The notes under the pieces are model-generated. The model saw only the letters and a list, made by a program, of their open reading frames with translations, was not told the origin of the DNA and made no database searches. A stretch of DNA of 64,000 nt, taken from positions 248,001 to 312,000 of the forward strand of contig NZ_JAJMOX010000001.1 in the NCBI RefSeq assembly GCF_020991455.1. Reading direction: 5' to 3'. The first letter of the stretch is position 1, and every line of letters starts with the position of its first letter. Shown piece after piece: positions 1 to 64,000 of the stretch. A program made the translations under genes and the position numbers. The DNA comes from Flavobacterium sp. JAS (GTDB taxonomy: Bacteria; Bacteroidota; Bacteroidia; Flavobacteriales; Flavobacteriaceae).

Positions 1-53
1 ACATTTTGAAAGTGGCTGAAAAAATTAAAAACAAAGAAGCAGTTTGGTTGTAA
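1..53 (+). CDS. C-terminal end of a protein cut by the window edge
   Basis: Reading from base 3, an open frame of 16 codons ends at TAA (51-53) with a Lys/Glu-rich tail finishing in AVWL. The other two frames stop within the first 20 bases. This is plausibly the 3' end of a gene starting before the window. It is too short to name or to prove coding. Confidence 0.35.
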   Translation, partial: ILKVAEKIKNKEAVWL

Positions 54-549
54 GTGGTTTTTAATAGTAGTTAGTTGTTCTTTGATATATTGAAACAGGA
101 AAGTTCATAACATATTTTTTTGTAAGTTTTAACGTTCATTTTAATAAAAGCCAATTTTGTAAGATGTTTTTTAACGTTAAATTGATGTTTTTTAACGTTT
201 TTTAAGATTAATTTGTTGATCCTCACTTGTGTAATTGAAAAAATATTCGCACATTTGTAACACCTCCAAATTACCAAAAAATAGATTTAGTATTCTAGAT
301 ATAGTTATGGCAATCGGAGCAAAAGTTGAAAAACTTTATTTCTTATTGATTCTTAAAAGAAGAATAGGTCAAAAGTGTTTCAATAGTTTCGAAAGCTTAT
401 AAAATTAAACAAATGCAAGAATTTTTTAAAATAGCAGCAAATAAGTCACAGATGAATAAGTCCCTACAGATGAACAAGATGTTTAATGTCGCACGTATTT
501 GTGTATGCGTCTGTTGATACTAAAAGTATATATAAGTTGTTAAAAACTT
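54..549. other. Gene-free stretch
   Basis: No convincing coding frame on either strand. The only structure seen is a short direct repeat (GATGTTTTTTAACGTT at 163-178 and 184-199, with a weaker copy near 122-137). The stretch ends in a clear terminator, so some transcript probably crosses it. Confidence 0.5.
163..199. repeat. Two 16-bp direct repeats, 21-bp period
   Basis: GATGTTTTTTAACGTT occurs twice, at 163-178 and 184-199. A related TTTTAACGTT lies at 126-135. AACGTT is palindromic, so tandem protein-binding sites are possible, but nothing else supports that. Confidence 0.6.
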
Positions 550-587
550 AAACCCTTTTGGTATTAAAAACCCAAAAGGGTTTTTTT
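550..587. terminator. Rho-independent terminator
   Basis: AAACCCTTTTGG (550-561) pairs with CCAAAAGGGTTT (572-583) over a short loop and runs into a T tract. No gene ends close upstream on the + strand, so it may end a leftover or non-coding transcript. The A-rich left side would also allow use on the - strand. Confidence 0.8.
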
Positions 588-666
588 ATTCCATTTGGTT
601 ACCATAACAAAGAATTAAAGAAATAGTAAAGATTATAAAACGCAAACTAACATAAACTTAAATATT

Positions 667-870
667 ATGAGCACATTAAACTACTTAACAAAAACTTTTT
701 CAACATTGAAAAACTTGAGAGCTAAAAGAAACAATCCGCCACCGCCAATAAATGAATTGGTACATCCAAGATTCGGAATCACAGAAACGGATAAAGTAAC
801 GGAGAAAAAAGAGCCAAACTCATTATTGTTTTTGATGTATTCAAAAGAAAATGAAACACTTTTTATCTAA
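667..870 (+). CDS. Small hypothetical protein, 67 aa
   Basis: ATG start, 67 residues, basic N-terminal half with an NNPPPP segment (residues 23-28), then a polar stretch. No signal peptide, membrane segment or motif that I recognise. It stands alone between the 550-587 terminator and the metX riboswitch. The frame is intact and codon use resembles neighbouring genes, but a short ORF in AT-rich DNA can arise by chance. Function unknown. Confidence 0.45.
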   Translation: MSTLNYLTKTFSTLKNLRAKRNNPPPPINELVHPRFGITETDKVTEKKEPNSLLFLMYSKENETLFI

Positions 871-998
871 ATCGAAGAGTGTTATAAAATAAGGGAAACC
901 TGCTTAATTTTACTGGGCAAATTGTTCGGTAATTTTTTGCGTATAATAGTTTTTGGTTGAATTATGTTTAAGAAATTGCGGAATCAGTTTCGATAAAA

Positions 999-1030
999 TT
1001 TGTTTGTTTAAGAAATAAGTAGTTAATTTG
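999..1030 (+). promoter_or_regulatory. Promoter of the metX operon
   Basis: TTTG (999-1002), a 20-base spacer and TTAATTTG (1023-1030) fit the Bacteroidetes -33/-7 pattern with one mismatch in the -7 box. It lies about 30 bases before the SAM riboswitch. Confidence 0.6.
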
Positions 1031-1058
1031 CACCTTTAAGTTCAAAAACGTATTGAAA

Positions 1059-1165
1059 TGTTATAAAGAAAGGACGAGGGATTAGACCCGATGAATCCTT
1101 AGCAACCCTTCGTTAAAGCGAAGAAGGTGCTGCATTCTACCACGCCCAAACGTGGAAAGATAACA
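1059..1165 (+). ncRNA. SAM-I (S-box) riboswitch before metX
   Basis: The closing stem is TGTTAT (1059-1064) with ATAACA (1160-1165). Inside are the S-box core GAGGGATTAGACCCGATGAA, the CCTTAGCAACC kink-turn/J region and AAGGTGCTGCATTC. SAM binding should reduce expression of the downstream homoserine-activation genes. No classical terminator follows. Instead 1191-1201 can pair with the 5' side of the closing helix (1065-1075), a possible expression platform. Confidence 0.93.
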
Positions 1166-1237
1166 ACAAGAATTTTCTAGTTTCACTCTAGTACTTTCTT
1201 TCTAATATTTCCACATACAAATCAATAATAAAAAGAT

Positions 1238-2227
1238 TTGAAATTGGAAAATATACCAAGTCCCATCATAATTCAGGATTTCATCACCGAAAGTGGTGCA
1301 TTATATCCGTCATTACCGTTAAGTTTTACACTTTCTGGTTTGCCATTGCATAGTGCGCCTATTGTTTTGGTCAATCACGCATTGACTGGAAACGCTGAGG
1401 TAACCGGAGAGAATGGTTGGTGGAATGATTTAATTGGCGACGAAAAAACAATCGATACCCACAAATATACTATTCTGGCTTTTGACGTTCCCGGAAACGG
1501 AAACGATTCGTTTATAATCGAAAACTATTTGGATTTTACCACGAGAGACGTTGCCCGAATTTTTATAAAAGGTTTAGAAGCTTTAAACATTAGTCAGTTA
1601 CATACCATTATTGGTGGTTCTGTTGGTGGAGGAATCGCCTGGGAAATTCTTGCCTTAGAACCAAACATCACCCAAAACTTAATTCCGATTGCTACAGATT
1701 GGAAATCGACAGACTGGATGATTGCTAATTGCTACTTGCAAGAGCAAATCCTGAACAATTCTTCAAGACCTATAGAAGATGCCAGAATTCATGCAATGTT
1801 GTGTTACAGATCTCCTGAATCATTCAAAGAAAAATTTCAACGTACAGTAAATACCAAACTGCCTATTTTTAATATAGAAAGCTGGTTGGCACATCACGGC
1901 GAAAAACTACAAAAGAGATACCAATTGTCATCGTATAAATTGATGAACCAATTGCTTAAAACCATAGATATTACCAGAAACAGTGACGATTTTGAAACTT
2001 TAATGTCCAGAACAAATGCAACGATTCATATTATCGGAATCAACTCAGATTTGTTTTTTACACCAAAAGAAAATCGGGAAACTTTTCAGGAATTAAAAAA
2101 GTTCAAAGACAATGTTTTTTACAGCGAAATAGATTCTGTTCACGGACATGACGCTTTTTTAATCGAGTACAAACAATTAGATCATTTACTTGCCGATATT
2201 TTTAAGGCAGAAACAATAGAAAAATAA
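1238..2227 (+). CDS. metX: Homoserine O-acetyltransferase (MetX family)
   Basis: 329-aa alpha/beta hydrolase that probably acetylates homoserine from acetyl-CoA, activating it for sulfhydrylation. Family signs are VNHALTGNAEVTG (residues 45-57), a nucleophile elbow GGSVGG with Ser128, Asp271 and a C-terminal GHDAF with His304, which form the catalytic triad. MetX usually has GGSMGG and 350-380 residues, so this is a short version. Translation starts at TTG; the next in-frame ATG is far inside the domain. It follows the SAM riboswitch and is one base from the next gene. A homoserine O-succinyltransferase activity within the MetX fold cannot be excluded. Confidence 0.88.
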   Translation: MKLENIPSPIIIQDFITESGALYPSLPLSFTLSGLPLHSAPIVLVNHALTGNAEVTGENGWWNDLIGDEKTIDTHKYTILAFDVPGNGNDSFIIENYLDFTTRDVARIFIKGLEALNISQLHTIIGGSVGGGIAWEILALEPNITQNLIPIATDWKSTDWMIANCYLQEQILNNSSRPIEDARIHAMLCYRSPESFKEKFQRTVNTKLPIFNIESWLAHHGEKLQKRYQLSSYKLMNQLLKTIDITRNSDDFETLMSRTNATIHIIGINSDLFFTPKENRETFQELKKFKDNVFYSEIDSVHGHDAFLIEYKQLDHLLADIFKAETIEK

Positions 2228-2228
2228 A

Positions 2229-4643
2229 ATGAAAATATTAAAATTTGGAGGTAAATCGTTATCAAATGGAGAAGGACTTAATAAGGTAGTTTCAATCATT
2301 TCTGATAAAGTAAATCAAGGTGAAAATATTGCTGTTGTAGTTTCGGCTCGCGGAAATGCTACAGATGAATTAGAATATATTTTAAAAATCGCTGCTAAAA
2401 ACGGAGATTATAAACCATTATTCGAAAACTTTAAAATCTATCAGGTTTCAGATTATCCTCAGGTTGATTTGTCTGAAGAGTTCACCATTTTAGAAAAACT
2501 TTTTGAAGGAGTTAGTTTAATTGGCGATTACAGCAATAAAATCAAAGATCAGATTTTGTCTAAAGGAGAATTGCTTTCGGCTAAATTACTGACGGCAATT
2601 TTAAAAGAAAACGGAATTCCGGCAAACTTTGTTGATTCAAGAGAATTGCTAAAAACCGATTCTAAATTTGGTGACGCACAACCTTTGGAGCAGCTTTCCA
2701 AGAAAAATGTTGTCAATTATTTCAAAGAGCATAACGGCTCAACAGTAAATATTGTAACAGGTTTTATTGGTTCAAACAATAACAACGATACGACAACTTT
2801 GGGCAGAAACGGTAGCAATTATACAGCGTCATTAATCGCTAATTATTTGAATGCCGAAGAATTACAAAACTTCACACACGTTGACGGAATTTATACAGCA
2901 AATCCTGATTTGGTTGCTGATGCTAAAAAAATCGAGTTCCTTTCTTTTAACGAAGCAAACGAATTGGCCAATTTTGGAGCAACAATTTTGCACGCAAAAA
3001 CCATTATTCCTTTATTAGAAAAAAATATCCCACTTCGTATTTTAAATACTTTTAATCACGAAAACCGTGGAACTTTAATTACTTCAGATTCTACAAAAGA
3101 AGGAATCAAAACGCTTTCTGTTTTAGAAAATGTTTCTTTAGTAAATCTTGAAGGACGTGGATTACTTGGAAAATCAGGCGTAGATGCCCGAATTTTTAAA
3201 GTAATGGGAGATCACAATATTAGTGTAAGTATTATTTCGCAAGGTTCTTCAGAAAGAGGAATTGGACTTGTTGTAGCAACTGATAAAGCAACATTGGCAA
3301 TGGTTGAGTTGGAAAAAGAGTTTGAAAACGACTTTTATTCTAAAGATGTAAACCAGATTACGGTAACAGATAATGTATCGGTAATTTCGATTATTGGTCA
3401 GGATTTGAGTACTTTTCATAAACCTTACACCGCATTAATTAAAAATAAAATTGTTCCAATATTGTTTAACAATACCGTTACGGGGAAAAACGTGAGTTTG
3501 GTAGTTAAAAAATCGGAACTTAATAAAGCATTAAACGTAATTCACGGGGAGATTTTTGGAGTTTCTAAAAAAATTAATATCGCGATTATCGGTCACGGTT
3601 TAGTAGGAGGAACTTTAATCAACCAGATTTTAGAATCTACAGCGGCGATCGAAAAAAGAAAAGATGTCCGATTGAATGTTTTTGCAATTGCCAATTCTAA
3701 AAAATTACTTTTAAATAAAAATGGCGTAACTTCAAACTGGAAAACAGATATTGAAAAAGAAGGTCTTGCATATACAATTGAGGATATTATTGCTTACGCC
3801 AATCAGCATCATTTAGAGAACTTAATTGCAATTGACAATACGGCAAGTGCTGCTTTTGTAGAAAATTATATTTCGCTGGTTGAAAGCAGTTTTGATTTGA
3901 TTTCGTCAAATAAAGTTGCTAATACATTAAGTTATGGTTTCTATAAAGAATTAAGAAAATCTTTGGCAGAAAACCAGAAGAATTATTTGTATGAAACCAA
4001 TGTTGGTGCAGGTTTACCATTAATTGATACGATTAAATTATTGCACCTTTCGGGTGAGAATATCACGAAAATAAAAGGAGTTTTCTCAGGAACATTGAGT
4101 TATTTATTCAATAATTTTTCTGCAAAAGATGTTCCGTTTAGTGAAATTTTGAAAGAAGCAATTGATAACGGATACACAGAACCAGACCCGCGTGAGGATT
4201 TATGCGGAAATGATGTGGGAAGAAAATTATTGATCTTGGCAAGAGAATTAGATTTACAAAACGAGTTCGAAGAAATCTTAATTCAGAATCTAATTCCGGA
4301 ACATTTACGTGAAGGAAATGTTTCTGATTTCTTGACAAAGTTAAAAGAGTTCGATCCAATTTATGAGAAAATTAAAGCCGATCAAAAGCCAAATCACGTA
4401 TTAAGATACATTGGTGAATTGTCTGGAGATTTGCAAAACGACAAAGGAATTCTAGAAGTAAAATTAGTTTCAGTACCTTCAGATACAGCTTTAGGCGGAT
4501 TGAAAGGATCTGATTCTTTTTTCGAAATTTATACAGAATCTTACGGAGATCGTCCAATCGTAATTCAAGGAGCCGGTGCAGGTTCTGCGGTAACTGCGAG
4601 AGGAGTTTTTGGAGATATTTTAAGATTATCAGATAAAGGGTAA
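2229..4643 (+). CDS. thrA: Bifunctional aspartokinase/homoserine dehydrogenase
   Basis: 804 aa. An N-terminal aspartokinase (about 1-290) is followed by two ACT-like regulatory segments (about 300-450) and a C-terminal NAD(P)-binding homoserine dehydrogenase (from about 455: IAIIGHGLVGG, then SSNKVAN, NVGAGLPLIDT, and a GYTEPDPREDLCGNDVGRK block). It makes homoserine from aspartate. The kinase carries KFGGKS where most have KFGGTS, and GRNGSNYTA where most have GRGGSDYTA, so kinase activity may be altered. Start ATG is one base after the metX stop, implying tight coupling. Being behind a SAM riboswitch, it probably serves methionine rather than threonine synthesis. Confidence 0.92.
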   Translation: MKILKFGGKSLSNGEGLNKVVSIISDKVNQGENIAVVVSARGNATDELEYILKIAAKNGDYKPLFENFKIYQVSDYPQVDLSEEFTILEKLFEGVSLIGDYSNKIKDQILSKGELLSAKLLTAILKENGIPANFVDSRELLKTDSKFGDAQPLEQLSKKNVVNYFKEHNGSTVNIVTGFIGSNNNNDTTTLGRNGSNYTASLIANYLNAEELQNFTHVDGIYTANPDLVADAKKIEFLSFNEANELANFGATILHAKTIIPLLEKNIPLRILNTFNHENRGTLITSDSTKEGIKTLSVLENVSLVNLEGRGLLGKSGVDARIFKVMGDHNISVSIISQGSSERGIGLVVATDKATLAMVELEKEFENDFYSKDVNQITVTDNVSVISIIGQDLSTFHKPYTALIKNKIVPILFNNTVTGKNVSLVVKKSELNKALNVIHGEIFGVSKKINIAIIGHGLVGGTLINQILESTAAIEKRKDVRLNVFAIANSKKLLLNKNGVTSNWKTDIEKEGLAYTIEDIIAYANQHHLENLIAIDNTASAAFVENYISLVESSFDLISSNKVANTLSYGFYKELRKSLAENQKNYLYETNVGAGLPLIDTIKLLHLSGENITKIKGVFSGTLSYLFNNFSAKDVPFSEILKEAIDNGYTEPDPREDLCGNDVGRKLLILARELDLQNEFEEILIQNLIPEHLREGNVSDFLTKLKEFDPIYEKIKADQKPNHVLRYIGELSGDLQNDKGILEVKLVSVPSDTALGGLKGSDSFFEIYTESYGDRPIVIQGAGAGSAVTARGVFGDILRLSDKG

Positions 4644-4717
4644 TATCGATTTTAGATTATAGAGTTCAGAGTTTGGATTTCTGATTTGAACTCAAACAAA
4701 AACAAAAAACAAAAAAA

Positions 4718-5143
4718 ATGAAAGTAACCTTAAACAGAGTAAACGACGCGTTTCATTTTAAACTCAAAAATGAAAGAGGTCATGTAGTTGATGTTGATAG
4801 CAGAGCCGAATTTGGTGGAAGCGATTTAGGTGCAAGTCCAATGGAATTAGTTTTGATGGGAGTTGCGGGATGCAGTGCTATTGATATGATTTCGATTTTG
4901 AAGAAACAACGTCAGGAAATAACATCTTTTAATGCTGAGGTAGAAGGAGAACGTGTTCAAGTTGGAGAAGCAAAACCTTTTAAAGAAATCAATGTGGTTT
5001 TTTATTTAGAAGGAGATGTTAATCCTGAAAAAGCAAAAAAAGCAGCGCAGCTTTCTTTCGAGAAATATTGTTCAGTTTCTAAAACAATTGAACCAACAGC
5101 TACAATAAAATATAAAGTTGTATTGAACGACGAAGCATTATAG
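4718..5143 (+). CDS. OsmC/Ohr-family protein
   Basis: 141 aa, the usual length for the family. Two conserved cysteines lie in family context: Cys52 in VAGCSAID and Cys118 in EKYCSVSKTI. OsmC/Ohr proteins reduce organic hydroperoxides, and some act on persulfides or fatty-acid hydroperoxides. It is the third gene after the SAM riboswitch, between thrA and the sulfhydrylase, with a 74-base gap upstream. A role with reactive sulfur species is an attractive inference from position only. Confidence 0.88.
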   Translation: MKVTLNRVNDAFHFKLKNERGHVVDVDSRAEFGGSDLGASPMELVLMGVAGCSAIDMISILKKQRQEITSFNAEVEGERVQVGEAKPFKEINVVFYLEGDVNPEKAKKAAQLSFEKYCSVSKTIEPTATIKYKVVLNDEAL

Positions 5144-5149
5144 AATTAG

Positions 5150-5266
5150 ATAATTTGTCAATTAGGAAATTAGATAATTTTCAGATTGGCTAAAAAGATT
5201 CACTTGTTTAAGTTTTAAATCATAGTTTTTACCCGTCGTATAAACCTGAAACTTGAAACCTGAAAC
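5150..5266. repeat. Degenerate word repeats before metZ
   Basis: Repeats of AATTAGATAATTT type (5146-5180) and of AAACCTGAAACTTGAAAC type (5243-5265) fill the gap, the second ending about 20 bases before the ATG. The same GAAACCTGAAAC words recur at 11762-11796 and 24176-24231. Confidence 0.6.
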
Positions 5267-5286
5267 AAAAAAAACAAAAAATTAAA

Positions 5287-6459
5287 ATGAGCGAACAAGA
5301 ATTTGGTTTTGAAACTCAGGCCATAAGAACACAATTAGAAAGAACTCAGTATTTAGAGCATTCGGTGCCATTATACTTATCGTCAAGCTTTGTATTTGAA
5401 GATGCTGAAGATATGAGAGCTTCTTTTACAGAGGAAAAAGAAAGAAATATATATAGCCGTTTTAGCAATCCAAATACTACTGAATTTGTAGATAAAATTT
5501 GCAAAATGGAAGGTGCTGAAGCTGGTTACGCTTTTGCAACAGGAATGGCAGCTGTTTATTCAACTTTTGCCGCTTTGCTAAATTCAGGAGATCATATTGT
5601 GTCTGCCAGCAGTGTTTTTGGTTCGACACATGCTTTGTTCATGACTTATTTTCCAAAATGGAATATCGAAACTTCGTATTTTGATATCAATAAGTCGGAA
5701 ACAATTGAGAGTTTTATTAAACCTAATACAAAAATATTATACGCAGAATCTCCAACAAATCCTGGTGTAGATGTAATTGATTTGCAATTATTGGGAGATA
5801 TTGCCAAAAAACACAATCTGATTCTAGTTATCGATAACTGTTTTGCGACACCTTATTTACAACAGCCAATAAAATTTGGAGCACATTTGGTAATACATTC
5901 TGCCACTAAATTAATTGACGGACAAGGAAGAGTTTTAGGTGGTGTTACAGTTGGAAGCGAAGATTTAATCAGACAAATTTATTTATTTTCAAGAAATACA
6001 GGTCCGGCTTTATCACCTTTTAATGCTTGGGTTTTATCGAAAAGTTTAGAAACATTGGCCGTTCGTGTTGACAGACATTGTGAAAATGCTTTGAAAGTGG
6101 CGGAGTTTTTAGAAAGTCATCCAAATGTAAATAGTGTGAAATATCCGTTCTTGAAATCGCATCCGCAGTACGAAATTGCGAAGAAGCAAATGAAAGCGGG
6201 CGGGAATATTATTGCATTCGAAATTAAAGGCGGAATTGAAGCAGGAAGAAAATTTCTGAATGCGATACAACTTTGTTCATTATCAGCTAATATTGGTGAT
6301 ACGAGAACAATTGTTACGCATCCGGCTTCTACAACGCATAGCAAATTATCTGAAGAAGATCAATTAGCTGTTGGAATTACGCAAGGTTTGGTACGTGTTT
6401 CTGTAGGTCTAGAAACGATAGAAGATGTAATTGCTGATTTGAAGCAAGCGCTGGCATAA
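5287..6459 (+). CDS. metZ: O-acyl-homoserine sulfhydrylase (Cys/Met PLP enzyme)
   Basis: 390-aa fold-type I PLP enzyme of the trans-sulfuration family. It should join sulfide to activated homoserine to give homocysteine. Landmarks are ATGMAAVYSTFAALL (PLP phosphate region), AESPTNPG (153-160), the cofactor Asp183 in VIDNCFATP and the Schiff-base Lys208 in HSATKLIDGQGR. The IDGQGR form is typical of MetZ rather than of cystathionine gamma-synthase or beta-lyase. Close packing with metX suggests the natural substrate is O-acetylhomoserine. The sulfide source would be the cys cluster a few kb downstream. Confidence 0.88.
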   Translation: MSEQEFGFETQAIRTQLERTQYLEHSVPLYLSSSFVFEDAEDMRASFTEEKERNIYSRFSNPNTTEFVDKICKMEGAEAGYAFATGMAAVYSTFAALLNSGDHIVSASSVFGSTHALFMTYFPKWNIETSYFDINKSETIESFIKPNTKILYAESPTNPGVDVIDLQLLGDIAKKHNLILVIDNCFATPYLQQPIKFGAHLVIHSATKLIDGQGRVLGGVTVGSEDLIRQIYLFSRNTGPALSPFNAWVLSKSLETLAVRVDRHCENALKVAEFLESHPNVNSVKYPFLKSHPQYEIAKKQMKAGGNIIAFEIKGGIEAGRKFLNAIQLCSLSANIGDTRTIVTHPASTTHSKLSEEDQLAVGITQGLVRVSVGLETIEDVIADLKQALA

Positions 6460-6460
6460 T

Positions 6461-6513
6461 TTTAGATTTCTGATTTTAGATATTAGATTTTGATCTGATA
6501 TCTAAAATCTTAT
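6461..6513. repeat. ATTTTAGAT/ATCTAAAAT word repeat
   Basis: Tandem variants of TTTTAGATTTCTGATTTTAGAT are followed by ATCTAAAATCT, so the stretch can fold on itself (AGATTTT 6485-6491 with AAAATCT 6504-6510). It ends about 10 bases before the next ATG. Same family as 34459-34499 and 52911-52945. Confidence 0.6.
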
Positions 6514-6522
6514 CTTTATAAT

Positions 6523-7053
6523 ATGGTAAAACCAAGATTGCTTATTTTATCGGATTTATTTGGAGGAAAAGATCCGGAGTGGGTAAAAAACTACACGGAT
6601 TTATTACGGTCTAAATTTGAAATTCAATATTATGATGTTCTTGAATTAGCCAATATTAATGTTTCTAACCTTAAAGAAACAGATATCCACAATCAATTTC
6701 TTAACGACGGAATTGATAACGCAGTAGAAAATTTACTTAAATTAGAAAGGGGTAAAGTGGTAATTCTAGGATTTAGTATCGGAGGAACTATTGCCTGGAA
6801 AGCAGCTTTAAAGACTTTAGAAGTTTCTCATTTATTTGCCGTTTCATCAACTCGATTGCGATATGAAACGGAATCTCCAAATTGTAAACTGAAACTTTAT
6901 TTTGGAGAAAAAGATCCAAACAAACCCAACTTAAAGTGGTTTTTGGATTTGAATCTTACTCATGAAATTCTACAAAATCAGAATCATCAATTATATTTAG
7001 AAGAAAATAATTGTTCCTTGATTTGTGATGATATTTTAAAATCTTTATTTTAA
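6523..7053 (+). CDS. Small alpha/beta hydrolase
   Basis: 176 aa. An N-terminal strand LLILSDLFGG and a nucleophile elbow GFSIGGT (Ser around residue 88) mark an alpha/beta hydrolase. A likely acid lies in YFGEKDPN (about 127-134) and a His in NQNHQLY (about 154). It is short for the superfamily and lacks a lid domain. It is the last + strand gene of the metX operon region, 63 bases after metZ. Substrate unknown; a thioesterase or esterase role is only a guess. Confidence 0.65.
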   Translation: MVKPRLLILSDLFGGKDPEWVKNYTDLLRSKFEIQYYDVLELANINVSNLKETDIHNQFLNDGIDNAVENLLKLERGKVVILGFSIGGTIAWKAALKTLEVSHLFAVSSTRLRYETESPNCKLKLYFGEKDPNKPNLKWFLDLNLTHEILQNQNHQLYLEENNCSLICDDILKSLF

Positions 7054-7097
7054 AAATCGTTTGTGATTGTGAATTAAGGTACGGTTAAAAATCATTT

Positions 7098-7129
7098 TTT
7101 GCTTATATTTCTTAAACTATACTAATTTG
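7098..7129 (+). promoter_or_regulatory. Candidate promoter for the Rrf2 gene (distal)
   Basis: TTTG (7098-7101), a 20-base spacer and CTAATTTG (7122-7129). One mismatch in the -7 box. Confidence 0.4.
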
Positions 7130-7175
7130 GTAGAACTTGGTTGTTCATTCTGTTACTTTTCTCGTTCAAAAAGCT

Positions 7176-7183
7176 TATTTTTG
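7176..7183 (+). promoter_or_regulatory. Candidate -7 box for the Rrf2 gene (proximal)
   Basis: TATTTTTG matches TAnnTTTG exactly and lies 71 bases before the ATG. I see no good TTTG at the expected -33 position. Confidence 0.4.
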
Positions 7184-7254
7184 TTGCAGAAAAATATGCA
7201 GCTTGTTTATTTTAGCAAATTTAAAATCAACATTCTGCAATCTAAAATATAAAA

Positions 7255-7665
7255 ATGCTTTCAAAGAAAACAAAATACGGAATTAAAGCCCTTACATATT
7301 TAGCTAGACGAGAAAATAACGATCCCGTACAAATTGCTGAAATTGCCAAAAGTGAACATATTTCAATTAAGTTCTTAGAAAGTATTCTATTATTGCTTAG
7401 AAACTCTGGTTTTCTTGGTGCAAAAAAAGGAAAAGGCGGAGGTTATTATCTGATAAAAGATCCAAAAGATATCAGTATGGCCAAAGTTTACCGTATTCTC
7501 GAAGGACCTATTGCATTACTTCCGTGCGCGAGTCATAACTTTTATGAAAAATGTGATGATTGCGATGACGAAACAACCTGTGCAGCAAGACGATTAATGA
7601 CTGAGGTAAGAGATAATACACTTAAAATACTTGAAAGTAACTCATTGGCAGATATTGCATTTTAA
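7255..7665 (+). CDS. Rrf2-family transcriptional regulator
   Basis: 136 aa. An N-terminal winged helix (KTKYGIKALTYLA, then a recognition region ending in GAKKGKGGGYYL at about 55-66) is typical of Rrf2 proteins such as IscR and CymR. Four cysteines, Cys91, Cys100, Cys103 and Cys109, cluster where IscR carries its Fe-S ligands, but the spacing differs (C-x8-C-x2-C-x5-C). It stands between the metX operon and the cys cluster. A role as sensor of cysteine, sulfide or Fe-S status for these genes is likely but inferred. Confidence 0.88.
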   Translation: MLSKKTKYGIKALTYLARRENNDPVQIAEIAKSEHISIKFLESILLLLRNSGFLGAKKGKGGGYYLIKDPKDISMAKVYRILEGPIALLPCASHNFYEKCDDCDDETTCAARRLMTEVRDNTLKILESNSLADIAF

Positions 7666-7689
7666 ACAATTCTGTTCTTAATAAACATA

Positions 7690-7729
7690 AAAAAGGCCAT
7701 TTCAATAATCTTATCGAAATGGTCTTTTT
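7690..7729. terminator. Bidirectional terminator
   Basis: AAAAAGGCCATTTC (7690-7703) pairs with GAAATGGTCTTTTT (7716-7729) with one G-T pair. It lies between convergent genes (rrf2 on +, the permease on -) and has A and T tracts suiting both strands. Confidence 0.85.
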
Positions 7730-7753
7730 GTATTTTCAGAAAGGATACTTATT

Positions 7754-8536
7754 TTAAAAAATCAATTTATATCCAGCCAGGAAAAGCATCACTGCAATGG
7801 CGTTTCTAAGAAATAAATCAGGCACTTTTCCGCTTAACATACTTCCGATAAAGATTCCGGGAAGAGAACCCATTAATAACTGAGCTAATAAAGTCAAATC
7901 TAAATTTCCCATCGAAGCGTGTCCAATTCCGGCAACAAGAGTTAACGGAACGGCGTGAGCAATCTCGGTTCCTACTAAACGATGAGTAGGCAAAAGCGGA
8001 TAAAGAAAAAATAGCGTAACTGTTCCCAGAGCTCCGGCGCCAATAGAAGTTAATGTTACAGTTGCTCCTAATAAAACTCCAATTCCTATAGTAAGCATAT
8101 TTTGAGTATGACTTTCACTATGAAATTTATCGCCGGCATGTTTTTGAGAAAAACGTAATAATCTTCTTTTAAATAAAATAGCGACCGATGTAAAAAGCAG
8201 TGCCCAGCCTAAACTGTATTTTATTACGGCATTAATAGTTGTAATGTCAGTTTTAATGCTGTTTAAAACCCAAAGAGTTAGCAAAGCAGCAGGAACACTC
8301 CCTAAAGTAAGCCATCCTGTTATGGACCAGTTTATGTTACCTTTTTTATGATGTACAAATACGCCTCCTATTTTGGTAAAAGCTGCGTATAATAAATCGG
8401 TACCAACTGCAGTCGTTGGAGGAATACCAAACCACAATAAAATAGGAGTCATTAAAGAGCCGCCTCCAACACCTGTTAATCCAACCACAAAACCAACGAC
8501 TAAACCTGCAATTACGAGACCTATTTGAAAATCCAT
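7754..8536 (-). CDS. TauE/SafE-family permease
   Basis: 260 aa, about eight hydrophobic segments, no signal peptide. The N-terminal half has the family glycine motif GFVVGLTGVGGGSLMTP (about 15-31), and the second half carries the mirrored GATVTLTSIGAGALGT, as expected for this duplicated fold. TauE/SafE proteins move sulfite, sulfonates, thiosulfate or related anions. It is convergent with the Rrf2 gene and divergent from a second TauE/SafE gene that leads the cys cluster. Direction and substrate are unknown. Confidence 0.88.
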   Translation of the reverse strand: MDFQIGLVIAGLVVGFVVGLTGVGGGSLMTPILLWFGIPPTTAVGTDLLYAAFTKIGGVFVHHKKGNINWSITGWLTLGSVPAALLTLWVLNSIKTDITTINAVIKYSLGWALLFTSVAILFKRRLLRFSQKHAGDKFHSESHTQNMLTIGIGVLLGATVTLTSIGAGALGTVTLFFLYPLLPTHRLVGTEIAHAVPLTLVAGIGHASMGNLDLTLLAQLLMGSLPGIFIGSMLSGKVPDLFLRNAIAVMLFLAGYKLIF

Positions 8537-8816
8537 GAATAAAAATTTGCAGTAAAAATAATGACAATTTTATAATTATCCTATAGATATGGTAGACATT
8601 AAGAGGCGTATTTAGGAAATGATAAAAAATGTAGACTTATGTTGTTGAAATACAGTGAAATATGGTTTTTAACTTATTAAATTGTTTTGTTAAATTCTTT
8701 AAATGGCTCTTTTGGTTAATCTTATGATAATTAGAAGTGTAAAAAATTAAAATATTGTTTTGATATTTAGAAATAAATAGTAATTTTGCCTCTCAATCTA
8801 CTAGCCCGATAGGGTA
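8537..8816. other. Divergent control region between the two permease genes
   Basis: 280 bases without a gene. The + strand promoter sits at 8759-8788, and a CCC-GATA-GGG inverted repeat (8805-8814) lies between the expected start point and the ATG. No clear -7 box was found for the - strand gene. Confidence 0.5.
8759..8788 (+). promoter_or_regulatory. Promoter of the cys cluster
   Basis: TTTG (8759-8762), an 18-base spacer and TAATTTTG (8781-8788), an exact -7 match. The start point would be near 8793, giving a leader of about 24 bases to the first ATG. Confidence 0.65.
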
Positions 8817-9752
8817 ATGGATTTTAAAACCAAAACGAATCATCCAAATATGGAAAACGAGCTAAAAATAAATACTATTGATGTTAAGTCAGATGTATCA
8901 ATAAAAGAAAAATTATGGGTTGTAATACCTGTTGTTTTATTGGTTGGCTTGCTATCAACATTAGTTTACAATCATTATGCTGAATTTTCCTGGAATGGAT
9001 TTGTTAGCGGTTTTAATCAAGAATTTTTAGTCTTTTTTGCTATTGGTGTTTTTGCGCAATTAGTTGATGGAACTTTAGGAATGGGTTACGGAGCGACTTC
9101 TACCTCATTTTTATTAGCTTACGGAGTTCCGCCGGTTGTAAGTAGTACAGGAGTTCACGTTGCAGAAATGTTTACTACGGGAGCTTCGGCAATTTCACAC
9201 CATCGATTTGGAAATATCAACAAAAAACTGGTAAAAAACTTATTGATTCCGGGTGTTTTAGGTTCAATTATCGGAGCTTATTTATTATCAGATGTTATTA
9301 ACGGTGATGTAATAAAACCATTTATTGCGGTTTACATGATTGTTTTGGCAATTATAATTATTAGAAAAGCTTTAGTTAAAAAGATCATTAAAAAGAAAAC
9401 TAAAAAATTGGGAATTTTGGCCACGTTTGGAGGTTTTATGGACGCTGTTGGTGGCGGAGGTTGGGGGCCAATTGTAACATCAACATTATTAGGAAGAGGC
9501 AGAAATCCAAGATATACAATAGGTTCTGTAAATGCCGCTGAGTTTGCAGTTTCATTTGCAAGCGGAATTACTTTCATGCTTTTTGGAGGAATTCACGGTT
9601 GGCAGGTTATTATAGGTTTGATTTTAGGAGGAGTAATTGCGGCGCCAGTTGGGGCTTATTTGTTGAATAAAATCAAAAGAAAACCAATGATGATTGCTGT
9701 TGGGATTTTAATTATATTATTGAGTTTAAAAACATTATCTAAATTATTGTAA
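8817..9752 (+). CDS. TauE/SafE-family permease, probable sulfate-pathway transporter
   Basis: 311 aa. A short cytoplasmic N-terminus (1-35) precedes about eight membrane segments, with family motifs QLVDGTLGMGYGATSTS (about 82-98) and MDAVGGGGWGPIVTSTLL. It is the first gene of the sulfate assimilation cluster, 26 bases before cysH. No CysTWA, CysP or SulP sulfate importer is visible, so this permease may bring in sulfate or thiosulfate. A TauE/SafE-type CysZ does this in Corynebacterium. A second ATG at 8850 is an equally possible start. Confidence 0.88.
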   Translation: MDFKTKTNHPNMENELKINTIDVKSDVSIKEKLWVVIPVVLLVGLLSTLVYNHYAEFSWNGFVSGFNQEFLVFFAIGVFAQLVDGTLGMGYGATSTSFLLAYGVPPVVSSTGVHVAEMFTTGASAISHHRFGNINKKLVKNLLIPGVLGSIIGAYLLSDVINGDVIKPFIAVYMIVLAIIIIRKALVKKIIKKKTKKLGILATFGGFMDAVGGGGWGPIVTSTLLGRGRNPRYTIGSVNAAEFAVSFASGITFMLFGGIHGWQVIIGLILGGVIAAPVGAYLLNKIKRKPMMIAVGILIILLSLKTLSKLL

Positions 9753-9778
9753 TATTTTTTAGAAAGGAAAAAGAGAAT

Positions 9779-10489
9779 ATGAGTGCGACAATTATACAAT
9801 CATTATTAGATAAAACGAAAGATTTTTCGCTTGACGAAACATTAGTTTTTTTAGCTAAAGAATATCCGGGGAAAGTGATTTTTTCGACTTCTTTTGGTCA
9901 GGAAGATCAGGTAATTACAGATTTTATTGCAAAAAGTAATACGGATATTACCATCTTTACTTTAGATACCGGAAGATTATTTCAGGAGACTTACGATGTT
10001 TTTCATAAAACATTAAAAAAGTATAAAAAACAAATTGAGGTTTATTTTCCTGAAGCTACGGCAGTAGAAAATTTATTGAAACAAAAAGGACCAAATAGCT
10101 TTTACGATTCAGTAGAAAACAGAAAAGAATGTTGTTTCATCCGAAAAGTTGTTCCTTTAAGAAAAGCTTTGGCAGGAAACTCAGTTTGGATTACAGGTCT
10201 AAGAGCAGAACAATCGGAGAATAGGCATGATTTGAATTTGTTTGAATACGACGGAGGTTTTGAAATCATCAAATTCAATCCATTATTAAAGTGGTCTTTA
10301 GAAGAAGTTGAAGCCTATTTATCAGAAAAAAATGTTCCTCAAAATGCTTTGCACAAAAAAGGTTTCGTAAGTATTGGATGTGCGCCTTGTACGAGAGCAA
10401 TTTTTCCAGGAGAAGATATCAGAGCCGGAAGATGGTGGTGGGAATCAAGTCATAAGGAATGTGGGTTGCATAGCGCCAAAAAAGAATAA
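9779..10489 (+). CDS. cysH: APS/PAPS reductase (CysH), APS-type
   Basis: 236 aa. It reduces activated sulfate to sulfite with thioredoxin. The N-terminal FSTSFGQEDQV (35-45) is the modified P-loop. Cys118-Cys119 and Cys201-x2-Cys204 form the CC...CxxC set that binds a [4Fe-4S] cluster in adenylylsulfate (APS) reductases. The catalytic Cys228 lies in the C-terminal KECGLH. PAPS-specific CysH lacks the cluster cysteines, so APS is the likely substrate. That fits the absence of an APS kinase gene here. It is followed by cysD after a 268-base gap holding REP-like repeats. Confidence 0.93.
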   Translation: MSATIIQSLLDKTKDFSLDETLVFLAKEYPGKVIFSTSFGQEDQVITDFIAKSNTDITIFTLDTGRLFQETYDVFHKTLKKYKKQIEVYFPEATAVENLLKQKGPNSFYDSVENRKECCFIRKVVPLRKALAGNSVWITGLRAEQSENRHDLNLFEYDGGFEIIKFNPLLKWSLEEVEAYLSEKNVPQNALHKKGFVSIGCAPCTRAIFPGEDIRAGRWWWESSHKECGLHSAKKE

Positions 10490-10520
10490 AGATGAAAGAG
10501 TCAAGAATATAGATTTTAAG

Positions 10521-10602
10521 TTCCGGAGGAACGATTTATATTGTAGCGTCGGGTTTCAACCCGATGAAGATTTAAATTATAGCATCGGGTTTCGATCCGA
10601 TG
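10521..10602. repeat. REP-like palindrome pair
   Basis: CGTCGGGTTTCAACCCGATG (10548-10567) and CATCGGGTTTCGATCCGATG (10583-10602) are two imperfect palindromes in tandem. The first, with its left flank GGAACGATTTATATTGTAG, recurs at 16079-16124 almost unchanged, so this is a dispersed element. Confidence 0.8.
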
Positions 10603-10757
10603 GAGATTAATGATCGCAACGTCTTGAATTTTCGAGATCAAACGTTGAAAAAAGCAACAAACAAAAAACACAGAATAACGATAGTTTATAGGTTTTAGAT
10701 TAAACTCACAGCGATCTAAAACTAAAAAAAACTGTCAAGCATTAAACAAAATATCAA

Positions 10758-11657
10758 ATGAGTTCAGTATTAAAAACAAACGCTTTAGAGAGTGAAGCGA
10801 TATACATTTTCAGAGAAGTAATTTCACAGTTTGACAAACCGGTTTTACTTTTCTCAGGAGGAAAAGATTCTATAACATTAGTACGTTTGGCGCAAAAAGC
10901 CTTTTTCCCTGCAAAAATTCCGTTTCCTCTTTTGCACGTTGATACGGGACATAATTTTCCTGAAACAATTGCTTTCAGAGATAAATTGGTTGAAGAATTA
11001 GGATTAGAGTTAATCGTTCGTAATGTTCAGGATGCTATTGATGAAGGAAAAGTAGTTGAAGAAACTGGGAAATATTCTAGTAGAAACAGCTTACAGACAA
11101 CAACACTTTTAGATGCTATCGAAGAATTTAAGTTTGATGCTTGTATTGGTGGTGCGCGTCGTGATGAAGAAAAAGCAAGAGCAAAAGAACGTATTTTTTC
11201 AGTTCGTGACGATTTTGGTCAATGGGATGAAAAAAATCAGCGTCCAGAATTGTTTGATATTTTGAACGGAAAAATAGAAAATGGTCAAAACGTTCGTGTT
11301 TTCCCAATTTCAAACTGGACAGAATTAGATGTTTGGAGTTATATCGAGAAAGAACACATCGAGATTCCATCAATCTATTTTTCACATAAAAGAAAAGTTT
11401 TTTTGAGAGACGGTTTAATCTGGTCACATTCTCCTTTTGTGTATCAGGAAGAAGACGAACAAATCGAAGAAAGAATTGTTCGCTTCAGAACCGTTGGAGA
11501 TATGAGTTGTACAGCTGCTGTTGAATCGTATGCAGCAACAATCCAGGAAGTTGTTGGAGAAATCAGAACTTCGACTATTTCTGAAAGAGGAGCCAGAATC
11601 GATGACAAACGTTCTGAAGCTGCAATGGAGAAAAGAAAACAACAAGGGTATTTTTAA
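10758..11657 (+). CDS. cysD: Sulfate adenylyltransferase subunit 2
   Basis: 299 aa, the standard length. Catalytic subunit that makes APS from ATP and sulfate. The PP-loop FSGGKDSITLVRLAQ (about 33-47) is the ATP-pyrophosphatase motif, and IGGARRDEEKARAKERIFS and the C-terminal ERGARIDD block are highly conserved in CysD. It works with the GTPase CysN, whose gene starts 151 bases downstream. ATG start. Confidence 0.96.
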   Translation: MSSVLKTNALESEAIYIFREVISQFDKPVLLFSGGKDSITLVRLAQKAFFPAKIPFPLLHVDTGHNFPETIAFRDKLVEELGLELIVRNVQDAIDEGKVVEETGKYSSRNSLQTTTLLDAIEEFKFDACIGGARRDEEKARAKERIFSVRDDFGQWDEKNQRPELFDILNGKIENGQNVRVFPISNWTELDVWSYIEKEHIEIPSIYFSHKRKVFLRDGLIWSHSPFVYQEEDEQIEERIVRFRTVGDMSCTAAVESYAATIQEVVGEIRTSTISERGARIDDKRSEAAMEKRKQQGYF

Positions 11658-11761
11658 TAATTATGAGTTATGAATTATTAATGCAATTCGGAACGTAGTT
11701 AAAGTCAAAATCAGAAAAACAAAAAACATACAGATTTAAATTTAGTTGAAAGGGAAGCAAA

Positions 11762-11796
11762 CGTGAAACTTGAAACAAAATTTTTAAACCTGAAAC
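11762..11796. repeat. GAAACCTGAAAC-family repeat before cysN
   Basis: GTGAAACTTGAAAC and AAACCTGAAAC words end 12 bases before the cysN ATG. Same family as 5243-5265 and 24176-24231. Confidence 0.55.
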
Positions 11797-11808
11797 AAAA
11801 TTACAAGA

Positions 11809-13053
11809 ATGGAAGTTTTAAAAATAGCAACAGCAGGAAGTGTAGATGACGGAAAAAGTACTTTAATCGGAAGATTATTGTATGATACAAAATCATTGAC
11901 TACAGATAAAATTGAAGCAATCGAAAAAAGCAGTAAACAAAAAGGTTACGACTATCTTGATTTTTCATTGGCAACTGATGGTTTAGTAGCAGAGAGAGAA
12001 CAAGGAATCACAATTGATGTTGCTCATATCTATTTTTCGACTGCAAAGAAAAGTTACATTATTGCAGATACTCCAGGTCACGTAGAATACACAAGAAACA
12101 TGGTTACAGGAGCTTCGACTTCTCAGGTTTCTATTATTTTAATCGATGCCAGAAAAGGTGTAATTGAGCAGACTTATCGTCACTTTTTTATCAATAATTT
12201 ATTGAGAGTAAAAGAGGTAATTGTTGCGATAAACAAAATGGATTTAGTTGATTATTCTGAAGAAGTTTTCAATAAAATCAAAGCCGATTTCCAGGCATTA
12301 AATGCTAAAAGCACATTTAAAGAGCAAAACGTAAGTTATATTCCGTTAAGTGCTATCAACGGTGGAAATGTAGTTGATAAATCGGAGAATATGACTTGGT
12401 ATGATGGACAAACTGTTCTGGAACATTTAGAAGGATTGCATTCTTCAGATGTTTTTGAAGCAGGAAAAGCACGTTTTCCGGTTCAGACTGTGATTCGTCC
12501 AAAAACTGAAGAATACCACGATTTTAGAGGTTACGCAGGAAAATTATACGGAAACTCCATTAAAGTTGGAGATGCTGTTACGGTTCTTCCTTCCTTAACA
12601 GAATCAAAAGTTTCAAAAATTCATTTTTTCGATAAAACATTTGACGAAGCCGTTGCAGGTTCTTCTATCACAATCGAATTAGAAAATGATATCAATGTTA
12701 CAAGAGGCGATATGATTGTAAAATCATCTGAACTTCCAAAAATTGAAAAAGAAATCACAACAACAGTTTGTTGGATGGACAGTAAAAAACTGGTTGCGGG
12801 TACAAAATATATTGTACAGCACAACACAAACTCGGTTTTAGCAAAAGTAGAAAGTATCAAAAATACAATCTCAACCGATTATTCAGGAACAAAAGAAGCT
12901 TCGCAATTAGCGATCAACGAAATTGGAGAAGTAACCATCAAATTAAGCAAGCCTTTATATTTTGATGCCTATAACGATAATAAATCAAACGGAGCTTTCA
13001 TCTTAATTGATACAGCAACGAATACAACAGCAGGAGTAGGATTCATTCGCTAG
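11809..13053 (+). CDS. cysN: Sulfate adenylyltransferase subunit 1 (GTPase)
   Basis: 414 aa. An EF-Tu-like GTPase whose hydrolysis drives APS formation by CysD. P-loop AGSVDDGKST (8-17), switch region REQGITIDVAH, DTPGHVEYTRNM and NKMD are all visible, followed by two beta-barrel domains. No APS kinase (CysC) domain is fused at the C-terminus, unlike many CysN/NodQ proteins. This agrees with direct reduction of APS by the upstream reductase. Confidence 0.95.
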   Translation: MEVLKIATAGSVDDGKSTLIGRLLYDTKSLTTDKIEAIEKSSKQKGYDYLDFSLATDGLVAEREQGITIDVAHIYFSTAKKSYIIADTPGHVEYTRNMVTGASTSQVSIILIDARKGVIEQTYRHFFINNLLRVKEVIVAINKMDLVDYSEEVFNKIKADFQALNAKSTFKEQNVSYIPLSAINGGNVVDKSENMTWYDGQTVLEHLEGLHSSDVFEAGKARFPVQTVIRPKTEEYHDFRGYAGKLYGNSIKVGDAVTVLPSLTESKVSKIHFFDKTFDEAVAGSSITIELENDINVTRGDMIVKSSELPKIEKEITTTVCWMDSKKLVAGTKYIVQHNTNSVLAKVESIKNTISTDYSGTKEASQLAINEIGEVTIKLSKPLYFDAYNDNKSNGAFILIDTATNTTAGVGFIR

Positions 13054-13060
13054 TTTCACT

Positions 13061-13212
13061 GCTGTAAGCAATAAGCTTTAGGCTGTAAGCTTTTAGCAAA
13101 AAAACGTATAACAAGGTACGCAAGAAAGCCTACAGCTTATTGCCTAAAGCCTGAAGCAAGAAAACACAAAGTTAAAAAAGCTTATAGCCTACAGCTTAAA
13201 GCCTAAAGCCAG
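13061..13212. repeat. GCCTAAAGCCTACAGCTT-family repeats before the sulfite reductase
   Basis: The gap is almost wholly variants of TAAGCTTTAGGCTGTAAGC and its complement AGCCTACAGCTTATTGCC, arranged as inverted then direct copies. The last copy ends 8 bases before the ATG. The left block can pair with the right block, so the leader RNA is probably strongly structured. Confidence 0.7.
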
Positions 13213-13219
13213 AAATAAA

Positions 13220-15310
13220 ATGGAAAGTTTTAGAACAGAAATAGAAAATCCGATAGTTCAGAAAGAAATTATCGATTTAGAAAAAAAGATTCATTTATTC
13301 CGTGGAGGAAAAATTGATGATGAGCGTTTTCGTAGTCTTCGTTTAGCACGTGGAATTTACGGACAACGTCAGGAAGGCGTTCAAATGATTCGTATTAAAT
13401 TGCCTTATGGTAAAGTAACCAGCGAGCAATTAGTACGTATTACTAAAGTTTCTGATGAATATTCTACCGGACGTTTGCATATTACAACACGTCAGGATAT
13501 TCAGATTCACTATGTGAGTTTAGATAGAACTCCGGAACTTTGGGCAAATCTGGCAAAAGACGATGTGACGTTGCGTGAAGCTTGTGGAAACACCGTTCGA
13601 AATATTACAGGAAGCGAATTGGCTGGTGTAGACGTTAACGAACCATTTGATGTTTCGCCTTACGCACACGCTTTATTTCAATATTTATTAAGAAATCCGA
13701 TTTGTCAGGAAATGGGACGTAAATTTAAAATTTCGTTCTCATCATCTGATGAAGATACCGCTTTGAGTTATTTGCACGATTTAGGATTTATTCCGAAGAT
13801 TGTTGATGGCGTTCGTGGTTTCAAAATCATGTTTGGTGGAGGTTTAGGATCTCAGCCAGCACATGCTGAATTACTTTCAGAATTTGTACCTGCAAACGAA
13901 ATCATTCCAACAGCAGAAGGAATCATTCGTATTTTTGACAGATATGGTGAGCGTGCAAAAAGAATGAAAGCACGTATGAAATTCTTAATCAAAGAAATGG
14001 GAAGAGATGTTTTCCTTGATTTAGTTGAAAAAGAGAAAAAAGCAATCGCTTTTGAAACATACGAAATTGACACAACCGCTTTTGAAGGACCAATTGCAGA
14101 GCCTTTGTTAGAAGTTCCAAAAGTTGCAATCGAAGATACCGCAGCTTATGAAGCCTGGAAAAAATCGAATGTAATTGCTCAAAAACAAGCAGGTTATTAC
14201 GCGATCGGAATCAAAGTTTTATTGGGAGATTTTTATACCGATAAAGCGAGATTATTAGCCGCTTTAATTAAAAATTATGCAGCAAATGAATTACGTTTTT
14301 CATTGCGTCAAAATATTGTAATACGTCACGTAAAAGAAGAGAATTTACCTTTCTTTTATCAGGAATTAGCTAAGCTGGACTTTGTTCATTTAGGATATAA
14401 TTCTACAGCAGATATTACAGCATGTCCGGGTACAGATACTTGCAACTTGGGGATTGCAAGTAGTACCGGAATTGCAGAAGAACTTGAAAAAGTTTTAAAT
14501 GCAGAATATCCACAGTACTTAAACAATCAGGAAATTGAAATTAAAATTTCTGGTTGTATGAATGCTTGCGGACAGCATAATATGTCAGCAATTGGTTTTC
14601 AGGGAATGTCAATCAATTCAGGAAAATTAGTAGCTCCGGCTTTACAGGTATTATTAGGCGGAGGAAGATTAGGAAATGGTGCAGGACGTTTTGCAGATAA
14701 AGTAATCAAAATCCCAAGCCGTAGAGGACCAGATGCATTGCGTACAATCTTAAATGATTTTGACAAAAATGCAAACGGAGAAAAATTCTTAAACTACTAC
14801 GATCTAAAAGGAGAGAAATATTTCTATGAAATCTTAAAACCTTTCGCAGATGTAACGAATCTAACAGAAGCTGATTTCGTAGACTGGGGTAACGCAGATA
14901 ATTATGTAAAAGCAGTTGGAGTTGGAGAATGTGCCGGAGTTGTAATTGATTTGGTTGCTACTTTATTATTAGAAGCCAAAGACAAATTGACATTCGCACA
15001 AGAATCTTTCGACAAAGGAAAATGGTCAGATGCAATTTACCATGCTTATGCAGGATTTGTAAATGGAGCAAAAGCATTATTGCTTGCAGAAAACGAAAAA
15101 ACTAATAATCACGCTGGAATTGTAGATTTATTTGATACTGTTTTCATTACAACATCTAAAATCGAATTACCAACAACATTTAGAGAGTTGGTATATCAAA
15201 TTAATCAAACAGAGCCTTCAGAAGCGTTTGCAAAACAATACATTCAGGAAGGAATTGCATTTTTTGATACAATAGAAAAATATAGAGCTCAAGAATTAGC
15301 AAATGCTTAA
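13220..15310 (+). CDS. Ferredoxin-type sulfite reductase with C-terminal HEPN-like domain
   Basis: 696 aa. Residues 1-550 form a siroheme/[4Fe-4S] nitrite/sulfite reductase with two ferrodoxin-like repeats. The cluster ligands are Cys402-x5-Cys408 (CPGTDTC) and Cys446-x3-Cys450 (SGCMNACG). It should reduce sulfite to sulfide with six electrons. After GVGECAG (about 573-579), residues 585-690 read as a helical HEPN-like domain (DAIYHAYAGFVNGAKALLL, then HAGIVDLFDTVF) absent from typical CysI or Sir. Neighbours are cysN before it and the siroheme methyltransferase overlapping its end by 8 bases. A nitrite reductase is less likely in this context. Confidence 0.92.
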   Translation: MESFRTEIENPIVQKEIIDLEKKIHLFRGGKIDDERFRSLRLARGIYGQRQEGVQMIRIKLPYGKVTSEQLVRITKVSDEYSTGRLHITTRQDIQIHYVSLDRTPELWANLAKDDVTLREACGNTVRNITGSELAGVDVNEPFDVSPYAHALFQYLLRNPICQEMGRKFKISFSSSDEDTALSYLHDLGFIPKIVDGVRGFKIMFGGGLGSQPAHAELLSEFVPANEIIPTAEGIIRIFDRYGERAKRMKARMKFLIKEMGRDVFLDLVEKEKKAIAFETYEIDTTAFEGPIAEPLLEVPKVAIEDTAAYEAWKKSNVIAQKQAGYYAIGIKVLLGDFYTDKARLLAALIKNYAANELRFSLRQNIVIRHVKEENLPFFYQELAKLDFVHLGYNSTADITACPGTDTCNLGIASSTGIAEELEKVLNAEYPQYLNNQEIEIKISGCMNACGQHNMSAIGFQGMSINSGKLVAPALQVLLGGGRLGNGAGRFADKVIKIPSRRGPDALRTILNDFDKNANGEKFLNYYDLKGEKYFYEILKPFADVTNLTEADFVDWGNADNYVKAVGVGECAGVVIDLVATLLLEAKDKLTFAQESFDKGKWSDAIYHAYAGFVNGAKALLLAENEKTNNHAGIVDLFDTVFITTSKIELPTTFRELVYQINQTEPSEAFAKQYIQEGIAFFDTIEKYRAQELANA

Positions 15311-16076
15311 TATCAAACCTAAAGTAACTTTAGTTGGTGCAGGTCCCAGCGATCCGGATTTGCTTACGCTGAAAGGTGTAAAAGCACTTGCTGAAGCAAA
15401 TGTGGTTTTATACGATGCATTGGCGAATGAAGAAATATTAGCTCACGCTCCTAAAAATGCCATCAAGATTTTTGTTGGAAAAAAGATAGGAAATCACGCT
15501 TATACGCAAGATCAAATCAATCAATTGATTGTTGATAATGCTTTAACGTACGGAAATGTAGTGCGTTTAAAAGGTGGAGATCCGTTTATTTTTGGACGTG
15601 GAAGCGAAGAAATAGAATTTATTGAAAGCTTCGGAATTGAGACAGTTGTAGTTCCTGGAATATCTTCGGTAGTTGCAGTTCCGGCAAGTCAGGGAATTTC
15701 GATTACAAAAAGAGGAGTTTCAGAAAGTTTTTGGGCGATTACAGGAACAACCTCTGATAGAAAATTATCTTCAGATGTGGCTTTGGCAGCTCAATCTTCT
15801 GCAACGGTTGTTATTTTGATGGGAATGCACAAATTGCCTCAAATTATCGATTTATTTCAAAAGGAAAACAAAGGCGATTTGCCCGTAGCGATCATTCAAA
15901 ACGGAACAACTTCTGATGAGAAAGTAGGAGTTGGAACAGTAGATTCTATTATAGGAATTGTAAAAGAGAAAAAACTGAGTTCACCAGCAATTATTGTTCT
16001 TGGAAACGTTGTTCGCGAAAGCAATAAATTAAAAGGATTTTACGAAGAATTTCTATCAAAAGAAATCGCTCGATAA
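15303..16076 (+). CDS. cobA: Uroporphyrinogen-III C-methyltransferase
   Basis: 257 aa. It methylates uroporphyrinogen III twice with SAM to give precorrin-2, the first step to siroheme. Family marks are VTLVGAGPSDPDLLTLKG (about 9-26), VVRLKGGDPFIFGRGSEE (about 81-98) and VPGISSVVAVPA. It is a stand-alone SUMT domain, not a CysG fusion. The ATG overlaps the sulfite reductase stop by 8 bases, so translation is probably coupled and cofactor made with the enzyme that uses it. Confidence 0.95.
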   Translation: MLNIKPKVTLVGAGPSDPDLLTLKGVKALAEANVVLYDALANEEILAHAPKNAIKIFVGKKIGNHAYTQDQINQLIVDNALTYGNVVRLKGGDPFIFGRGSEEIEFIESFGIETVVVPGISSVVAVPASQGISITKRGVSESFWAITGTTSDRKLSSDVALAAQSSATVVILMGMHKLPQIIDLFQKENKGDLPVAIIQNGTTSDEKVGVGTVDSIIGIVKEKKLSSPAIIVLGNVVRESNKLKGFYEEFLSKEIAR

Positions 16077-16078
16077 AG

Positions 16079-16124
16079 TTTCGAAGGAACGATTCATATT
16101 GTAGCGTCGGGTTTCAACCCGATG
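16079..16124. repeat. REP-like palindrome, second copy
   Basis: CGTCGGGTTTCAACCCGATG at 16105-16124 with the flank GGAACGATTCATATTGTAG. It matches the copy at 10521-10567 with very few changes and directly follows the cobA stop codon. Confidence 0.8.
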
Positions 16125-16213
16125 ATGACAAAGTAAACGTTGGATTTTAAAACCGGAATTTAATCCTGTTAAGAATAAATCATCTAATTTTGATTAGATG
16201 AAATTAAATTAAA

Positions 16214-16795
16214 ATGGAACAGAATGAATTATATCCAATATTCTTAAAACTTCACAATCTAAATGTATTGATTGTGGGCGGAGGAAATGTTGGTTTAGAG
16301 AAGTTGTCTTTCTTATTAAAGTCAAGTCCAAATGCAAATGTTGAGGTTGTAGCGCCAAATTTCCATTTAGAAATTAAGGTTTTAGCAGAGCAACATCCTT
16401 CGATTACATTAACAAAATCGAAGTTCAAAAAGAAAATGCTCAAAAAACGTCACATGGTAATCGCTTGTACCGATGATTTAAAAGTCAACAAAAAGGTATA
16501 CGAATTGTCCCGAAAGCGTTATTTGATTTGCAATATTGCCGATACGCCGGATTTATGTGATTATTATTTAGGCGGAATTGTAACGAAAGGAAATGTAAAA
16601 ATAGCCATTTCGACCAACGGAAAATCTCCAACAACCGCAAAAAGGCTAAGGGAGTTTTTTGAAGAGGTAATTCCGGATGATATCAACAAAATGGTCGAAA
16701 ACCTGAATGAATATCGAAAGACGTTGAAAGGTAATTTTGAAGATAAGGTTAAAAAAATGAATGAGATAACTGATTCATTAAAAAATAAAGAGTAA
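16214..16795 (+). CDS. Precorrin-2 dehydrogenase (siroheme synthesis)
   Basis: 193 aa. An N-terminal Rossmann motif LIVGGGNVGLEKL (about 19-31) and the conserved STNGKSPTTAKRLREFFE (about 136-153) identify the SirC/Met8/CysG-N family. It oxidises precorrin-2 to sirohydrochlorin with NAD and may also insert iron, as Met8 does. No separate SirB chelatase is in the window. Third of the three genes for the siroheme enzyme system here. Confidence 0.9.
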   Translation: MEQNELYPIFLKLHNLNVLIVGGGNVGLEKLSFLLKSSPNANVEVVAPNFHLEIKVLAEQHPSITLTKSKFKKKMLKKRHMVIACTDDLKVNKKVYELSRKRYLICNIADTPDLCDYYLGGIVTKGNVKIAISTNGKSPTTAKRLREFFEEVIPDDINKMVENLNEYRKTLKGNFEDKVKKMNEITDSLKNKE

Positions 16796-16893
16796 AAAGT
16801 TTCTCAAAGAAATGAAATGATAAAAATCATTGAAATTAGAATAAATTATTCGTTTCTTTGTGTTATTAAGAATGATTATAAACAACAAGCATA

Positions 16894-17946
16894 ATGATTA
16901 AAACAGATATACTTATAATTGGAGCAGGACCCACAGGTTTATTTGCCGTTTTCGAGGCAGGATTATTAAAATTAAAATGTCATATTTTAGATGCTTTGCC
17001 ACAAGCAGGAGGACAACTTTCAGAATTGTATCCAAAAAAACCTATTTATGATATTCCTGGTTTCCCGGAAGTTTTAGCAGGAGATTTAGTTGATAACCTA
17101 CAAGAGCAAATTAAGCAATTTGAGCCAGGTTATACACTAGGAGAAAGAGCTGAAACCATCGAAAAACAAGAAGACGGAAGTTTTATCGTAACCTCAAATA
17201 AAGGAACTAAATTTCATGCGCCAGTTATTGCCATTGCAGGAGGTTTAGGAAGTTTTGAGCCACGTAAACCACTTATCGAAGATATTGAGTTTTATGAAGA
17301 TAAAGGAGTGAAATACTTCATCAAAAATCCGGAGAAATTCAGAGACAAAAGAGTTGTAATAGCAGGAGGAGGAGATTCAGCATTAGACTGGAGTATTTTC
17401 TTGGCAAATGTAGCTTCAGAAGTAACTTTGATTCACCGTAGAAATGAATTTAGAGGAGCTCTTGATTCTGTAGAAAAAGTACAGGAATTAAAAACGTCTG
17501 GAAAAATCAAATTAATCACACCTGCAGAAGTAATCGGAATCAATGGTGCTGAGCACGTTGAATCACTAGATATCGAAGAAAACGGAGCACACCGAAAAAT
17601 AGAAACAGATTTCTTTATTCCACTTTTCGGATTGACGCCAAAATTAGGACCAATCGCAGACTGGGGATTAGATATCGAGAAAAATGCAATCAAAGTAAAC
17701 AACGCATTAGATTACCAAACTAATATTCCGGGAATCTTCGCAATTGGAGACGTTAACACCTATCCGGGAAAATTAAAATTAATTCTTTGTGGTTTCCACG
17801 AAGCAACTTTAATGTGTCAGGCGGCATACCAAATCATTAATCCTGGTAAAAAATACGTATTGAAATATACAACAGTTTCAGGAGTTGACGGTTTTGACGG
17901 AACTCGTAAAGAAGCGCCAAAAGCGGTCGTTAAAGCGATAGTTTAG
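16894..17946 (+). CDS. Ferredoxin-NADP reductase, thioredoxin-reductase-like type
   Basis: 350 aa. FAD motif DILIIGAGPTGLFAVFEAG (4-22), GGQLSELYPKKPIYDIPGFP, a NADP motif VVIAGGGDSALDWSIFLA (about 150-167) and a late FAD motif GIFAIGDVNTYPGK. There is no CxxC disulfide, so it is not a thioredoxin reductase. It fits the YumC/CT1512-type ferredoxin-NADP reductase. At the end of the cys cluster it most likely supplies reduced ferredoxin to the sulfite reductase. A terminator follows. Confidence 0.9.
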   Translation: MIKTDILIIGAGPTGLFAVFEAGLLKLKCHILDALPQAGGQLSELYPKKPIYDIPGFPEVLAGDLVDNLQEQIKQFEPGYTLGERAETIEKQEDGSFIVTSNKGTKFHAPVIAIAGGLGSFEPRKPLIEDIEFYEDKGVKYFIKNPEKFRDKRVVIAGGGDSALDWSIFLANVASEVTLIHRRNEFRGALDSVEKVQELKTSGKIKLITPAEVIGINGAEHVESLDIEENGAHRKIETDFFIPLFGLTPKLGPIADWGLDIEKNAIKVNNALDYQTNIPGIFAIGDVNTYPGKLKLILCGFHEATLMCQAAYQIINPGKKYVLKYTTVSGVDGFDGTRKEAPKAVVKAIV

Positions 17947-17977
17947 TTTTTAAGCTTCTAAGCTTTTTATATTAAGT

Positions 17978-18013
17978 AAAGCTCAAACTTGTTATCAAGT
18001 TTGAGCTTTTTTT
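17978..18013 (+). terminator. Terminator of the cys cluster
   Basis: AAAGCTCAAACTTG (17978-17991) pairs perfectly with CAAGTTTGAGCTTT (17996-18009) over a 4-base loop and is followed by T residues. Confidence 0.92.
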
Positions 18014-18018
18014 ATTCG

Positions 18019-18026
18019 TACCTTTG
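18019..18026 (+). promoter_or_regulatory. Candidate -7 box for the toxin-antitoxin pair
   Basis: TACCTTTG is an exact TAnnTTTG match, 23 bases before the antitoxin ATG. The nearest TTTG (18000-18003) is only 15 bases upstream, shorter than usual. Confidence 0.5.
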
Positions 18027-18048
18027 TGATACATAAATTTTGAATATC

Positions 18049-18276
18049 ATGGATTTAGAGGCTAGAAAATATCAATTTATTCAAAAATTGGTGAAGGTAG
18101 AAGATGAGAGCGTTTTAGAAAAACTGGAATTGATTTTGAATGCAAATCAAAACGATTGGTTTGATGAATTATCGGATTCGGAGAAAGTTGAAATTCAAAT
18201 AGGTTTAGATCAAGCTGAAAAGGGCGAGTTTGTAAGTCATGAAGAGGTTATGAAAAGATTTTCGAAATGGCATTAA
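18049..18276 (+). CDS. Antitoxin of a ParE/RelE-type pair
   Basis: 75 aa from ATG 18049; a TTG at 18040 would add three residues and is less likely. The mainly helical, acidic protein ends with VSHEEVMKRFSKWH, a C-terminal pattern common in addiction-module antitoxins (SHEEV.. then a short helix). It overlaps the toxin gene by 10 bases. It should bind and neutralise the downstream toxin and probably represses the operon. Confidence 0.75.
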   Translation: MDLEARKYQFIQKLVKVEDESVLEKLELILNANQNDWFDELSDSEKVEIQIGLDQAEKGEFVSHEEVMKRFSKWH

Positions 18277-18560
18277 AACTTATATGGACGACGCAAGCTG
18301 TTAAAGGTTTTAATAAAGTTGTTGATTATTTGGAAGCAAAATGGACAGCAAAAGAAATTCTAAACTTAGAGTATAAAATTCAGCAAGTCATTGATCAAAT
18401 TAATCTTAATCCAGAACAATTCCCTAAATCTATAAAAAGTGAGTCTTTGTATAAAGCTATTGTAGACAAGAATAATTACTTGGTTTATAGGATAAATAAC
18501 GAATCTAAGATTATAGAAATAATCAATTTTAGAGGAACAAAACAAAAGCCAAAACACTAA
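18267..18560 (+). CDS. ParE/RelE-superfamily toxin
   Basis: 97 aa. The pattern LIWTTQAVKGFNKVVDYLEAKW at the N-terminus and LVYRINNESKIIEIINFRGTKQKP at the C-terminus is that of the ParE/RelE fold (A.....F..V..YL, then YRI....I.I..I...R..P). The target, mRNA or gyrase, cannot be decided from sequence. Both genes sit between the cys cluster terminator and a TfoX-like gene and look like a small insertion. Confidence 0.78.
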   Translation: MALKLIWTTQAVKGFNKVVDYLEAKWTAKEILNLEYKIQQVIDQINLNPEQFPKSIKSESLYKAIVDKNNYLVYRINNESKIIEIINFRGTKQKPKH

Positions 18561-18606
18561 AGTCAATTTTAAACTTAGATATTCAGAACCTCAGAACCTA
18601 AAAAAA

Positions 18607-18966
18607 ATGGCTTTCGACGAAGACAACGCACAAAGAATCCGAACGTTTCTACAATATAAAGAAGCTGACTTTTTCGAAAAGAAAATGTTTGGCGGACTTG
18701 TTTTTATGGTAGACAACAAAATGTGCTGTGGAACCCGACTTGACAAACAAACGGGAGAAAATCTCTTGCTTTGCAGAATTGATGATAATGCCTATGCAGA
18801 TGCAATAGAAAGAGATGATATAATACCAATGTCAAGCTCTGAAAGACTAATGAAAAACTACATTTTCGTCACTGAAAACGGTTGGCAAAGAAATAAGGAT
18901 TTAGAGTTTTGGTTACAGCTTTGTTTAGATTTTAATCCGCTTGCAAAAGCAAGCAAGAAAAAATAA
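18607..18966 (+). CDS. TfoX N-terminal domain protein
   Basis: 119 aa. KKMFGGLVFMVDNKMCCGT (about 22-40), LLLCRI and MKNYIFV fit the TfoX_N family (KMFGG..F...g.m.......l..R). It lacks the C-terminal domain of the competence regulator TfoX/Sxy. Single-domain members are common, and their role is mostly unknown. A C-terminal Lys-rich tail follows. The gap upstream holds a TTAGAACCTCAG-type repeat. Confidence 0.75.
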   Translation: MAFDEDNAQRIRTFLQYKEADFFEKKMFGGLVFMVDNKMCCGTRLDKQTGENLLLCRIDDNAYADAIERDDIIPMSSSERLMKNYIFVTENGWQRNKDLEFWLQLCLDFNPLAKASKKK

Positions 18967-19017
18967 CAGCCAGAATTTTAATGGGTATAGAATGTATAAA
19001 TACTAATTAAAATTTTA

Positions 19018-19070
19018 AACTTAGAACCTCAGTCCCGAAGCTTCGGGATTGCAACTTAGAAACTTAAAAA
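19018..19070. repeat. CTTAGAACCTCAG-family repeat with palindrome
   Basis: ACTTAGAACCTCAG words surround CCCGAAGCTTCGGG (19034-19047), a 14-bp palindrome. The word family recurs before several starts (18572-18600, 19515-19560, 21441-21485, 58645-58680). Confidence 0.6.
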
Positions 19071-19074
19071 AACA

Positions 19075-19106
19075 TTTGCAAGTCGCAAGGCTATTTCATA
19101 CCTTTG
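19075..19106 (+). promoter_or_regulatory. Promoter of the metH operon
   Basis: TTTG (19075-19078), a 20-base spacer and TACCTTTG (19099-19106). Both boxes match the Bacteroidetes consensus exactly. The riboswitch starts 24 bases downstream. Confidence 0.85.
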
Positions 19107-19129
19107 CACTGTTCTTAAAATTATTGAAA

Positions 19130-19240
19130 GTTATCACGAAAGGCGGAGGGAAAGACCCAATGAAACCTTAGCAACCCTTTATCATAAAGAAGGTGCTACA
19201 TTCTACTTAATACAAATTCATTGTATTTAAGATAGATAAC
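19130..19240 (+). ncRNA. SAM-I (S-box) riboswitch before metH
   Basis: The closing stem is GTTATC (19130-19135) with GATAAC (19235-19240). The core GGAGGGAAAGACCCAATGAA, CCTTAGCAACC and AAGGTGCTACATTC closely match the first riboswitch at 1059-1165. It is followed by an unusually long 330-base leader before the first methionine synthase gene. Confidence 0.93.
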
Positions 19241-19339
19241 ACAAATACATAAAAGTATTTCCTAAAACTCTTCCTGACAACATACAATACTATTTTACTG
19301 AATTCAGTATTATGAGCGAATCATTGACGCATTTTTTGC

Positions 19340-19420
19340 TGTCATTAGTTCCCGCTGTACACAATATCTTTTTATTCTGAACCCCAGAATAAAAAGGATA
19401 TTTGCTTCCATCGGGGCTAG
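19340..19420. repeat. Structured dispersed intergenic element (full copy)
   Basis: AATATCTTTTTATTCT (19363-19378) pairs with AGAATAAAAAGGATATT (19386-19402). The flanks TAGTTCCCG (19346-19354) and CGGGGCTA (19412-19419) extend the stem with a bulge. On the - strand it reads AGCCCCGATGGAAGC ... AAAAAGATATTG ... ACAGCGGGAA. Part of that pattern, AAAAGATA ... TAGCTGGAAATAGCTCC, recurs at 51127-51162. It lies in the metH leader. Confidence 0.6.
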
Positions 19421-19470
19421 TTAGCTTACAATAGTGAATTTTTGGAATTAATGTGAATCAAAACGCGTAT

Positions 19471-19560
19471 CCTAACAGGTTTTCAAAACCTGTTAGGTAT
19501 GTTTTAATAATAGAATAAAAAACTTAGCAGCTTAGTGCCTTAGAACCTTAGAAGCTAAAA
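19471..19560. repeat. Hairpin plus CTTAGAACCTTAG repeat before metH
   Basis: CCTAACAGGTTTT (19471-19483) pairs perfectly with AAAACCTGTTAGG (19485-19497). It is followed by CTTAGCAGCTTAGTGCCTTAG words that end about 10 bases before the ATG. The hairpin resembles 21398-21424 (CAAGGTTT/AAACCTTG). Confidence 0.65.
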
Positions 19561-19570
19561 GACAAAAAAA

Positions 19571-20575
19571 ATGGCAATAACAATTCAGGAAGCAATAAAA
19601 AAAAATATCCTAATCCTTGACGGAGCAATGGGAACAATGTTGCAACGCTATAATTTCTCCGAAGAAGATTTTCGTGGAGAGCGTTTCAAAGATTTTCCAC
19701 ATCCCCTAAAAGGAAACAACGATTTACTATCCATAACACAACCACAAGCAATCCGCGATGTCCACGCCGCTTATTTTGAAGCGGGTGCAGACATCGTAGA
19801 AACCAACACTTTTTCAGGAACTACGATCGGTATGGCCGACTATTTCCTGGAAGACTTGGTTTACGAATTAAACTACGAATCGGCTAAAATTGCCCGAGAA
19901 GTAGCTGATGAATTTACAGCTAAAAATCCGGAAAAACCACGTTTCGTTGCCGGTTCAATTGGCCCGACAAACAGAACCGCAAGTATGTCTCCAGACGTAA
20001 ACGATCCGGGTTACAGAGCCGTAACGTTTGATGATTTGCGAATTGCCTACAAACAACAAGTAGAAGCCTTAATGGATGGTGGCTGCGATTTACTTTTGGT
20101 AGAAACAATCTTTGATACTTTGAATGCTAAAGCAGCACTTTTTGCCATCGAAGAAGTAAAAGACGAACGTAATTTGGATATTCCGATTATGGTTTCAGGA
20201 ACGATTACCGATGCTTCAGGAAGAACACTTTCCGGACAAACGGTTGAAGCATTCTTGATTTCAGTATCACATATTCCGTTATTGAGTGTTGGTTTCAATT
20301 GCGCTCTTGGGGCCGATTTGTTAAAGCCATACCTTAAAACATTAGCACAGCATACTAGTTTTAATGTTTCGGCGCATCCAAATGCAGGTTTACCAAACGC
20401 ATTCGGACAATATGATGAAACACCAGAACAAACTCAGGCATTTATTAAAGAATATTTAGACGATAATTTAATCAACATAATTGGTGGTTGTTGCGGAACA
20501 ACTCCGGATCATATTCGATTAATTGCGGAAGTGGCAAAGGATTATAAGCCGAGAGTGGCGCCGGTTTTTGCGTAA
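19571..20575 (+). CDS. metH: Methionine synthase, homocysteine-binding part
   Basis: 334 aa, matching only the first domain of cobalamin-dependent Met[10 protein letters not shown] (17-25), [25 protein letters not shown] and the zinc-binding cysteines Cys244, Cys307 and Cys308 (GFNCA and GGCCGT). It binds homocysteine as a zinc thiolate for methyl transfer. The other domains are encoded by the separate gene at 21487-24162. The two must act as one enzyme, so this is a split metH. ATG start behind a SAM riboswitch. Confidence 0.93.
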
Positions 20576-20627
20576 AGTTTTCATTTGATATTAGATGTAA
20601 ATTGTTGAATAATCAAGAAAAAAATAT

Positions 20628-21275
20628 ATGGAAGAGTATAGATTTGAATATATAGATCAGATAAAATCAATATTTCTCTGTATAAGCCTGCCTTTTATAT
20701 TTTATTTAGTGTTTTCTGTAATGAATTCAATCGATGGAAATATTTTTAATGTCTACATCATTATACTAATACCATTAAGCGTTTCATTTCTTTTTTATTG
20801 GTTAAATAGAAATAGGATTAAAATTCAATGTATTGCTAGAATAGGAGATAAAAATACTGAAATTGAAAGCTTAGGAAAATTAAGAATCGTTTGTTTTGAG
20901 GAAATATCGAGTTATAGAATTCAAGCAAATAATAGTATTTCTAGTGTATTGATTAATTTAAAAGGAAGTGAAAAAATTAAACTTTCTACATATTCACAGT
21001 TTTTTCATAAATCTAATACATTCAATGAATATTGTTTCGATTTAGAAGATGCAATTGACAGTTATAAAAATAAATATAATATTGAAATTAAAAGAGAAAA
21101 AACTCTTTTTGAGAAAAAGCGGTTTCTACCATTTTTAATAATTTTTTCAATCATTTGTGGATTATTATTTATCATAAACACAAAGTATGAAAATTATAAT
21201 TTATGGCCATTTATCTTTCCAGTATTGTGGCTTTGGGCAGGGTACTTGGAGCAGATCAAGAAAAAGGCTATGTAA
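20628..21275 (+). CDS. Membrane protein of unknown function between the metH halves
   Basis: 215 aa. Two N-terminal membrane segments (about 13-32 and 40-60), a polar middle of about 110 residues rich in beta-forming stretches (ISSVLINLKGSEKIKLSTYS), and two C-terminal segments (about 166-183 and 191-208). The layout resembles bacterial PH-like membrane proteins but no motif proves it. Codon use is more AT-rich than the metH parts, hinting at a later insertion. It has no visible link to methionine synthesis. Confidence 0.75.
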   Translation: MEEYRFEYIDQIKSIFLCISLPFIFYLVFSVMNSIDGNIFNVYIIILIPLSVSFLFYWLNRNRIKIQCIARIGDKNTEIESLGKLRIVCFEEISSYRIQANNSISSVLINLKGSEKIKLSTYSQFFHKSNTFNEYCFDLEDAIDSYKNKYNIEIKREKTLFEKKRFLPFLIIFSIICGLLFIINTKYENYNLWPFIFPVLWLWAGYLEQIKKKAM

Positions 21276-21323
21276 TTTAGATGCTTCTAAAAAACAGAAA
21301 GTAATCATAAAACGGAATATCGC

Positions 21324-21424
21324 GTGAGTGATAGAAGTGGATAGCCCGATTCGCCGCGGCGAACACGCCCAAAATAAGATTATAAAAAACGAATATACCT
21401 ACAAGGTTTCGAAAACCTTGCAGG
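21324..21424. repeat. Palindromic intergenic elements
   Basis: GAGTGATAGAAGTGGATAGCCCG (21325-21348, quoted in part) leads into the 14-bp palindrome TTCGCCGCGGCGAA (21350-21363). It is followed by CCTACAAGGTTT (21398-21409) pairing with AAACCTTGCAGG (21413-21424), one mismatch. All lie between the membrane protein gene and the second metH gene. Confidence 0.6.
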
Positions 21425-21486
21425 AGAACAAAGAATAAAAAAAACTCAGAACCTAAACAACTTAGGATCTTAGTAACTTAGAAAAA

Positions 21487-24162
21487 ATGGCAGAAAAAAG
21501 AAGAGACCTTGTATTAGCAGGATTAGAACCGTTGATTATTACGCCTACCAGTGTTTTTGTAAACATTGGAGAACGCACAAATGTTACAGGTTCAAGAAAA
21601 TTCCTTCGCTTAATCAAGGAAGAGAAATATGACGAGGCGCTTGATATTGCAAGACAACAAGTAGAAGGTGGAGCACAAATCATCGATATTAATATGGATG
21701 AAGGAATGCTTGATGGTGTTCAGGCAATGACAAAATTTTTGAATTTAATTGCATCAGAACCGGATATCTCCAGAGTGCCAATTATGATCGACAGCTCGAA
21801 ATGGGAAATCATCGAAGCGGGTCTAAAAGTAGTACAAGGAAAAAGTGTTGTAAACTCAATCTCTTTGAAAGAAGGTGAAGAAGCCTTTATTCACCACGCC
21901 AAATTAATCAAACGTTACGGAGCTGCGGCTATTATCATGGCTTTTGACGAAGTTGGTCAGGCCGATAATTTTGAGCGTAGAGTCGAAATTTGTCAGCGTT
22001 CGTATGATATTTTGGTTGATAAAGTTGGGTTTCCTCCACAGGATATTATTTTCGATTTGAATATTTTCCCCGTTGCAACCGGAATGGAAGAGCATCGCTT
22101 AAATGCTTTGGACTTTTTTAGAGGTACGAAATGGGTTCGCGAAAACTTACCTCACGCGCATATTAGTGGTGGAGTAAGTAATGTTTCGTTTTCTTTTAGA
22201 GGAAATGATCACGTTCGTGAAGCGATGCACTCGGTGTTTTTATACCACGCAATCAAGAACGGAATGACAATGGGAATCGTAAATCCGGAAATGCTTTCGA
22301 TTTATGATGATATTCCAAAAGATTTATTAGAACACGTTGAAGACGTAATTCTGAACAGACGTGACGATGCAACTGAAAGACTTTTGGATTTTGCTGAAAA
22401 CGTAAAAGGCGAAGTAAAATCAGATGAAAAAGCGATTCAGGAATGGCGTTTAGGAACGGTTCAGGAGCGTATTACACATTCATTAGTAAAAGGAGTTGAT
22501 GCTTTTATTGAAGAAGATGTTGAAGAAGCGCGTCTTGCTGCGACAAAACCAATTGAAGTTATCGAAATCAATTTGATGACGGGAATGAACGTTGTTGGAG
22601 ATTTATTTGGAAGCGGAAAAATGTTCTTGCCTCAGGTAGTAAAATCGGCACGTGTAATGAAAAAAGCCGTTGCTTATTTGTTGCCATATATTGAAGCAAG
22701 CAAACAAGCGGGAGATAAACAAGGAAACGGAAAAATATTGATGGCAACCGTAAAAGGTGACGTTCACGATATTGGTAAAAATATTGTTTCGGTAGTTTTG
22801 GCGTGTAATAACTACGAGATTGTAGATCTTGGTGTTATGGTGCCTCCGGAAAAAATTATTGCTGCTGCGATTGAGCACAATGTAGACATTATTGGTTTAA
22901 GCGGACTGATCACTCCTTCGCTTGACGAAATGGTTTATTTGGCAAAAGAATTAGACAAACAAGGAATTAAAATTCCGATTATGATTGGAGGAGCAACGAC
23001 TTCGCGCGCGCATACTGCCGTAAAAATCGCTCCACAGTATAGAGAAACTGTAATTCACGTAAACGATGCTTCGCGCGCCGTTACTGTTGCAGGAAATTTA
23101 TTAGATCATAACCGAAAAATATATGCAAGCGATATTCGTGCTGATTATGATGCGTTTAGAGAAACGTTTTTGAATCGTTCAAGAGATAAAAACTTCCTGA
23201 CGATTGAGCAAGCACGTAAAAATAAATTACAATTAGACTGGGCGGAATATACGCCTACAAAACCAAAAGTAATTGGTAAACAAATCGTTGAAGTTGATCT
23301 TGATGTTTTGGTTCCGTATATCGACTGGACACCCTTTTTTAGAACTTGGGAATTGTTCGGAAAATATCCGGCGATCTTAACGGATGAGGTTGTGGGAACA
23401 GAAGCAACTTCGGTTTTTGCAGATGCTCAGGAAATGCTGAAAGTGATTTTGGCAGAGAAAAAATTAACCGCTAAAGGTATTTACGGAATTTTCCCTGCGA
23501 ATCAAATTGATGATGACGATATCGAATTGCGTGATGAAAACGGAAAAGTTTTGGAGAAATTCTTAACACTTCGTCAGCAGTCACAAAAAACGAAAGGTGC
23601 ACCAAACATAGCTTTATCTGATTTTATCTTACCAAAAGATTCTGGAATTACAGATTATATTGGAGCTTTTTGTGTAACAACAGGTTTTGGAGTTGACGAA
23701 TGGGCAGCAGAATTTGAAAAAGATCTTGATGATTATAATTCGATTATGGTAAAAGCATTAGCCGATCGTTTTGCTGAGGCTTTCGCCGAATATCTTCACG
23801 AGAAAGTACGTCAGGATTTCTGGGGTTATGACGCTGAAGAATCACTTTCGACAGAAGATTTAATCGAAGAAAATTACAAAGGAATTCGTCCTGCACCAGG
23901 ATATCCTGCTTGTCCGGATCACTTAGAGAAACCAACAATCTGGAAACTCTTGAATGTCGCAGACGAAATTGGAGTAACATTAACGGAAAGTATGGCGATG
24001 TGGCCAGCATCATCAGTTTCTGGATATTACTTCGGAAATCCGAAAAGTAAGTATTTTGGACTCGGAAAAATAAAAGAAGATCAAGTAGTAGATTACGCCA
24101 AACGACGTAACGTACCAACAGATTACGCAGCAAAATGGTTAAACCCTAATATAGCAGATTAA
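21487..24162 (+). CDS. metH: Methionine synthase, folate/B12/activation part
   Basis: 891 aa holding MetH domains 2-4: pterin-binding ([14 protein letters not shown] at about 20-33, then EGMLDG), the B12 cap and B12-binding domain with the [10 protein letters not shown] motif (about 424-433; His426 is the expected lower cobalt ligand), and the SAM-dependent reactivation domain ([14 protein letters not shown], then [12 protein letters not shown] near 805). It transfers methyl from methyltetrahydrofolate through cobalamin to homocysteine held by the partner protein. It starts with ATG preceded by CTTAGGATCTTAG repeats, 911 bases after the first half. Confidence 0.95.
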
Positions 24163-24175
24163 GAAAAGTTTTTTT

Positions 24176-24231
24176 GTTTCAGGTTTCAGGTTTCAAGTTC
24201 GTTAAGCAACTTGAAACCTGAAACTTGAAAC
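24176..24231. repeat. Self-complementary GAAACCTGAAAC repeat before metF
   Basis: Three TTTCAGG/TTTCAAG words on the left (24176-24199) are complementary to CAACTTGAAACCTGAAAC on the right (24208-24225), forming a long hairpin. A second family, AACTCAAAACTCATAATTC, fills 24288-24330 up to the metF ATG. Confidence 0.75.
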
Positions 24232-24333
24232 TTCAAAAAAAAGATTATTTGATTACGTTTTTTGATTTCAGATTTTTTACACGAACAAAACTCAAAACTC
24301 AAAACTCATAATTCATAACTCATAACTCAAAGA

Positions 24334-25290
24334 ATGAAAGTAACAGAACATATAGAAAACGCCAAAGGAAATACATTATTCTCGTTTGAACTTATTCCAC
24401 CTCAAAAAGGGAAAAGTATTCAGGAATTATACGATAATATTGATCCGTTGATGGAGTTTAAACCGCCATTTATTGATGTAACTACTTCACGTGAAGAGTA
24501 TATTTATATTGATAAAGGAAACGGGCTTTTGGATAAAAAGCTAACTCGTATGCGTCCGGGAACACTTGGAATTTGCGCTTCTATAAAACATAAATACAAT
24601 GTTGACACCGTGCCACACTTGCTTTGTGGTGGTTTTACACAGGAAGAAACAGAATATATGCTGGTAGATTGTCAGTATTTAGGAATCAACAATGTAATGG
24701 CACTTCGTGGCGATGCAATGAAAGACGAACAATCTTTTGTGCCAAAAGCGGGCGGTAACAGTTATGCTATTGATTTGGTAAAGCAAATCAATAACTTAAA
24801 CTGTGGAAAATACCTGCATGAAGTTATGGATGCCGATAATAAAGCTGATTTTTGTATAGGTGTTGCTGGATATCCGGAGAAACATTTAGAATCTCCATCT
24901 TTACAATCAGATTTAAAAAGACTAAAAGAAAAAGTAGATGCCGGAGCTGATTATGTGGTAACACAAATGTTTTTCGACAATACTAAATATTTTGAATTTG
25001 TGGCAAAAGCAAGAGAAATAGGCATTACAATTCCTATTATTCCTGGAATTAAGCCAATTGCTGTTCAAAGACATTTACAGATTTTACCACAGATTTTCCG
25101 TATTGATTTACCGGAAGATTTAATTGATGCTGTTGATAAATGCAAGAATAATGCAGAAATCAAACAAGTGGGAATCGAATGGGCAATTCAGCAATCGTTA
25201 GAATTGAAAGCTGCCGGAGTTCCTGTTTTGCATTATTATTCAATGGGAAAATCAGAGAATATTCGCCAAATCGCGAGTCAGATTTTTTAA
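24334..25290 (+). CDS. metF: 5,10-methylenetetrahydrofolate reductase
   Basis: 318 aa, a complete TIM-barrel MetF that makes the methyl donor for methionine synthase using NAD(P)H and FAD. Visible family blocks are SFELIPPQKGKS (17-28), VTTSREEY, NVMALRGD (about 128-135), GVAGYPEKH (about 174-182), QMFFDN and PIIPGIKPI (about 234-242). It lies 171 bases after the second metH gene on the same strand and is probably expressed with it under the SAM riboswitch. Confidence 0.95.
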   Translation: MKVTEHIENAKGNTLFSFELIPPQKGKSIQELYDNIDPLMEFKPPFIDVTTSREEYIYIDKGNGLLDKKLTRMRPGTLGICASIKHKYNVDTVPHLLCGGFTQEETEYMLVDCQYLGINNVMALRGDAMKDEQSFVPKAGGNSYAIDLVKQINNLNCGKYLHEVMDADNKADFCIGVAGYPEKHLESPSLQSDLKRLKEKVDAGADYVVTQMFFDNTKYFEFVAKAREIGITIPIIPGIKPIAVQRHLQILPQIFRIDLPEDLIDAVDKCKNNAEIKQVGIEWAIQQSLELKAAGVPVLHYYSMGKSENIRQIASQIF

Positions 25291-25316
25291 GATTTTCATC
25301 ATTATTAAACTATAAT

Positions 25317-25345
25317 CTTTGTCAAAGTTTTAAACTTTGACAAAG
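25317..25345. repeat. CTTTGNCAAAGTTTTAAACTTTG hairpin, copy 1
   Basis: CTTTGTCAAAGTTT (25317-25330) pairs perfectly with AAACTTTGACAAAG (25332-25345), 27 bases after the metF stop. A sister copy with GCC instead of GTC is at 58607-58637. It lacks a T tract on the + strand. Confidence 0.7.
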
Positions 25346-25400
25346 ATATCCACGATTGGAATTTGGAATTTAAAGTTTGGAATTTTGTAAATTTACGATT

Positions 25401-26057
25401 ATGAAACAAGAAGAATTACAAGCAATAGCTTCTCAGCTAAAGCATCCAACGGGAGAAAAAGGAATTGAAATGGCGAATATGATGCATGAAACAAACATCA
25501 ATATGACGCGCCATTCGGTTCAAAATCTACATATAGAATCAGGAAACACAATTTTAGAATTAGGTCACGGAAATGCGGGGCATGTAGAATTTATATTCGA
25601 ACAAGCTGAAAACCTGAAATACTACGGGCTTGAAATGTCTGAATTAATGTTTCAGGAAGCGCGCCAGATCAACCGGAATTTTGTTTCTCAAAAACAAGCT
25701 TTCTTTTCGCTTTATGATGGAACTGAAATTCCGTTTCAAGATTCATTTTTCAATAAAATATTTACTGTAAACACAATTTATTTCTGGCAGGAACCTGAAA
25801 AGTTACTTTCTGAAATCTTTAGAGTTTTACAGCCAAAAGGAGTTTTTTGTATCACTTTTGCCGAAGAAAGTTTTATGAAACAACTTCCTTTTACCAAATA
25901 TGAATTTGAACTTTATAGTACCGAAAAAGCAGAGAAACTACTTGAGAAAACTGCTTTCAAAATCATAAACAAAGAAACTTTAACCGAAAAAGTAAAAAGT
26001 AAAACAGGAGAATTGGTCGATAGAGATTTTACTACTTTAGTTTTAGGAAAATATTGA
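25401..26057 (+). CDS. Class I SAM-dependent methyltransferase
   Basis: 218 aa from ATG 25401; a TTG at 25377 would add eight residues and is less likely. Motif I is ILELGHGNAGHVEFI (about 49-63), followed by YYGLEMSELMFQEA (acidic residue for SAM ribose), NTIYFWQEPEKLLSEIFRVLQPKG (motif post-II/III, quoted over its span 125-149 in part) and a C-terminal FTTLVLGK. It resembles the UbiE/YcgJ-like Methyltransf_11 group. Substrate unknown. Confidence 0.85.
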   Translation: MKQEELQAIASQLKHPTGEKGIEMANMMHETNINMTRHSVQNLHIESGNTILELGHGNAGHVEFIFEQAENLKYYGLEMSELMFQEARQINRNFVSQKQAFFSLYDGTEIPFQDSFFNKIFTVNTIYFWQEPEKLLSEIFRVLQPKGVFCITFAEESFMKQLPFTKYEFELYSTEKAEKLLEKTAFKIINKETLTEKVKSKTGELVDRDFTTLVLGKY

Positions 26058-26090
26058 TTAATACCAATTAAGGAATGAAAGTTTTTATTT

Positions 26091-26244
26091 TGTGCCGTTA
26101 GGTACTAAATGTTGGTAGAAAATATGAATTAAAATAAATTTAGCGTGCCGTAGGTACGCAATAGTTATCGGTTTGTTGCGTACCTACGGCACGCTAATCC
26201 ATTTCGGATGTAGTGGTTACCAATATTTAGTGCCTAAAGGCACA
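26091..26244. repeat. Nested inverted repeat (154 bp)
   Basis: The outer arms 26091-26117 and 26218-26244 are 27 bases each with three mismatches. The inner arms 26140-26161 and 26176-26197 are 22 bases each and perfectly complementary (TTAGCGTGCCGTAGGTACG...). No ORF lies inside. The shape resembles a MITE or palindromic repeat unit more than a terminator. Confidence 0.85.
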
Positions 26245-26297
26245 TTTTAACTCTTGATTTGCATACGCAGATTAGACAATCATTTGAAATTATTTTA

Positions 26298-26315
26298 TCC
26301 CGATAGCTATCGGGA
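26298..26315. repeat. 18-bp perfect palindrome
   Basis: TCCCGATAGCTATCGGGA, about 100 bases before the symporter gene. It could be an operator or another REP-like piece. Confidence 0.7.
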
Positions 26316-26412
26316 GTGGCATTAAAAAAAATAATTTTAGTGCTCTTTTTTTGAGTAATTTAATTGATTTTTATTTCACGTTTATATTTCCAAATTGCAA
26401 TACGATTAAATT

Positions 26413-27636
26413 ATGGAGGTCAAAAAAATCAATTTTCTAAAAAGTTACAGCAGTGTCTTGTTACTTCTGGGCGGAATAACAATTGGAAGTATTTTCGGAT
26501 TAGTTTTTAAAGAAAAAGTTGCCGTTATAAAACCTGTTGGAGATATATTCTTAAACTTGCTTTTTACAGCAATTATTCCGCTTGTTTTCTTTACAATAAC
26601 TTCTTCTATTGCCAATTTAGAAAAAACAGAAAAGTTAGGAAGACTATTTGTCATAATGATAGCGGTCTTTTTAGGGACACTTTTGATATCTGCTATTGTT
26701 ATGATTATAGCGGTTTATCTTTTTCCCATTCACGAGAACATTATAATTACTAAAATTCCGATGGAGAATATCCAATCCGGAAGTGTTGGCGATCAAATAG
26801 CTCAATTACTAACGACCAATGATTTTTACGAATTGTTATCCCGAAAAAGTATGTTGGCGCTTATTATATTTTCATTTTTAATAGGATTTGCAACTTTGCA
26901 ATCTGGGGAGAAAGGAAATGCTTTCAAAAGTTTTCTGGATTCCGGAAATGAAGTCATGAAGCAGCTTTTGACGATGATTATGAAATTAGCCCCAATAGGT
27001 TTAGGTGCTTATTTTGCTTATCAGGTTAGTTATTACGGTCCACAATTATTTGGAGTTTATGCCAAACCATTAGGTGTTTATTATGTAGCTTGTATCCTTT
27101 ACTTCTTTATTTTTTTTAGTTTATATGCTTTATTGGCTGGAGGAAAAAGAGCGTTTATCGTTTTCTGGAGTAACAATATTACACCTTCATTAACGGCAAT
27201 AGGAACTTGTAGCAGTATCGCAACTATTCCTGCAAATTTAGATGCCGCAGAAAAAATGGGTATTCCAAAACATGTTAGAAATTTGGTTATTCCGCTTGGC
27301 GCACCTTTGCACAAAGACGGTTCAAGTATGTCATCCATTTTAAAAATAACTTTTCTTTTTGCCATGTTTGGAAAAGATTTTACTGAACCTTCAACTATAC
27401 TTTTAGCTCTGGGAATTACAATAATAGTTTCGATTGTCGAAGGCGGAATTCCTAACGGAGGTTATATAGGTGAAGTTTTAGCCATTACCGTTTATGGATT
27501 ACCTATGGAACAAGCTTTGCCGGTTGCCATGATTTTAGGAACTCTCGTTGACCCGATTGCTACTTTATTAAATGCCAACGGCGATGTGATTTCCTCCATG
27601 ATGGTCTCGCGATTCTCTGAAAAAACCAAGTGGTAA
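26413..27636 (+). CDS. Dicarboxylate/amino acid:cation symporter (DAACS)
   Basis: 407 aa with about eight membrane helices. The serine-rich loop TPSLTAIGTCSSIATIPANL (about 257-276) and a PLGAPLHKDGSS block (about 296-307) place it in the GltP/DctA/EAAT fold. Most members have NMDGT where this one has HKDGS, so ion or substrate coupling may differ. It likely imports glutamate, aspartate or C4-dicarboxylates with Na+ or H+. It is followed 109 bases later by a PLP decarboxylase, which may use a substrate it imports. Confidence 0.88.
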   Translation: MEVKKINFLKSYSSVLLLLGGITIGSIFGLVFKEKVAVIKPVGDIFLNLLFTAIIPLVFFTITSSIANLEKTEKLGRLFVIMIAVFLGTLLISAIVMIIAVYLFPIHENIIITKIPMENIQSGSVGDQIAQLLTTNDFYELLSRKSMLALIIFSFLIGFATLQSGEKGNAFKSFLDSGNEVMKQLLTMIMKLAPIGLGAYFAYQVSYYGPQLFGVYAKPLGVYYVACILYFFIFFSLYALLAGGKRAFIVFWSNNITPSLTAIGTCSSIATIPANLDAAEKMGIPKHVRNLVIPLGAPLHKDGSSMSSILKITFLFAMFGKDFTEPSTILLALGITIIVSIVEGGIPNGGYIGEVLAITVYGLPMEQALPVAMILGTLVDPIATLLNANGDVISSMMVSRFSEKTKW

Positions 27637-27745
27637 ATAATTTCTAAAACAAACATCAATTTTAATTAAATCAGCATTAATCCGCTTGATCAGTGTAATC
27701 TGTGGGCTTTTTTGTGCTATTGATTGAGCAAATAAAATAATATAT

Positions 27746-29155
27746 ATGAATTCAATACTTCAGAAAGATCTAAACGATATCGAAAATATCCTTAATCAGG
27801 CAAAACAACAAGGAGTTGATTTTTTGAATAATCTTGAAAATATTCCAACTTCTAAAAAAGAATCGATCGACCCGACTCGTGAACTAAACAAATTAGGTTT
27901 AGGATCAATAAAGGCTTTAGAAGAATTTAAAGAACGATTGGCACCTTTAATGGTTGCTTCACCGGGACCAAGATATTTGGGTTTTGTAACCGGAGGTTCT
28001 ACGCCGGCTTCTCTTGTGGGAGATTGGCTGTCTTCGGTTTATGATCAAAATACACAATCGATAAAAGCGCAGGGAGGAAATTCGGCTTTGATAGAGTTTG
28101 AAACGATTAATTTATTATTGCAATTACTGAACTTGCCAGAATCATTTTTAGGCGGATTTGTAACGGGTGCAACAATGTCAAATTTTACCTGTTTGGGAGT
28201 TGCAAGACAATGGTTTGGGAACCAACTTGGGAAAGACTTTGCCAAAAATGGAATTTCTGAAACCATAAATATTTTGACTGCTACGCCGCATTCTTCTTCT
28301 GTAAAAAGCTTGGCTATGTTAGGTATTGGAAGTAATAATTACACCACAATTAAAACTGTTGAAGGCAATCGCGAAGCAATTGATATCACTGATTTAGAAA
28401 AAAATATTCAAAGTTTAAACGGAAAACCTTTTATTTTGATTTCAAGTGCAGGAACGGTAAATACGGCTGATTTTGATGATTTTACAGCTATTTCAAAACT
28501 AAAAGATAAATACAAATTCTGGTGGCATATAGATGCTGCTTTTGGCGGATTTGCTGCAGTTTCAGAGAAATACAAACATCTTGTAGAAGGTTGGGAAGAA
28601 GCAGACAGTATTACGGTTGATTGTCACAAATGGCTGAATGTTCCTTATGAAAGTGCTTTTTATTTGATTAAAAAAGAGCACGCAAGTTTACAAATTGAAA
28701 CCTTTCAGAATTCAAATGCGCCTTATTTAGGAAATCCGTTAGAGAACTTTAATTACCTAAATGTATTGCCTGAAAATTCAAGACGACTAAGAGCTTTACC
28801 TGTTTGGTTTTCTTTGTTGGCTTATGGAAAAGAAGGTTTTCAGGATATTATAGAAAATAGTGCTCATCTGGCTATGCTTTTTGGAAACGCACTTATCGAA
28901 AATGGTAATTTTGAACTTCTGGCCCCAATTCGTCTGAATAATGTTTGTTTTACTTTGAAAGGAGATCACAATCAGGAAAAAGTAAGTGAGTTTTTGACAA
29001 CTTTAAATGATAGAGGAAAAGTGTTTATGACACCAACCGTATATCAAAATCGTAAAGGAATCAGAGCATCTTTTGTGAATTGGCGCACGACTGAACAAGA
29101 CGTTAAAATCATAATCGAAGAATTAAGAGAGACTATTTTAGATTTGGAAATTTAG
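27746..29155 (+). CDS. Group II PLP-dependent amino acid decarboxylase
   Basis: 469 aa. The PLP lysine is in DCHKWLNVPYES, the cofactor aspartate in HIDAAFGGF, and an early TGGSTPASL and FVTGATMSNFTCL fit the aromatic-L-amino-acid/glutamate decarboxylase superfamily (DDC/GadA-like). Length is close to AADC and tyrosine decarboxylases. Substrate is not decidable from sequence. Position after a DAACS-type carrier would suit a glutamate or aspartate substrate, but that is inference. A strong terminator follows. Confidence 0.85.
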   Translation: MNSILQKDLNDIENILNQAKQQGVDFLNNLENIPTSKKESIDPTRELNKLGLGSIKALEEFKERLAPLMVASPGPRYLGFVTGGSTPASLVGDWLSSVYDQNTQSIKAQGGNSALIEFETINLLLQLLNLPESFLGGFVTGATMSNFTCLGVARQWFGNQLGKDFAKNGISETINILTATPHSSSVKSLAMLGIGSNNYTTIKTVEGNREAIDITDLEKNIQSLNGKPFILISSAGTVNTADFDDFTAISKLKDKYKFWWHIDAAFGGFAAVSEKYKHLVEGWEEADSITVDCHKWLNVPYESAFYLIKKEHASLQIETFQNSNAPYLGNPLENFNYLNVLPENSRRLRALPVWFSLLAYGKEGFQDIIENSAHLAMLFGNALIENGNFELLAPIRLNNVCFTLKGDHNQEKVSEFLTTLNDRGKVFMTPTVYQNRKGIRASFVNWRTTEQDVKIIIEELRETILDLEI

Positions 29156-29168
29156 GAAATGCAGAAAT

Positions 29169-29203
29169 AAAAAGAGCCTGCTAACTACAAACAGGCTCTT
29201 TTA
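29169..29203 (+). terminator. Terminator after the decarboxylase
   Basis: AAAAGAGCCTG pairs with CAGGCTCTTTT (29192-29202) and runs into T residues, 14 bases after the stop codon. Confidence 0.9.
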
Positions 29204-29442
29204 TTCAAAAAAAAACAAAAACAAAGTGGAAACTAAAAATCCAAGATCTTAAATCCAGTATTTTAATATTATTAGGATAATAAAGAGGATAATATTCTGC
29301 ATGATAATCAATAGTGATTTTAGTGTTTAAAACTATTAGTTTCAGTTTTCAAATATAATACTATTTATATCAAGTCTAAATAAAAATAATAAAAAATTTC
29401 ACAAAAAAGTGTAAGGCTTTGATAACGAGTTGTTAGTAAAGG
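29204..29442. other. Gene-free gap between convergent genes
   Basis: About 240 very AT-rich bases between two terminators. No ORF, repeat or promoter that I can support. Confidence 0.5.
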
Positions 29443-29481
29443 AAAAACCAATTCATTCTGGAACAGAACAAATTGGTTTTA
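29443..29481 (-). terminator. Terminator of gldA
   Basis: On the - strand AAAACCAATT pairs with AATTGGTTTT and is followed by a short T run, 29 bases after the gldA stop codon. Confidence 0.6.
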
Positions 29482-29509
29482 GGTATAAATGAGACTGTAA
29501 ACTGAAAAC

Positions 29510-30406
29510 TTATTTGGTAATTTCTCTGAAAACAGCCTCCAGATTTTTGTTTTTCTGATTTAATTGAAGTGTTTTTAATCCATTTTCGTTGGCGAAATCA
29601 AATATTGCCGGACGCATATCTTTGTCGGCAACAAAAGTTAATTCCCATGTCATATCATGGATATTTTTGTATGAAGTAATGTTTTCAAGTTTAGCCAAAA
29701 GTTGTTCTTGGATCTGATAGTCAAATTCTACTTCGATAACTTGTTCTTTACCTTCAGAAACCAGATGATCTAATTTTTTGTCGGCAACAATTTCTCCTTT
29801 GTCAATAATTATGACACGATCACAAATGGCTTCAACTTCCTGCATGATATGAGTTGATAAAAAAACTGTTTTATCTTTTCCCACATTTTTAATTACATTT
29901 CGAATTTCCATTAACTGATTCGGGTCCAGTCCGGTAGTTGGTTCGTCCAGAATTAAAACATCCGGATTATGCAATAAAGCGTTGGCAAGTCCCACACGCT
30001 GGCGATATCCTTTAGACAGCTGTCCAATTTTTTTATGACTTTCGGCTGACAGTCCTGTCAGTTGAATAACCTCTTCAATTCTTGATTTCGCAACCTGATA
30101 AACATCGGCATTAAAAGCCAAATACTCACGAACATACAAATCCAAATACAACGGATTATGCTCTGGTAAATATCCAATGGAACGTTGAACTGCCTTTGCA
30201 TCCGTCATGACATCGTGACCGTTTACAAGGGCTGAGCCATTATCTGCCAATAAATATGTGGTCAAAATTTTCATTAAAGTAGATTTTCCAGCTCCGTTTG
30301 GACCAAGAAATCCTACGATTTCTCCTTTTTGAATAGAAAATGAAATTGAATTTAGAGCTTTTTGAGTTCCGTAACTTTTTGATATGTTGTTTACTTCTAT
30401 CGACAT
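29510..30406 (-). CDS. gldA: Gliding motility ABC transporter ATPase GldA
   Basis: 298 aa. Walker A GPNGAGKST (about 35-43), signature LSKGYRQRVGLA, Walker B VLILDEPTTGLDP and the switch His in LSTHIMQEVE are intact. Length, sequence style and the C-terminal extension (about 225-298) match GldA of gliding Bacteroidetes. GldA energises the GldAFG ABC transporter needed for gliding in Flavobacterium johnsoniae. gldF and gldG are not adjacent, as in that species. A plain multidrug or Na+ exporter ATPase is the alternative. Confidence 0.88.
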   Translation of the reverse strand: MSIEVNNISKSYGTQKALNSISFSIQKGEIVGFLGPNGAGKSTLMKILTTYLLADNGSALVNGHDVMTDAKAVQRSIGYLPEHNPLYLDLYVREYLAFNADVYQVAKSRIEEVIQLTGLSAESHKKIGQLSKGYRQRVGLANALLHNPDVLILDEPTTGLDPNQLMEIRNVIKNVGKDKTVFLSTHIMQEVEAICDRVIIIDKGEIVADKKLDHLVSEGKEQVIEVEFDYQIQEQLLAKLENITSYKNIHDMTWELTFVADKDMRPAIFDFANENGLKTLQLNQKNKNLEAVFREITK

Positions 30407-30422
30407 GAATGTTTATTTGCTA

Positions 30423-30430
30423 CAAAAGTA
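30423..30430 (-). promoter_or_regulatory. Promoter -7 box of gldA
   Basis: TACTTTTG on the - strand, an exact TAnnTTTG match 16 bases before the ATG. A TTTA lies 21 bases further upstream in place of TTTG. Confidence 0.6.
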
Positions 30431-30549
30431 AATAGAAATACGCTTGATTGCTAAATTTTTGTCGTTTAAAGAATTCATAAAAAAAACATAAAAACCAACT
30501 GCTACGGCATCGTTCTTGTTAAAGGGATATTAAATTTAAAATAATACAA

Positions 30550-31128
30550 ATGAAAAAAATGTTAGTGGTTCTTGCATTGGCTATGGTTAGCTTTGCAAAT
30601 GCACAAAAAGGAACAATCTTAGTAGGTGGTAGTATTGGTTACACTTCTCAAACTAGAACTTTAGGGAATAGCGAAGTTAAATCGAATGAATTTGAGTTTT
30701 CTCCAAAAGTTGGTTACCAATTTCATGAAAACTGGACTGTAGGAGGTGAAGCTTCTTTCGGTTCTAACAAATCAGAGCAAGGAGTAAATGAAGTTAGAAA
30801 TAACACAACTAAATTAGGTGCTTTTTTACGTTATACTATTCCTTTGAATCCAACTTTCTCTTTCTTTGCTGAATTAGGAACTGGTTTTCAAAGTGCAAAA
30901 GATAAAACGTACACAGGACCACTTACTTCAACTGCTAAGGCTGATGGTATGTACATTGGAGTAACACCAGCTCTTTTCATCGATATGAAAAAAGGTTTTG
31001 GTTTAAACTTTAACATTGGTGGTTTAGGTTATAATACATTAAATTATGACAACAACGGACCAGAATACAAAAACTTCGATTTTAATTTTGGAAGAACATT
31101 TAATATTGGAGTTTCTAAAAACTTCTAA
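30550..31128 (+). CDS. Outer-membrane beta-barrel protein
   Basis: 192 aa. A signal peptide MKKMLVVLALAMVSFANAQ (cleavage after about residue 18 or 19) precedes alternating aromatic/polar strands (VGYQFHENWTVGGEASFGS, LGAFLRYTIPL) and a C-terminal FNIGVSKNF ending in Phe, as barrel proteins inserted by BamA do. It fits the small OmpW/OmpX-like outer membrane protein beta-barrel family. Role unknown. It has its own terminator and probably its own promoter. Confidence 0.85.
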   Translation: MKKMLVVLALAMVSFANAQKGTILVGGSIGYTSQTRTLGNSEVKSNEFEFSPKVGYQFHENWTVGGEASFGSNKSEQGVNEVRNNTTKLGAFLRYTIPLNPTFSFFAELGTGFQSAKDKTYTGPLTSTAKADGMYIGVTPALFIDMKKGFGLNFNIGGLGYNTLNYDNNGPEYKNFDFNFGRTFNIGVSKNF

Positions 31129-31152
31129 TCTTAAATATGTATTCAATTTCAG

Positions 31153-31184
31153 AAAAGCATTCGCCACGGCGGATGCTTTTTTTG
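31153..31184 (+). terminator. Terminator after the beta-barrel gene
   Basis: AAAAGCATTCGCC (31153-31165) pairs with GGCGGATGCTTTT (31168-31180) with one G-T pair, followed by a T run. Confidence 0.9.
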
Positions 31185-31198
31185 TTTGTAATATGTGC

Positions 31199-31336
31199 AA
31201 AGCCTCGAAGCTGTCAAGAAATTAAACTTGACAGCTTCGCGGCTTTGTGTAAAAATTCAAAAAGAGCATGGAATGTCAACATTAGTGAAGTCGAAAACAA
31301 TCATAACTACAAGAATTTCGACTCCACTTGTTGACA
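31199..31336. repeat. Two hairpin elements between convergent genes
   Basis: AAAGCCTCGAAGCTGTCAAG (31199-31218) pairs with 31227-31246 with one mismatch. A second, looser inverted repeat has TGTCAACA and GAAGTCGAAA on its left side against TTTCGACT and TTGTTGACA on its right (about 31276-31336). Neither has a T tract where a terminator would need it. Confidence 0.65.
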
Positions 31337-31366
31337 CTAAAAAACAAAATATATCTAATTAAAATA

Positions 31367-33688
31367 TTAATTTACGGTGGTTTCAACAGCTGCTCTCATT
31401 TCCTGCGCTGCTGCAACCATTTCTATTAAAGCTTTTTTGGTTTCATCCCAATGACGTGTTTTTAAACCACAATCCGGATTTACCCATAATTGATCTACCG
31501 GAATTACAGCAGAAGCTTTCTCTAGCAAACGAACCATTTCGGCGCTTGATGGTACACGAGGAGAGTGAATATCATAAACTCCAGGTCCAATCTCATTTGG
31601 ATATTTAAAGTTGGCAAAAGCATCTAAAAGTTCCATTTGCGAACGCGAACATTCGATTGTGATAACGTCAGCATCCATATCAGCAATATTCTGGATAATA
31701 TCGTTGAATTCGCTGTAACACATGTGTGTATGAATTTGCGTGTCATCATGAACGCCACTTGCAGAAATACGGAACGCTTTTACAGCCCAATCCAGATAAT
31801 TTGCCCATTCTTCTTTTCTTAAAGGCAATCCTTCACGAATTGCAGGTTCATCAATTTGAATAATTTTGATTCCGGCTTTTTCAAGATCTACAACTTCGTC
31901 ACGAATTGCTAAAGCAATCTGAGTACAAGTTTCAGAACGTGACTGATCGTTACGAACAAACGACCATTGCAAAATAGTTACAGGTCCTGTAAGCATTCCT
32001 TTTACCCATTTTGGAGTCAGAGATTGCGCATATTTCGACCATTTTACCGTCATTGGGTTTGGTCTTGAAACATCACCATAAATAACCGGAGGTTTTACAC
32101 AACGGCTTCCGTAACTTTGAACCCATCCGTTTTTTGTAAAAGTAAAACCAGCTAGTTGCTCCCCAAAATATTCGACCATATCATTACGTTCGAATTCTCC
32201 GTGAACCAAAACATCGATTCCGGTTTCTTCCTGGAAACGAATTGTAGCTTCAGTTTCTTTTTCGATTAAATCGTTGTATTGTTCTGTTGTTAATTCTCCT
32301 TTTTTGAATTTTGCTCTCCAGCTTCTCACTTCAGCTGTTTGAGGGAAAGATCCAATAGTTGTAGTTGGGAATAAAGGAAGGTTTAAAGCTTCAATCTGAC
32401 TTTTTCGTCTTGTAGCAAAAGTGCTTTTACGTTTATCATCAGAAGCTGTAATATTAGCAACTCGTGTTTTAACTTCGTTATTGTGAATTAATTTTGAAGT
32501 TTTACGATTGTCATTTGCGATAGTATTTTGCTCAAAATCAATAGAAGTTTTAGTATCAATTTCATTAGAAGCTAATTTTTTTAATAAAACAATTTCGTCG
32601 ATTTTTTGTTTAGCAAAAGCCAACCATTGTTTAATCTCCGGAGTTAAAGTAGCATCGTTTGTTTCTAAATCTAAATCGCAAGGACTGTGAATTAAAGAGC
32701 ACGATGGCGCAACTAAAATCCTGTTTTCTCCCAAAGCATCAGTTGCTTTTTTGATCAGGTTTAAAGAATTTTTGAAATCATTTTTCCAGATATTTCTTCC
32801 GTCAACAACTCCCAAAGAAAGATTTACTGTTGTGCTTAATTTTCCAGATTCTAAAATATCATCTAATTGTAACGGACAACGCACTAAATCTAAGTGGAAA
32901 GTATCAGCTGGTAAAGCTAATGCTGTCGCTAAGTTTTCTCCAAAACAATCAAAATAGTTTGCCAAAATGATTTTGATTTTCGGGAAACGAATATTGATTT
33001 CATTGTATACTTCTGTGAAAGTATTTCTTTCTTTGTCAGTTAAATTTAAAGCTAAGAAAGGCTCGTCTAACTGAATATATTCAACATTTTCAGCTTGTAA
33101 TTTTTCGAAAATTTCGAAGTAAACCGGAAGTAATTTATCAATAAGATCAATTCGGTGAAAACCTTCTTCTTTTTCTTTCCCTAAAAGTAAATAAGAGATT
33201 GGTCCTATTAAAACTGGTTTTGTAGCAATTTTTAAAGCATTTGCCTCTTTAAATTCATCGATTATTTTTTCAGAAAACAATTCGAATTTTTGGTTCTTAG
33301 TAAATTCAGGAACAATATAATGATAGTTAGTATCGAACCATTTTGTCATTTCCATTGCCACAACATCCTGACCGTCTTTTTGCGCTCCTCTTGCCATTGC
33401 AAAGTACAAATCGATAGCCGAATTTGTTTTGGCTAATTCATGGTAACGCTGCGGGATTGCTCCAAGAGTCAATGTTAAATCAAGTACTTGATCATAAAAA
33501 GAAAAATCATTAGACGGAATCAAATCAACTCCTGCTTCAGATTGTAAATGCCAGTTTCTACGACGGATATCTTTTCCGGTTTCGATAAGTTCATCAACAG
33601 AAATTTTTCCAGCCCAATACAATTCAGAAGCTTTTTTTAATTCTCTGTTGCTACCAATTCTTGGGTAACCTAAATTATTTGTTTTCAT
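31367..33688 (-). CDS. metE: Cobalamin-independent methionine synthase
   Basis: 773 aa, full length for MetE, with an N-terminal domain related to the catalytic C-terminal one. MKTNNLGYPRIGSNRELKKA starts the protein. Zinc ligands fall in HTHMCYSEF, IECSRSQ and NPDCGLKTR near the C-terminus. It moves methyl from methyl-tetrahydropteroyl-polyglutamate to homocysteine without B12, duplicating MetH. It is divergent from an Lrp-type regulator, with a near-consensus Lrp box at its promoter and no riboswitch in its short leader. This suggests control different from that of metH. Confidence 0.96.
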   Translation of the reverse strand: MKTNNLGYPRIGSNRELKKASELYWAGKISVDELIETGKDIRRRNWHLQSEAGVDLIPSNDFSFYDQVLDLTLTLGAIPQRYHELAKTNSAIDLYFAMARGAQKDGQDVVAMEMTKWFDTNYHYIVPEFTKNQKFELFSEKIIDEFKEANALKIATKPVLIGPISYLLLGKEKEEGFHRIDLIDKLLPVYFEIFEKLQAENVEYIQLDEPFLALNLTDKERNTFTEVYNEINIRFPKIKIILANYFDCFGENLATALALPADTFHLDLVRCPLQLDDILESGKLSTTVNLSLGVVDGRNIWKNDFKNSLNLIKKATDALGENRILVAPSCSLIHSPCDLDLETNDATLTPEIKQWLAFAKQKIDEIVLLKKLASNEIDTKTSIDFEQNTIANDNRKTSKLIHNNEVKTRVANITASDDKRKSTFATRRKSQIEALNLPLFPTTTIGSFPQTAEVRSWRAKFKKGELTTEQYNDLIEKETEATIRFQEETGIDVLVHGEFERNDMVEYFGEQLAGFTFTKNGWVQSYGSRCVKPPVIYGDVSRPNPMTVKWSKYAQSLTPKWVKGMLTGPVTILQWSFVRNDQSRSETCTQIALAIRDEVVDLEKAGIKIIQIDEPAIREGLPLRKEEWANYLDWAVKAFRISASGVHDDTQIHTHMCYSEFNDIIQNIADMDADVITIECSRSQMELLDAFANFKYPNEIGPGVYDIHSPRVPSSAEMVRLLEKASAVIPVDQLWVNPDCGLKTRHWDETKKALIEMVAAAQEMRAAVETTVN

Positions 33689-33697
33689 TTTTTATTT

Positions 33698-33712
33698 CAG
33701 TATTTTTTACTG
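33698..33712. promoter_or_regulatory. Candidate Lrp/AsnC operator at metE
   Basis: CAGTATTTTTTACTG is palindromic and matches the E. coli Lrp consensus YAGHAWATTWTDCTR at 14 of 15 positions. It lies just downstream of the metE -7 box, over the expected start point, so binding there would repress metE. The neighbouring divergent gene encodes an Lrp-type protein. Confidence 0.6.
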
Positions 33713-33714
33713 AA

Positions 33715-33722
33715 CAAATTTA
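33715..33722 (-). promoter_or_regulatory. Promoter -7 box of metE
   Basis: TAAATTTG on the - strand, an exact consensus match 26 bases before the ATG. No clear TTTG at -33, which is compatible with a regulated promoter. Confidence 0.6.
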
Positions 33723-33846
33723 TTGTATTAGATTTTAAAACTTATATTTGATTATTATTTAAGTAAATAGTCTTTTAAATGTTGATTTTTGAAGATTATA
33801 TTACTGACAAAAACTTTTAAAAGGCATTTTGGCCGTAAAAAATACT

Positions 33847-34308
33847 ATGGAAAATCTAGATAACACCGATTTGCAGATCCTGAAACACCTTCAGGAGAAT
33901 TCAAATATTAATACAAAAGATCTGGCAAGCAAATTATTCCTGACCGTTACGCCAGTTTATGAACGTATAAAAAGATTAGAACGTGACGGATATATTACTA
34001 AATATGTTGCTTTATTAGACAGAAAAAAAATGAATCGCGGTATGACCGTTTTCTGTAATGTTCGCTTAAAAGAACATGCAAAAAACGTGGGAAGCAATTT
34101 TGTAAAAGATATTGTGGCACTTCCTGAAATTATCGAATGTTATAACATTGCCGGCGATTATGATTTTATGCTAAAAATATTGGTTCAGGACATGTCTAGT
34201 TATCAGGATTTTGTAATGAATAAGCTCTCTACTATCGAAAATATTGGAAACACTAATAGTATTTTTGTAATGGGAGAAATAAAACACAGTACGGCATTAG
34301 AGTTTTAG
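33847..34308 (+). CDS. Lrp/AsnC-family transcriptional regulator
   Basis: 153 aa from ATG 33847; a TTG at 33829 would add six residues but lies in the promoter zone. The N-terminal helix-turn-helix (DLQILKHLQENSNINTKDLA, then VTPVYERIKRLERDGYI, 7-59) is followed by the AsnC ligand-binding domain (NIAGDYDFMLKILVQDM, about 106-122). It binds amino acids and probably controls the divergent metE, as the adjacent Lrp box suggests. Confidence 0.92.
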   Translation: MENLDNTDLQILKHLQENSNINTKDLASKLFLTVTPVYERIKRLERDGYITKYVALLDRKKMNRGMTVFCNVRLKEHAKNVGSNFVKDIVALPEIIECYNIAGDYDFMLKILVQDMSSYQDFVMNKLSTIENIGNTNSIFVMGEIKHSTALEF

Positions 34309-34320
34309 AATAATATTTTG

Positions 34321-34499
34321 CCACAAATTTCACAAATTTTCACGAATTAATTTAAGGACAATGATTTGTGTTAATTTGTGAAATTCGTGGCGAAAAAACT
34401 AATCTGCGACATGTTTTTATTCAATATTATCCTAAAATAAAATGTATTTTTGACGTTTTAGATCCTAAATCTAAAATCAACAATCTGAAATCTAAAATC
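34321..34499. repeat. Two repeat families before dgt
   Basis: CCACAAATTTCACAAATT (34321-34338) pairs with AATTTGTGAAATTCGTGG (34373-34390), one mismatch. ATCTAAAATC words follow at 34459-34499, ending at the ATG. The first family recurs in part at 51218-51250 (AATTCGTGTTCATTCGTGTAATTAGTGGC type). Confidence 0.7.
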
Positions 34500-34501
34500 A
34501 A

Positions 34502-35848
34502 ATGAACTGGGAACAACTTTTATCACTCAAACGCCAAGGCGATACTAGCAAAAGATTACGTGTAGAACAAGATGATACGCGTTTAGGATTTGAAGTTGAT
34601 TATGACCGAATTATTTTTTCGGCAGCGTTTCGCTCTTTGCAGGATAAAACCCAGGTAATTCCGCTTTCAAAAACAGATTTCGTTCATACGAGATTAACGC
34701 ACAGTTTAGAAGTTTCGGTTGTAGGACGCTCTTTAGGACGCTTGGTTGGAAAGAAAATTATCGAAAAGTATCCACATCTAAAAGAGATTCACGGATATCA
34801 CATGAATGATTTTGGAGCAATTGTAGCTGCAGCTTCTTTGGCACATGATATAGGAAATCCTCCTTTTGGGCATTCTGGCGAAAAAGCCATTGGAGAATAT
34901 TTTTCGATAGGAAAAGGCTTAAAATATAAAGATCATTTAAAGGCCAAACAATGGCAGGATTTAATTGATTTTGAAGGAAACGCAAACGGATTTTCGGTAC
35001 TTACAGCAAGTCGCCCTGGAATCGAGGGTGGGCTTAGAATTTCGTATGCTACATTAGGAGCTTTCATGAAATATCCGAAAGAAAGTTTGCCTAAAAAGCC
35101 AACGTCAAATATTGCTGATAAAAAGTATGGTTTCTTCCAGACGGATAAAGCATTTTTTGAAGAAGTTGCCAAAGATATGGGAATGATCGCCAATAAATCT
35201 GGAGATGATATTGGTTTTGAAAGACATCCGTTGGCATACTTAGTCGAAGCAGCAGATGATATTTGTTATACTATTATTGATTTTGAAGACGGAATAAATC
35301 TTGGTTTAGTTTCTGAAGATTATGCTTTAGAATATCTAATTAAACTGGTAAAAGATAATATTGGGGTTTCTAAATATAAATTGTTAGAAACCAAAGAAGA
35401 CCGAATTAGTTATTTGCGTGCTTTGGCAATTGGTGCTTTGATTAATGATGCTGTTGATGTTTTTGTTGAAAATGAAGAAGCAATCCTGGCCGGAAAATTT
35501 CCTTTTGCCTTAACGGATAAAAGTAAATACAAGGCGCAAATGGATGATATTATCCAGTTAAGCGTTGCGAAAATTTATCAAAGCCGTGAAGTTGTTGAAA
35601 AGGAAATTGTAGGTTATCAAATTATCCAGACTTTACTGGACAAATTTATAACTGCTTTTAATAATAAATATGAAGGAACTGCTTCAAATTATGACAAATT
35701 GATTTTGAAAATGTTACCGGAAAAGCATCATCTGGACAAAACCAATTTGTATGAGAGATTATTACATATTTGCCATTTCGTTTCGCTGCTAACAGACGGA
35801 AACGCATTAGAATTGTTCGAAACGATAAACGGAAGAAAAGGGAATTAA
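34502..35848 (+). CDS. dgt: dGTP triphosphohydrolase
   Basis: 448 aa. HD-domain phosphohydrolase with metal-binding residues in RLTHSLEV (His about 61) and LAHDIGNPPFGHSGEKA (His-Asp at about 114-115). The N-terminal RDD-type start (EQDDTRLGFEVDYDRIIFSAAFRSLQDKTQV, in part) is typical of Dgt. It hydrolyses dGTP to deoxyguanosine and triphosphate and helps balance dNTP pools. Monocistronic in appearance, with repeats on both sides. Confidence 0.93.
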   Translation: MNWEQLLSLKRQGDTSKRLRVEQDDTRLGFEVDYDRIIFSAAFRSLQDKTQVIPLSKTDFVHTRLTHSLEVSVVGRSLGRLVGKKIIEKYPHLKEIHGYHMNDFGAIVAAASLAHDIGNPPFGHSGEKAIGEYFSIGKGLKYKDHLKAKQWQDLIDFEGNANGFSVLTASRPGIEGGLRISYATLGAFMKYPKESLPKKPTSNIADKKYGFFQTDKAFFEEVAKDMGMIANKSGDDIGFERHPLAYLVEAADDICYTIIDFEDGINLGLVSEDYALEYLIKLVKDNIGVSKYKLLETKEDRISYLRALAIGALINDAVDVFVENEEAILAGKFPFALTDKSKYKAQMDDIIQLSVAKIYQSREVVEKEIVGYQIIQTLLDKFITAFNNKYEGTASNYDKLILKMLPEKHHLDKTNLYERLLHICHFVSLLTDGNALELFETINGRKGN

Positions 35849-35857
35849 ATAAATTTT

Positions 35858-36000
35858 CTAACATATAGAAACATAGTTTTTATGTGTTGGAAGAATATAA
35901 AAAAGAAACAAGTTTCTTATCACATAGCTATGTGAATTTAAAAAAGTGAAATGCCTTTTTTTGAAGCTAAAAATTCTAATGTTTCTATGTGTTAAAACTA
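35858..36000. repeat. ACATAGAAAC-family repeats between convergent genes
   Basis: TCTAACATATAGAAACATAG and ATGTTTCTATGTGTTA flank CACATAGCTATGTG (35921-35934), a palindrome. The words are inverted copies of each other across about 130 bases. No terminator with a good T tract was found here. Confidence 0.6.
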
Positions 36001-36018
36001 TTCGACCAATCGTTTTAA

Positions 36019-37020
36019 TTATTGAAAAGCATAAACCAAACCTACTCCCAGAACCTGTCTTAACTGAGCTCTTGGTCCGTCATTTACTTGAGAAGTTGAT
36101 CCTGTAGTTGGGTCAACCACATCTTTTTTAGTTTTGATATCATCATCATAAACTAAATGTACACCAATGTTAGCCTTTACATAAGCATTAACAACAAGAT
36201 CTAAACGCGTATCGTAGTCAACATCGACATTTCCGAATTTGTTCAAATAATCGGTGTATAAGGTTAACCTGTTTTCGTAAAAGACGTTTTTATAAATTTC
36301 GCTTTTCATGTATCCTGTTAATAGAATACCAAACTCTGCTTTTACTTTTTGTCCGTCTTTAATTAAAATTTGAGAATTAGGATCGAGAGGATCAGGTGCA
36401 TAAATTGCTTTTTTAACACCAAAAGCACCTTGATTAGCCAAATCCTGATCTAAAACCAAAGTTGTCTTTAAAGTTATTGGAGAGAAGTAAAACGTTCTGT
36501 TTTTCTTTTTGTTTGAATTCTCAGCTCCCGCTCCTAAAAAGATATATGCCGGTGCAAAAGGTTTAGAGATAGCAATGTCCCTATTTGGATAATTATATCC
36601 ATTTGTAAACTGTGTATTAAAATTGTATTTGGCTGAGTAATACCAATTTGAAACAGTATCTTTTCTAAAACCGTAAGTTGAGTTCAGCATTACCGCATCA
36701 TCCGTTTTACGAAGTTCCATTCCGTCTTGCTGATTTAAACCATATTTTACGATAAGTTCGTTTACCCATTTATGATTTCCTTTTTGATACGTTCTCGTAA
36801 ACTCGCCTTTAAATAAGCCTGAAATAGAACTTGTTCCCCCGGCGCTCCAATTCACAAAAGCAATTTCAGAAATGTCAAATCCTAATTGATTTTTTTTAGC
36901 CCAGTTTGAAGGCAGTTTCGGTAATTGATTGGGATCTAAGGTCGTTTGTATAATTTGAGCAAAGTTATTTGAAGTACACAAAAGCAATAGAAGCAAAAGG
37001 GTAGAACGCAATAATTTCAT
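36019..37020 (-). CDS. DUF3078 outer-membrane-type protein
   Basis: 333 aa. A signal peptide (MKLLRSTLLLLLLLCTSNNFAQ, cut about residue 22) is followed by a long beta-rich protein starting with ISEIAFVNWSAGGTSSISG, the hallmark of the Bacteroidetes DUF3078 family. It ends in an aromatic residue like beta-barrels. It lies 34 bases after dxs on the same strand and is probably co-transcribed. Function unknown. Confidence 0.82.
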   Translation of the reverse strand: MKLLRSTLLLLLLLCTSNNFAQIIQTTLDPNQLPKLPSNWAKKNQLGFDISEIAFVNWSAGGTSSISGLFKGEFTRTYQKGNHKWVNELIVKYGLNQQDGMELRKTDDAVMLNSTYGFRKDTVSNWYYSAKYNFNTQFTNGYNYPNRDIAISKPFAPAYIFLGAGAENSNKKKNRTFYFSPITLKTTLVLDQDLANQGAFGVKKAIYAPDPLDPNSQILIKDGQKVKAEFGILLTGYMKSEIYKNVFYENRLTLYTDYLNKFGNVDVDYDTRLDLVVNAYVKANIGVHLVYDDDIKTKKDVVDPTTGSTSQVNDGPRAQLRQVLGVGLVYAFQ

Positions 37021-37054
37021 TAGGTTGATTTTATTTTTTGGTAGTGCAAAATAA

Positions 37055-38842
37055 TTATTTTGTATCGGTTGAAAAAAGATTTACCAAACTTTTAACGTCA
37101 ATTTTACACAATTGTTGTAATTGACTCACCGTTCCGTGCTCAATAAACACGTCAGGAATACCCAAAATTTCAATATTATTTTTATAATTATTTACCGCTG
37201 CAAATTCCAAAATTGCACTTCCAAAACCACCGTTTATAGCGCCGTCTTCAATGGTAATTATCCTTTCGAAAGAAGAAAATATGTTATGTAATAATTTGAT
37301 ATCTAGTGGTTTAATAAACGGAAAGTCATAGTGAGCAATTGTTTCCGGATTGTTCAATTCATCGATTGCCAATGTCACATTATTTCCGATAGTTCCAGTC
37401 GATAAAATTGCCTTTTTTGTTCCGGATTTTAAGACACTAGCCTGTCCTATATTAATTTTTTTATATTGTCCGAAATTTTCTACTTCCCAGTTTGGTAAAA
37501 CACCTCTACCACGCGGATATCGAATTGCGATAGGATGATTTAAGCCTAATTGTGCCGTAAATAAAATATTTTGAAGCGCAATTTCGTTAATTGGTGCGTA
37601 AATTATCATGTTCGGAATTGTGCGTAAATAAGCAATATCAAAAACGCCGTGATGTGTTGCGCCATCTTCGCCAACCAAACCGGCGCGGTCCAAACAAAAA
37701 ATAACAGGTAAGTTTTGCAAGGCTACATCATGAATAACCTGATCGTAAGCACGCTGTAAAAAAGTCGAATAAATATTGCAATATACAATCATGCTCTGAG
37801 TTGCCATTCCGGCTGCAAGCGTTACGGCATGTTGCTCGGCAATTCCAACATCAAAAGCACGTTCCGGAATTTCGTCCATCATAAACTTTAAAGAACTTCC
37901 AGATGGCATTGCAGGCGTGATTCCGATGATTTTTTTATTCTTTTTGGCTAAATCTAAAATGGTTAAACCAAAAACATCCTGAAATTTTGGAGGAAGATTT
38001 TCTTCAGATTTTAAAATAATTTCTCCGGTCGAAGCATCAAATTTTCCGGGTGCATGATATTTTACCTGATTTTCTTCAGCTTGCTGTAAACCTTTCCCTT
38101 TTGTAGTTACAATATGAAGAAATTTAGGGCCTTTTATATTTTTTAATCGATTTAATTCTTTGATTAAAGTAGGGAGATCATGTCCGTCAATTGGTCCTGA
38201 ATAATCAAAATTCAAAGACTTAATCATGTTATTCTTCTTCGGATTTTTTCCTTCTTTTACAGCGGTAAGATATTTTTTAAGTGCGCCAACGCTGGGATCA
38301 ATTCCAATAGCATTGTCATTTAAAATAACCAATAAGTTAGCATCTGTTACTCCTGCATGGTTTAAGCCTTCGAAAGCCATTCCGGATGCAATAGAAGCGT
38401 CACCAATAACTGCAATATGTTGTTTGTTGAAATCACCTTTTAAATTAGAAGCAATCGCCATTCCTAACGCTGCCGAAATAGAAGTAGAAGAGTGACCAAC
38501 GCCAAAAGTATCGTAGACACTTTCGCTTCTTTTAGGAAAACCTGAAATGCCTCCGATTTGTCTGTTCGTATGAAAAATTTCTCTTCTTTCAGTCAGGATT
38601 TTATGTCCGTAAGCCTGATGTCCAACATCCCAAACCAATAAATCTTCAGGAGTATTGAAGACATAATGCAAAGCAATTGTCAATTCTACAACACCTAAAC
38701 TGGCGCCCAAATGTCCTTCTTTTACAGAAACTACATCAATAATAAATTGACGTAATTCTTGTGCGACTTCTGGAAGTTGTTCTTCAGAAAGTAAGCGTAA
38801 ATCAGCAGGATTGTATATGTTTGAAAGTAAGTTGCTTTTCAT
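37055..38842 (-). CDS. dxs: 1-deoxy-D-xylulose-5-phosphate synthase
   Basis: 595 aa, slightly shorter than E. coli Dxs (about 620). Thiamine-PP enzyme that joins pyruvate and glyceraldehyde 3-phosphate at the start of the MEP isoprenoid pathway. Visible blocks: GHLGASLGVVELTIALHYVF, WDVGHQAYGHKILT, the GDASIASGMAFEGLNHAG TPP motif (about 147-164), DVGIAEQHAVTLAAGMA and RAGLVGEDGATHHGVFD. Shares an operon with the DUF3078 gene. Confidence 0.96.
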   Translation of the reverse strand: MKSNLLSNIYNPADLRLLSEEQLPEVAQELRQFIIDVVSVKEGHLGASLGVVELTIALHYVFNTPEDLLVWDVGHQAYGHKILTERREIFHTNRQIGGISGFPKRSESVYDTFGVGHSSTSISAALGMAIASNLKGDFNKQHIAVIGDASIASGMAFEGLNHAGVTDANLLVILNDNAIGIDPSVGALKKYLTAVKEGKNPKKNNMIKSLNFDYSGPIDGHDLPTLIKELNRLKNIKGPKFLHIVTTKGKGLQQAEENQVKYHAPGKFDASTGEIILKSEENLPPKFQDVFGLTILDLAKKNKKIIGITPAMPSGSSLKFMMDEIPERAFDVGIAEQHAVTLAAGMATQSMIVYCNIYSTFLQRAYDQVIHDVALQNLPVIFCLDRAGLVGEDGATHHGVFDIAYLRTIPNMIIYAPINEIALQNILFTAQLGLNHPIAIRYPRGRGVLPNWEVENFGQYKKINIGQASVLKSGTKKAILSTGTIGNNVTLAIDELNNPETIAHYDFPFIKPLDIKLLHNIFSSFERIITIEDGAINGGFGSAILEFAAVNNYKNNIEILGIPDVFIEHGTVSQLQQLCKIDVKSLVNLFSTDTK

Positions 38843-38856
38843 TGTAAGGTAAAAAG

Positions 38857-38864
38857 CAAATTTA
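38857..38864 (-). promoter_or_regulatory. Promoter -7 box of dxs
   Basis: TAAATTTG on the - strand, exact consensus, 14 bases before the ATG, implying a leader of about 8-10 bases. Confidence 0.5.
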
Positions 38865-38894
38865 CGGTTTTAAATTTAATTTTTATCTGAGATC

Positions 38895-39737
38895 TCATTC
38901 CAATACAATTGGTAAGGAATATTGCATTCTTATTTTTTTTCCATTAGATTCTCCCGGTTGCCATTTTGGTGATAAGCTTAAAACTCTAATAATTTCGTTC
39001 TCTATATTTTTATTGATAGCAGGGACTGATTCAATATAGGATAAAGTGCCGTTTTTTTCTACTGCAAAGGAGATTCTAATTTTTAGATTTTTGGTATTTG
39101 TATTTTCGGGTGTTTTAAATTCCTTTCCAAAAAAGGTATAAAAAGGGTCAATTCCTCCAGGAAATTCAGCATTGGTATGAATAACCGCTCCAGTAACGTA
39201 AACTTCACCTTGTGATACATCATCACTTTTGATTTTCTCCTTTGGTTTTACAAATTTTACCTGATCAACTTTTGGCGGCGGTGGTGGCGGTACATGTCTT
39301 AAAGTGTCGTTTGGGTCATGTTTAGGAGGTAAAGCGAGCCCAACAGTTACATGTTCTGTTGAAGCATCATCCTGAACAACTTCTACTTTATCAATTTTCT
39401 GTTTCTTTCCTTCTTTATTCTGACAGCTAAATAAAGTTGTTCCCATTGCCAGAAATAATGCTAACAAAAACATTTTATAATAATTAGTTTGTGCATATAC
39501 AATGTGACTCGGAATTTGAATTATAACAGAATCTAATTGTTCATTTTTAAATCTTCCACAAATTCCAGTATTTTGATTTTGAGCAAAAAATTGTTGAATT
39601 TCATCTGGTAACTTAGTTGTGAAATCTATAACAGTTTTGGAACAGCTCATGCAAAAGCGACCATTGTCTTTTGGAGTCATTTTGTCCCAGCTTTCATAAC
39701 ATGGTTCGGGAATTGTTATTTTGTGTTTTCTGTTCAT
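38895..39737 (-). CDS. TonB-like protein with four-cysteine N-terminus (downstream copy)
   Basis: 280 aa. Residues 1-65 carry Cys13, Cys29, Cys32 and Cys60 in EPCYESWD, GRFCMSCSKTVIDF and ICGRF, a probable metal site or zinc ribbon in the cytoplasm. One membrane segment (about 87-103) follows, then a linker with a six-proline run (about 151-156) and a C-terminal TonB-type domain (ISFAVEKNGTLSYIESVPAI, then PKWQPGESNGKKIRMQYSLPI). It overlaps the upstream paralog by one base (TAATG). Confidence 0.75.
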   Translation of the reverse strand: MNRKHKITIPEPCYESWDKMTPKDNGRFCMSCSKTVIDFTTKLPDEIQQFFAQNQNTGICGRFKNEQLDSVIIQIPSHIVYAQTNYYKMFLLALFLAMGTTLFSCQNKEGKKQKIDKVEVVQDDASTEHVTVGLALPPKHDPNDTLRHVPPPPPPKVDQVKFVKPKEKIKSDDVSQGEVYVTGAVIHTNAEFPGGIDPFYTFFGKEFKTPENTNTKNLKIRISFAVEKNGTLSYIESVPAINKNIENEIIRVLSLSPKWQPGESNGKKIRMQYSLPIVLE

Positions 39738-40564
39738 TATTTAATTGTAATAGGTAAAATATAAGAGGAGCGAACAATACGATTTTTTAGTTTTCCGGGA
39801 ATCCAATTTGGGGCTGTTTTTAAAACTCTAATAGCTTCTTCACCAATTTCGATTGGTGTATTTTTAGGTACGTTGAAATTACTCAAACTGCCATCTTCTT
39901 CCACTACAAATATAATATTTAGTTTTCCCTGAAATTTTTCTGTTTTGTTTGGAGCAACATAATTTTTGCTAAAAAAATCATAGAATTTTTTCATTCCATT
40001 TTCTGGAACCGGTAAAACATCTAAATCATTTGAATTGTATATAATATTGTATTGAAAAGTTCCCGTTTCAAAAGAATTGGGAGCAATTAGCATTCCCATT
40101 GTAAACCTTTGAGGAGCTTTTTTTGTTTTTACTTTTTTAGACTCGATTTGATGTCCATAACATACGGGAGTAACTTCATTTTGATCTTGCCCGGTATTAT
40201 CAACAATTTCGATTTTATCAATTCTGTTTTTGTTCCCATCTTTATCTGCACAACTAAACAAAGTCGTTCCCATAGCAATGAATAATGCCAATAAAAACAT
40301 TTTATGATAATTGATTTGAGTATATAAAACCTGACTCGGAATTTGAATTGTTACTGTCTCTAATTGTTCATCTTTAAACCTTCCGCAAATACTTTTGTTT
40401 TGATTTTGAATGAAAAAATACTGTACCTCTTCAGGCAGCATAGTTGTGAAATCTATGACGGTTTTAGAACAGCTTAGGCAAAAGCGACCATTGTCTTTTG
40501 GAGTCATTTCATCCCAGTTTTCGTGACATGGTTCGGGAATTGTTATTTTGTGTTTTCTTTCCAT
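39737..40564 (-). CDS. TonB-like protein with four-cysteine N-terminus (upstream copy)
   Basis: 275 aa, paralog of the next gene with near-identical first 65 residues (Cys13, Cys29, Cys32, Cys60; GRFCLSCSKTVIDFT) and membrane segment (about 87-103). The periplasmic part differs: no proline run, but a C-terminal TonB-like module (LNIIFVVEEDGSLSNFNV, PNWIPGKLKNRIVRSSYILP). TonB domains usually pass energy to outer-membrane receptors or act as adaptors. No ExbB/ExbD genes are near. The cytoplasmic cysteine motif may sense metal or redox state. Confidence 0.75.
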   Translation of the reverse strand: MERKHKITIPEPCHENWDEMTPKDNGRFCLSCSKTVIDFTTMLPEEVQYFFIQNQNKSICGRFKDEQLETVTIQIPSQVLYTQINYHKMFLLALFIAMGTTLFSCADKDGNKNRIDKIEIVDNTGQDQNEVTPVCYGHQIESKKVKTKKAPQRFTMGMLIAPNSFETGTFQYNIIYNSNDLDVLPVPENGMKKFYDFFSKNYVAPNKTEKFQGKLNIIFVVEEDGSLSNFNVPKNTPIEIGEEAIRVLKTAPNWIPGKLKNRIVRSSYILPITIK

Positions 40565-40612
40565 TTTTGAATTTCAATATTTAAATGTAATAAAAAATAA
40601 ATACGAAAAGAG

Positions 40613-40620
40613 TATTTTTG
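40613..40620 (+). promoter_or_regulatory. -7 box of tadA, implying an almost leaderless mRNA
   Basis: TATTTTTG, exact consensus, ends only 5 bases before the tadA ATG at 40626. Transcription would start at or next to the start codon. Confidence 0.55.
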
Positions 40621-40625
40621 CAACT

Positions 40626-41069
40626 ATGATAAATCCCTTCACCGACGAATACTTTATGAAAAAAGCTTTGCAGGAAGCTGAAATGGCTTTTGATAAAGGC
40701 GAAATTCCTGTTGGAGCTATTATTGTTGTTGCCGACAAAGTAATTGCAAGAAGTCATAATTTAACCGAATTATTGAATGATGTTACGGCTCATGCCGAAA
40801 TGCAATCTATAACCGCTGCAGCAAACTTTCTAGGTGGTAAATATTTAAAAGATTGTACTTTATACGTAACGCTCGAACCTTGCCAAATGTGTGCAGGTGC
40901 TTTGTATTGGAGTCAGATTTCTAAGATTGTTTTTGGAGCGCGTGACGAACAACGCGGTTTTATGACGATGGGAACAAAATTACATCCAAAAACAACTGTA
41001 GTTTCTGGAATTATGGCAAATGAAGCAGCCGATTTAATGAAACGTTTTTTTGTAGAAAGGCGAAAGTAA
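40626..41069 (+). CDS. tadA: tRNA adenosine(34) deaminase TadA
   Basis: 147 aa from ATG 40626. An upstream in-frame ATG (40548) would add 26 residues lying over the promoter and the divergent gene, so I reject it. Zinc motifs are HAEMQSI (His and catalytic Glu, about 56-58) and PCQMCAG (about 86-92). The start FMKKALQEAEMAFDKGEIPVGAI is characteristic of TadA, which makes inosine at the tRNA-Arg wobble position. A guanine deaminase relative is less likely. Confidence 0.9.
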   Translation: MINPFTDEYFMKKALQEAEMAFDKGEIPVGAIIVVADKVIARSHNLTELLNDVTAHAEMQSITAAANFLGGKYLKDCTLYVTLEPCQMCAGALYWSQISKIVFGARDEQRGFMTMGTKLHPKTTVVSGIMANEAADLMKRFFVERRK

Positions 41070-41089
41070 AATTTTTGGTAAGATAAATA

Positions 41090-41722
41090 ATGACAGATTT
41101 TTCAATAATAAAAAAGCTATATCATATTACAGAACCTAACGGTTTTACGAATGATGAGATTCAAATTGTTAAAGATATCTTTGGCAACCTTCCTCAGGTA
41201 TTTGTTGATTATTATACTGAATTGGGCAAAATTGAAAACTTAAATCATACACAAGATTTACTAATTGTACCGGAACGTTTTCAATATTATAAACAAATTG
41301 ATTATTTGATATTTTATTCTGAAAACCAGAGAGCTTGCGTTTGGGGAATTCATAAAGATGATTTGTCAAAAGCGAATCCTCCCGTTTACATGAGTGAAGA
41401 CGGAAAAGAATGGAAGTTGGAGACCGAAACACTGACCGATTTTTTTACTGCAATGGCTTTTCTTCAGGCGGGTTATGCATTAGAATATCCTTGTAATACA
41501 TTTTACGAATTAGAAGAACAGGAATTAGATTTTATTGCTGATAACTTTCAAAATAAGGGATTCTCTTTTAAGCAATGGCTTGGCGGAATAAGTTTTTATG
41601 GTAATTACAGCGACGATGTAATCATAATCATAGGTGCTAATCAATTATTTTATGCGGCCAATACAAACGAACATTTTATCGAAATGGATAAAATCCTATC
41701 TAAACTTGGGGTAGAATTATAA
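41090..41722 (+). CDS. SMI1/KNR4 (SUKH)-like protein
   Basis: 210 aa, no signal or membrane segment. FGNLPQVFVDYYTELGKIENLN (about 30-51, in part), LIFYSENQRACVWGIHKDDL and PPVYMSEDGKEWKLE fit the SUKH fold (LP..y..yy...G; EN.....w.i). SUKH proteins are often immunity proteins to polymorphic toxins. No toxin gene is adjacent, so this would be an orphan. It lies 20 bases after tadA on the same strand. Assignment rests on pattern only. Confidence 0.6.
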   Translation: MTDFSIIKKLYHITEPNGFTNDEIQIVKDIFGNLPQVFVDYYTELGKIENLNHTQDLLIVPERFQYYKQIDYLIFYSENQRACVWGIHKDDLSKANPPVYMSEDGKEWKLETETLTDFFTAMAFLQAGYALEYPCNTFYELEEQELDFIADNFQNKGFSFKQWLGGISFYGNYSDDVIIIIGANQLFYAANTNEHFIEMDKILSKLGVEL

Positions 41723-41845
41723 AATCTGTTGCTCTAAAATGAATTGTAAAACTAAATTATTTAAACGATTTAAAATAATTTAGTCTAGCGAATTTTCCTC
41801 TTAAAATATTTAGAAAAATACTTTATATTTACTACAATATAATTG

Positions 41846-41880
41846 ACATTTCACCAGTTATGGTTTTAACGGTGAAATGT
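41846..41880. promoter_or_regulatory. Inverted repeat before the macroglobulin gene
   Basis: ACATTTCACC (41846-41855) pairs with GGTGAAATGT (41871-41880). The stem extends inward with one bulged base. It lies 53 bases before the GTG start and has no T tract, so an operator or leader hairpin is more likely than a terminator. Confidence 0.5.
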
Positions 41881-41932
41881 TAAAACGTTCTGTTATTTTC
41901 CAAAATCTGTAACCCATTAACTCTAAATAAAA

Positions 41933-44900
41933 GTGAAAGCAAAAGGATTAGTTCTCGTGTTTTGTGTGTTTTTTATTTTTCAATCTTGTGGTAGAAAATC
42001 AGCTGCCGATTTCAATTCTGATTTTTCATTATTTAAAGAGTATATAGTCAGTTTCACGGGAGGAATAGTCTCGTCGGAATCTGATATTAGGGTAGTTTTA
42101 AATTTCGATAAAAAAGAATGGAAAGCTAATCAGGTTTTAGACAGTGATTTGTTCGATATTTCACCAAGCGTCGACGGAAAAGTCGTGGCACTTTCGACCA
42201 ATACAATTGCGTTTATTCCGGAGAAAAAGCTAAAACCAGGAACAGAATATCAAGTAACCCTGAAGTTGGATAAACTTATCAAAATTCCGAAAGAGAAAGA
42301 AAAAGAACTTTCAGAATTCAACTTTACGGTTAAAACAATCAAACAGGATTTCACGATTAATACAGCTGATATTCAGTCATACAGTAAAGAATATCAGTAT
42401 TTAAACTGTGTTTTAAAAACAGCAGATAATATTGATATTGAAACCGCTAAGAAACTGGTTTCGGCGCAACAAAAAGGGAAAGATCTTAAAATTAAATTCG
42501 CAAAAAACTCAGGTTCCGGAAAAGAATTCAGTTTTATAATTGACAGTATTCAGCGTTATTCAGAAGCAACAAATCTTGAGATTTTGTACGACGGAAGCGA
42601 TTTCGATATTGATCAAAAAGGACAATTAGATGTTCCGATTACGAATATAAACGAGTTTAAAATCGTAAAAGTTGAAGTTCCCGATGGAAGCAATCAATCG
42701 GTTTTAATTAATTTCTCTGAACCTTTAGAAAAAGGACAGGATTTTAAAGGTTTGGTTTCGATTCAGAATGCTAATAATTTGAAATTTTCGACTCAGGGAA
42801 ATCTGCTGAAAGTTTATTTTAGTAACGAAGCGCCGGCAAAAAAAGAAGAACCAGTTCCTGTTGCGGTTGAAGAATCTGCGGTTTCACTTGTAGATTCGTC
42901 TACAATTGTTGTTGATAGTGCGGCAGCGGTAGTTGATGATGCCGTAGAGGTTGTTCAGAATGAAGAAGCTAAACCGGAACAAATTCTGGCAGGAGATTTA
43001 TTGATTGAAGTTTTTCAGGGAATCGAAAGTCAGTATGGTAAAAAAATGGACTCTAATTACACGGAGAAAATCACTTTTGACCAAATAAAACCAAGTGTTC
43101 GTTTCATTAAAAACGGAACTATTCTGCCAAGTTCAAATAATCTAAAACTGAATTTTGAAGCCGTAAATTTAAGTGCAGTTGATGTAAAAGTTTATAAGAT
43201 TTATAAAAATAATATCCTGCAATTTCTTCAATACAATGAACTAAACGGAAGTCAGAACCTCAAAAAAGTGGCGCAGCCCGTCGCAAAAATGACTTTAAAT
43301 TTAAGTGAAAGCAAACTAATCAATCCAAGCAAGTGGAACACATTTGCATTAGATTTATCTAAAATAATTACGCCCGAACCAGGCGCAATCTACAGAGTAG
43401 AATTTGTTTACAAAAAGAAATATTCATTATACAAATGTGAATCTTCAGAAGAAAATGAGAGTGAAGGTGATGAAGACGAAGAAGTAGATGAAAATGACGT
43501 AAACTACAGCGGAAACTCCTACGATGATTACTATTATGACGATTATGAATGGAGAGAGAGTCAGGATCCGTGTACCAATTCGTATTATTACAATGCCAGA
43601 ATAGCAACTAATATTTTAGCGACAGATGTAGGTGTTATTGCCAAAAGAGGCGAGAATAAATCGTATTTGTTTGCCGTAAACAATATTGTCACGACAGAAC
43701 CAATTTCGAATGCACGCGTTGATTTGTACAATTACCAACAACAAAAAATCACTACAGGCGCAACAAGCAGTGAAGGAATTGCTTCTTTTCAGTTAGATAA
43801 ATTCGCCTATTTTGCTATTGTTACTCTTGGTGATCAATCGACTTACGTAAAGCTTGATGATGGACTTTCGTTATCTGTAAGTAATTTTGATGTTGCCGGT
43901 GAGACGTTACAAAAAGGTCTAAAAGGATTTATTTATGGAGAACGTGGCGTTTGGCGTCCGGGAGATAATTTGTATTTGTCATTTATCTTAAACGATGCCT
44001 CAAATAAATTACCAAAATCACATCCGATTAAATTCAGACTGAATGATCCAAATGGTAAAACAACGTATCAGACGATTCAAAAAACAAACGAATTAAATCA
44101 TTACAGTTTTACAGTTCCAACAAGTGCAGATGCGCCTACAGGAAATTGGGAAGCAATGATAAGTGTTGGTGGTGCGAAATTTTACAAAAGCATTAAAATT
44201 GAAACCATTAAACCGAATCGTTTAAAAATTAAAAACACTTTCCAAAGAGCTGTTTTATCCTCTTCTTATCCAAATACCAGTAATCTTGAAGTTACGTGGC
44301 TTCACGGTGCAATTGCTAAAAATCTGAATGTAGAAATGCAGGCTAAGTTTTCGCAACAGGCAACGACTTTTAAAGGATATGAAAAATTTACTTTTGATGA
44401 TTTAGTGCGTCAATTTAGTACTGAAGAAATAAATGTTTTCTCCGGAAAATTAAACGAAAACGGAAAAGCTTCGGTAAATATTGAACCTAAATTACAAGGA
44501 CAAGCACCAGGAATGCTTCGCGCTTCTTTCATTACAAAAGTATATGAAGAAGGTGGAGATTTTAGTACAGATGTTATTTCGACAACTTATTCGCCTTATA
44601 AAACTTATGTTGGTATAAAATCGCCGGAACCTAATAAATACGGGATGTTGGAAACCAGAACCAATAATCGTTTTGAAGTTGCAACCGTTGATGAAAACGG
44701 AAGACCAAAGTCTGTACGAAATCTGGAAGTAAAAGTTTATAAAGTAGAATGGCGTTGGTGGTGGGATGCATCCACAGATAATTTGTCGAATTATAATTCT
44801 TCAAACGCAACTACATCTTATAAAACCTTTATAATTAATACAGATGCCAACGGAAAAGGAGGTTTTCGGTTTGCTTTATCCGACGAAGAATGGGGACGTT

Positions 44901-47605
44901 ATTTAATTCGCGTTTCAGATAATCCAAATGGTCATGCAACAGCTTTAACCGTAAATATCGACTGGCCAATCTGGTCTGGGAAAACACGTAATAGAGATGC
45001 TTCTACAGCAAATATGTTAGTGTTTTCTACCGATAAAAAGAATTATGCAGTTGGCGAAAAAGCGCAAATATCTTTTCCTTCAAGTGAAGGCGGACGAGCT
45101 TTGATTTCGATTGAAAACGGATCAAAAGTAGTGCAGACAATTTGGGCAAAAACGCAAAAAGGAGAAACTAAAGTTGAAGTTCCAATTACGGCAGCAATGG
45201 CGCCAAACGTGTATTTTAACATCACACTTTTACAACCACACGCTTCAACCAAAAACGATTCGCCAATTCGTATGTACGGAATCGTTCCGATTGAAGTTGT
45301 AGATAAAAATACGATTCTTGCGCCAACACTTTCAATGCCGGATGTCTTAAAACCGGAACAAGCTTTTACAGTAAAAGTAGGTGAAAAAACAGGTAAAGAA
45401 ATGACGTATACGATTGCCGTTGTTGACGAAGGTTTATTGGATTTAACCCGTTTTAAAACGCCAAATGCGTGGGATAGTTTTTATGTTCGTGAAGCTTTGG
45501 GCGTTAAAACCTGGGATATTTACGATGATGTAATTGGCGCGTATGGCGGAAAAATAAATCAGATTTTTAGTATTGGTGGTGACCAGGATTTAGGTGGTGG
45601 AAAAGCCAAGAAAGCCAATCGATTTAAACCAGTTGTATTGTATTATGGCCCATTTAAATTAGAAAAAGGACAAACAAAATCACATCAATTAAAATTACCA
45701 AAATACATTGGTTCAGTTCGAACTATGATTGTTGCTGGTGACGCCAATACAAGTGCTTACGGAAGTGTTGAGAAAGCCACGCCGGTAAAAAGCCCGTTGA
45801 TGGTTTTGGCTTCATTACCGAGAAAAATTTCTCCTTCAGAAAAAGTGACGATTCCAGTTACGCTTTTTGCGACTGAAAAGAATATTAAAAATGTTTCTAT
45901 TCAGATAAAAACCAGCAACGGATTACAAGTAATGGGAAGTGCAACTCAATCTTTGACTTTTGCACAACCTGACGAGAAAATGGCGTATTTTAATTTGGTT
46001 GTGGGTTCTTCAACCGGAATAGCCAAAGTACAGGTAATTGCTACATCAGGAAAAGAGAAATCGGTTTATGATGTCGAAATTGATATGACGAACCCAAATC
46101 CGGTTACGAATACTTTTACCGATGTTATTTTGGCGCCAAATAGTACTAAAACTATTTCATGGAAGACCTTTGGAGTATCAGGAAGTAATAAAGCCAGATT
46201 GGAAGTTTCGTCAATGCCAACAATGAATTTAAACGGAAGATTGCAATATCTTATTCAATATCCGCATGGTTGTGTAGAGCAAACAACTTCGTCTGTTTTT
46301 CCTCAGTTGTTTTTGAACGATGTTGTCGATTTAGATGCAACCAGAAAAGGAATTATTCAAAAGAATATTACGGCGGGGATTACGAGATTAGGAAGTTTTC
46401 AATTGTCAAACGGAGGAGTGGCGTACTGGCAAGGAAATACAATTGCAGACGATTGGGGAACTTCATACGCAGGACATTTCTTGATTGAAGCCGAGAAAAA
46501 AGGATATGTTTTACCAATTAATTTTAAATCAAAATGGATTTCGTATCAACAGAAAGAAGCGAAACAATGGCGATTTGAACCTAAATACGGGAATGATTTA
46601 GCACAATCGTACAGATTATATACATTGGCTTTAGCCGGAAATGCTGATTTGTCTTCGATGAACAGATTACGAGAAACTAAAGGGATTTCGAATGAAAGTA
46701 AGCTACGTTTGGCTGCCGCTTATGTTTTGGCTGGGCAAAAATCAGCGGGACAAAATCTTTTGTTAAGCACCAGTATTGATAATGAATCGAGTAATTACAA
46801 TTATTACTATTACGGTTCAAGCGAAAGAAACAGAGCAATGGCTTTGGAAACTATGTTGCTTTTAGGACAAAAACAAAAAGCATTTACGATGGCTACAAAA
46901 CTAGCCAAAGAAATGTCAAATAACCAATGGATGAGCACGCAAACAACCGCGTATTGCTTGTATTCAATGTCTAAATTTGCTATTAGTAACGGTCCAAAAG
47001 GAATTAATCTTCAGTTTAGTAAAAGTGGAAAAGGCGAAACGATAAACACACAAAAAACAATTGCTGACAGAAGTTTGATTGTTCAAACGGGAGCAAATAG
47101 TGTTGTTCTTAAAAACCTTAAAAACAACACGGTTTATGTACGTGTTTTAAATACCGGAATATTACCTATCGGACAAGAAAATGCCATTCAAAGTGATGTT
47201 TCGGCTAATATTGTTTTCAAAAATAGAAAAGGCGGTATTATCAACGTTTCTAAAATTAGTCAGGGAACTGAGTTTATTGCTGAAGTTACCATCAGAAATC
47301 AAAGAAATGAAAGCGTTCAGAATGTTGCTTTATCGCAAATTCTGCCATCAGGTTTCGAGATTGTAAATACGCGTTTTACAGATTATGGCGACGCAACAAA
47401 CAACATCGCCGATTATATTGATATTCGTGACGACAGAACTAATTTCTATTTTGGAATGAAAGCCGGAGAAACAAAAGTCTTTAGAATTTTGCTAAATGCA
47501 TCGTATTTAGGGAATTATTACTTACCTGGATTACAATGCGAAGCCATGTATGACAATACATTTCTGGCAAGAACAAAAGGATTTTGGGTTGAGGTTGTAA
47601 AATAA
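41933..47605 (+). CDS. Bacterial alpha-2-macroglobulin lipoprotein with thioester motif
   Basis: 1890 aa, GTG start. A lipoprotein signal (MKAKGLVLVFCVFFIFQSCG, lipid Cys19) is followed by macroglobulin MG domains (MG2-like KGFIYGERGVWRPGDNLYLS near 660), an ANATO-free central region, TVAVVDEGLL-type block near 1165 and the thioester CVEQ at Cys1447-Gln1450, so covalent trapping of proteases should be possible. An unusual Asp/Glu/Tyr-rich stretch lies at about 501-545. Like E. coli YfhM it is followed by pbpC. Together they are thought to protect the periplasm and repair peptidoglycan after protease attack. Confidence 0.92.
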   Translation: MKAKGLVLVFCVFFIFQSCGRKSAADFNSDFSLFKEYIVSFTGGIVSSESDIRVVLNFDKKEWKANQVLDSDLFDISPSVDGKVVALSTNTIAFIPEKKLKPGTEYQVTLKLDKLIKIPKEKEKELSEFNFTVKTIKQDFTINTADIQSYSKEYQYLNCVLKTADNIDIETAKKLVSAQQKGKDLKIKFAKNSGSGKEFSFIIDSIQRYSEATNLEILYDGSDFDIDQKGQLDVPITNINEFKIVKVEVPDGSNQSVLINFSEPLEKGQDFKGLVSIQNANNLKFSTQGNLLKVYFSNEAPAKKEEPVPVAVEESAVSLVDSSTIVVDSAAAVVDDAVEVVQNEEAKPEQILAGDLLIEVFQGIESQYGKKMDSNYTEKITFDQIKPSVRFIKNGTILPSSNNLKLNFEAVNLSAVDVKVYKIYKNNILQFLQYNELNGSQNLKKVAQPVAKMTLNLSESKLINPSKWNTFALDLSKIITPEPGAIYRVEFVYKKKYSLYKCESSEENESEGDEDEEVDENDVNYSGNSYDDYYYDDYEWRESQDPCTNSYYYNARIATNILATDVGVIAKRGENKSYLFAVNNIVTTEPISNARVDLYNYQQQKITTGATSSEGIASFQLDKFAYFAIVTLGDQSTYVKLDDGLSLSVSNFDVAGETLQKGLKGFIYGERGVWRPGDNLYLSFILNDASNKLPKSHPIKFRLNDPNGKTTYQTIQKTNELNHYSFTVPTSADAPTGNWEAMISVGGAKFYKSIKIETIKPNRLKIKNTFQRAVLSSSYPNTSNLEVTWLHGAIAKNLNVEMQAKFSQQATTFKGYEKFTFDDLVRQFSTEEINVFSGKLNENGKASVNIEPKLQGQAPGMLRASFITKVYEEGGDFSTDVISTTYSPYKTYVGIKSPEPNKYGMLETRTNNRFEVATVDENGRPKSVRNLEVKVYKVEWRWWWDASTDNLSNYNSSNATTSYKTFIINTDANGKGGFRFALSDEEWGRYLIRVSDNPNGHATALTVNIDWPIWSGKTRNRDASTANMLVFSTDKKNYAVGEKAQISFPSSEGGRALISIENGSKVVQTIWAKTQKGETKVEVPITAAMAPNVYFNITLLQPHASTKNDSPIRMYGIVPIEVVDKNTILAPTLSMPDVLKPEQAFTVKVGEKTGKEMTYTIAVVDEGLLDLTRFKTPNAWDSFYVREALGVKTWDIYDDVIGAYGGKINQIFSIGGDQDLGGGKAKKANRFKPVVLYYGPFKLEKGQTKSHQLKLPKYIGSVRTMIVAGDANTSAYGSVEKATPVKSPLMVLASLPRKISPSEKVTIPVTLFATEKNIKNVSIQIKTSNGLQVMGSATQSLTFAQPDEKMAYFNLVVGSSTGIAKVQVIATSGKEKSVYDVEIDMTNPNPVTNTFTDVILAPNSTKTISWKTFGVSGSNKARLEVSSMPTMNLNGRLQYLIQYPHGCVEQTTSSVFPQLFLNDVVDLDATRKGIIQKNITAGITRLGSFQLSNGGVAYWQGNTIADDWGTSYAGHFLIEAEKKGYVLPINFKSKWISYQQKEAKQWRFEPKYGNDLAQSYRLYTLALAGNADLSSMNRLRETKGISNESKLRLAAAYVLAGQKSAGQNLLLSTSIDNESSNYNYYYYGSSERNRAMALETMLLLGQKQKAFTMATKLAKEMSNNQWMSTQTTAYCLYSMSKFAISNGPKGINLQFSKSGKGETINTQKTIADRSLIVQTGANSVVLKNLKNNTVYVRVLNTGILPIGQENAIQSDVSANIVFKNRKGGIINVSKISQGTEFIAEVTIRNQRNESVQNVALSQILPSGFEIVNTRFTDYGDATNNIADYIDIRDDRTNFYFGMKAGETKVFRILLNASYLGNYYLPGLQCEAMYDNTFLARTKGFWVEVVK

Positions 47606-47613
47606 AATATATG

Positions 47614-47722
47614 GCCCACGGATTGTACGGATTAAACGGATTTTTGCAGATTAATTTTTAAATTAAGTTGGACAAAAGTAAAACCCGTGTAAACTCGTTT
47701 AATCCGCGCAATCCGGGGGCTA
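47614..47722. repeat. GGATTAAACGGATTTTTGC-family repeat before pbpC
   Basis: CACGGATTGTACGGATTAAACGG and CGTTTAATCCGCGCAATCCG are inverted copies about 60 bases apart. A relative (AGCATTAATCCGC ... CAGTGTAATCTGTGGGC) is at 27669-27708 before the decarboxylase gene. Confidence 0.65.
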
Positions 47723-47735
47723 AAATTCAAAAGTT

Positions 47736-50111
47736 TTGAAAAATAAATTAATAGCGTTCTCACAACGCATTATAAATTGGATAAAAAAGAATAAAATAAA
47801 ATCAGCAATTGCATTTATGCTCTTGCTGATTTATTATTTCTCATTGCCGCGAACTTTGTTTCAGGAGCCTTATTCTACGGTGATTGAAAGTAAAGAAGGC
47901 GAGTTATTAGGAGCGAAAATTGCTCATGACGGACAATGGCGTTTTCCTGCACAAGACAGCGTTCCTGATAAATTCAAGAAATGTATTGTTTATTTTGAAG
48001 ACGAATATTTCTATAAACATCCGGGTTTTAATCCGGTTGCGATGGTAAATGCGATCAAGCAAAATAGAAAAGCAGGAAAAGTAGTCAGAGGCGGAAGTAC
48101 ATTGACACAGCAAGTTATTCGATTATCCAGAAAAGGAAAAGGAAGAACTTACTTTGAAAAAATCATAGAAATTATTCTGGCAACACGACTAGAATTAGGA
48201 TATTCAAAAGATGAAATTCTCGAATTATATGCGGCTCATGCGCCATTTGGCGGAAATGTTGTTGGGTTAGAAATGGCTTCGTGGCGTTATTTTGGCGTAC
48301 AATCAAATCAATTATCGTGGGCTGAAAATGCGACTTTGGCGGTTTTACCCAATGCGCCGAGTTTGATTTATCCGGGCAAGAATCAGATAAAATTACTGAA
48401 CAAACGCAATCGGCTTTTGTTAAAATTGAAACAGGAAGGAATTATTGACCAGCAGACATACGAACTTTCGGTTGAAGAACCTTTGCCTCAAAAACCCTAT
48501 GATTTACCTCAAATTGCACCTCATTTATTGCAAAGAGTGGCTAAAAATGAAGAAGGAACGAGGGTTAAAACAACAATTGATTATGCTTTGCAAAATAGAG
48601 TGAATCAAATTGCAAGATATTATTACAACCAATACAAGCAGAATGAAGTAAATAATCTGGCAATTTTGGTAATCGATGTTTCGAATAGAAATGTTATGAG
48701 CTACGTTGGTAATGCGCCAACAGATAAAGACCATCAAAAAGATGTTGATATTATTGATGCTCCAAGAAGTACAGGAAGTATTTTGAAGCCACTGTTATAT
48801 GCCGGAATGCTTGATGATGGCGAAATATTGCCGAATACTTTAGTTGCAGATATTCCAACGCAAATTGCGGGTTATACACCACAAAACTTCAATCTCACGT
48901 TTGATGGAGCTGTTCCTGCACATCGCGCTTTGTCACGATCGCTGAATATTCCGGCAGTTTTGATGCTGCAGGATTTTGGTGTGAATAAATTTTACGAGGA
49001 ATTGCAGAAATTCAAATTAAGGGATATTAATAAAACGCCGGATCATTATGGTTTGTCGCTTATTCTGGGTGGTGCAGAAAGTAATTTGTGGGATTTATGC
49101 CGAACCTACGCAAACTTGTCTTCTACGCTAAATTATTACGCTAAAAATCAGGCAAAATATCGATCAAATGAATTTACAGAGCTGAACTATAAAAATGATT
49201 TTGAACTCGATTTTGGCTCTGAAACGGATCAGAAGAATATTGTAGGCGCGGGTTCAATTTGGTTGACGTATAATGCAATGGAAGAAGTAAACAGGCCAGA
49301 AGGTGACGAAGCCTGGAAGTTTTATGACAGCTCATTAAAAATTGCATGGAAAACGGGAACGAGTTTTGGAAATCGTGATGCGTGGGCAATTGGTACAAAT
49401 TCAAAATATGTAGTTGGAGTTTGGGTAGGAAATGCGACGGGCGAAGGGAGACCAACGTTGACGGGAGTTACAAGTGCAGCGCCAATTTTATTTGATGTTT
49501 TTAATTTGTTACCAAGACAAAAATGGTTTCAGACGCCTTATAAAGATTTAGAAGAAGTTGAGGTTTGTCGTTTAAGTGGTTATCTGGCAAAAGAAGGTTG
49601 TCCGAAAATCAAGCAATGGGTTTCTAAAAAAGGGAAATCTACGGTGGTTTGCCCGTATCATAAAACGGTGCATTTAGATAAAACAGAAAAATTTCAAGTT
49701 AATAGCAGTTGCGAAAGCGTTGATAATATTGTGACTAAAAACTGGTTTGTTTTGCCGCCGGTTATGGCTTGGTATTACAAAAGTCAGCATATTGAATATT
49801 TGCCTTTACCGCCTTTTAAAGAAGATTGTCAAGGAACGCAATCTGTAAATATGGATTTTATTTATCCAAAAACGAATAGTAAAATCTACTTAACGAAGAA
49901 TTTTAATAGCGAAGTTCAACCTGTAATTCTCAAAGTTGCGTACTCAGAACGTGATCGCGAATTGTTTTGGTACGTTGATAACGTTTATAAAGCTACAACA
50001 AAAACGTTTCATGAATTGCCAATTATACCAACTTCAGGAACGCATTATATAACGGTTGTAGATGCTTTTGGGAATGAAATTAGGAGAAAAATTGAAATTA
50101 TCAGGGAGTAA
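47736..50111 (+). CDS. pbpC: Penicillin-binding protein 1C
   Basis: 791 aa, TTG start; the next ATG lies inside the membrane segment. One N-terminal membrane anchor (about 20-40), a glycosyltransferase domain (YFEDEYFYKHPGFNP, GGSTLTQQVIRLS, about 82-140), a transpeptidase domain with SxxK (STGSILKP near 350), SxN (SRSLNIPA) and KTG (WKTGTSFGN near 548), and the PBP1C-specific C-terminal domain. It polymerises and cross-links peptidoglycan. The macroglobulin gene precedes it by 130 bases, the classic pairing. Confidence 0.94.
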   Translation: MKNKLIAFSQRIINWIKKNKIKSAIAFMLLLIYYFSLPRTLFQEPYSTVIESKEGELLGAKIAHDGQWRFPAQDSVPDKFKKCIVYFEDEYFYKHPGFNPVAMVNAIKQNRKAGKVVRGGSTLTQQVIRLSRKGKGRTYFEKIIEIILATRLELGYSKDEILELYAAHAPFGGNVVGLEMASWRYFGVQSNQLSWAENATLAVLPNAPSLIYPGKNQIKLLNKRNRLLLKLKQEGIIDQQTYELSVEEPLPQKPYDLPQIAPHLLQRVAKNEEGTRVKTTIDYALQNRVNQIARYYYNQYKQNEVNNLAILVIDVSNRNVMSYVGNAPTDKDHQKDVDIIDAPRSTGSILKPLLYAGMLDDGEILPNTLVADIPTQIAGYTPQNFNLTFDGAVPAHRALSRSLNIPAVLMLQDFGVNKFYEELQKFKLRDINKTPDHYGLSLILGGAESNLWDLCRTYANLSSTLNYYAKNQAKYRSNEFTELNYKNDFELDFGSETDQKNIVGAGSIWLTYNAMEEVNRPEGDEAWKFYDSSLKIAWKTGTSFGNRDAWAIGTNSKYVVGVWVGNATGEGRPTLTGVTSAAPILFDVFNLLPRQKWFQTPYKDLEEVEVCRLSGYLAKEGCPKIKQWVSKKGKSTVVCPYHKTVHLDKTEKFQVNSSCESVDNIVTKNWFVLPPVMAWYYKSQHIEYLPLPPFKEDCQGTQSVNMDFIYPKTNSKIYLTKNFNSEVQPVILKVAYSERDRELFWYVDNVYKATTKTFHELPIIPTSGTHYITVVDAFGNEIRRKIEIIRE

Positions 50112-50229
50112 TACTTTTTTGAAATGGAATATAATTTAGCCTAAATAACCGTTTTTGATTTACATCAAAATTTTTACTTTTTTGTTTATAGACCTTTGCA
50201 GTGAATTAATTATTAAACAAAATTTAAAA

Positions 50230-50454
50230 ATGAAGAAGAAGTATTTTAAGTACATCAACACATTGTTTGTTGTGGTTCCAATGACGTTAATTATGGCTTT
50301 TGTTGGACTAATGCGTAATTATGGTTTTGGGGAAGATTGGTTTTTGAAATTCCTTAAAGCCTGGAGTGTTATGTTGCCTGTGGCTTATTTGGCAGCGTTT
50401 ATTATCATTCCGAATGCCAGGAAATTGGCTGAAAGAACAGCTGCTAAATCATAA
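50230..50454 (+). CDS. DUF2798-family small membrane protein
   Basis: 74 aa from ATG 50230; an upstream in-frame start (50155) would add 25 residues without support. Two membrane helices (about 8-27 and 45-63) with a short loop and a basic C-terminus (NARKLAERTAAKS). The pattern VVPMTLIMAFVGL and WSVMLPVAYLAAFIIIP fits DUF2798. Function unknown. A Crp-family gene follows 55 bases later and probably controls or accompanies it. Confidence 0.75.
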   Translation: MKKKYFKYINTLFVVVPMTLIMAFVGLMRNYGFGEDWFLKFLKAWSVMLPVAYLAAFIIIPNARKLAERTAAKS

Positions 50455-50509
50455 TTTACGGAATAGGTTTTTGTATATTCGTAAATAGTAGAAATTGATA
50501 ATTGATTGA

Positions 50510-51082
50510 ATGATAGAACAATTAAGTATTTACATTAAAAGCATTATAACAGTTACAGATGAAGAGTTAGTCCTAATTCTTTCTTATTTTAAACCGTTAA
50601 AGGTGGAAAAGAATGAGTCATTAGTACTTCAGGGACAAATGAATCAAAGAAGCTTTTTTGTGGGTTCAGGTTGCTTGCGAATATATTTTATTACCGAAAA
50701 CGGACAAGAAGCAACGCGATATTTAGCATTCGAGAATAATTTTGCGACTGCTTTGTGTAGTTTTATTTCAAACGAGCCATCGTTAGAATTCATTCAGGCG
50801 TTAGAACCAACGGAATTACTATATATTTCGAGTCAGGATTTTTATCATTTACTTGAAAATATTCCGGCATGGGAAAAATTTTATCGCGATTATTTAGAAC
50901 ACGCCTATGTAACTAATACTAATAGGCTGATGTCTTTCTTAACTCTTGATGCAACAGAAAGATACAAACAGTTGATGGATATAAATCCGAAAATAATTCA
51001 GCGTTTACCAAACAGAATCGTAGCAACTTACTTGAATATCTCGCAAGAAACACTGAGTAGATTAAAATCTAAACGCTACTAA
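50510..51082 (+). CDS. Crp/Fnr-family regulator
   Basis: 190 aa. A cyclic-nucleotide-binding-like N-terminal domain (LVLQGQMNQRSFFVGSGCLRI, about 38-58) and a C-terminal helix-turn-helix (LPNRIVATYLNISQETLSRLKS, 166-187, in part). It lacks the clustered cysteines of Fnr and the conserved cAMP ring residues of Crp, so the ligand is unknown. This type is common in Bacteroidetes beside small membrane proteins. It pairs with the DUF2798 gene. Confidence 0.85.
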   Translation: MIEQLSIYIKSIITVTDEELVLILSYFKPLKVEKNESLVLQGQMNQRSFFVGSGCLRIYFITENGQEATRYLAFENNFATALCSFISNEPSLEFIQALEPTELLYISSQDFYHLLENIPAWEKFYRDYLEHAYVTNTNRLMSFLTLDATERYKQLMDINPKIIQRLPNRIVATYLNISQETLSRLKSKRY

Positions 51083-51126
51083 TTTTTACTTTATTCAAGT
51101 TACATTTCTGAAAAGATCTTGTAAAA

Positions 51127-51180
51127 GATACAAGCGCATAGCTGGAAATAGCTCCTAAAAAATAGCCACGACCCGAGCGA
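51127..51180. repeat. Dispersed intergenic element, half copy
   Basis: AAAAGATACAAGCGCATAGC followed by TGGAAATAGCTCCTAAAAAA matches one side of the structured element at 19340-19420 read on the - strand (AAAAGATA...ACAGCGGGAA.TA). The opposite half (AGCCCCGATGGAAGC) is not present. Further repeat debris (CGACCCGAGCGATAGCG) follows. Confidence 0.5.
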
Positions 51181-51263
51181 TAGCGAATAGACGAAGTAAT
51201 TTACGAATTAAAACTTAAAAATAATTCGTGTTCATTCGTGTAATTAGTGGCAAAAAAAGCATA

Positions 51264-51296
51264 AAAAAACCGCCAATCTTTCGAGAGGCGGTTTTG
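51264..51296. terminator. Bidirectional terminator
   Basis: AAAACCGCC pairs with GGCGGTTTT (51287-51295) over a 12-base loop, with an A tract on the left and T residues on the right. It lies 6 bases after the rng stop and serves the - strand chiefly. Confidence 0.85.
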
Positions 51297-51301
51297 ATTT
51301 T

Positions 51302-52846
51302 TTATTCTGAAATAACATTTCCTTTTTTATCATAGAAATGGTATTCTAAGTACGTGTAAGCGTCACGAGGTATGATTTTCACCCATTTCTTATGTTCAAA
51401 AAACCATTTTGAACGTAATGATGGAAAACCTTTACTGAGGTATGCAGCCACAAACGGATGTGTGTTTAGTACAACTTTATTGTGGGTTTTTAAAATTCTT
51501 TCTAAATCAGACGTGATTTTATCAATGATTAAAATTGGCGCTTCAATTTCGCCATGTTCATTGTTTGGATCTTCTTCTCTAGTTTTAATATTAACTTCGG
51601 GCCTCACGCGTTGTCTTGTAATTTGAACTAAACCAAATTTACTAGGCGGTAAGATTTTATGCTTTGCTTTATCGTCGCTCATTTCTTCTCGCAAGAAGTC
51701 GAACAGGACCTTCCTGTTTTCAGGATTAGACATATCGATAAAATCAACTACGATTATTCCGCCCATATCACGCAAACGAAGTTGTCTGGCAATTTCAGCG
51801 GCAGCAATCATATTTACTTCCATGGCGGTGTCTTCCTGGTTAGTCGCCTTATTTGAACGGTTTCCACTGTTTACGTCTATAACGTGAAGAGCTTCAGTAT
51901 GTTCGATAATAAGATATGCGCCTTTACTCATGGAAACTGTTCGTCCAAAAGAAGTTTTGATTTGTCTCTCTATATTGTATTTCTCGAAAATTGGAGTGTC
52001 ATTTGATTGATAAAACTTAACAATCGATTGTTTTGAAGGTGCAATTTCTTGCAGATATTCCTTCGTTTGATGGTACAACTCTTCGTCATCTATTTGTATA
52101 CCGCTAAAGGTATCGTTGAATACATCTCTTAATATCGAAGAAGCTCTGTTGAGTTCTCCTAATACTTTTGAGGGATGATGAGCAGTTGGTAATTTTTTAC
52201 ACATTGCAGTCCATCTGCCAAGCAGGTTCTGCAAATCTTTTTCTAATTCGGCTACGTTTTTGCCTTCGGCTACTGTGCGAACAATAACACCAAATCCTTT
52301 AGGTTTGATCGATAGAACAAGTTTTTTTAGACGATCCTTTTCCTTTTTGTCTTCTATTTTTTGTGAAATAGAAACGCGGTCAGAAAACGGAACGAGAACA
52401 ATAAATCTTCCTGCCAATGAAAGCTCAGCGCTTATTCTTGGACCTTTGGTCGATATAGGTTCTTTTACAACTTGAACTAAAACAGATTGATTGGCACTTA
52501 AAATATCAGTAATGATGCCATCTTTGTCAATCTCTTTTTCAAACTGAAAGGTTTTTAGGGAGAAATCTTTTAATTTACCTGCGCTTACAAGTTTTATGAA
52601 TTTCAGTTGGGAAGCTAAGTTAGGTCCTAAATCGTGATAATGTAAAAAGGCATCTTTTTCGAAGCCTACATTTACAAAAGCAGCGTTAAGTCCAGCAACG
52701 GGTTTTCTTATTTTGGCGATAAAAATATCACCAACCTGAAAGTTGCTTTTCTCTTCTTCCTTGTGTAATTCAATTAGTTTTCCATCTTTTAATAAGGCAA
52801 AATCTACGGCTTCAGAACTAGATCTAATGATTAATTCTTTATTCAC
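51302..52846 (-). CDS. rng: Ribonuclease G
   Basis: 514 aa. RNase E/G family endonuclease for 16S rRNA 5' maturation and mRNA decay. An N-terminal S1-like region (VGDIFIAKIRKPVAGLNAAFVNVG, about 37-60, in part), the catalytic centre (IDVNSGNRSNKA, then MGGIIVVDFIDM near 370) and the small domain are present. It lacks the long RNase E scaffold tail, hence RNase G. It follows HU and a 30-residue basic protein on the same strand, separated by a repeat-rich 270-base gap. Confidence 0.94.
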   Translation of the reverse strand: MNKELIIRSSSEAVDFALLKDGKLIELHKEEEKSNFQVGDIFIAKIRKPVAGLNAAFVNVGFEKDAFLHYHDLGPNLASQLKFIKLVSAGKLKDFSLKTFQFEKEIDKDGIITDILSANQSVLVQVVKEPISTKGPRISAELSLAGRFIVLVPFSDRVSISQKIEDKKEKDRLKKLVLSIKPKGFGVIVRTVAEGKNVAELEKDLQNLLGRWTAMCKKLPTAHHPSKVLGELNRASSILRDVFNDTFSGIQIDDEELYHQTKEYLQEIAPSKQSIVKFYQSNDTPIFEKYNIERQIKTSFGRTVSMSKGAYLIIEHTEALHVIDVNSGNRSNKATNQEDTAMEVNMIAAAEIARQLRLRDMGGIIVVDFIDMSNPENRKVLFDFLREEMSDDKAKHKILPPSKFGLVQITRQRVRPEVNIKTREEDPNNEHGEIEAPILIIDKITSDLERILKTHNKVVLNTHPFVAAYLSKGFPSLRSKWFFEHKKWVKIIPRDAYTYLEYHFYDKKGNVISE

Positions 52847-52910
52847 ACTGTAAATTTTTATCTGTTTTTTCAGAAAATAGAGTATAGAGAGAAGAGCATA
52901 GATTCAAAAA

Positions 52911-53085
52911 AATCTAAAATCTAAAATCTAAGATCTAAAATCTTATCTACAGATGGATTAAACAATATTTTTTAACAGGTATTGAACCCGGGGAAAAGAA
53001 GATTAGTAGAGAATAGAGCAAAGAGCATAGACTTTTGGTCTATATTCTATTTTCTTTTCTCTTTCATCTTTTTTTCAATTTCAAT
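52911..53085. repeat. ATCTAAAATC and AGAGCATAGA repeat tracts before rng
   Basis: ATCTAAAATCTAAAATCTA (52912-52930) and further copies to 52945. A second family (TAGAGAATAGAGCAAAGAGC, then GCATAGACTTTTGGTCTATATTC) follows, which folds on itself. No ORF over 30 codons that looks real in this gap apart from the basic protein at its end. Confidence 0.6.
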
Positions 53086-53092
53086 GAACGTT

Positions 53093-53125
53093 TAAAAAGA
53101 AAAAAGTAGTTTAAAACTACTTTTT
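53093..53125 (-). terminator. Terminator overlapping the small basic gene's stop codon
   Basis: On the - strand AAAAAGTAGTTT pairs perfectly with AAACTACTTTTT over a one-base centre and runs into TTCTTTTT. The TAG stop codon is part of the stem. Confidence 0.7.
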
Positions 53126-53209
53126 CTTTTTGTGACGGTTAGCTCTCGCTCTTTTTTTACGTTTGTGAGTAGCTACCTTATGTCTCTTTCTTTTTTTACC
53201 ACTTGGCAT
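53117..53209 (-). CDS. 30-residue extremely basic protein, possibly ribosomal
   Basis: ATG at 53209-53207, TAG at 53119-53117. The 30 residues begin MPSGKKRKRHKVATHKRKKR and end ANRHKKKK. About two thirds are Lys, Arg or His and there are no acidic residues. I recall very similar tiny proteins across Bacteroidetes beside HU and rng. The composition is that of a small ribosomal protein or another RNA binder. A previously unknown large-subunit protein, bL38, was reported in the Flavobacterium johnsoniae ribosome, but I cannot check whether this is it. Function otherwise unknown. Confidence 0.75.
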   Translation of the reverse strand: MPSGKKRKRHKVATHKRKKRARANRHKKKK

Positions 53210-53240
53210 ATCGTGTCGATTTTATGATTAATTAATAGTA

Positions 53241-53531
53241 TTATTTTGCTTCGTTATTCGTTTTTACTCCTTCTACAAAAACTTTTGCAGGTTTAAACGC
53301 AGGAATGTTGTGTGCTGGAATTTTGATAGTGGTGTTTTTAGAAATGTTTCTACCTGTTTTTTCAGCTCTGGTTTTTACAATAAAACTACCAAATCCTCTT
53401 AGGTAAACATTGTCTCCAGTTTCTAATGAAGTTTTAACTTCTTCCATAAAAGTTTCTACTGTTGCTTGAACATCTCCTTTTTCAAGACCTAGTTTCTCTG
53501 AAATTTTCGCTACGATATCTGCTTTCGTCAT
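53241..53531 (-). CDS. HU-family DNA-binding protein
   Basis: 96 aa. MTKADIVAKISEKLGLEKGDV at the N-terminus, then the beta-arm region GFGSFIVKTRAEKTGRNISK (about 46-65) and KIPAHNIPAFKPAKVFVEGV identify HU/IHF-type nucleoid proteins. It bends and compacts DNA. It is the first gene of a short - strand set with the basic protein and perhaps rng. Divergent from mutY. Confidence 0.95.
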   Translation of the reverse strand: MTKADIVAKISEKLGLEKGDVQATVETFMEEVKTSLETGDNVYLRGFGSFIVKTRAEKTGRNISKNTTIKIPAHNIPAFKPAKVFVEGVKTNNEAK

Positions 53532-53580
53532 TTTCTTTCCTATTTTATTTTATAAATGGTGTACTATTTTTTTGAGTTTG

Positions 53581-53613
53581 CAAATATAGGAATTAAAAAA
53601 ATAATTAATCAAG
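53581..53613 (-). promoter_or_regulatory. Promoter of the HU gene
   Basis: On the - strand CTTG (53613-53610), a 21-base spacer and TATATTTG (53588-53581), exact -7 box with one mismatch at -33. About 49 bases to the ATG. Confidence 0.65.
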
Positions 53614-53645
53614 CTAATTCGTTAAATTTTAATTACATAAACATT

Positions 53646-53653
53646 TACTTTTG
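53646..53653 (+). promoter_or_regulatory. Promoter -7 box of mutY
   Basis: TACTTTTG, exact consensus, 18 bases before ATG 53672. An upstream TTG start (53651) would lie inside this box, which argues for the ATG. Confidence 0.55.
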
Positions 53654-53671
53654 TATTCTAAGTATTTTGCA

Positions 53672-54718
53672 ATGAATTTTCCTAACATATTGATAAAATG
53701 GTATTTACAAAACAAACGTGATTTGCCATGGCGAAAAACAGCTAATCCATACCATATTTGGCTCTCAGAAATTATGTTACAACAGACTCGAGTTGCGCAA
53801 GGAATGCCATATTTTTTTGCTTTTACGGAGGAATTTCCTACTGTTTTTGATTTAGCAAATGCCTCAGAAGAGCAGGTTTTGAAACTTTGGCAGGGATTAG
53901 GGTACTATTCTAGAGCCAGAAATCTACATAAAACGGCTCAATATGTCGCAAATGAGCTTAATGGAGTTTTTCCTGCTAATTATAAAGACTTACTAAAATT
54001 GAAAGGTGTTGGTGAATATACCGCTGCAGCAATTGCCTCTTTCTCTTATAATGAAGCGGTTCCTGTAGTTGATGGAAATGTATTTAGAGTACTTTCCCGT
54101 TATTTTGATATAGAATCTGATATTGCTACGCCTGCAACTAAAAAAGAATTTACGGAGCTGGCTTATGAATTAATGCCAAAAGATAATCCTGCGATTTTTA
54201 ATCAGGCAATAATGGAATTTGGCGCTTTGCAGTGTGTACCTAAAAGTCCTGATTGTTCGGTTTGTGTTTTTAATGATAGTTGTCTTGCTTTGCAAAAAAA
54301 GAAAGTTTCGGTTTTGCCTGTCAAATCTAAAAAGGTAAAAGTGACCAATCGTTTCTTTAATTATTTGATTCTGGAGGATGTTTTAGGGAATACTTTAATT
54401 CAGAAAAGAACGGCAAAAGGAATCTGGCATAATTTATATGAGTTTCCTCTTTTGGAGACTGCCGAAATTGTGGATTTTGATTTTGTTTCTAATGCGATTC
54501 AAAATGATGTTTTTTCTACCTATACTATATTAGGTATAGAAGAATGTAGTGAAACTGCTGTAATTCATAAACTTTCGCATCAACATCTTCATATTCAGTT
54601 CTGGAAAGTTAAAATTAACGAAAAAATTGATAACGGTTTGAATACCACTGATTTGAAGAAGTTTCCTTTTCCAATTGTGATTTATAATTTTATCGAAAAG
54701 CAGGAAATAAATTGCTAA
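53672..54718 (+). CDS. mutY: A/G-specific adenine glycosylase
   Basis: 348 aa. It removes adenine mispaired with 8-oxoguanine. Landmarks: LPWRKTANPYHIWLSEIMLQQT (20-41, in part, with the catalytic Glu in SEIM), the HhH motif LKGVGEYTAAAI, the catalytic Asp in VPVVDGNVFRV, a [4Fe-4S] loop with CVPKSPDCSVCVFNDSC (C-x7-C-x2-C-x5-C) and a C-terminal MutT-like domain (KSKKVKVTNRFFNYLIL). Start chosen from the -7 box. Head of mutY-ssb-gldE-gldD. Confidence 0.94.
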   Translation: MNFPNILIKWYLQNKRDLPWRKTANPYHIWLSEIMLQQTRVAQGMPYFFAFTEEFPTVFDLANASEEQVLKLWQGLGYYSRARNLHKTAQYVANELNGVFPANYKDLLKLKGVGEYTAAAIASFSYNEAVPVVDGNVFRVLSRYFDIESDIATPATKKEFTELAYELMPKDNPAIFNQAIMEFGALQCVPKSPDCSVCVFNDSCLALQKKKVSVLPVKSKKVKVTNRFFNYLILEDVLGNTLIQKRTAKGIWHNLYEFPLLETAEIVDFDFVSNAIQNDVFSTYTILGIEECSETAVIHKLSHQHLHIQFWKVKINEKIDNGLNTTDLKKFPFPIVIYNFIEKQEINC

Positions 54719-54725
54719 AAAAATG

Positions 54726-54733
54726 TATCTTTG
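54726..54733 (+). promoter_or_regulatory. Candidate -7 box of ssb
   Basis: TATCTTTG, exact consensus, 21 bases before the ssb ATG. ssb may therefore be transcribed from its own promoter as well as from mutY. Confidence 0.5.
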
Positions 54734-54754
54734 AGGGAAAACCACTAAAAAACT

Positions 54755-55195
54755 ATGAACGGAACATTAAATAAAGTGATGTTAATTGGCCATTTAGGAG
54801 ATGATGTAAAAATGCATTATTTTGATGGAGGAAATTGCATCGGACGTTTTCAATTGGCTACAAACGAGGTTTATATTAATAAAACTACCAATGAAAAAAT
54901 AACTTCGACGGAGTGGCATAATCTAGTTGTGCGCAATAAAGCCGCAGAAATTTGCGAGAAATATTTATCTAAAGGTGATAAAATATATATAGAAGGACGT
55001 ATAAAATCGCGTCAGTGGCAAGCAGAAGATGGTACAACCAAATATACCACAGAAATTCAGGTTACCGAGTTTACTTTCTTGACTACCAAAAAAGAAACTG
55101 GAAATCATAAACCAAATCACGATTCAGAATCCGCAAAAAGTACTAACTTTGACGCGACTAGCGAAGGCTTGCCTATTAATGACCTGCCTTTTTGA
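54755..55195 (+). CDS. ssb: Single-stranded DNA-binding protein
   Basis: 146 aa. An OB fold (KVMLIGHLGDDVKMHYFDGG, then TEWHNLVVRNKAAEICEKYL, KGDKIYIEGRIKSRQWQ), a flexible polar linker (112-135) and a C-terminal tip NDLPF that contacts partner proteins; the tip has one acidic residue where E. coli has DDDIPF. Genomes in this group often have several ssb genes, so this need not be the main one. 36 bases after mutY. Confidence 0.93.
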   Translation: MNGTLNKVMLIGHLGDDVKMHYFDGGNCIGRFQLATNEVYINKTTNEKITSTEWHNLVVRNKAAEICEKYLSKGDKIYIEGRIKSRQWQAEDGTTKYTTEIQVTEFTFLTTKKETGNHKPNHDSESAKSTNFDATSEGLPINDLPF

Positions 55196-55218
55196 TTGTT
55201 TAACTAATCTTTTTTAAT

Positions 55219-56514
55219 TTGGACCCAGAGCCCAGTTTATTTTTTAATACCACAATAGACATCAATTTAATAATTGGTTTTGTCGGAATATTTATTTTGC
55301 TGTTTCTGTCGGCAATCGTTTCAGGTGCCGAAGTGGCGCTTTTTTCATTATCTCAAAAAGACATCGACGATGCTTTGAATGAGAATCTTCCGAAAGGAAA
55401 AATTATCTCAGATCTTTTAGATAAACCCAAAAAGTTACTTGCAACATTGTTAGTTGCTAATAACTTCCTGAATATTGGTGTAGTTATTTTGTTCTCATTT
55501 ATTGGGCAAAATGTATTTGAACAAATAGATTCGCCAGTTTTAAAATTTATTTTAGAAGTAATTTTAGTTACGTTTTTGATTTTGTTATTTGCAGAAGTTT
55601 TACCCAAAGTTTATGCAAGTCGAAACAATATAAAGTTTGCAAAACGCGTTGCTTATCCAGTCGCTGTTTTAGACAAAGTGCTGTCGCCAATAAGTTTGCC
55701 TATGCGTAGTATTACGCTATATTTACAGCATAAATTGGGAAAACAAAAGAATAGTTTTTCTATAAACCAGCTTTCTCAGGCACTAGAATTGACAGATTCT
55801 GAGGGAACATCAAGCGAAGAGCAGAAAATATTAGAAGGAATTGTTTCTTTTGGAAATACAGATACTAAGCAGGTTATGAGTCCGAGGATTGATATTTTTG
55901 CATTAGAAATATCAGAATCATTCGCTTCAATTTATCCAAAGATAATTGATAAAGGATTTTCAAGAATTCCTGTTTATCGTGACAATATTGATCAGATAGA
56001 AGGAGTTTTATTCGTTAAGGATTTATTGCCTCACATCGATAAAAAAGAGTTTGACTGGACAACTTTGATGAGAGAAGCTTTTTTTGTTCCTGAGAATAAA
56101 AAACTAGACAATCTATTGAAGGATTTTCAGAGCCTTAAAAGTCATTTGGCTATTGTTGTGGATGAATATGGAGGAACCTCAGGTTTAGTTTCGTTAGAAG
56201 ATGTTATTGAAGAGATTGTTGGGGATATAAGCGACGAGTTTGATGACGAAAATTTGAATTTTTCTCAGATTGATGAAAAGAATTTTCTTTTTGAGGGAAA
56301 GATTAATATGAAAGATTTCTACAGAATCATTGATGTTGATGAAGATGCCTTTGAATCGCATAAAGGAGAAGCTGAAACATTAGCTGGTTTTATTTTAGAA
56401 ATTCTGGGTAATTTTCCTAAAAAAGATCAAAAAGTAGCTTTTGAAAACTGCATTTTTACAATAGAAACAGTTGATAAAAAGCGTGTAAAACAAATTAAAG
56501 TAACAATAGATTAA
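55219..56514 (+). CDS. gldE: Gliding motility protein GldE (CNNM/CBS family)
   Basis: 431 aa, TTG start. An N-terminal membrane domain of four segments (about 13-175; SAIVSGAEVALFSLSQKDI, LLATLLVANNFLNIGVVILF) is followed by paired CBS domains (about 210-340; VMSPRIDIFALE, GGTSGLVSLEDVIEEIVGDI) and a CorC/HlyC C-terminal domain. The fold matches CNNM/CorC ion-transport proteins. Its place after ssb and just before gldD matches the known gldE-gldD pair of Flavobacterium johnsoniae, where gldD is required for gliding. Confidence 0.9.
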   Translation: MDPEPSLFFNTTIDINLIIGFVGIFILLFLSAIVSGAEVALFSLSQKDIDDALNENLPKGKIISDLLDKPKKLLATLLVANNFLNIGVVILFSFIGQNVFEQIDSPVLKFILEVILVTFLILLFAEVLPKVYASRNNIKFAKRVAYPVAVLDKVLSPISLPMRSITLYLQHKLGKQKNSFSINQLSQALELTDSEGTSSEEQKILEGIVSFGNTDTKQVMSPRIDIFALEISESFASIYPKIIDKGFSRIPVYRDNIDQIEGVLFVKDLLPHIDKKEFDWTTLMREAFFVPENKKLDNLLKDFQSLKSHLAIVVDEYGGTSGLVSLEDVIEEIVGDISDEFDDENLNFSQIDEKNFLFEGKINMKDFYRIIDVDEDAFESHKGEAETLAGFILEILGNFPKKDQKVAFENCIFTIETVDKKRVKQIKVTID

Positions 56515-56515
56515 A

Positions 56516-57076
56516 ATGTTTAAAAGAATACTTTCGATAGCGACAATTTTACTGGCATTGACCGTATTGAGTTGTAAAGATGATGTGGTGCCAAAGCCGG
56601 CAAGTTTCCTGCGATTAGATTATCCTGAGGCAGAATATGTGAATTTTGAGAATAATTGTCCGTTTAGTTTCGAAATGAATGAAGGTGCAATTATTAAAGG
56701 TGAGAAGGATTGCGGATTTGCGATTACATATCCTAAAATGAAAGCAACTATCTATCTGACCTATAAACCTGTAAACGGAGATATTGAGAAGTTGCTTAAA
56801 GATGCTCAGAAATTAACTTACGAACACGTTATTAAAGCCGACGATATAATAGAACAGCCCTATTTAAACCCGCAAAAAAAGGTTTATGGAATGTTTTATC
56901 AAGTTGATGGAAATGCGGCTACAAACTCGCAATTTTACGTAACAGATAGTACGAAACATTTTATAACAGGATCGGTTTATTTTTATGCTAAGCCGAATTT
57001 TGATTCTGTTATGCCTGCAGCGAGTTATATCAAAAATGACATGCAAAGACTTATGGAAACCTTGAAGTGGAAATAA
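56516..57076 (+). CDS. gldD: Gliding motility lipoprotein GldD
   Basis: 186 aa, one base after the gldE stop. A lipoprotein signal (MFKRILSIATILLALTVLSC, lipid Cys20) is followed by a periplasmic domain with FLRLDYPEAEYV, CPFSFEM, ITYPKMKATIYLTY and PASYIKNDMQRLMETLKW, the pattern of GldD. GldD is essential for gliding and type IX secretion related functions in Flavobacterium. A strong terminator follows. Confidence 0.93.
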   Translation: MFKRILSIATILLALTVLSCKDDVVPKPASFLRLDYPEAEYVNFENNCPFSFEMNEGAIIKGEKDCGFAITYPKMKATIYLTYKPVNGDIEKLLKDAQKLTYEHVIKADDIIEQPYLNPQKKVYGMFYQVDGNAATNSQFYVTDSTKHFITGSVYFYAKPNFDSVMPAASYIKNDMQRLMETLKWK

Positions 57077-57092
57077 AAAAAAATCAAATCAT

Positions 57093-57125
57093 AAAAAAAG
57101 GCGTTCAATTTGAGCGCCTTTTTTA
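57093..57125. terminator. Bidirectional terminator after gldD
   Basis: AAAAAAGGCG pairs with CGCCTTTTTT, extended inward by GTTC/GAGC with a mismatch. A and T tracts fit both the gldD and the convergent HMA genes. Confidence 0.9.
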
Positions 57126-57139
57126 TGATAGATATCTTA

Positions 57140-57517
57140 TTACGATTTAATATTCGAAACTTTATAAGTTTTTCCGTCTCCAGTTGCCTGAACTGTTTTA
57201 GTTAGGTTTTCTTGATTTTGAATCGTTTTGTCAAATACAACAGTAGCTGTTTTTTTATCAAAATCAACAGTTGCTTTTTCAACTCCGTCAAGGTTTGATA
57301 ATTCTTTTTCGATTGTTTTTGCACATCCCATTGCACAAGTCATTCCTTCGATTTCGAAACTTGCAGTTTGTACATTTTCGGCTGCAATTGCTTTGTGTTC
57401 TTTTGAAACGTCTGCTATGGGTTTTATATTTGCTAAATTTTTATCTTCTTCTTTTTTGCAGCTTACGAATACTAAGCCTGCAATTGCTAATGATACTACG
57501 ATTTTTGTAAATTTCAT
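57140..57517 (-). CDS. HMA-domain lipoprotein with CxxxC metal site
   Basis: 125 aa. A lipoprotein-type signal (KIVVSLAIAGLVFVSCKK, lipid Cys20) is followed by a charged linker and a heavy-metal-associated domain (52-121). The metal loop reads GMTCAMGCAKTIE with Cys61 and Cys65, one residue longer than the usual GMTCxxC. VEKATVDFDKKTATVVFD is the typical beta-hairpin. It probably binds Cu+ or another soft metal in the periplasm. It has its own -7 box. Confidence 0.85.
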   Translation of the reverse strand: MKFTKIVVSLAIAGLVFVSCKKEEDKNLANIKPIADVSKEHKAIAAENVQTASFEIEGMTCAMGCAKTIEKELSNLDGVEKATVDFDKKTATVVFDKTIQNQENLTKTVQATGDGKTYKVSNIKS

Positions 57518-57552
57518 TGTGTATGATTTTAGTTATCAAAAAATGTTTGTCG

Positions 57553-57560
57553 CAAAATTA
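57553..57560 (-). promoter_or_regulatory. -7 box of the HMA gene
   Basis: TAATTTTG on the - strand, exact consensus, 35 bases before the ATG. No good TTTG at -33. Confidence 0.5.
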
Positions 57561-57618
57561 GCAAAAATCAAGAGGTTAGTTCACTAAAATATTACAAATT
57601 TGTATCAAAATAGTATTT

Positions 57619-58485
57619 ATGGATGCAAAACAATTAAAGTGGGCTTATTTATTGGTTCTTTCGCTAATTTGGGGAAGTTCTTTTATTTTAATCAAAAGAG
57701 GATTGGTGGGTTTAACTGCTGTTCAGGTAGGTTCATTCCGAATTATTTTTGCGGCTCTTTTTTTATTGATTATTGGTTTTAAAAGTTTAAAGAAAATTTC
57801 GCGTCGCCAATGGAAATTTGTTGCGATAACTTCACTTTTTGGAACTTTTACTCCCGCATATCTTTTTGCTATTGCCGAAACTGAAGTTGATAGTTCGATT
57901 GTAGCTATTTTAAATTCGCTTACACCTTTAAATACACTGATTTTAGGAATTCTTATATTTGGAATCCAATTTCAAAGAAGGCAAGTTTTGGGTGTTTTTG
58001 TGGGTTTAATTGGGTGTTTGTTACTCGTTTTAAGCGGAGCGTCGTCGCATCCCGGGCAAAACTATTATTATGTTATTCTGGTTGTAATTGCAACGCTTTG
58101 TTATGCGATAAATGTCAATTTAATCAAGAAATATTTATCCGATTTGAATTCGCTGAGTATCACAACAGGAAATTTTGCAGTTTTACTTCTGCCTGCATTA
58201 ATCATTTTGAGCACAACAGATATTCCTCAAAGAATAAGTTTTGACGCAACACAGCATTCTATTTTCTTCGTAATGATTTTAGGTGTTTTAGGAACCGGAA
58301 TTGCGAATGTTTTGTTTTTTAAGTTGATACAAATGTCATCACCTGTATTTGCAACATCAGTGACATATTTAATTCCGATAGTGGCCTTTTTCTGGGGATT
58401 ATTAGATAACGAAATGCTAACGCCAATTCAGTTTTTTGGAGCTTTTATTATTTTGATTGGAGTTTATTTATCGGCTAAAAAGTAG
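57619..58485 (+). CDS. EamA-family (DMT) transporter
   Basis: 288 aa, ten hydrophobic segments in two EamA repeats. LVLSLIWGSSFILIKRGL (13-30) and the second-repeat GTGIANVLFFKLIQMSSPVFAT (about 229-250, in part) are standard for drug/metabolite exporters (RhaT/YdcZ/EamA). Substrate unknown. Alone between divergent and convergent neighbours; followed by a hairpin at 58543-58586. Confidence 0.9.
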   Translation: MDAKQLKWAYLLVLSLIWGSSFILIKRGLVGLTAVQVGSFRIIFAALFLLIIGFKSLKKISRRQWKFVAITSLFGTFTPAYLFAIAETEVDSSIVAILNSLTPLNTLILGILIFGIQFQRRQVLGVFVGLIGCLLLVLSGASSHPGQNYYYVILVVIATLCYAINVNLIKKYLSDLNSLSITTGNFAVLLLPALIILSTTDIPQRISFDATQHSIFFVMILGVLGTGIANVLFFKLIQMSSPVFATSVTYLIPIVAFFWGLLDNEMLTPIQFFGAFIILIGVYLSAKK

Positions 58486-58542
58486 TTTTTTGGTTGTGAA
58501 ATGGTTTTTGTGAGAGGTAAAGTGCAAATTGATTATAATATA

Positions 58543-58590
58543 TGTCAGGCTGAGCGTCCCGAAGTTTCGGGACGCTCAGCCTGACAAAAA
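58543..58590. terminator. Long perfect hairpin, terminator or repeat element
   Basis: Arms 58543-58563 and 58566-58586 are perfectly complementary over 21 bases (GTCAGGCTGAGCGTCCCGAA type), followed by an A tract on the + strand and preceded by few T on the -. GTCAGGCTGAGCG is a word I recall as repeated in many Bacteroidetes genomes, so it may be a mobile-type repeat rather than a pure terminator. Confidence 0.65.
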
Positions 58591-58606
58591 AAACTGTATA
58601 AAAAAA

Positions 58607-58680
58607 GCTTTGCCAAAGTTTTAAACTTTGGCAAAGCCTATAAAATCTTAGTAACTTAGAATCTCAGAACCTCAGAACCT
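58607..58680. repeat. CTTTGNCAAAG hairpin copy 2 plus CTTAGAACCTCAG words
   Basis: GCTTTGCCAAAGTTT (58607-58621) pairs with AAACTTTGGCAAAGC (58623-58637), sister of the hairpin at 25317-25345. AATCTTAGTAACTTAGAATC words run to the stop codon of the - strand peptidase gene. Confidence 0.7.
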
Positions 58681-58682
58681 TC

Positions 58683-60731
58683 CTAAAGAAAATCTGCGTC
58701 AGAAACTCCTTCGTTAATCTTGATGTCAGACATTTTAATATCCAATTCAAAGCCTACATTTTGAATTAAGTTAAAAGGAACTTTTATGCCTTTTACTTCT
58801 TTATAATCATTAAAGTTTGTGATTTGTGTAGATGATTTTCCTGCTTGTTCACGAACTTTAGATTCGGCTACTTTCAATCCGGATTTAACGTCGTAGAAAT
58901 AAGTGGTTTTGCCATCTTTTATCGCATAAGCATCGGTGCCGTTTATAGGTTCGATTCTGTCAACTTTTAAATCTGTTCTTTTTACTAGTTGTAATTCTTC
59001 AAAAGGAGCTGCATTTGCTTTCATTTCTTTAAGATCATCGCCTTCAAGATTTTTGCGTTGTCCTTGTTGTTCGATATAAGCACCTTTTTCGTTAACAACT
59101 TGTTTCATTAAATTCATAGTTCCCATAGCAAGAGAAACCATCATTTTTCCTTTAGAATCTAATTTAGAAGTAAAAGTCAAAGGAGAAGGAGCTTGCGGAA
59201 CCGATGTTGTTCCGTTCATAGCCAATGTTTTTACAGTCGAAACTGCTTTTTCTCCACCAATTGCTTTAAGGTAATTTTCGAAAACGGTTTTTGCTGTAAT
59301 TCCTGCAGGAACTTCTTTTGTTGTAGCAGGTTTTTCAACAGGGTTTCCGTATTTATCAAAATAGTAAATAGGAATTTGTGTTTTTTCTAAACCAGGAATA
59401 ACATCTGTACCTTTTCCAACAATTACAATTCGCATATTATCTAATAAGAAATACTTATTTGCTACACGGTAAATATCATCAGCGGTAACATTGTTTATGG
59501 TCTGAATGTATTTTTCGTAGAAATCAGCAGGAAGTTTTTCTGTTTCGATATTCAAGGCATAACGAGCAACAGCTTGTGGTTTTTCGACCTGCATTACAAA
59601 TCGGCCAATGTATCCGGCTTTTACATTTTTCAGCACATCTTCAGAAACTTTTTCAGTTCTGATTCGTTTAATTTCTTTTATAAATTGAACTACAGCGCTA
59701 TCTGTAACAGTATTTCTAACAGCAGATGAGGCTTTGAATTTATTGGTGTATTTTCCGCTTCCAATGCTTGAACTTGCGCCATAAGTCCAGGCGTGTTGCT
59801 CACGTAAATTCATGTTTAGGTAACTATTAAAATCTCCTCCCAAAATCTGATTTGCAATTACGGCCGGAAAAAAATCAGGATCGCTCATTTTTAAATTAAC
59901 GATATTTACCAATGAAATCTCAGATTGAACGGCGTTTGGAACGTCTACAAAATCAATTTGAAGTTTAGAAACGTTCTCCGGATTTGGATAAGTATTTTTT
60001 GGAGCGGCTTGTTTTTTCCATCCGCCAAAAAGTTTTTCTACGGTTGCTTTTGTCTCTTTAAATTTAATGTCTCCAATAATTACTAAGTAAGCATTTTCAG
60101 GAACAAAGTATGTTGCATAATTAGTTTGAACATCTGCAAGAGTAACATTTTTTACGGTTTCTTCAGAAATATATTCTCCCGCTGGATGGTTTTTTCCAAA
60201 AGCTAAAACATCAACTACTCGATTTGCAATTGCAGGAACGCTTTTCTCATCGGCTTTAAGTCCTTCAAGTAATTTAGCTTTTTCTTTATCGAATTCTGTT
60301 TGTGTAAAATTCGGCTGTAAAGCACCTTCGGCCAAAAGTTCTAAAACACGCCCTGAATATTTAGAAAGCGAACTTGCATAAGCGCCTGAAGATGTAAAAT
60401 TGATGTTTGCTCCGTAAAAATCAATTTCTTCGTTAAAAACCTCTTTAGTAGTTTTTTTGGTTCCGTTACCAATTAAACTGCTCGTTAATTCATCGACCCC
60501 TTTTTTATTTCCTTCTGTAAAAGGAGCATTATCTAAGGTAAGGTTGAAGCTAACTCTTGGTAATTTATGATTTTCAACGACCAAAACTTTTATACCATTT
60601 GCCAAAACAAAAGTTTGCGGTTTTTTGATGTTGACTACTGGCGAAGCGCCTGGTTTTGGTTGTGGACGATCTTGTGCTTGCATAATTCCAGTCAGGAATA
60701 AAAGGATTAAAAATGTATGTAATTTTTTCAT
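58683..60731 (-). CDS. Non-catalytic M16 peptidase subunit with extra C-terminal domain
   Basis: 682 aa. A signal peptide (MKKLHTFLILLFLTGIMQAQ, cut about residue 20) leads to an M16-type pair of domains (about 35-460). The HxxEH zinc motif is missing: the equivalent stretch reads KKGVDELTSSLIGNG. It should therefore be the inactive partner of the upstream M16 protein, as in PqqL/MPP-like heterodimers. Residues 480-682 form an added beta-rich domain (TSKLDSKGKMMVSLAMG, FNDYKEVKGIKVPFNLIQN) like those that bind lipids or peptides. 12 bases after the upstream gene's stop. Confidence 0.9.
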   Translation of the reverse strand: MKKLHTFLILLFLTGIMQAQDRPQPKPGASPVVNIKKPQTFVLANGIKVLVVENHKLPRVSFNLTLDNAPFTEGNKKGVDELTSSLIGNGTKKTTKEVFNEEIDFYGANINFTSSGAYASSLSKYSGRVLELLAEGALQPNFTQTEFDKEKAKLLEGLKADEKSVPAIANRVVDVLAFGKNHPAGEYISEETVKNVTLADVQTNYATYFVPENAYLVIIGDIKFKETKATVEKLFGGWKKQAAPKNTYPNPENVSKLQIDFVDVPNAVQSEISLVNIVNLKMSDPDFFPAVIANQILGGDFNSYLNMNLREQHAWTYGASSSIGSGKYTNKFKASSAVRNTVTDSAVVQFIKEIKRIRTEKVSEDVLKNVKAGYIGRFVMQVEKPQAVARYALNIETEKLPADFYEKYIQTINNVTADDIYRVANKYFLLDNMRIVIVGKGTDVIPGLEKTQIPIYYFDKYGNPVEKPATTKEVPAGITAKTVFENYLKAIGGEKAVSTVKTLAMNGTTSVPQAPSPLTFTSKLDSKGKMMVSLAMGTMNLMKQVVNEKGAYIEQQGQRKNLEGDDLKEMKANAAPFEELQLVKRTDLKVDRIEPINGTDAYAIKDGKTTYFYDVKSGLKVAESKVREQAGKSSTQITNFNDYKEVKGIKVPFNLIQNVGFELDIKMSDIKINEGVSDADFL

Positions 60732-60743
60732 GATTCGATAGAC

Positions 60744-62066
60744 TTAGTTTTGAGCTTTGGTTGAAGGAATGTAATCTAAAATTAAACGCTGATTTGGATT
60801 TAGGTACTTTTTAGCAACTTCCCTAATTTCTTCTCTTGTAATAGAGTGATAAAGGTCAATTTCAGTGTTAATCAAATTTACATCACCATAAAGTAGATAG
60901 TAAGAAGCCAGATTTTCAGCAATTCCTTCTACGCTCGCATTGGCGTTTACAAAGTTGTTATCGAATTTGTTTTGTAGTTTTTCGTAATCTTTTTCAGAGA
61001 TCAGGTCTGTTTGGATTTTTACGATTTCTTCGTCCATTTCTTTCAGGATATCAGCTGTAGTGTTTGGCGCCATTGGTAAACCGTACAAAATGTACATTCC
61101 GTAATCTTCCTGACTAAATCCGACAGCTCCAATTTGAAGTGCCATTTTTTTGTCATCAACTATTTTTTTGTACAATTTTGAACTTTTTCCATCACTTAAA
61201 TACGAAGAAATTAAATCCAGAACTCTTGCGTCTCTCGTTTTCATCGAAGGCGTTCTGTAAGAAGCGACAATCATCGGAATTTGAATATTCGGATCTTCAT
61301 AAGTTGCTCTTATGGTCTCGTTGATTGGTTCTTCGACAAAAGTTTGTTTTTTTACTTCTTCTCCTCTCGGAATTGTTGCAAAATATTTCTGAATCCACTC
61401 TTTTGTTTTGGTTTTATCAAAATCTCCGGCAACGACTAAAACAGCATTATTTGGAGTGTAGAATTTTTTATTAAAAGCTTTAAATTCGTCAAGGGTTGCA
61501 GCATCCAGATCTTTCATAGAACCAATAGTTGTCCAGCGATAAGGGTGATTTTTGAACATGTTTTTCTTAACCTCGGGAAGAATATTTCCGTAAGGCTGAT
61601 TGTCATAGCGAGTTCTTTTTTCTTCTTTTACAACTTCATTTTGAGTGTCAACTCCAATTTGATTGATAATTGGATGCATTAATCGCTCAGATTCCATCCA
61701 TAAACCAAGTTCAAGACTGTTTGATGGGAAAACCTCGTAATAATAAGTTCTGTCGTCAGAAGTGTTGGCGTTATTTACTCCGCCATTTGCGGTAACGATT
61801 TTCATCCATTCGCCACGTTTTATGTTTTCTGTTCCTTCAAATAATAAATGTTCAAAGAAATGTGCAAAACCAGTTCGGTCAGGACGTTCATCTTTTGATC
61901 CTACATGATACATTACCGAGGTTATCACAACCGGAGCCGATGGATCGTTATGCAAAATGACATGCATACCGTTATCTAAATTATATTCTTCAAAAGCTAC
62001 CTTTTGAGCATGAGCTACCCCGCCAAGCATTAGTGCTGCACTTAACATCATTATTGAATTTTTCAT
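60744..62066 (-). CDS. Catalytic M16 zinc peptidase
   Basis: 440 aa. A signal peptide (about 1-20, MLSAALMLGGVAHAQ) precedes an M16 domain with the inverted zinc motif HFFEH (69-73) and the third ligand Glu149 in EVVKEEKR. It also has the usual NGGVNNANTSDDRTYYYEVFP block. A periplasmic or secreted metallopeptidase that digests peptides inside a closed chamber formed with its partner. First gene of the pair; expressed from a leader of about 60 bases. Confidence 0.93.
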   Translation of the reverse strand: MKNSIMMLSAALMLGGVAHAQKVAFEEYNLDNGMHVILHNDPSAPVVITSVMYHVGSKDERPDRTGFAHFFEHLLFEGTENIKRGEWMKIVTANGGVNNANTSDDRTYYYEVFPSNSLELGLWMESERLMHPIINQIGVDTQNEVVKEEKRTRYDNQPYGNILPEVKKNMFKNHPYRWTTIGSMKDLDAATLDEFKAFNKKFYTPNNAVLVVAGDFDKTKTKEWIQKYFATIPRGEEVKKQTFVEEPINETIRATYEDPNIQIPMIVASYRTPSMKTRDARVLDLISSYLSDGKSSKLYKKIVDDKKMALQIGAVGFSQEDYGMYILYGLPMAPNTTADILKEMDEEIVKIQTDLISEKDYEKLQNKFDNNFVNANASVEGIAENLASYYLLYGDVNLINTEIDLYHSITREEIREVAKKYLNPNQRLILDYIPSTKAQN

Positions 62067-62129
62067 AAAGATTAATAATTTTTATTTACCTAATGTATAT
62101 AGGTAGCCAAGAGTTGATTATAGTTACAT

Positions 62130-62137
62130 CAAAAATA
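62130..62137 (-). promoter_or_regulatory. Candidate -7 box of the M16 operon
   Basis: TATTTTTG on the - strand, exact consensus, 63 bases before the ATG; no matching -33 box. Confidence 0.35.
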
Positions 62138-62279
62138 AGTTTTTTTAATTATCATTCGGAGGTTTGACTTTATTTTGGTCGTACTTTAACAGTGTTTTAC
62201 ATCTGGATTGCTTTTTTTAATGCATGAAATACCTTGAAAAACAGACTTTAAAGCGAAATAAATATTTTTAGAATAAGAG

Positions 62280-62310
62280 ATTGCACAGTAAATTATTAAT
62301 TGTATATTTG
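62280..62310 (+). promoter_or_regulatory. Promoter of rplU-rpmA
   Basis: ATTG (62280-62283), a 19-base spacer and TATATTTG (62303-62310), exact -7 box. The start point would be about 25 bases before the rplU ATG. Confidence 0.7.
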
Positions 62311-62340
62311 CAACCTTAAAAATCAATAAATCAATTTGGT

Positions 62341-62778
62341 ATGTATGCAATCGTAGAGATAGCAGGGCAACAATTCAAAGTAAGCAAAGACTTAAAGGTT
62401 TATGTTAACCGTTTGGCTAATGAAGAAGGTTCAAAAATTTCTTTTGACAAAGTTCTTTTATTAGACGATAATGGTAATGTAACTTTAGGCGCCCCAGCTA
62501 TAGAAGGTGCTTCAGTAGAAGCTAAAGTGTTACAACACTTAAAAGGAGATAAAGTTATCGTTTTCAAAAAGAAAAGAAGAAAAGGATACAAAAAAAGAAA
62601 TGGTCACAGACAATATCTTACTCAAATTGTAATTGAAGGTATTACTGCAGCAGGAGGAACTAAAAAAGCAGCAGCTAAAAAAGCAGTTGTGGCAGAAGAA
62701 GTAGCTACTGAAGAAGTAGAAGCTCCTAAAGCTAAAAAAGCAGCTCCAAAAGCAAAAAAAGAAGCTACTAAAGAATAA
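62341..62778 (+). CDS. rplU: 50S ribosomal protein L21 with Ala/Lys-rich tail
   Basis: 145 aa. Residues 1-100 are L21 (MYAIVEIAGQQFKVSKDLKV; KKRRKGYKKRNGHRQYLTQI). The remaining 45 residues are a low-complexity Lys/Ala/Glu tail (KKAAAKKAVVAEEVATEE) absent from E. coli L21 (103 aa) and likely flexible on the ribosome surface. Followed 24 bases later by rpmA, the universal pairing. Confidence 0.97.
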   Translation: MYAIVEIAGQQFKVSKDLKVYVNRLANEEGSKISFDKVLLLDDNGNVTLGAPAIEGASVEAKVLQHLKGDKVIVFKKKRRKGYKKRNGHRQYLTQIVIEGITAAGGTKKAAAKKAVVAEEVATEEVEAPKAKKAAPKAKKEATKE

Positions 62779-62802
62779 TAACAATATTTAAACTCATACG
62801 TC

Positions 62803-63063
62803 ATGGCTCACAAGAAAGGTGTCGGTAGTTCGAAGAATGGTAGAGAATCAGAATCAAAACGTTTAGGCGTTAAGATTTTTGGAGGTCAAGCTGCTATTGC
62901 TGGGAACATCATCGTTAGACAAAGAGGTTCAAAACATAATCCAGGTGAGAACGTTTACATCAGTAAAGATCACACACTACACGCAAGAGTAGCTGGAGTT
63001 GTTAAGTTCCAAAAGAAAAAAGATAACAAATCTTATGTATCTATTCTTCCATTCGAAGCATAA
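62803..63063 (+). CDS. rpmA: 50S ribosomal protein L27
   Basis: 86 aa. [20 protein letters not shown] start, [16 protein letters not shown] and [14 protein letters not shown] are invariant L27 blocks. The protein begins directly with the AHKKG tail that reaches the peptidyl-transferase centre, without the cleavable extension found in Firmicutes. Ends at a strong terminator. Confidence 0.97.
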
Positions 63064-63083
63064 TCATTTAGATTACTTATTAT

Positions 63084-63117
63084 AAAACCCGTTCGCCTTG
63101 GCGAACGGGTTTTTTGT
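63084..63117 (+). terminator. Terminator after rpmA
   Basis: AAACCCGTTCGCC pairs perfectly with GGCGAACGGGTTT (63100-63112), then a T run. Confidence 0.95.
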
Positions 63118-63247
63118 TTTCTGTAAATTGAAATTAATTATCGGCGTATATAATTTAAATAAACGATAGAATTTCTTGATTTATTATAGAAGGAAGTATT
63201 TTCTCTTTATTCGTTTTTTTGTACCATACTTGTAGATTTATTATTTG

Positions 63248-63255
63248 TATTTTTG
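63248..63255 (+). promoter_or_regulatory. Candidate -7 box for the last gene
   Basis: TATTTTTG, exact consensus, 23 bases before the TTG start; no good -33 box. Confidence 0.4.
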
Positions 63256-63277
63256 ATTGGATTAATCTACTTAAACT

Positions 63278-64000
63278 TTGAAAAAAATAGTTTTCTTTTT
63301 ATTTCTTTTCTGTACAAGTCTTTTTGCAAAAGAAATTTATCCTACCGAACAAGTCGCATCATTAAACGATTCTCAAAAAAAGATTTTATATGAATTTGCT
63401 GTTTTACGAAATAGTGGGTCAGATGCTAATGTATATTGGCAGCAACATAAAAATCAGTTTTCTACAATTAGCGATACGCTAAGAGATCAACTGGCGAATG
63501 AAATTTACGTCAATTCTCAAGTAGTCTATATTCCTGTAAAAAATTCTGCTGTTCAATTATGGATGCAGACACAATCGCTTACCAATTGGATGTTATACCT
63601 CGCCGCATTTATTGCAATATGTGCTATAATTGGTTTATTGCGCAATTATTGGAGTTTGCTTATTGATATTCTGATCAAACAATTTGCACCAATATTTAGA
63701 CTTTTGTTCTCTGTAATTTTATTAACCTACGAATTATTCTTTCTCGGAATTGTCTTTGTTATTGGTGGATGTTATATAGAAGAAATGACATTACGTACCG
63801 TAGTAATTCATTTAGGTCTCTTTTTGTTATGGAGTCAGTCAACGGCTATTTTTACTCAGAAATATTTAGTTAAGAAATATATTTTTGAAATACGAAATAC
63901 TTTCTGGGGAAGCAATAAATGGGAAGTAGTCAAAACAATCTGCCTCCCTGCAATTATAGTTACGATGGCTCTTTTATATGTATTGTATAAAATTCCGGAT
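63278..64000 (+). CDS. N-terminal part of a membrane protein cut by the window edge
   Basis: 241 codons open to the last base, from a TTG start. A signal peptide (KKIVFFLFLFCTSLFAK, cut near residue 18) is followed by a short periplasmic region with TEQVASLNDSQKKILYEF (about 23-40) and then at least four membrane segments (about 98-116, 134-156, 167-182 and 217-237). I do not recognise a family. The N-terminal exported domain followed by several helices could suit a channel or sensor, but nothing decides it. Confidence 0.7.
   Translation, partial: MKKIVFFLFLFCTSLFAKEIYPTEQVASLNDSQKKILYEFAVLRNSGSDANVYWQQHKNQFSTISDTLRDQLANEIYVNSQVVYIPVKNSAVQLWMQTQSLTNWMLYLAAFIAICAIIGLLRNYWSLLIDILIKQFAPIFRLLFSVILLTYELFFLGIVFVIGGCYIEEMTLRTVVIHLGLFLLWSQSTAIFTQKYLVKKYIFEIRNTFWGSNKWEVVKTICLPAIIVTMALLYVLYKIPD

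Follow-up and report, generated by a model that had tools for sequence, protein, structure and literature searches.

Four-cysteine modules precede predicted cleavable signal peptides in TonB-like proteins of Flavobacterium and in other cargo of the Bacteroidia

What is a module with four conserved cysteines doing at the head of a protein that ends like TonB? The question is raised by two overlapping genes in the window, the whole stretch of 64,000 nucleotides analyzed here from Flavobacterium sp. JAS (contig NZ_JAJMOX010000001.1, positions 248,001 to 312,000). Gene A, the upstream one (39737..40564, minus strand; 275 aa), encodes the four-cysteine module, a hydrophobic segment with the features of a lipobox signal peptide and a TonB C-terminal-domain-like part, and gene B, the downstream one (38895..39737, minus strand; 280 aa), follows the same plan. 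The initial annotation described the pair as tightly coupled genes for TonB-like proteins with Cys13, Cys29, Cys32 and Cys60 in a shared N-terminus, and suggested a signalling or energy-coupling variant.

The description of the gene pair holds: the four cysteines are present in both A and B, and the two reading frames overlap by one base, as TAATG. The claim that the first 65 residues are shared stands insofar as 52 of the 65 are identical (80%), but the shared part is longer than was stated, since near-identity continues beyond residue 65, through the hydrophobic segment and up to Cys105 (82/105 and 90/121 identical residues); over their full length the two proteins are 45% identical. Downstream of gene B by 52 nt and on the same strand lies a frame that we take to be dxs, encoding 1-deoxyxylulose-5-phosphate synthase (37055..38842, minus strand), and a presumed tadA-like deaminase gene (40626..41069, plus strand; start picked by eye) diverges from gene A. 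By tblastn, 76 of 76 related loci have an array of one to five module genes flanked by tadA, in divergent orientation, and by dxs on the same strand as the array; these loci are nearly all from Flavobacterium and, drawn from the best 80 of 578 confirmed matches, are near relatives and not a random sample. In 55 of them, no more than 89 nt separate the array from dxs. A contig labelled as a Limnohabitans MAG (L134, JASGCW010000004.1) also holds a Flavobacterium-type tadA-module-dxs locus, which is probably binning contamination. Copies within one locus share a mean identity of 75% in the module versus 31% in the C-terminus (67 pairs). When modules are compared, 12 of 82 members have their nearest relative at their own locus, and when C-termini are compared, 0 of 82 do; these nearest-relative counts give a weak hint of gene conversion between tandem copies. 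Elsewhere in the window, two frames (19571-20575 and 21487-24162) that appear to be the halves of a split methionine synthase are separated by an unrelated membrane-protein frame (20628-21275) and followed by a presumably metF-like frame (24334-25290), and a predicted lipoprotein at 57140-57517 (minus strand) carries GMTCAMGC in what we take to be a heavy-metal-associated-like domain.

The assignment of the C-termini to TonB held at the level of predicted structure but is weak at the level of sequence, with PF03544 scores of 21.6 bits for A and 19.5 bits for B, both under the cut-off of 24.6. The C-terminal part of A was predicted with block pLDDT values of 79-94 from residue 181, and the top matches of this model in Foldseek are TonB C-terminal domains, led by 6i97_D (E 2.5e-4, probability 1.00); residues 191-275 of A (39740..39994, minus strand) are thus predicted to adopt a TonB C-terminal-domain fold, and the possibility raised at the outset, that this region is no TonB fold, did not materialize. 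The TonB C-terminal-domain-like region of B (residues 196-280; 38898..39152, minus strand) is assigned by sequence comparison, structure prediction having covered A. The same genome encodes an ExbD-linked TonB (L199; its ExbD partner was recognized by eye), to which A is 44% identical over 103 columns and B 36% over 228 aligned columns, the latter including a common proline-rich linker, PPPPPPKVDQVKFVKP, at residues 150-165 of B (39243..39290, minus strand). This linker is kept in 8 of 135 TonB-type proteins. Such likeness fits an origin in which the periplasmic part of a TonB was put behind the four-cysteine leader. The ExbD-linked TonB begins with a different N-terminus (MKLDIIKNQWLDIVFEGRNKIYGAYELRK...), and the canonical TonB N-terminus, with its ExbB/ExbD-coupled helix, is absent from A and B by sequence, their hydrophobic segment being ended by a lipobox. 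Among the reading frames adjoining the pair, inspected by eye, no exbB or exbD was recognized, the neighbors being tadA and dxs; linkage of exbB/exbD to tonB is common, not obligatory. The His/Ser signature of the E. coli TonB helix was also sought, and no His occurs in 133 hydrophobic cores; this test was set aside as uninformative because the TonB helix of the same genome, judged by eye, shows none either. Also encoded in this genome (L198 855-2081, C1) is a membrane protein, presumably BlaR1/M56-like in its membrane part, fused to a TonB_C domain.

The segment that had passed for a membrane anchor ends in a fifth conserved cysteine, Cys105, which lies in ...MGTTLFSC directly after the hydrophobic stretch; the typical segment of TonB-type proteins reads FLLALFxxMGTTLFSC. 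Core and lipobox together occupy residues 88-105 in both proteins, as KMFLLALFIAMGTTLFS followed by C105 in A (40250..40303, minus strand) and as KMFLLALFLAMGTTLFS followed by C105 in B (39423..39476, minus strand), and each is a predicted Lgt/Lsp site. About 88 residues precede the core in A and B, an n-region far longer than that of usual signal peptides, so this is not a short N-terminal signal peptide; the anchor reads, from its sequence, as an internal type II signal peptide. Since the lipobox (LFS before Cys105) ends the segment, Cys105 should be the first residue of the mature protein, which would then lack both the module and a membrane helix; the TonB-like part is probably separated from the module by this cut and kept in place by a lipid anchor. 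The lipobox is found in 123 of 125 distinct full-module proteins from the 76 nearest loci, the exceptions being a frame cut at 80 aa (L097) and L087:4227, and in 133 of 135 TonB-type proteins, a class defined by a home-made C-terminal profile from lipobox-bearing Flavobacterium members and therefore leaning towards lipobox carriers. An earlier figure of Cys105 in 74 of 74 rows was discarded in favor of these unselected counts, as those rows had been selected for a lipobox. In Flavobacterium reichenbachii, the second of five tandem copies (L087:4227-5069) has lost the lipobox cysteine (TTLFSQ) and the other four keep it; one TonB-type relative, L172, has a small residue followed by Gln in place of the lipobox. 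TonB-type lipoproteins occur in further families of the class: when ten of 51 proteins from newly sampled genomes were scanned, five were PF03544-positive above the cut-off and all five carry a lipobox. One other protein from the newly sampled genomes, L216, is TonB-like by eye, has no Pfam match and shows neither lipobox nor small-residue/Gln ending.

The module itself spans residues 1-75 (40340..40564 in A and 39513..39737 in B, both minus strand), with Cys13, Cys29, Cys32 and Cys60 accompanied in A by Asp38 and Gln67. Conservation of the cysteines in relatives, on which the initial annotation had staked its proposal, is borne out, as at each of the four positions 236 of 237 aligned modules, counting the window pair, have Cys (three truncated and two partial ones were left out from 243, and L144, a 108-aa match without the four cysteines, was left out of the cysteine and cleavage-signature counts). 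Cys60 is lost in a 79-aa frame (L166) and the other three in one frameshifted fragment (L184); Asp38 (99%) and Gln67 (97%) are nearly as fixed as the cysteines in the aligned modules. The module is translated, as codons 1-88 of 94 relatives with Cys105 differ 1593, 868 and 3441 times at codon positions 1, 2 and 3. An AlphaFold2 model of the module by itself reached a pTM of 0.63 and block pLDDT values of 81-89 for residues 11-70 (83-89 for residues 11-50, 82 and 81 for residues 51-70), with strands at 21-23, 26-29, 34-38 and 59-62 and helices at 44-53 and 65-70. No PDB fold matched this model in Foldseek at E ≤ 0.001, and 45 module sequences gave no coherent or convincing match in Pfam, NCBIfam or PDB sequences; the best Pfam match, DUF6887 (E 1.4e-5, in 4 of the 45), is likely a chance helix match. 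Because its four cysteines are near-invariant, the module probably binds metal, conceivably at a single site shared by all four, and its natural placement, read from the sequence, is in the cytosol. With a profile of 45 modules, 64 of 197 class genomes (43 of 120 genera) gave a match, and with a smaller profile 43 of 296 phylum genomes did so at E ≤ 0.001, both samples holding one genome per species; the window module alone as query reached 29 of 80 family genomes at E ≤ 0.01. Seeds for the profile were selected by a pattern containing CxxC, which makes the approach mildly circular; the initial searches were run without any such pattern.

A search for the module fused to other periplasmic domains, as had been suggested, was productive: the same leader precedes SusC-type domains, plugs and type IX secretion cargo, and because it is common to all of these, the module is no TonB-specific feature. 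In a set of 116 proteins (one of which, L144, is no true member), cargo domains recognized at E ≤ 0.01 comprise 63 CarbopepD_reg_2, 23 TonB_C, 2 Plug and 2 Por_Secre_tail. Of ten members that were scanned, five aligned with the SusC/RagA model TIGR04056 from position 1-4 to 73-113 and two plug-type members from 86 or 149 to 205-207; L044 and L061 matched nothing. Judged by these alignments, the seven look like detached SusC pieces. Overall, the cargo is skewed to the TonB/receptor junction, that is, to TonB C-terminal domains, SusC N-terminal-extension domains and plugs. In SusC-like Bt1763, according to passages of the published study, the N-terminal extension domain directly precedes the TonB box VDEVVV, mutants of the extension or of the TonB box show poor or no growth on levan, and the authors suggest that the extension could give specificity among TonBs (PMC7782687); an excerpt of a 2025 force-transducer study likewise cites work linking the N-terminal extension domain to TonB interaction (PMC12204202). 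Strings resembling L[GDEN]EVVV occur in 15 of 51 CarbopepD-type members, versus 0.5 expected from shuffles, and sit towards the C-terminus; in L012 and L023 they fall near SusC-model positions 78-83 (interpolated), just past the extension domain. As the members of the family have common ancestry, these cargo counts do not represent independent events.

In 144 non-redundant proteins (L184:4084 and frames under 100 aa left out), a lipobox or a small residue before Gln follows the module in 132 and neither does in 12. Of the 144, 78 have the lipobox, where windows taken further downstream in the same proteins predict 1.5; among the other 66, [AGST]-Gln lies no more than 26 residues beyond the core in 54, where such windows predict 13.4. 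A further set of 51 proteins from 30 new genomes, assembled from 40 regions that were hand-chosen among the class matches for new genomes and good module scores, and including one 5'-truncated copy, was judged by nearly the same rule: 26 have a lipobox, 20 the small-residue/Gln ending and 5 neither, so 46 of 51 pass. FecR, whose cytosolic and periplasmic domains are joined by a single helix and in which cleavage at this place is not expected, served as control; 7 of 30 FecR proteins pass (1 lipobox, 6 small-residue/Gln), and the small-residue/Gln rule alone is loose. The length of the uncharged stretch was dropped as an argument for a signal peptide, since it does not separate module proteins from FecR (median 17 versus 18.5). 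All these tests are simple patterns with controls, not a trained signal-peptide predictor. The study behind the Gln rule for Bacteroidetes signal peptidase I reportedly has a 2023 follow-up. As given in part of the original report, products of this peptidase typically start with Gln, more than 60% of them in P. gingivalis once predicted lipoproteins are removed (PMC5837995). At the C-terminus of six module proteins (L042, L056, L203, L208, L223 and L228), a sorting domain for type IX secretion scores above the curated cut-off, and as type IX cargo must leave the inner membrane, these six argue for cleavage after the module; in three of the six (L042, L203, L208) the predicted site is a lipobox and not a signal-peptidase-I site, an odd combination. 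Glu_cyclase_2, a glutamine cyclotransferase domain and thus the enzyme type that would cap products with the small-residue/Gln ending, was matched by 3 of 100 immediate neighbors of module genes (L138, L149, L155), the latter two by way of 47% and 46% identity to the L138 neighbor; the three probably share ancestry.

A short string in gene A, TMGML (residues 155-159; 40088..40102, minus strand), is an instance of a recurrent "MG" motif, hh-G-[DEKMQ]-h, in the exported parts of module proteins. The pattern was fixed by eye with both protein sets already in view, and its counts are therefore descriptive. Examples are IMGDVAYIPDT and LMGEVVVVK, further ones occur in L223, L208 and L229, and some CarbopepD-type instances coincide with the LGEVVV-like strings. 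Across the 7141 residues of the 51 new-genome proteins there are 44 sites (6.2 per 1000), where shuffles give 6.2 sites; the densities in the first set are 2.4 per 1000 in TonB-type proteins (26 sites versus 8.3 in shuffles), 5.3 in CarbopepD-type proteins (41 versus 8.1) and 4.2 in proteins without a domain (16 versus 2.9). In 208 neighboring reading frames the motif occurs 44 times in 51763 residues (0.85 per 1000), and in the 50 neighboring frames with a crude signal peptide 8 times in 12315 (0.65 per 1000). At least one copy is found in 15 of 18 short lipoproteins of the new-genome set, and the motif is present even where any domain is absent. An unsupervised search for it returned mainly the conserved stretch after the lipobox instead. 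We flag the motif for testing as a TonB-box-like element.

These observations bear unequally on the alternatives. That A and B are uncleaved, single-pass TonB variants in which a cytosolic metal or redox site tunes ExbB/ExbD energy coupling, much as the initial annotation had it, would account for the TonB C-terminal-domain fold, for the single hydrophobic segment and for the proline-rich linker that B has in common with the ExbD-linked TonB of its genome. This reading nonetheless seems quite unlikely to us: a lipobox is conserved in 133 of 135 TonB-type members, the N-terminus is not that of the ExbD-linked TonB and lacks the canonical TonB features, no exbB or exbD was recognized by eye beside the pair, and CarbopepD, plug and type IX cargo behind the same module would hardly need ExbB/ExbD. 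We regard as very improbable, in turn, that these are ordinary lipoproteins whose true start is Met89 (MFLLALF...LFSC), the upstream stretch being a separate or unused frame. Translation from Met89 would endow the window pair with a short lipoprotein signal of textbook form, but this position, although Met in 95 of 133 TonB-type proteins, holds Ile, Leu or another residue in the remaining 38, on which ground the downstream start was rejected, and the module is under coding constraint and far better kept than the C-terminus (75% versus 31%).

A scheme of surface signalling like that of FecR deserves longer consideration. Here, binding of a TonB box or a receptor piece by the periplasmic part would free or alter the cytosolic four-cysteine module, which would then act on a transcription factor or another cytosolic target. 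The overall layout is the same as in FecR, the cargo resembles receptor and TonB pieces, and at two loci (L186 3354-3842 and L166 3438-3845) an ECF-type sigma gene lies directly upstream of a module gene and divergent from it. We nevertheless judge the scheme rather unlikely, given that signal-peptidase-like ends occur in 46 of 51 module proteins versus 7 of 30 FecR proteins. Sigma genes speak less clearly against it: no sigma match was obtained in 76 of 76 tadA-dxs loci, a weak negative in that the probe found sigma in only 8 of 30 FecR control loci (about 3 kb), and by the same weak probe (8/30 controls) 5 of 60 other loci hold a sigma gene, none of them on the same strand directly upstream. 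Nor does a neighbor family recur, the commonest matching 4 of the 100 immediate neighbors scanned (of 106, six, those of L144, L145 and L147, having been left out; among the 25 listed of 150 families). The window pair itself has no FecR match, yielding only TonB_C and a weak DUF3299, and FecR is not one of the 25 families listed, out of 26, for the 116 members scanned.

The reading we prefer, and hold with moderate confidence, is that the module is the cytosolic, probably metal-binding prefix of a cleavable export leader and that A and B are lipid-tethered TonB C-terminal domains uncoupled from ExbB/ExbD. Residues 1-75 would fold in the cytosol around the four cysteines, which would hold one metal ion, most likely zinc, and residues 88-104 would form the core of a type II signal peptide. 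Once Sec had exported the protein, Cys105 would be lipidated by Lgt and the chain would be cut before it by Lsp. A membrane stump with the module on its cytosolic side would be left, and the product would be a lipid-tethered periplasmic protein ending in a TonB C-terminal domain, in other words the receptor-binding end of TonB without the ExbB/ExbD-coupled helix and with no connection to the motor. Mature A and B would most likely occupy TonB boxes, or the MG-type strands supplied by sister proteins, without exerting force, and may act as a cap, a competitor or, equally possibly, an adaptor at the TonB-receptor junction. Other pieces of that junction would use the same leader for export, namely plugs and SusC N-terminal extensions whose ends resemble a TonB box. 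Our best guess for the module is that it makes export depend on metal or redox conditions or on a partner in the cytosol; a signal left behind by cleavage is another option. The architecture, the conserved cysteines, the lipobox or small-residue/Gln ends, the predicted TonB fold of A, the cargo types and the conserved locus are seen in sequences or computed models, whereas metal binding, cleavage, topology and above all the cap or competitor action are inferred.

Comparison with described systems places the proteins between several of them. With TonB energy transducers (PF03544/TIGR01352), A and B have in common the C-terminal-domain fold and, in B, the proline-rich linker; in A and B, however, the ExbB/ExbD-coupling helix is replaced by the four-cysteine module and a lipobox, and the locus is tadA-dxs and not exbB-exbD. 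Sister proteins with this leader correspond to the N-terminal extension (PF13715) or plug of SusC/RagA in aligning with the extension/TonB-box or plug region of TIGR04056, but they are stand-alone pieces without a barrel and with a four-cysteine leader. FecR-type anti-sigma regulators (PF04773) also place a similarly sized N-terminal domain in the cytosol, before a single hydrophobic segment and a periplasmic domain; A and B differ in having no FecR match, module proteins differ in their signal-peptidase-like ends, and the absence of a FecR-like sigma arrangement at module loci is a further, weakly supported difference. The extended signal peptide region of autotransporters, an N-terminally extended signal peptide, likewise puts a conserved cytosolic extension before a cleavable signal peptide, whereas the extension described here is a predicted folded four-cysteine module of about 75 residues. 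A literature search covering titles and the openings of abstracts, with most subscription papers outside its scope, returned no four-cysteine folded signal-peptide extension and no prior account of a four-cysteine leader or of a lipidated TonB domain.

The usual picture of a signal peptide is a short, disposable one, and a conserved, apparently folded four-cysteine prefix on unrelated cargo, found in roughly one third of the sampled class genomes, would be a new way to control export. It is possible, though doubtful enough that we offer it tentatively, that the Bacteroidia own a dedicated leader, in which a cytosolic, metal-binding four-cysteine module stands before a cleavable signal peptide, and use it to send loose parts of the TonB-receptor junction (TonB C-terminal domains, SusC extensions with TonB-box strands, plugs, and lipid-tethered or secreted strands with the MG motif) into the envelope to cap or rewire TonB-dependent traffic, the module tying export to the metal or redox state or leaving a signalling stump. 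For proteins of the A and B type, the bare label "energy transducer TonB" would mislead. The Bacteroidota are a phylum known for TonB-dependent uptake, and the cargo of this leader hints at a layer at which the TonB system may be regulated by detached pieces of its own parts.
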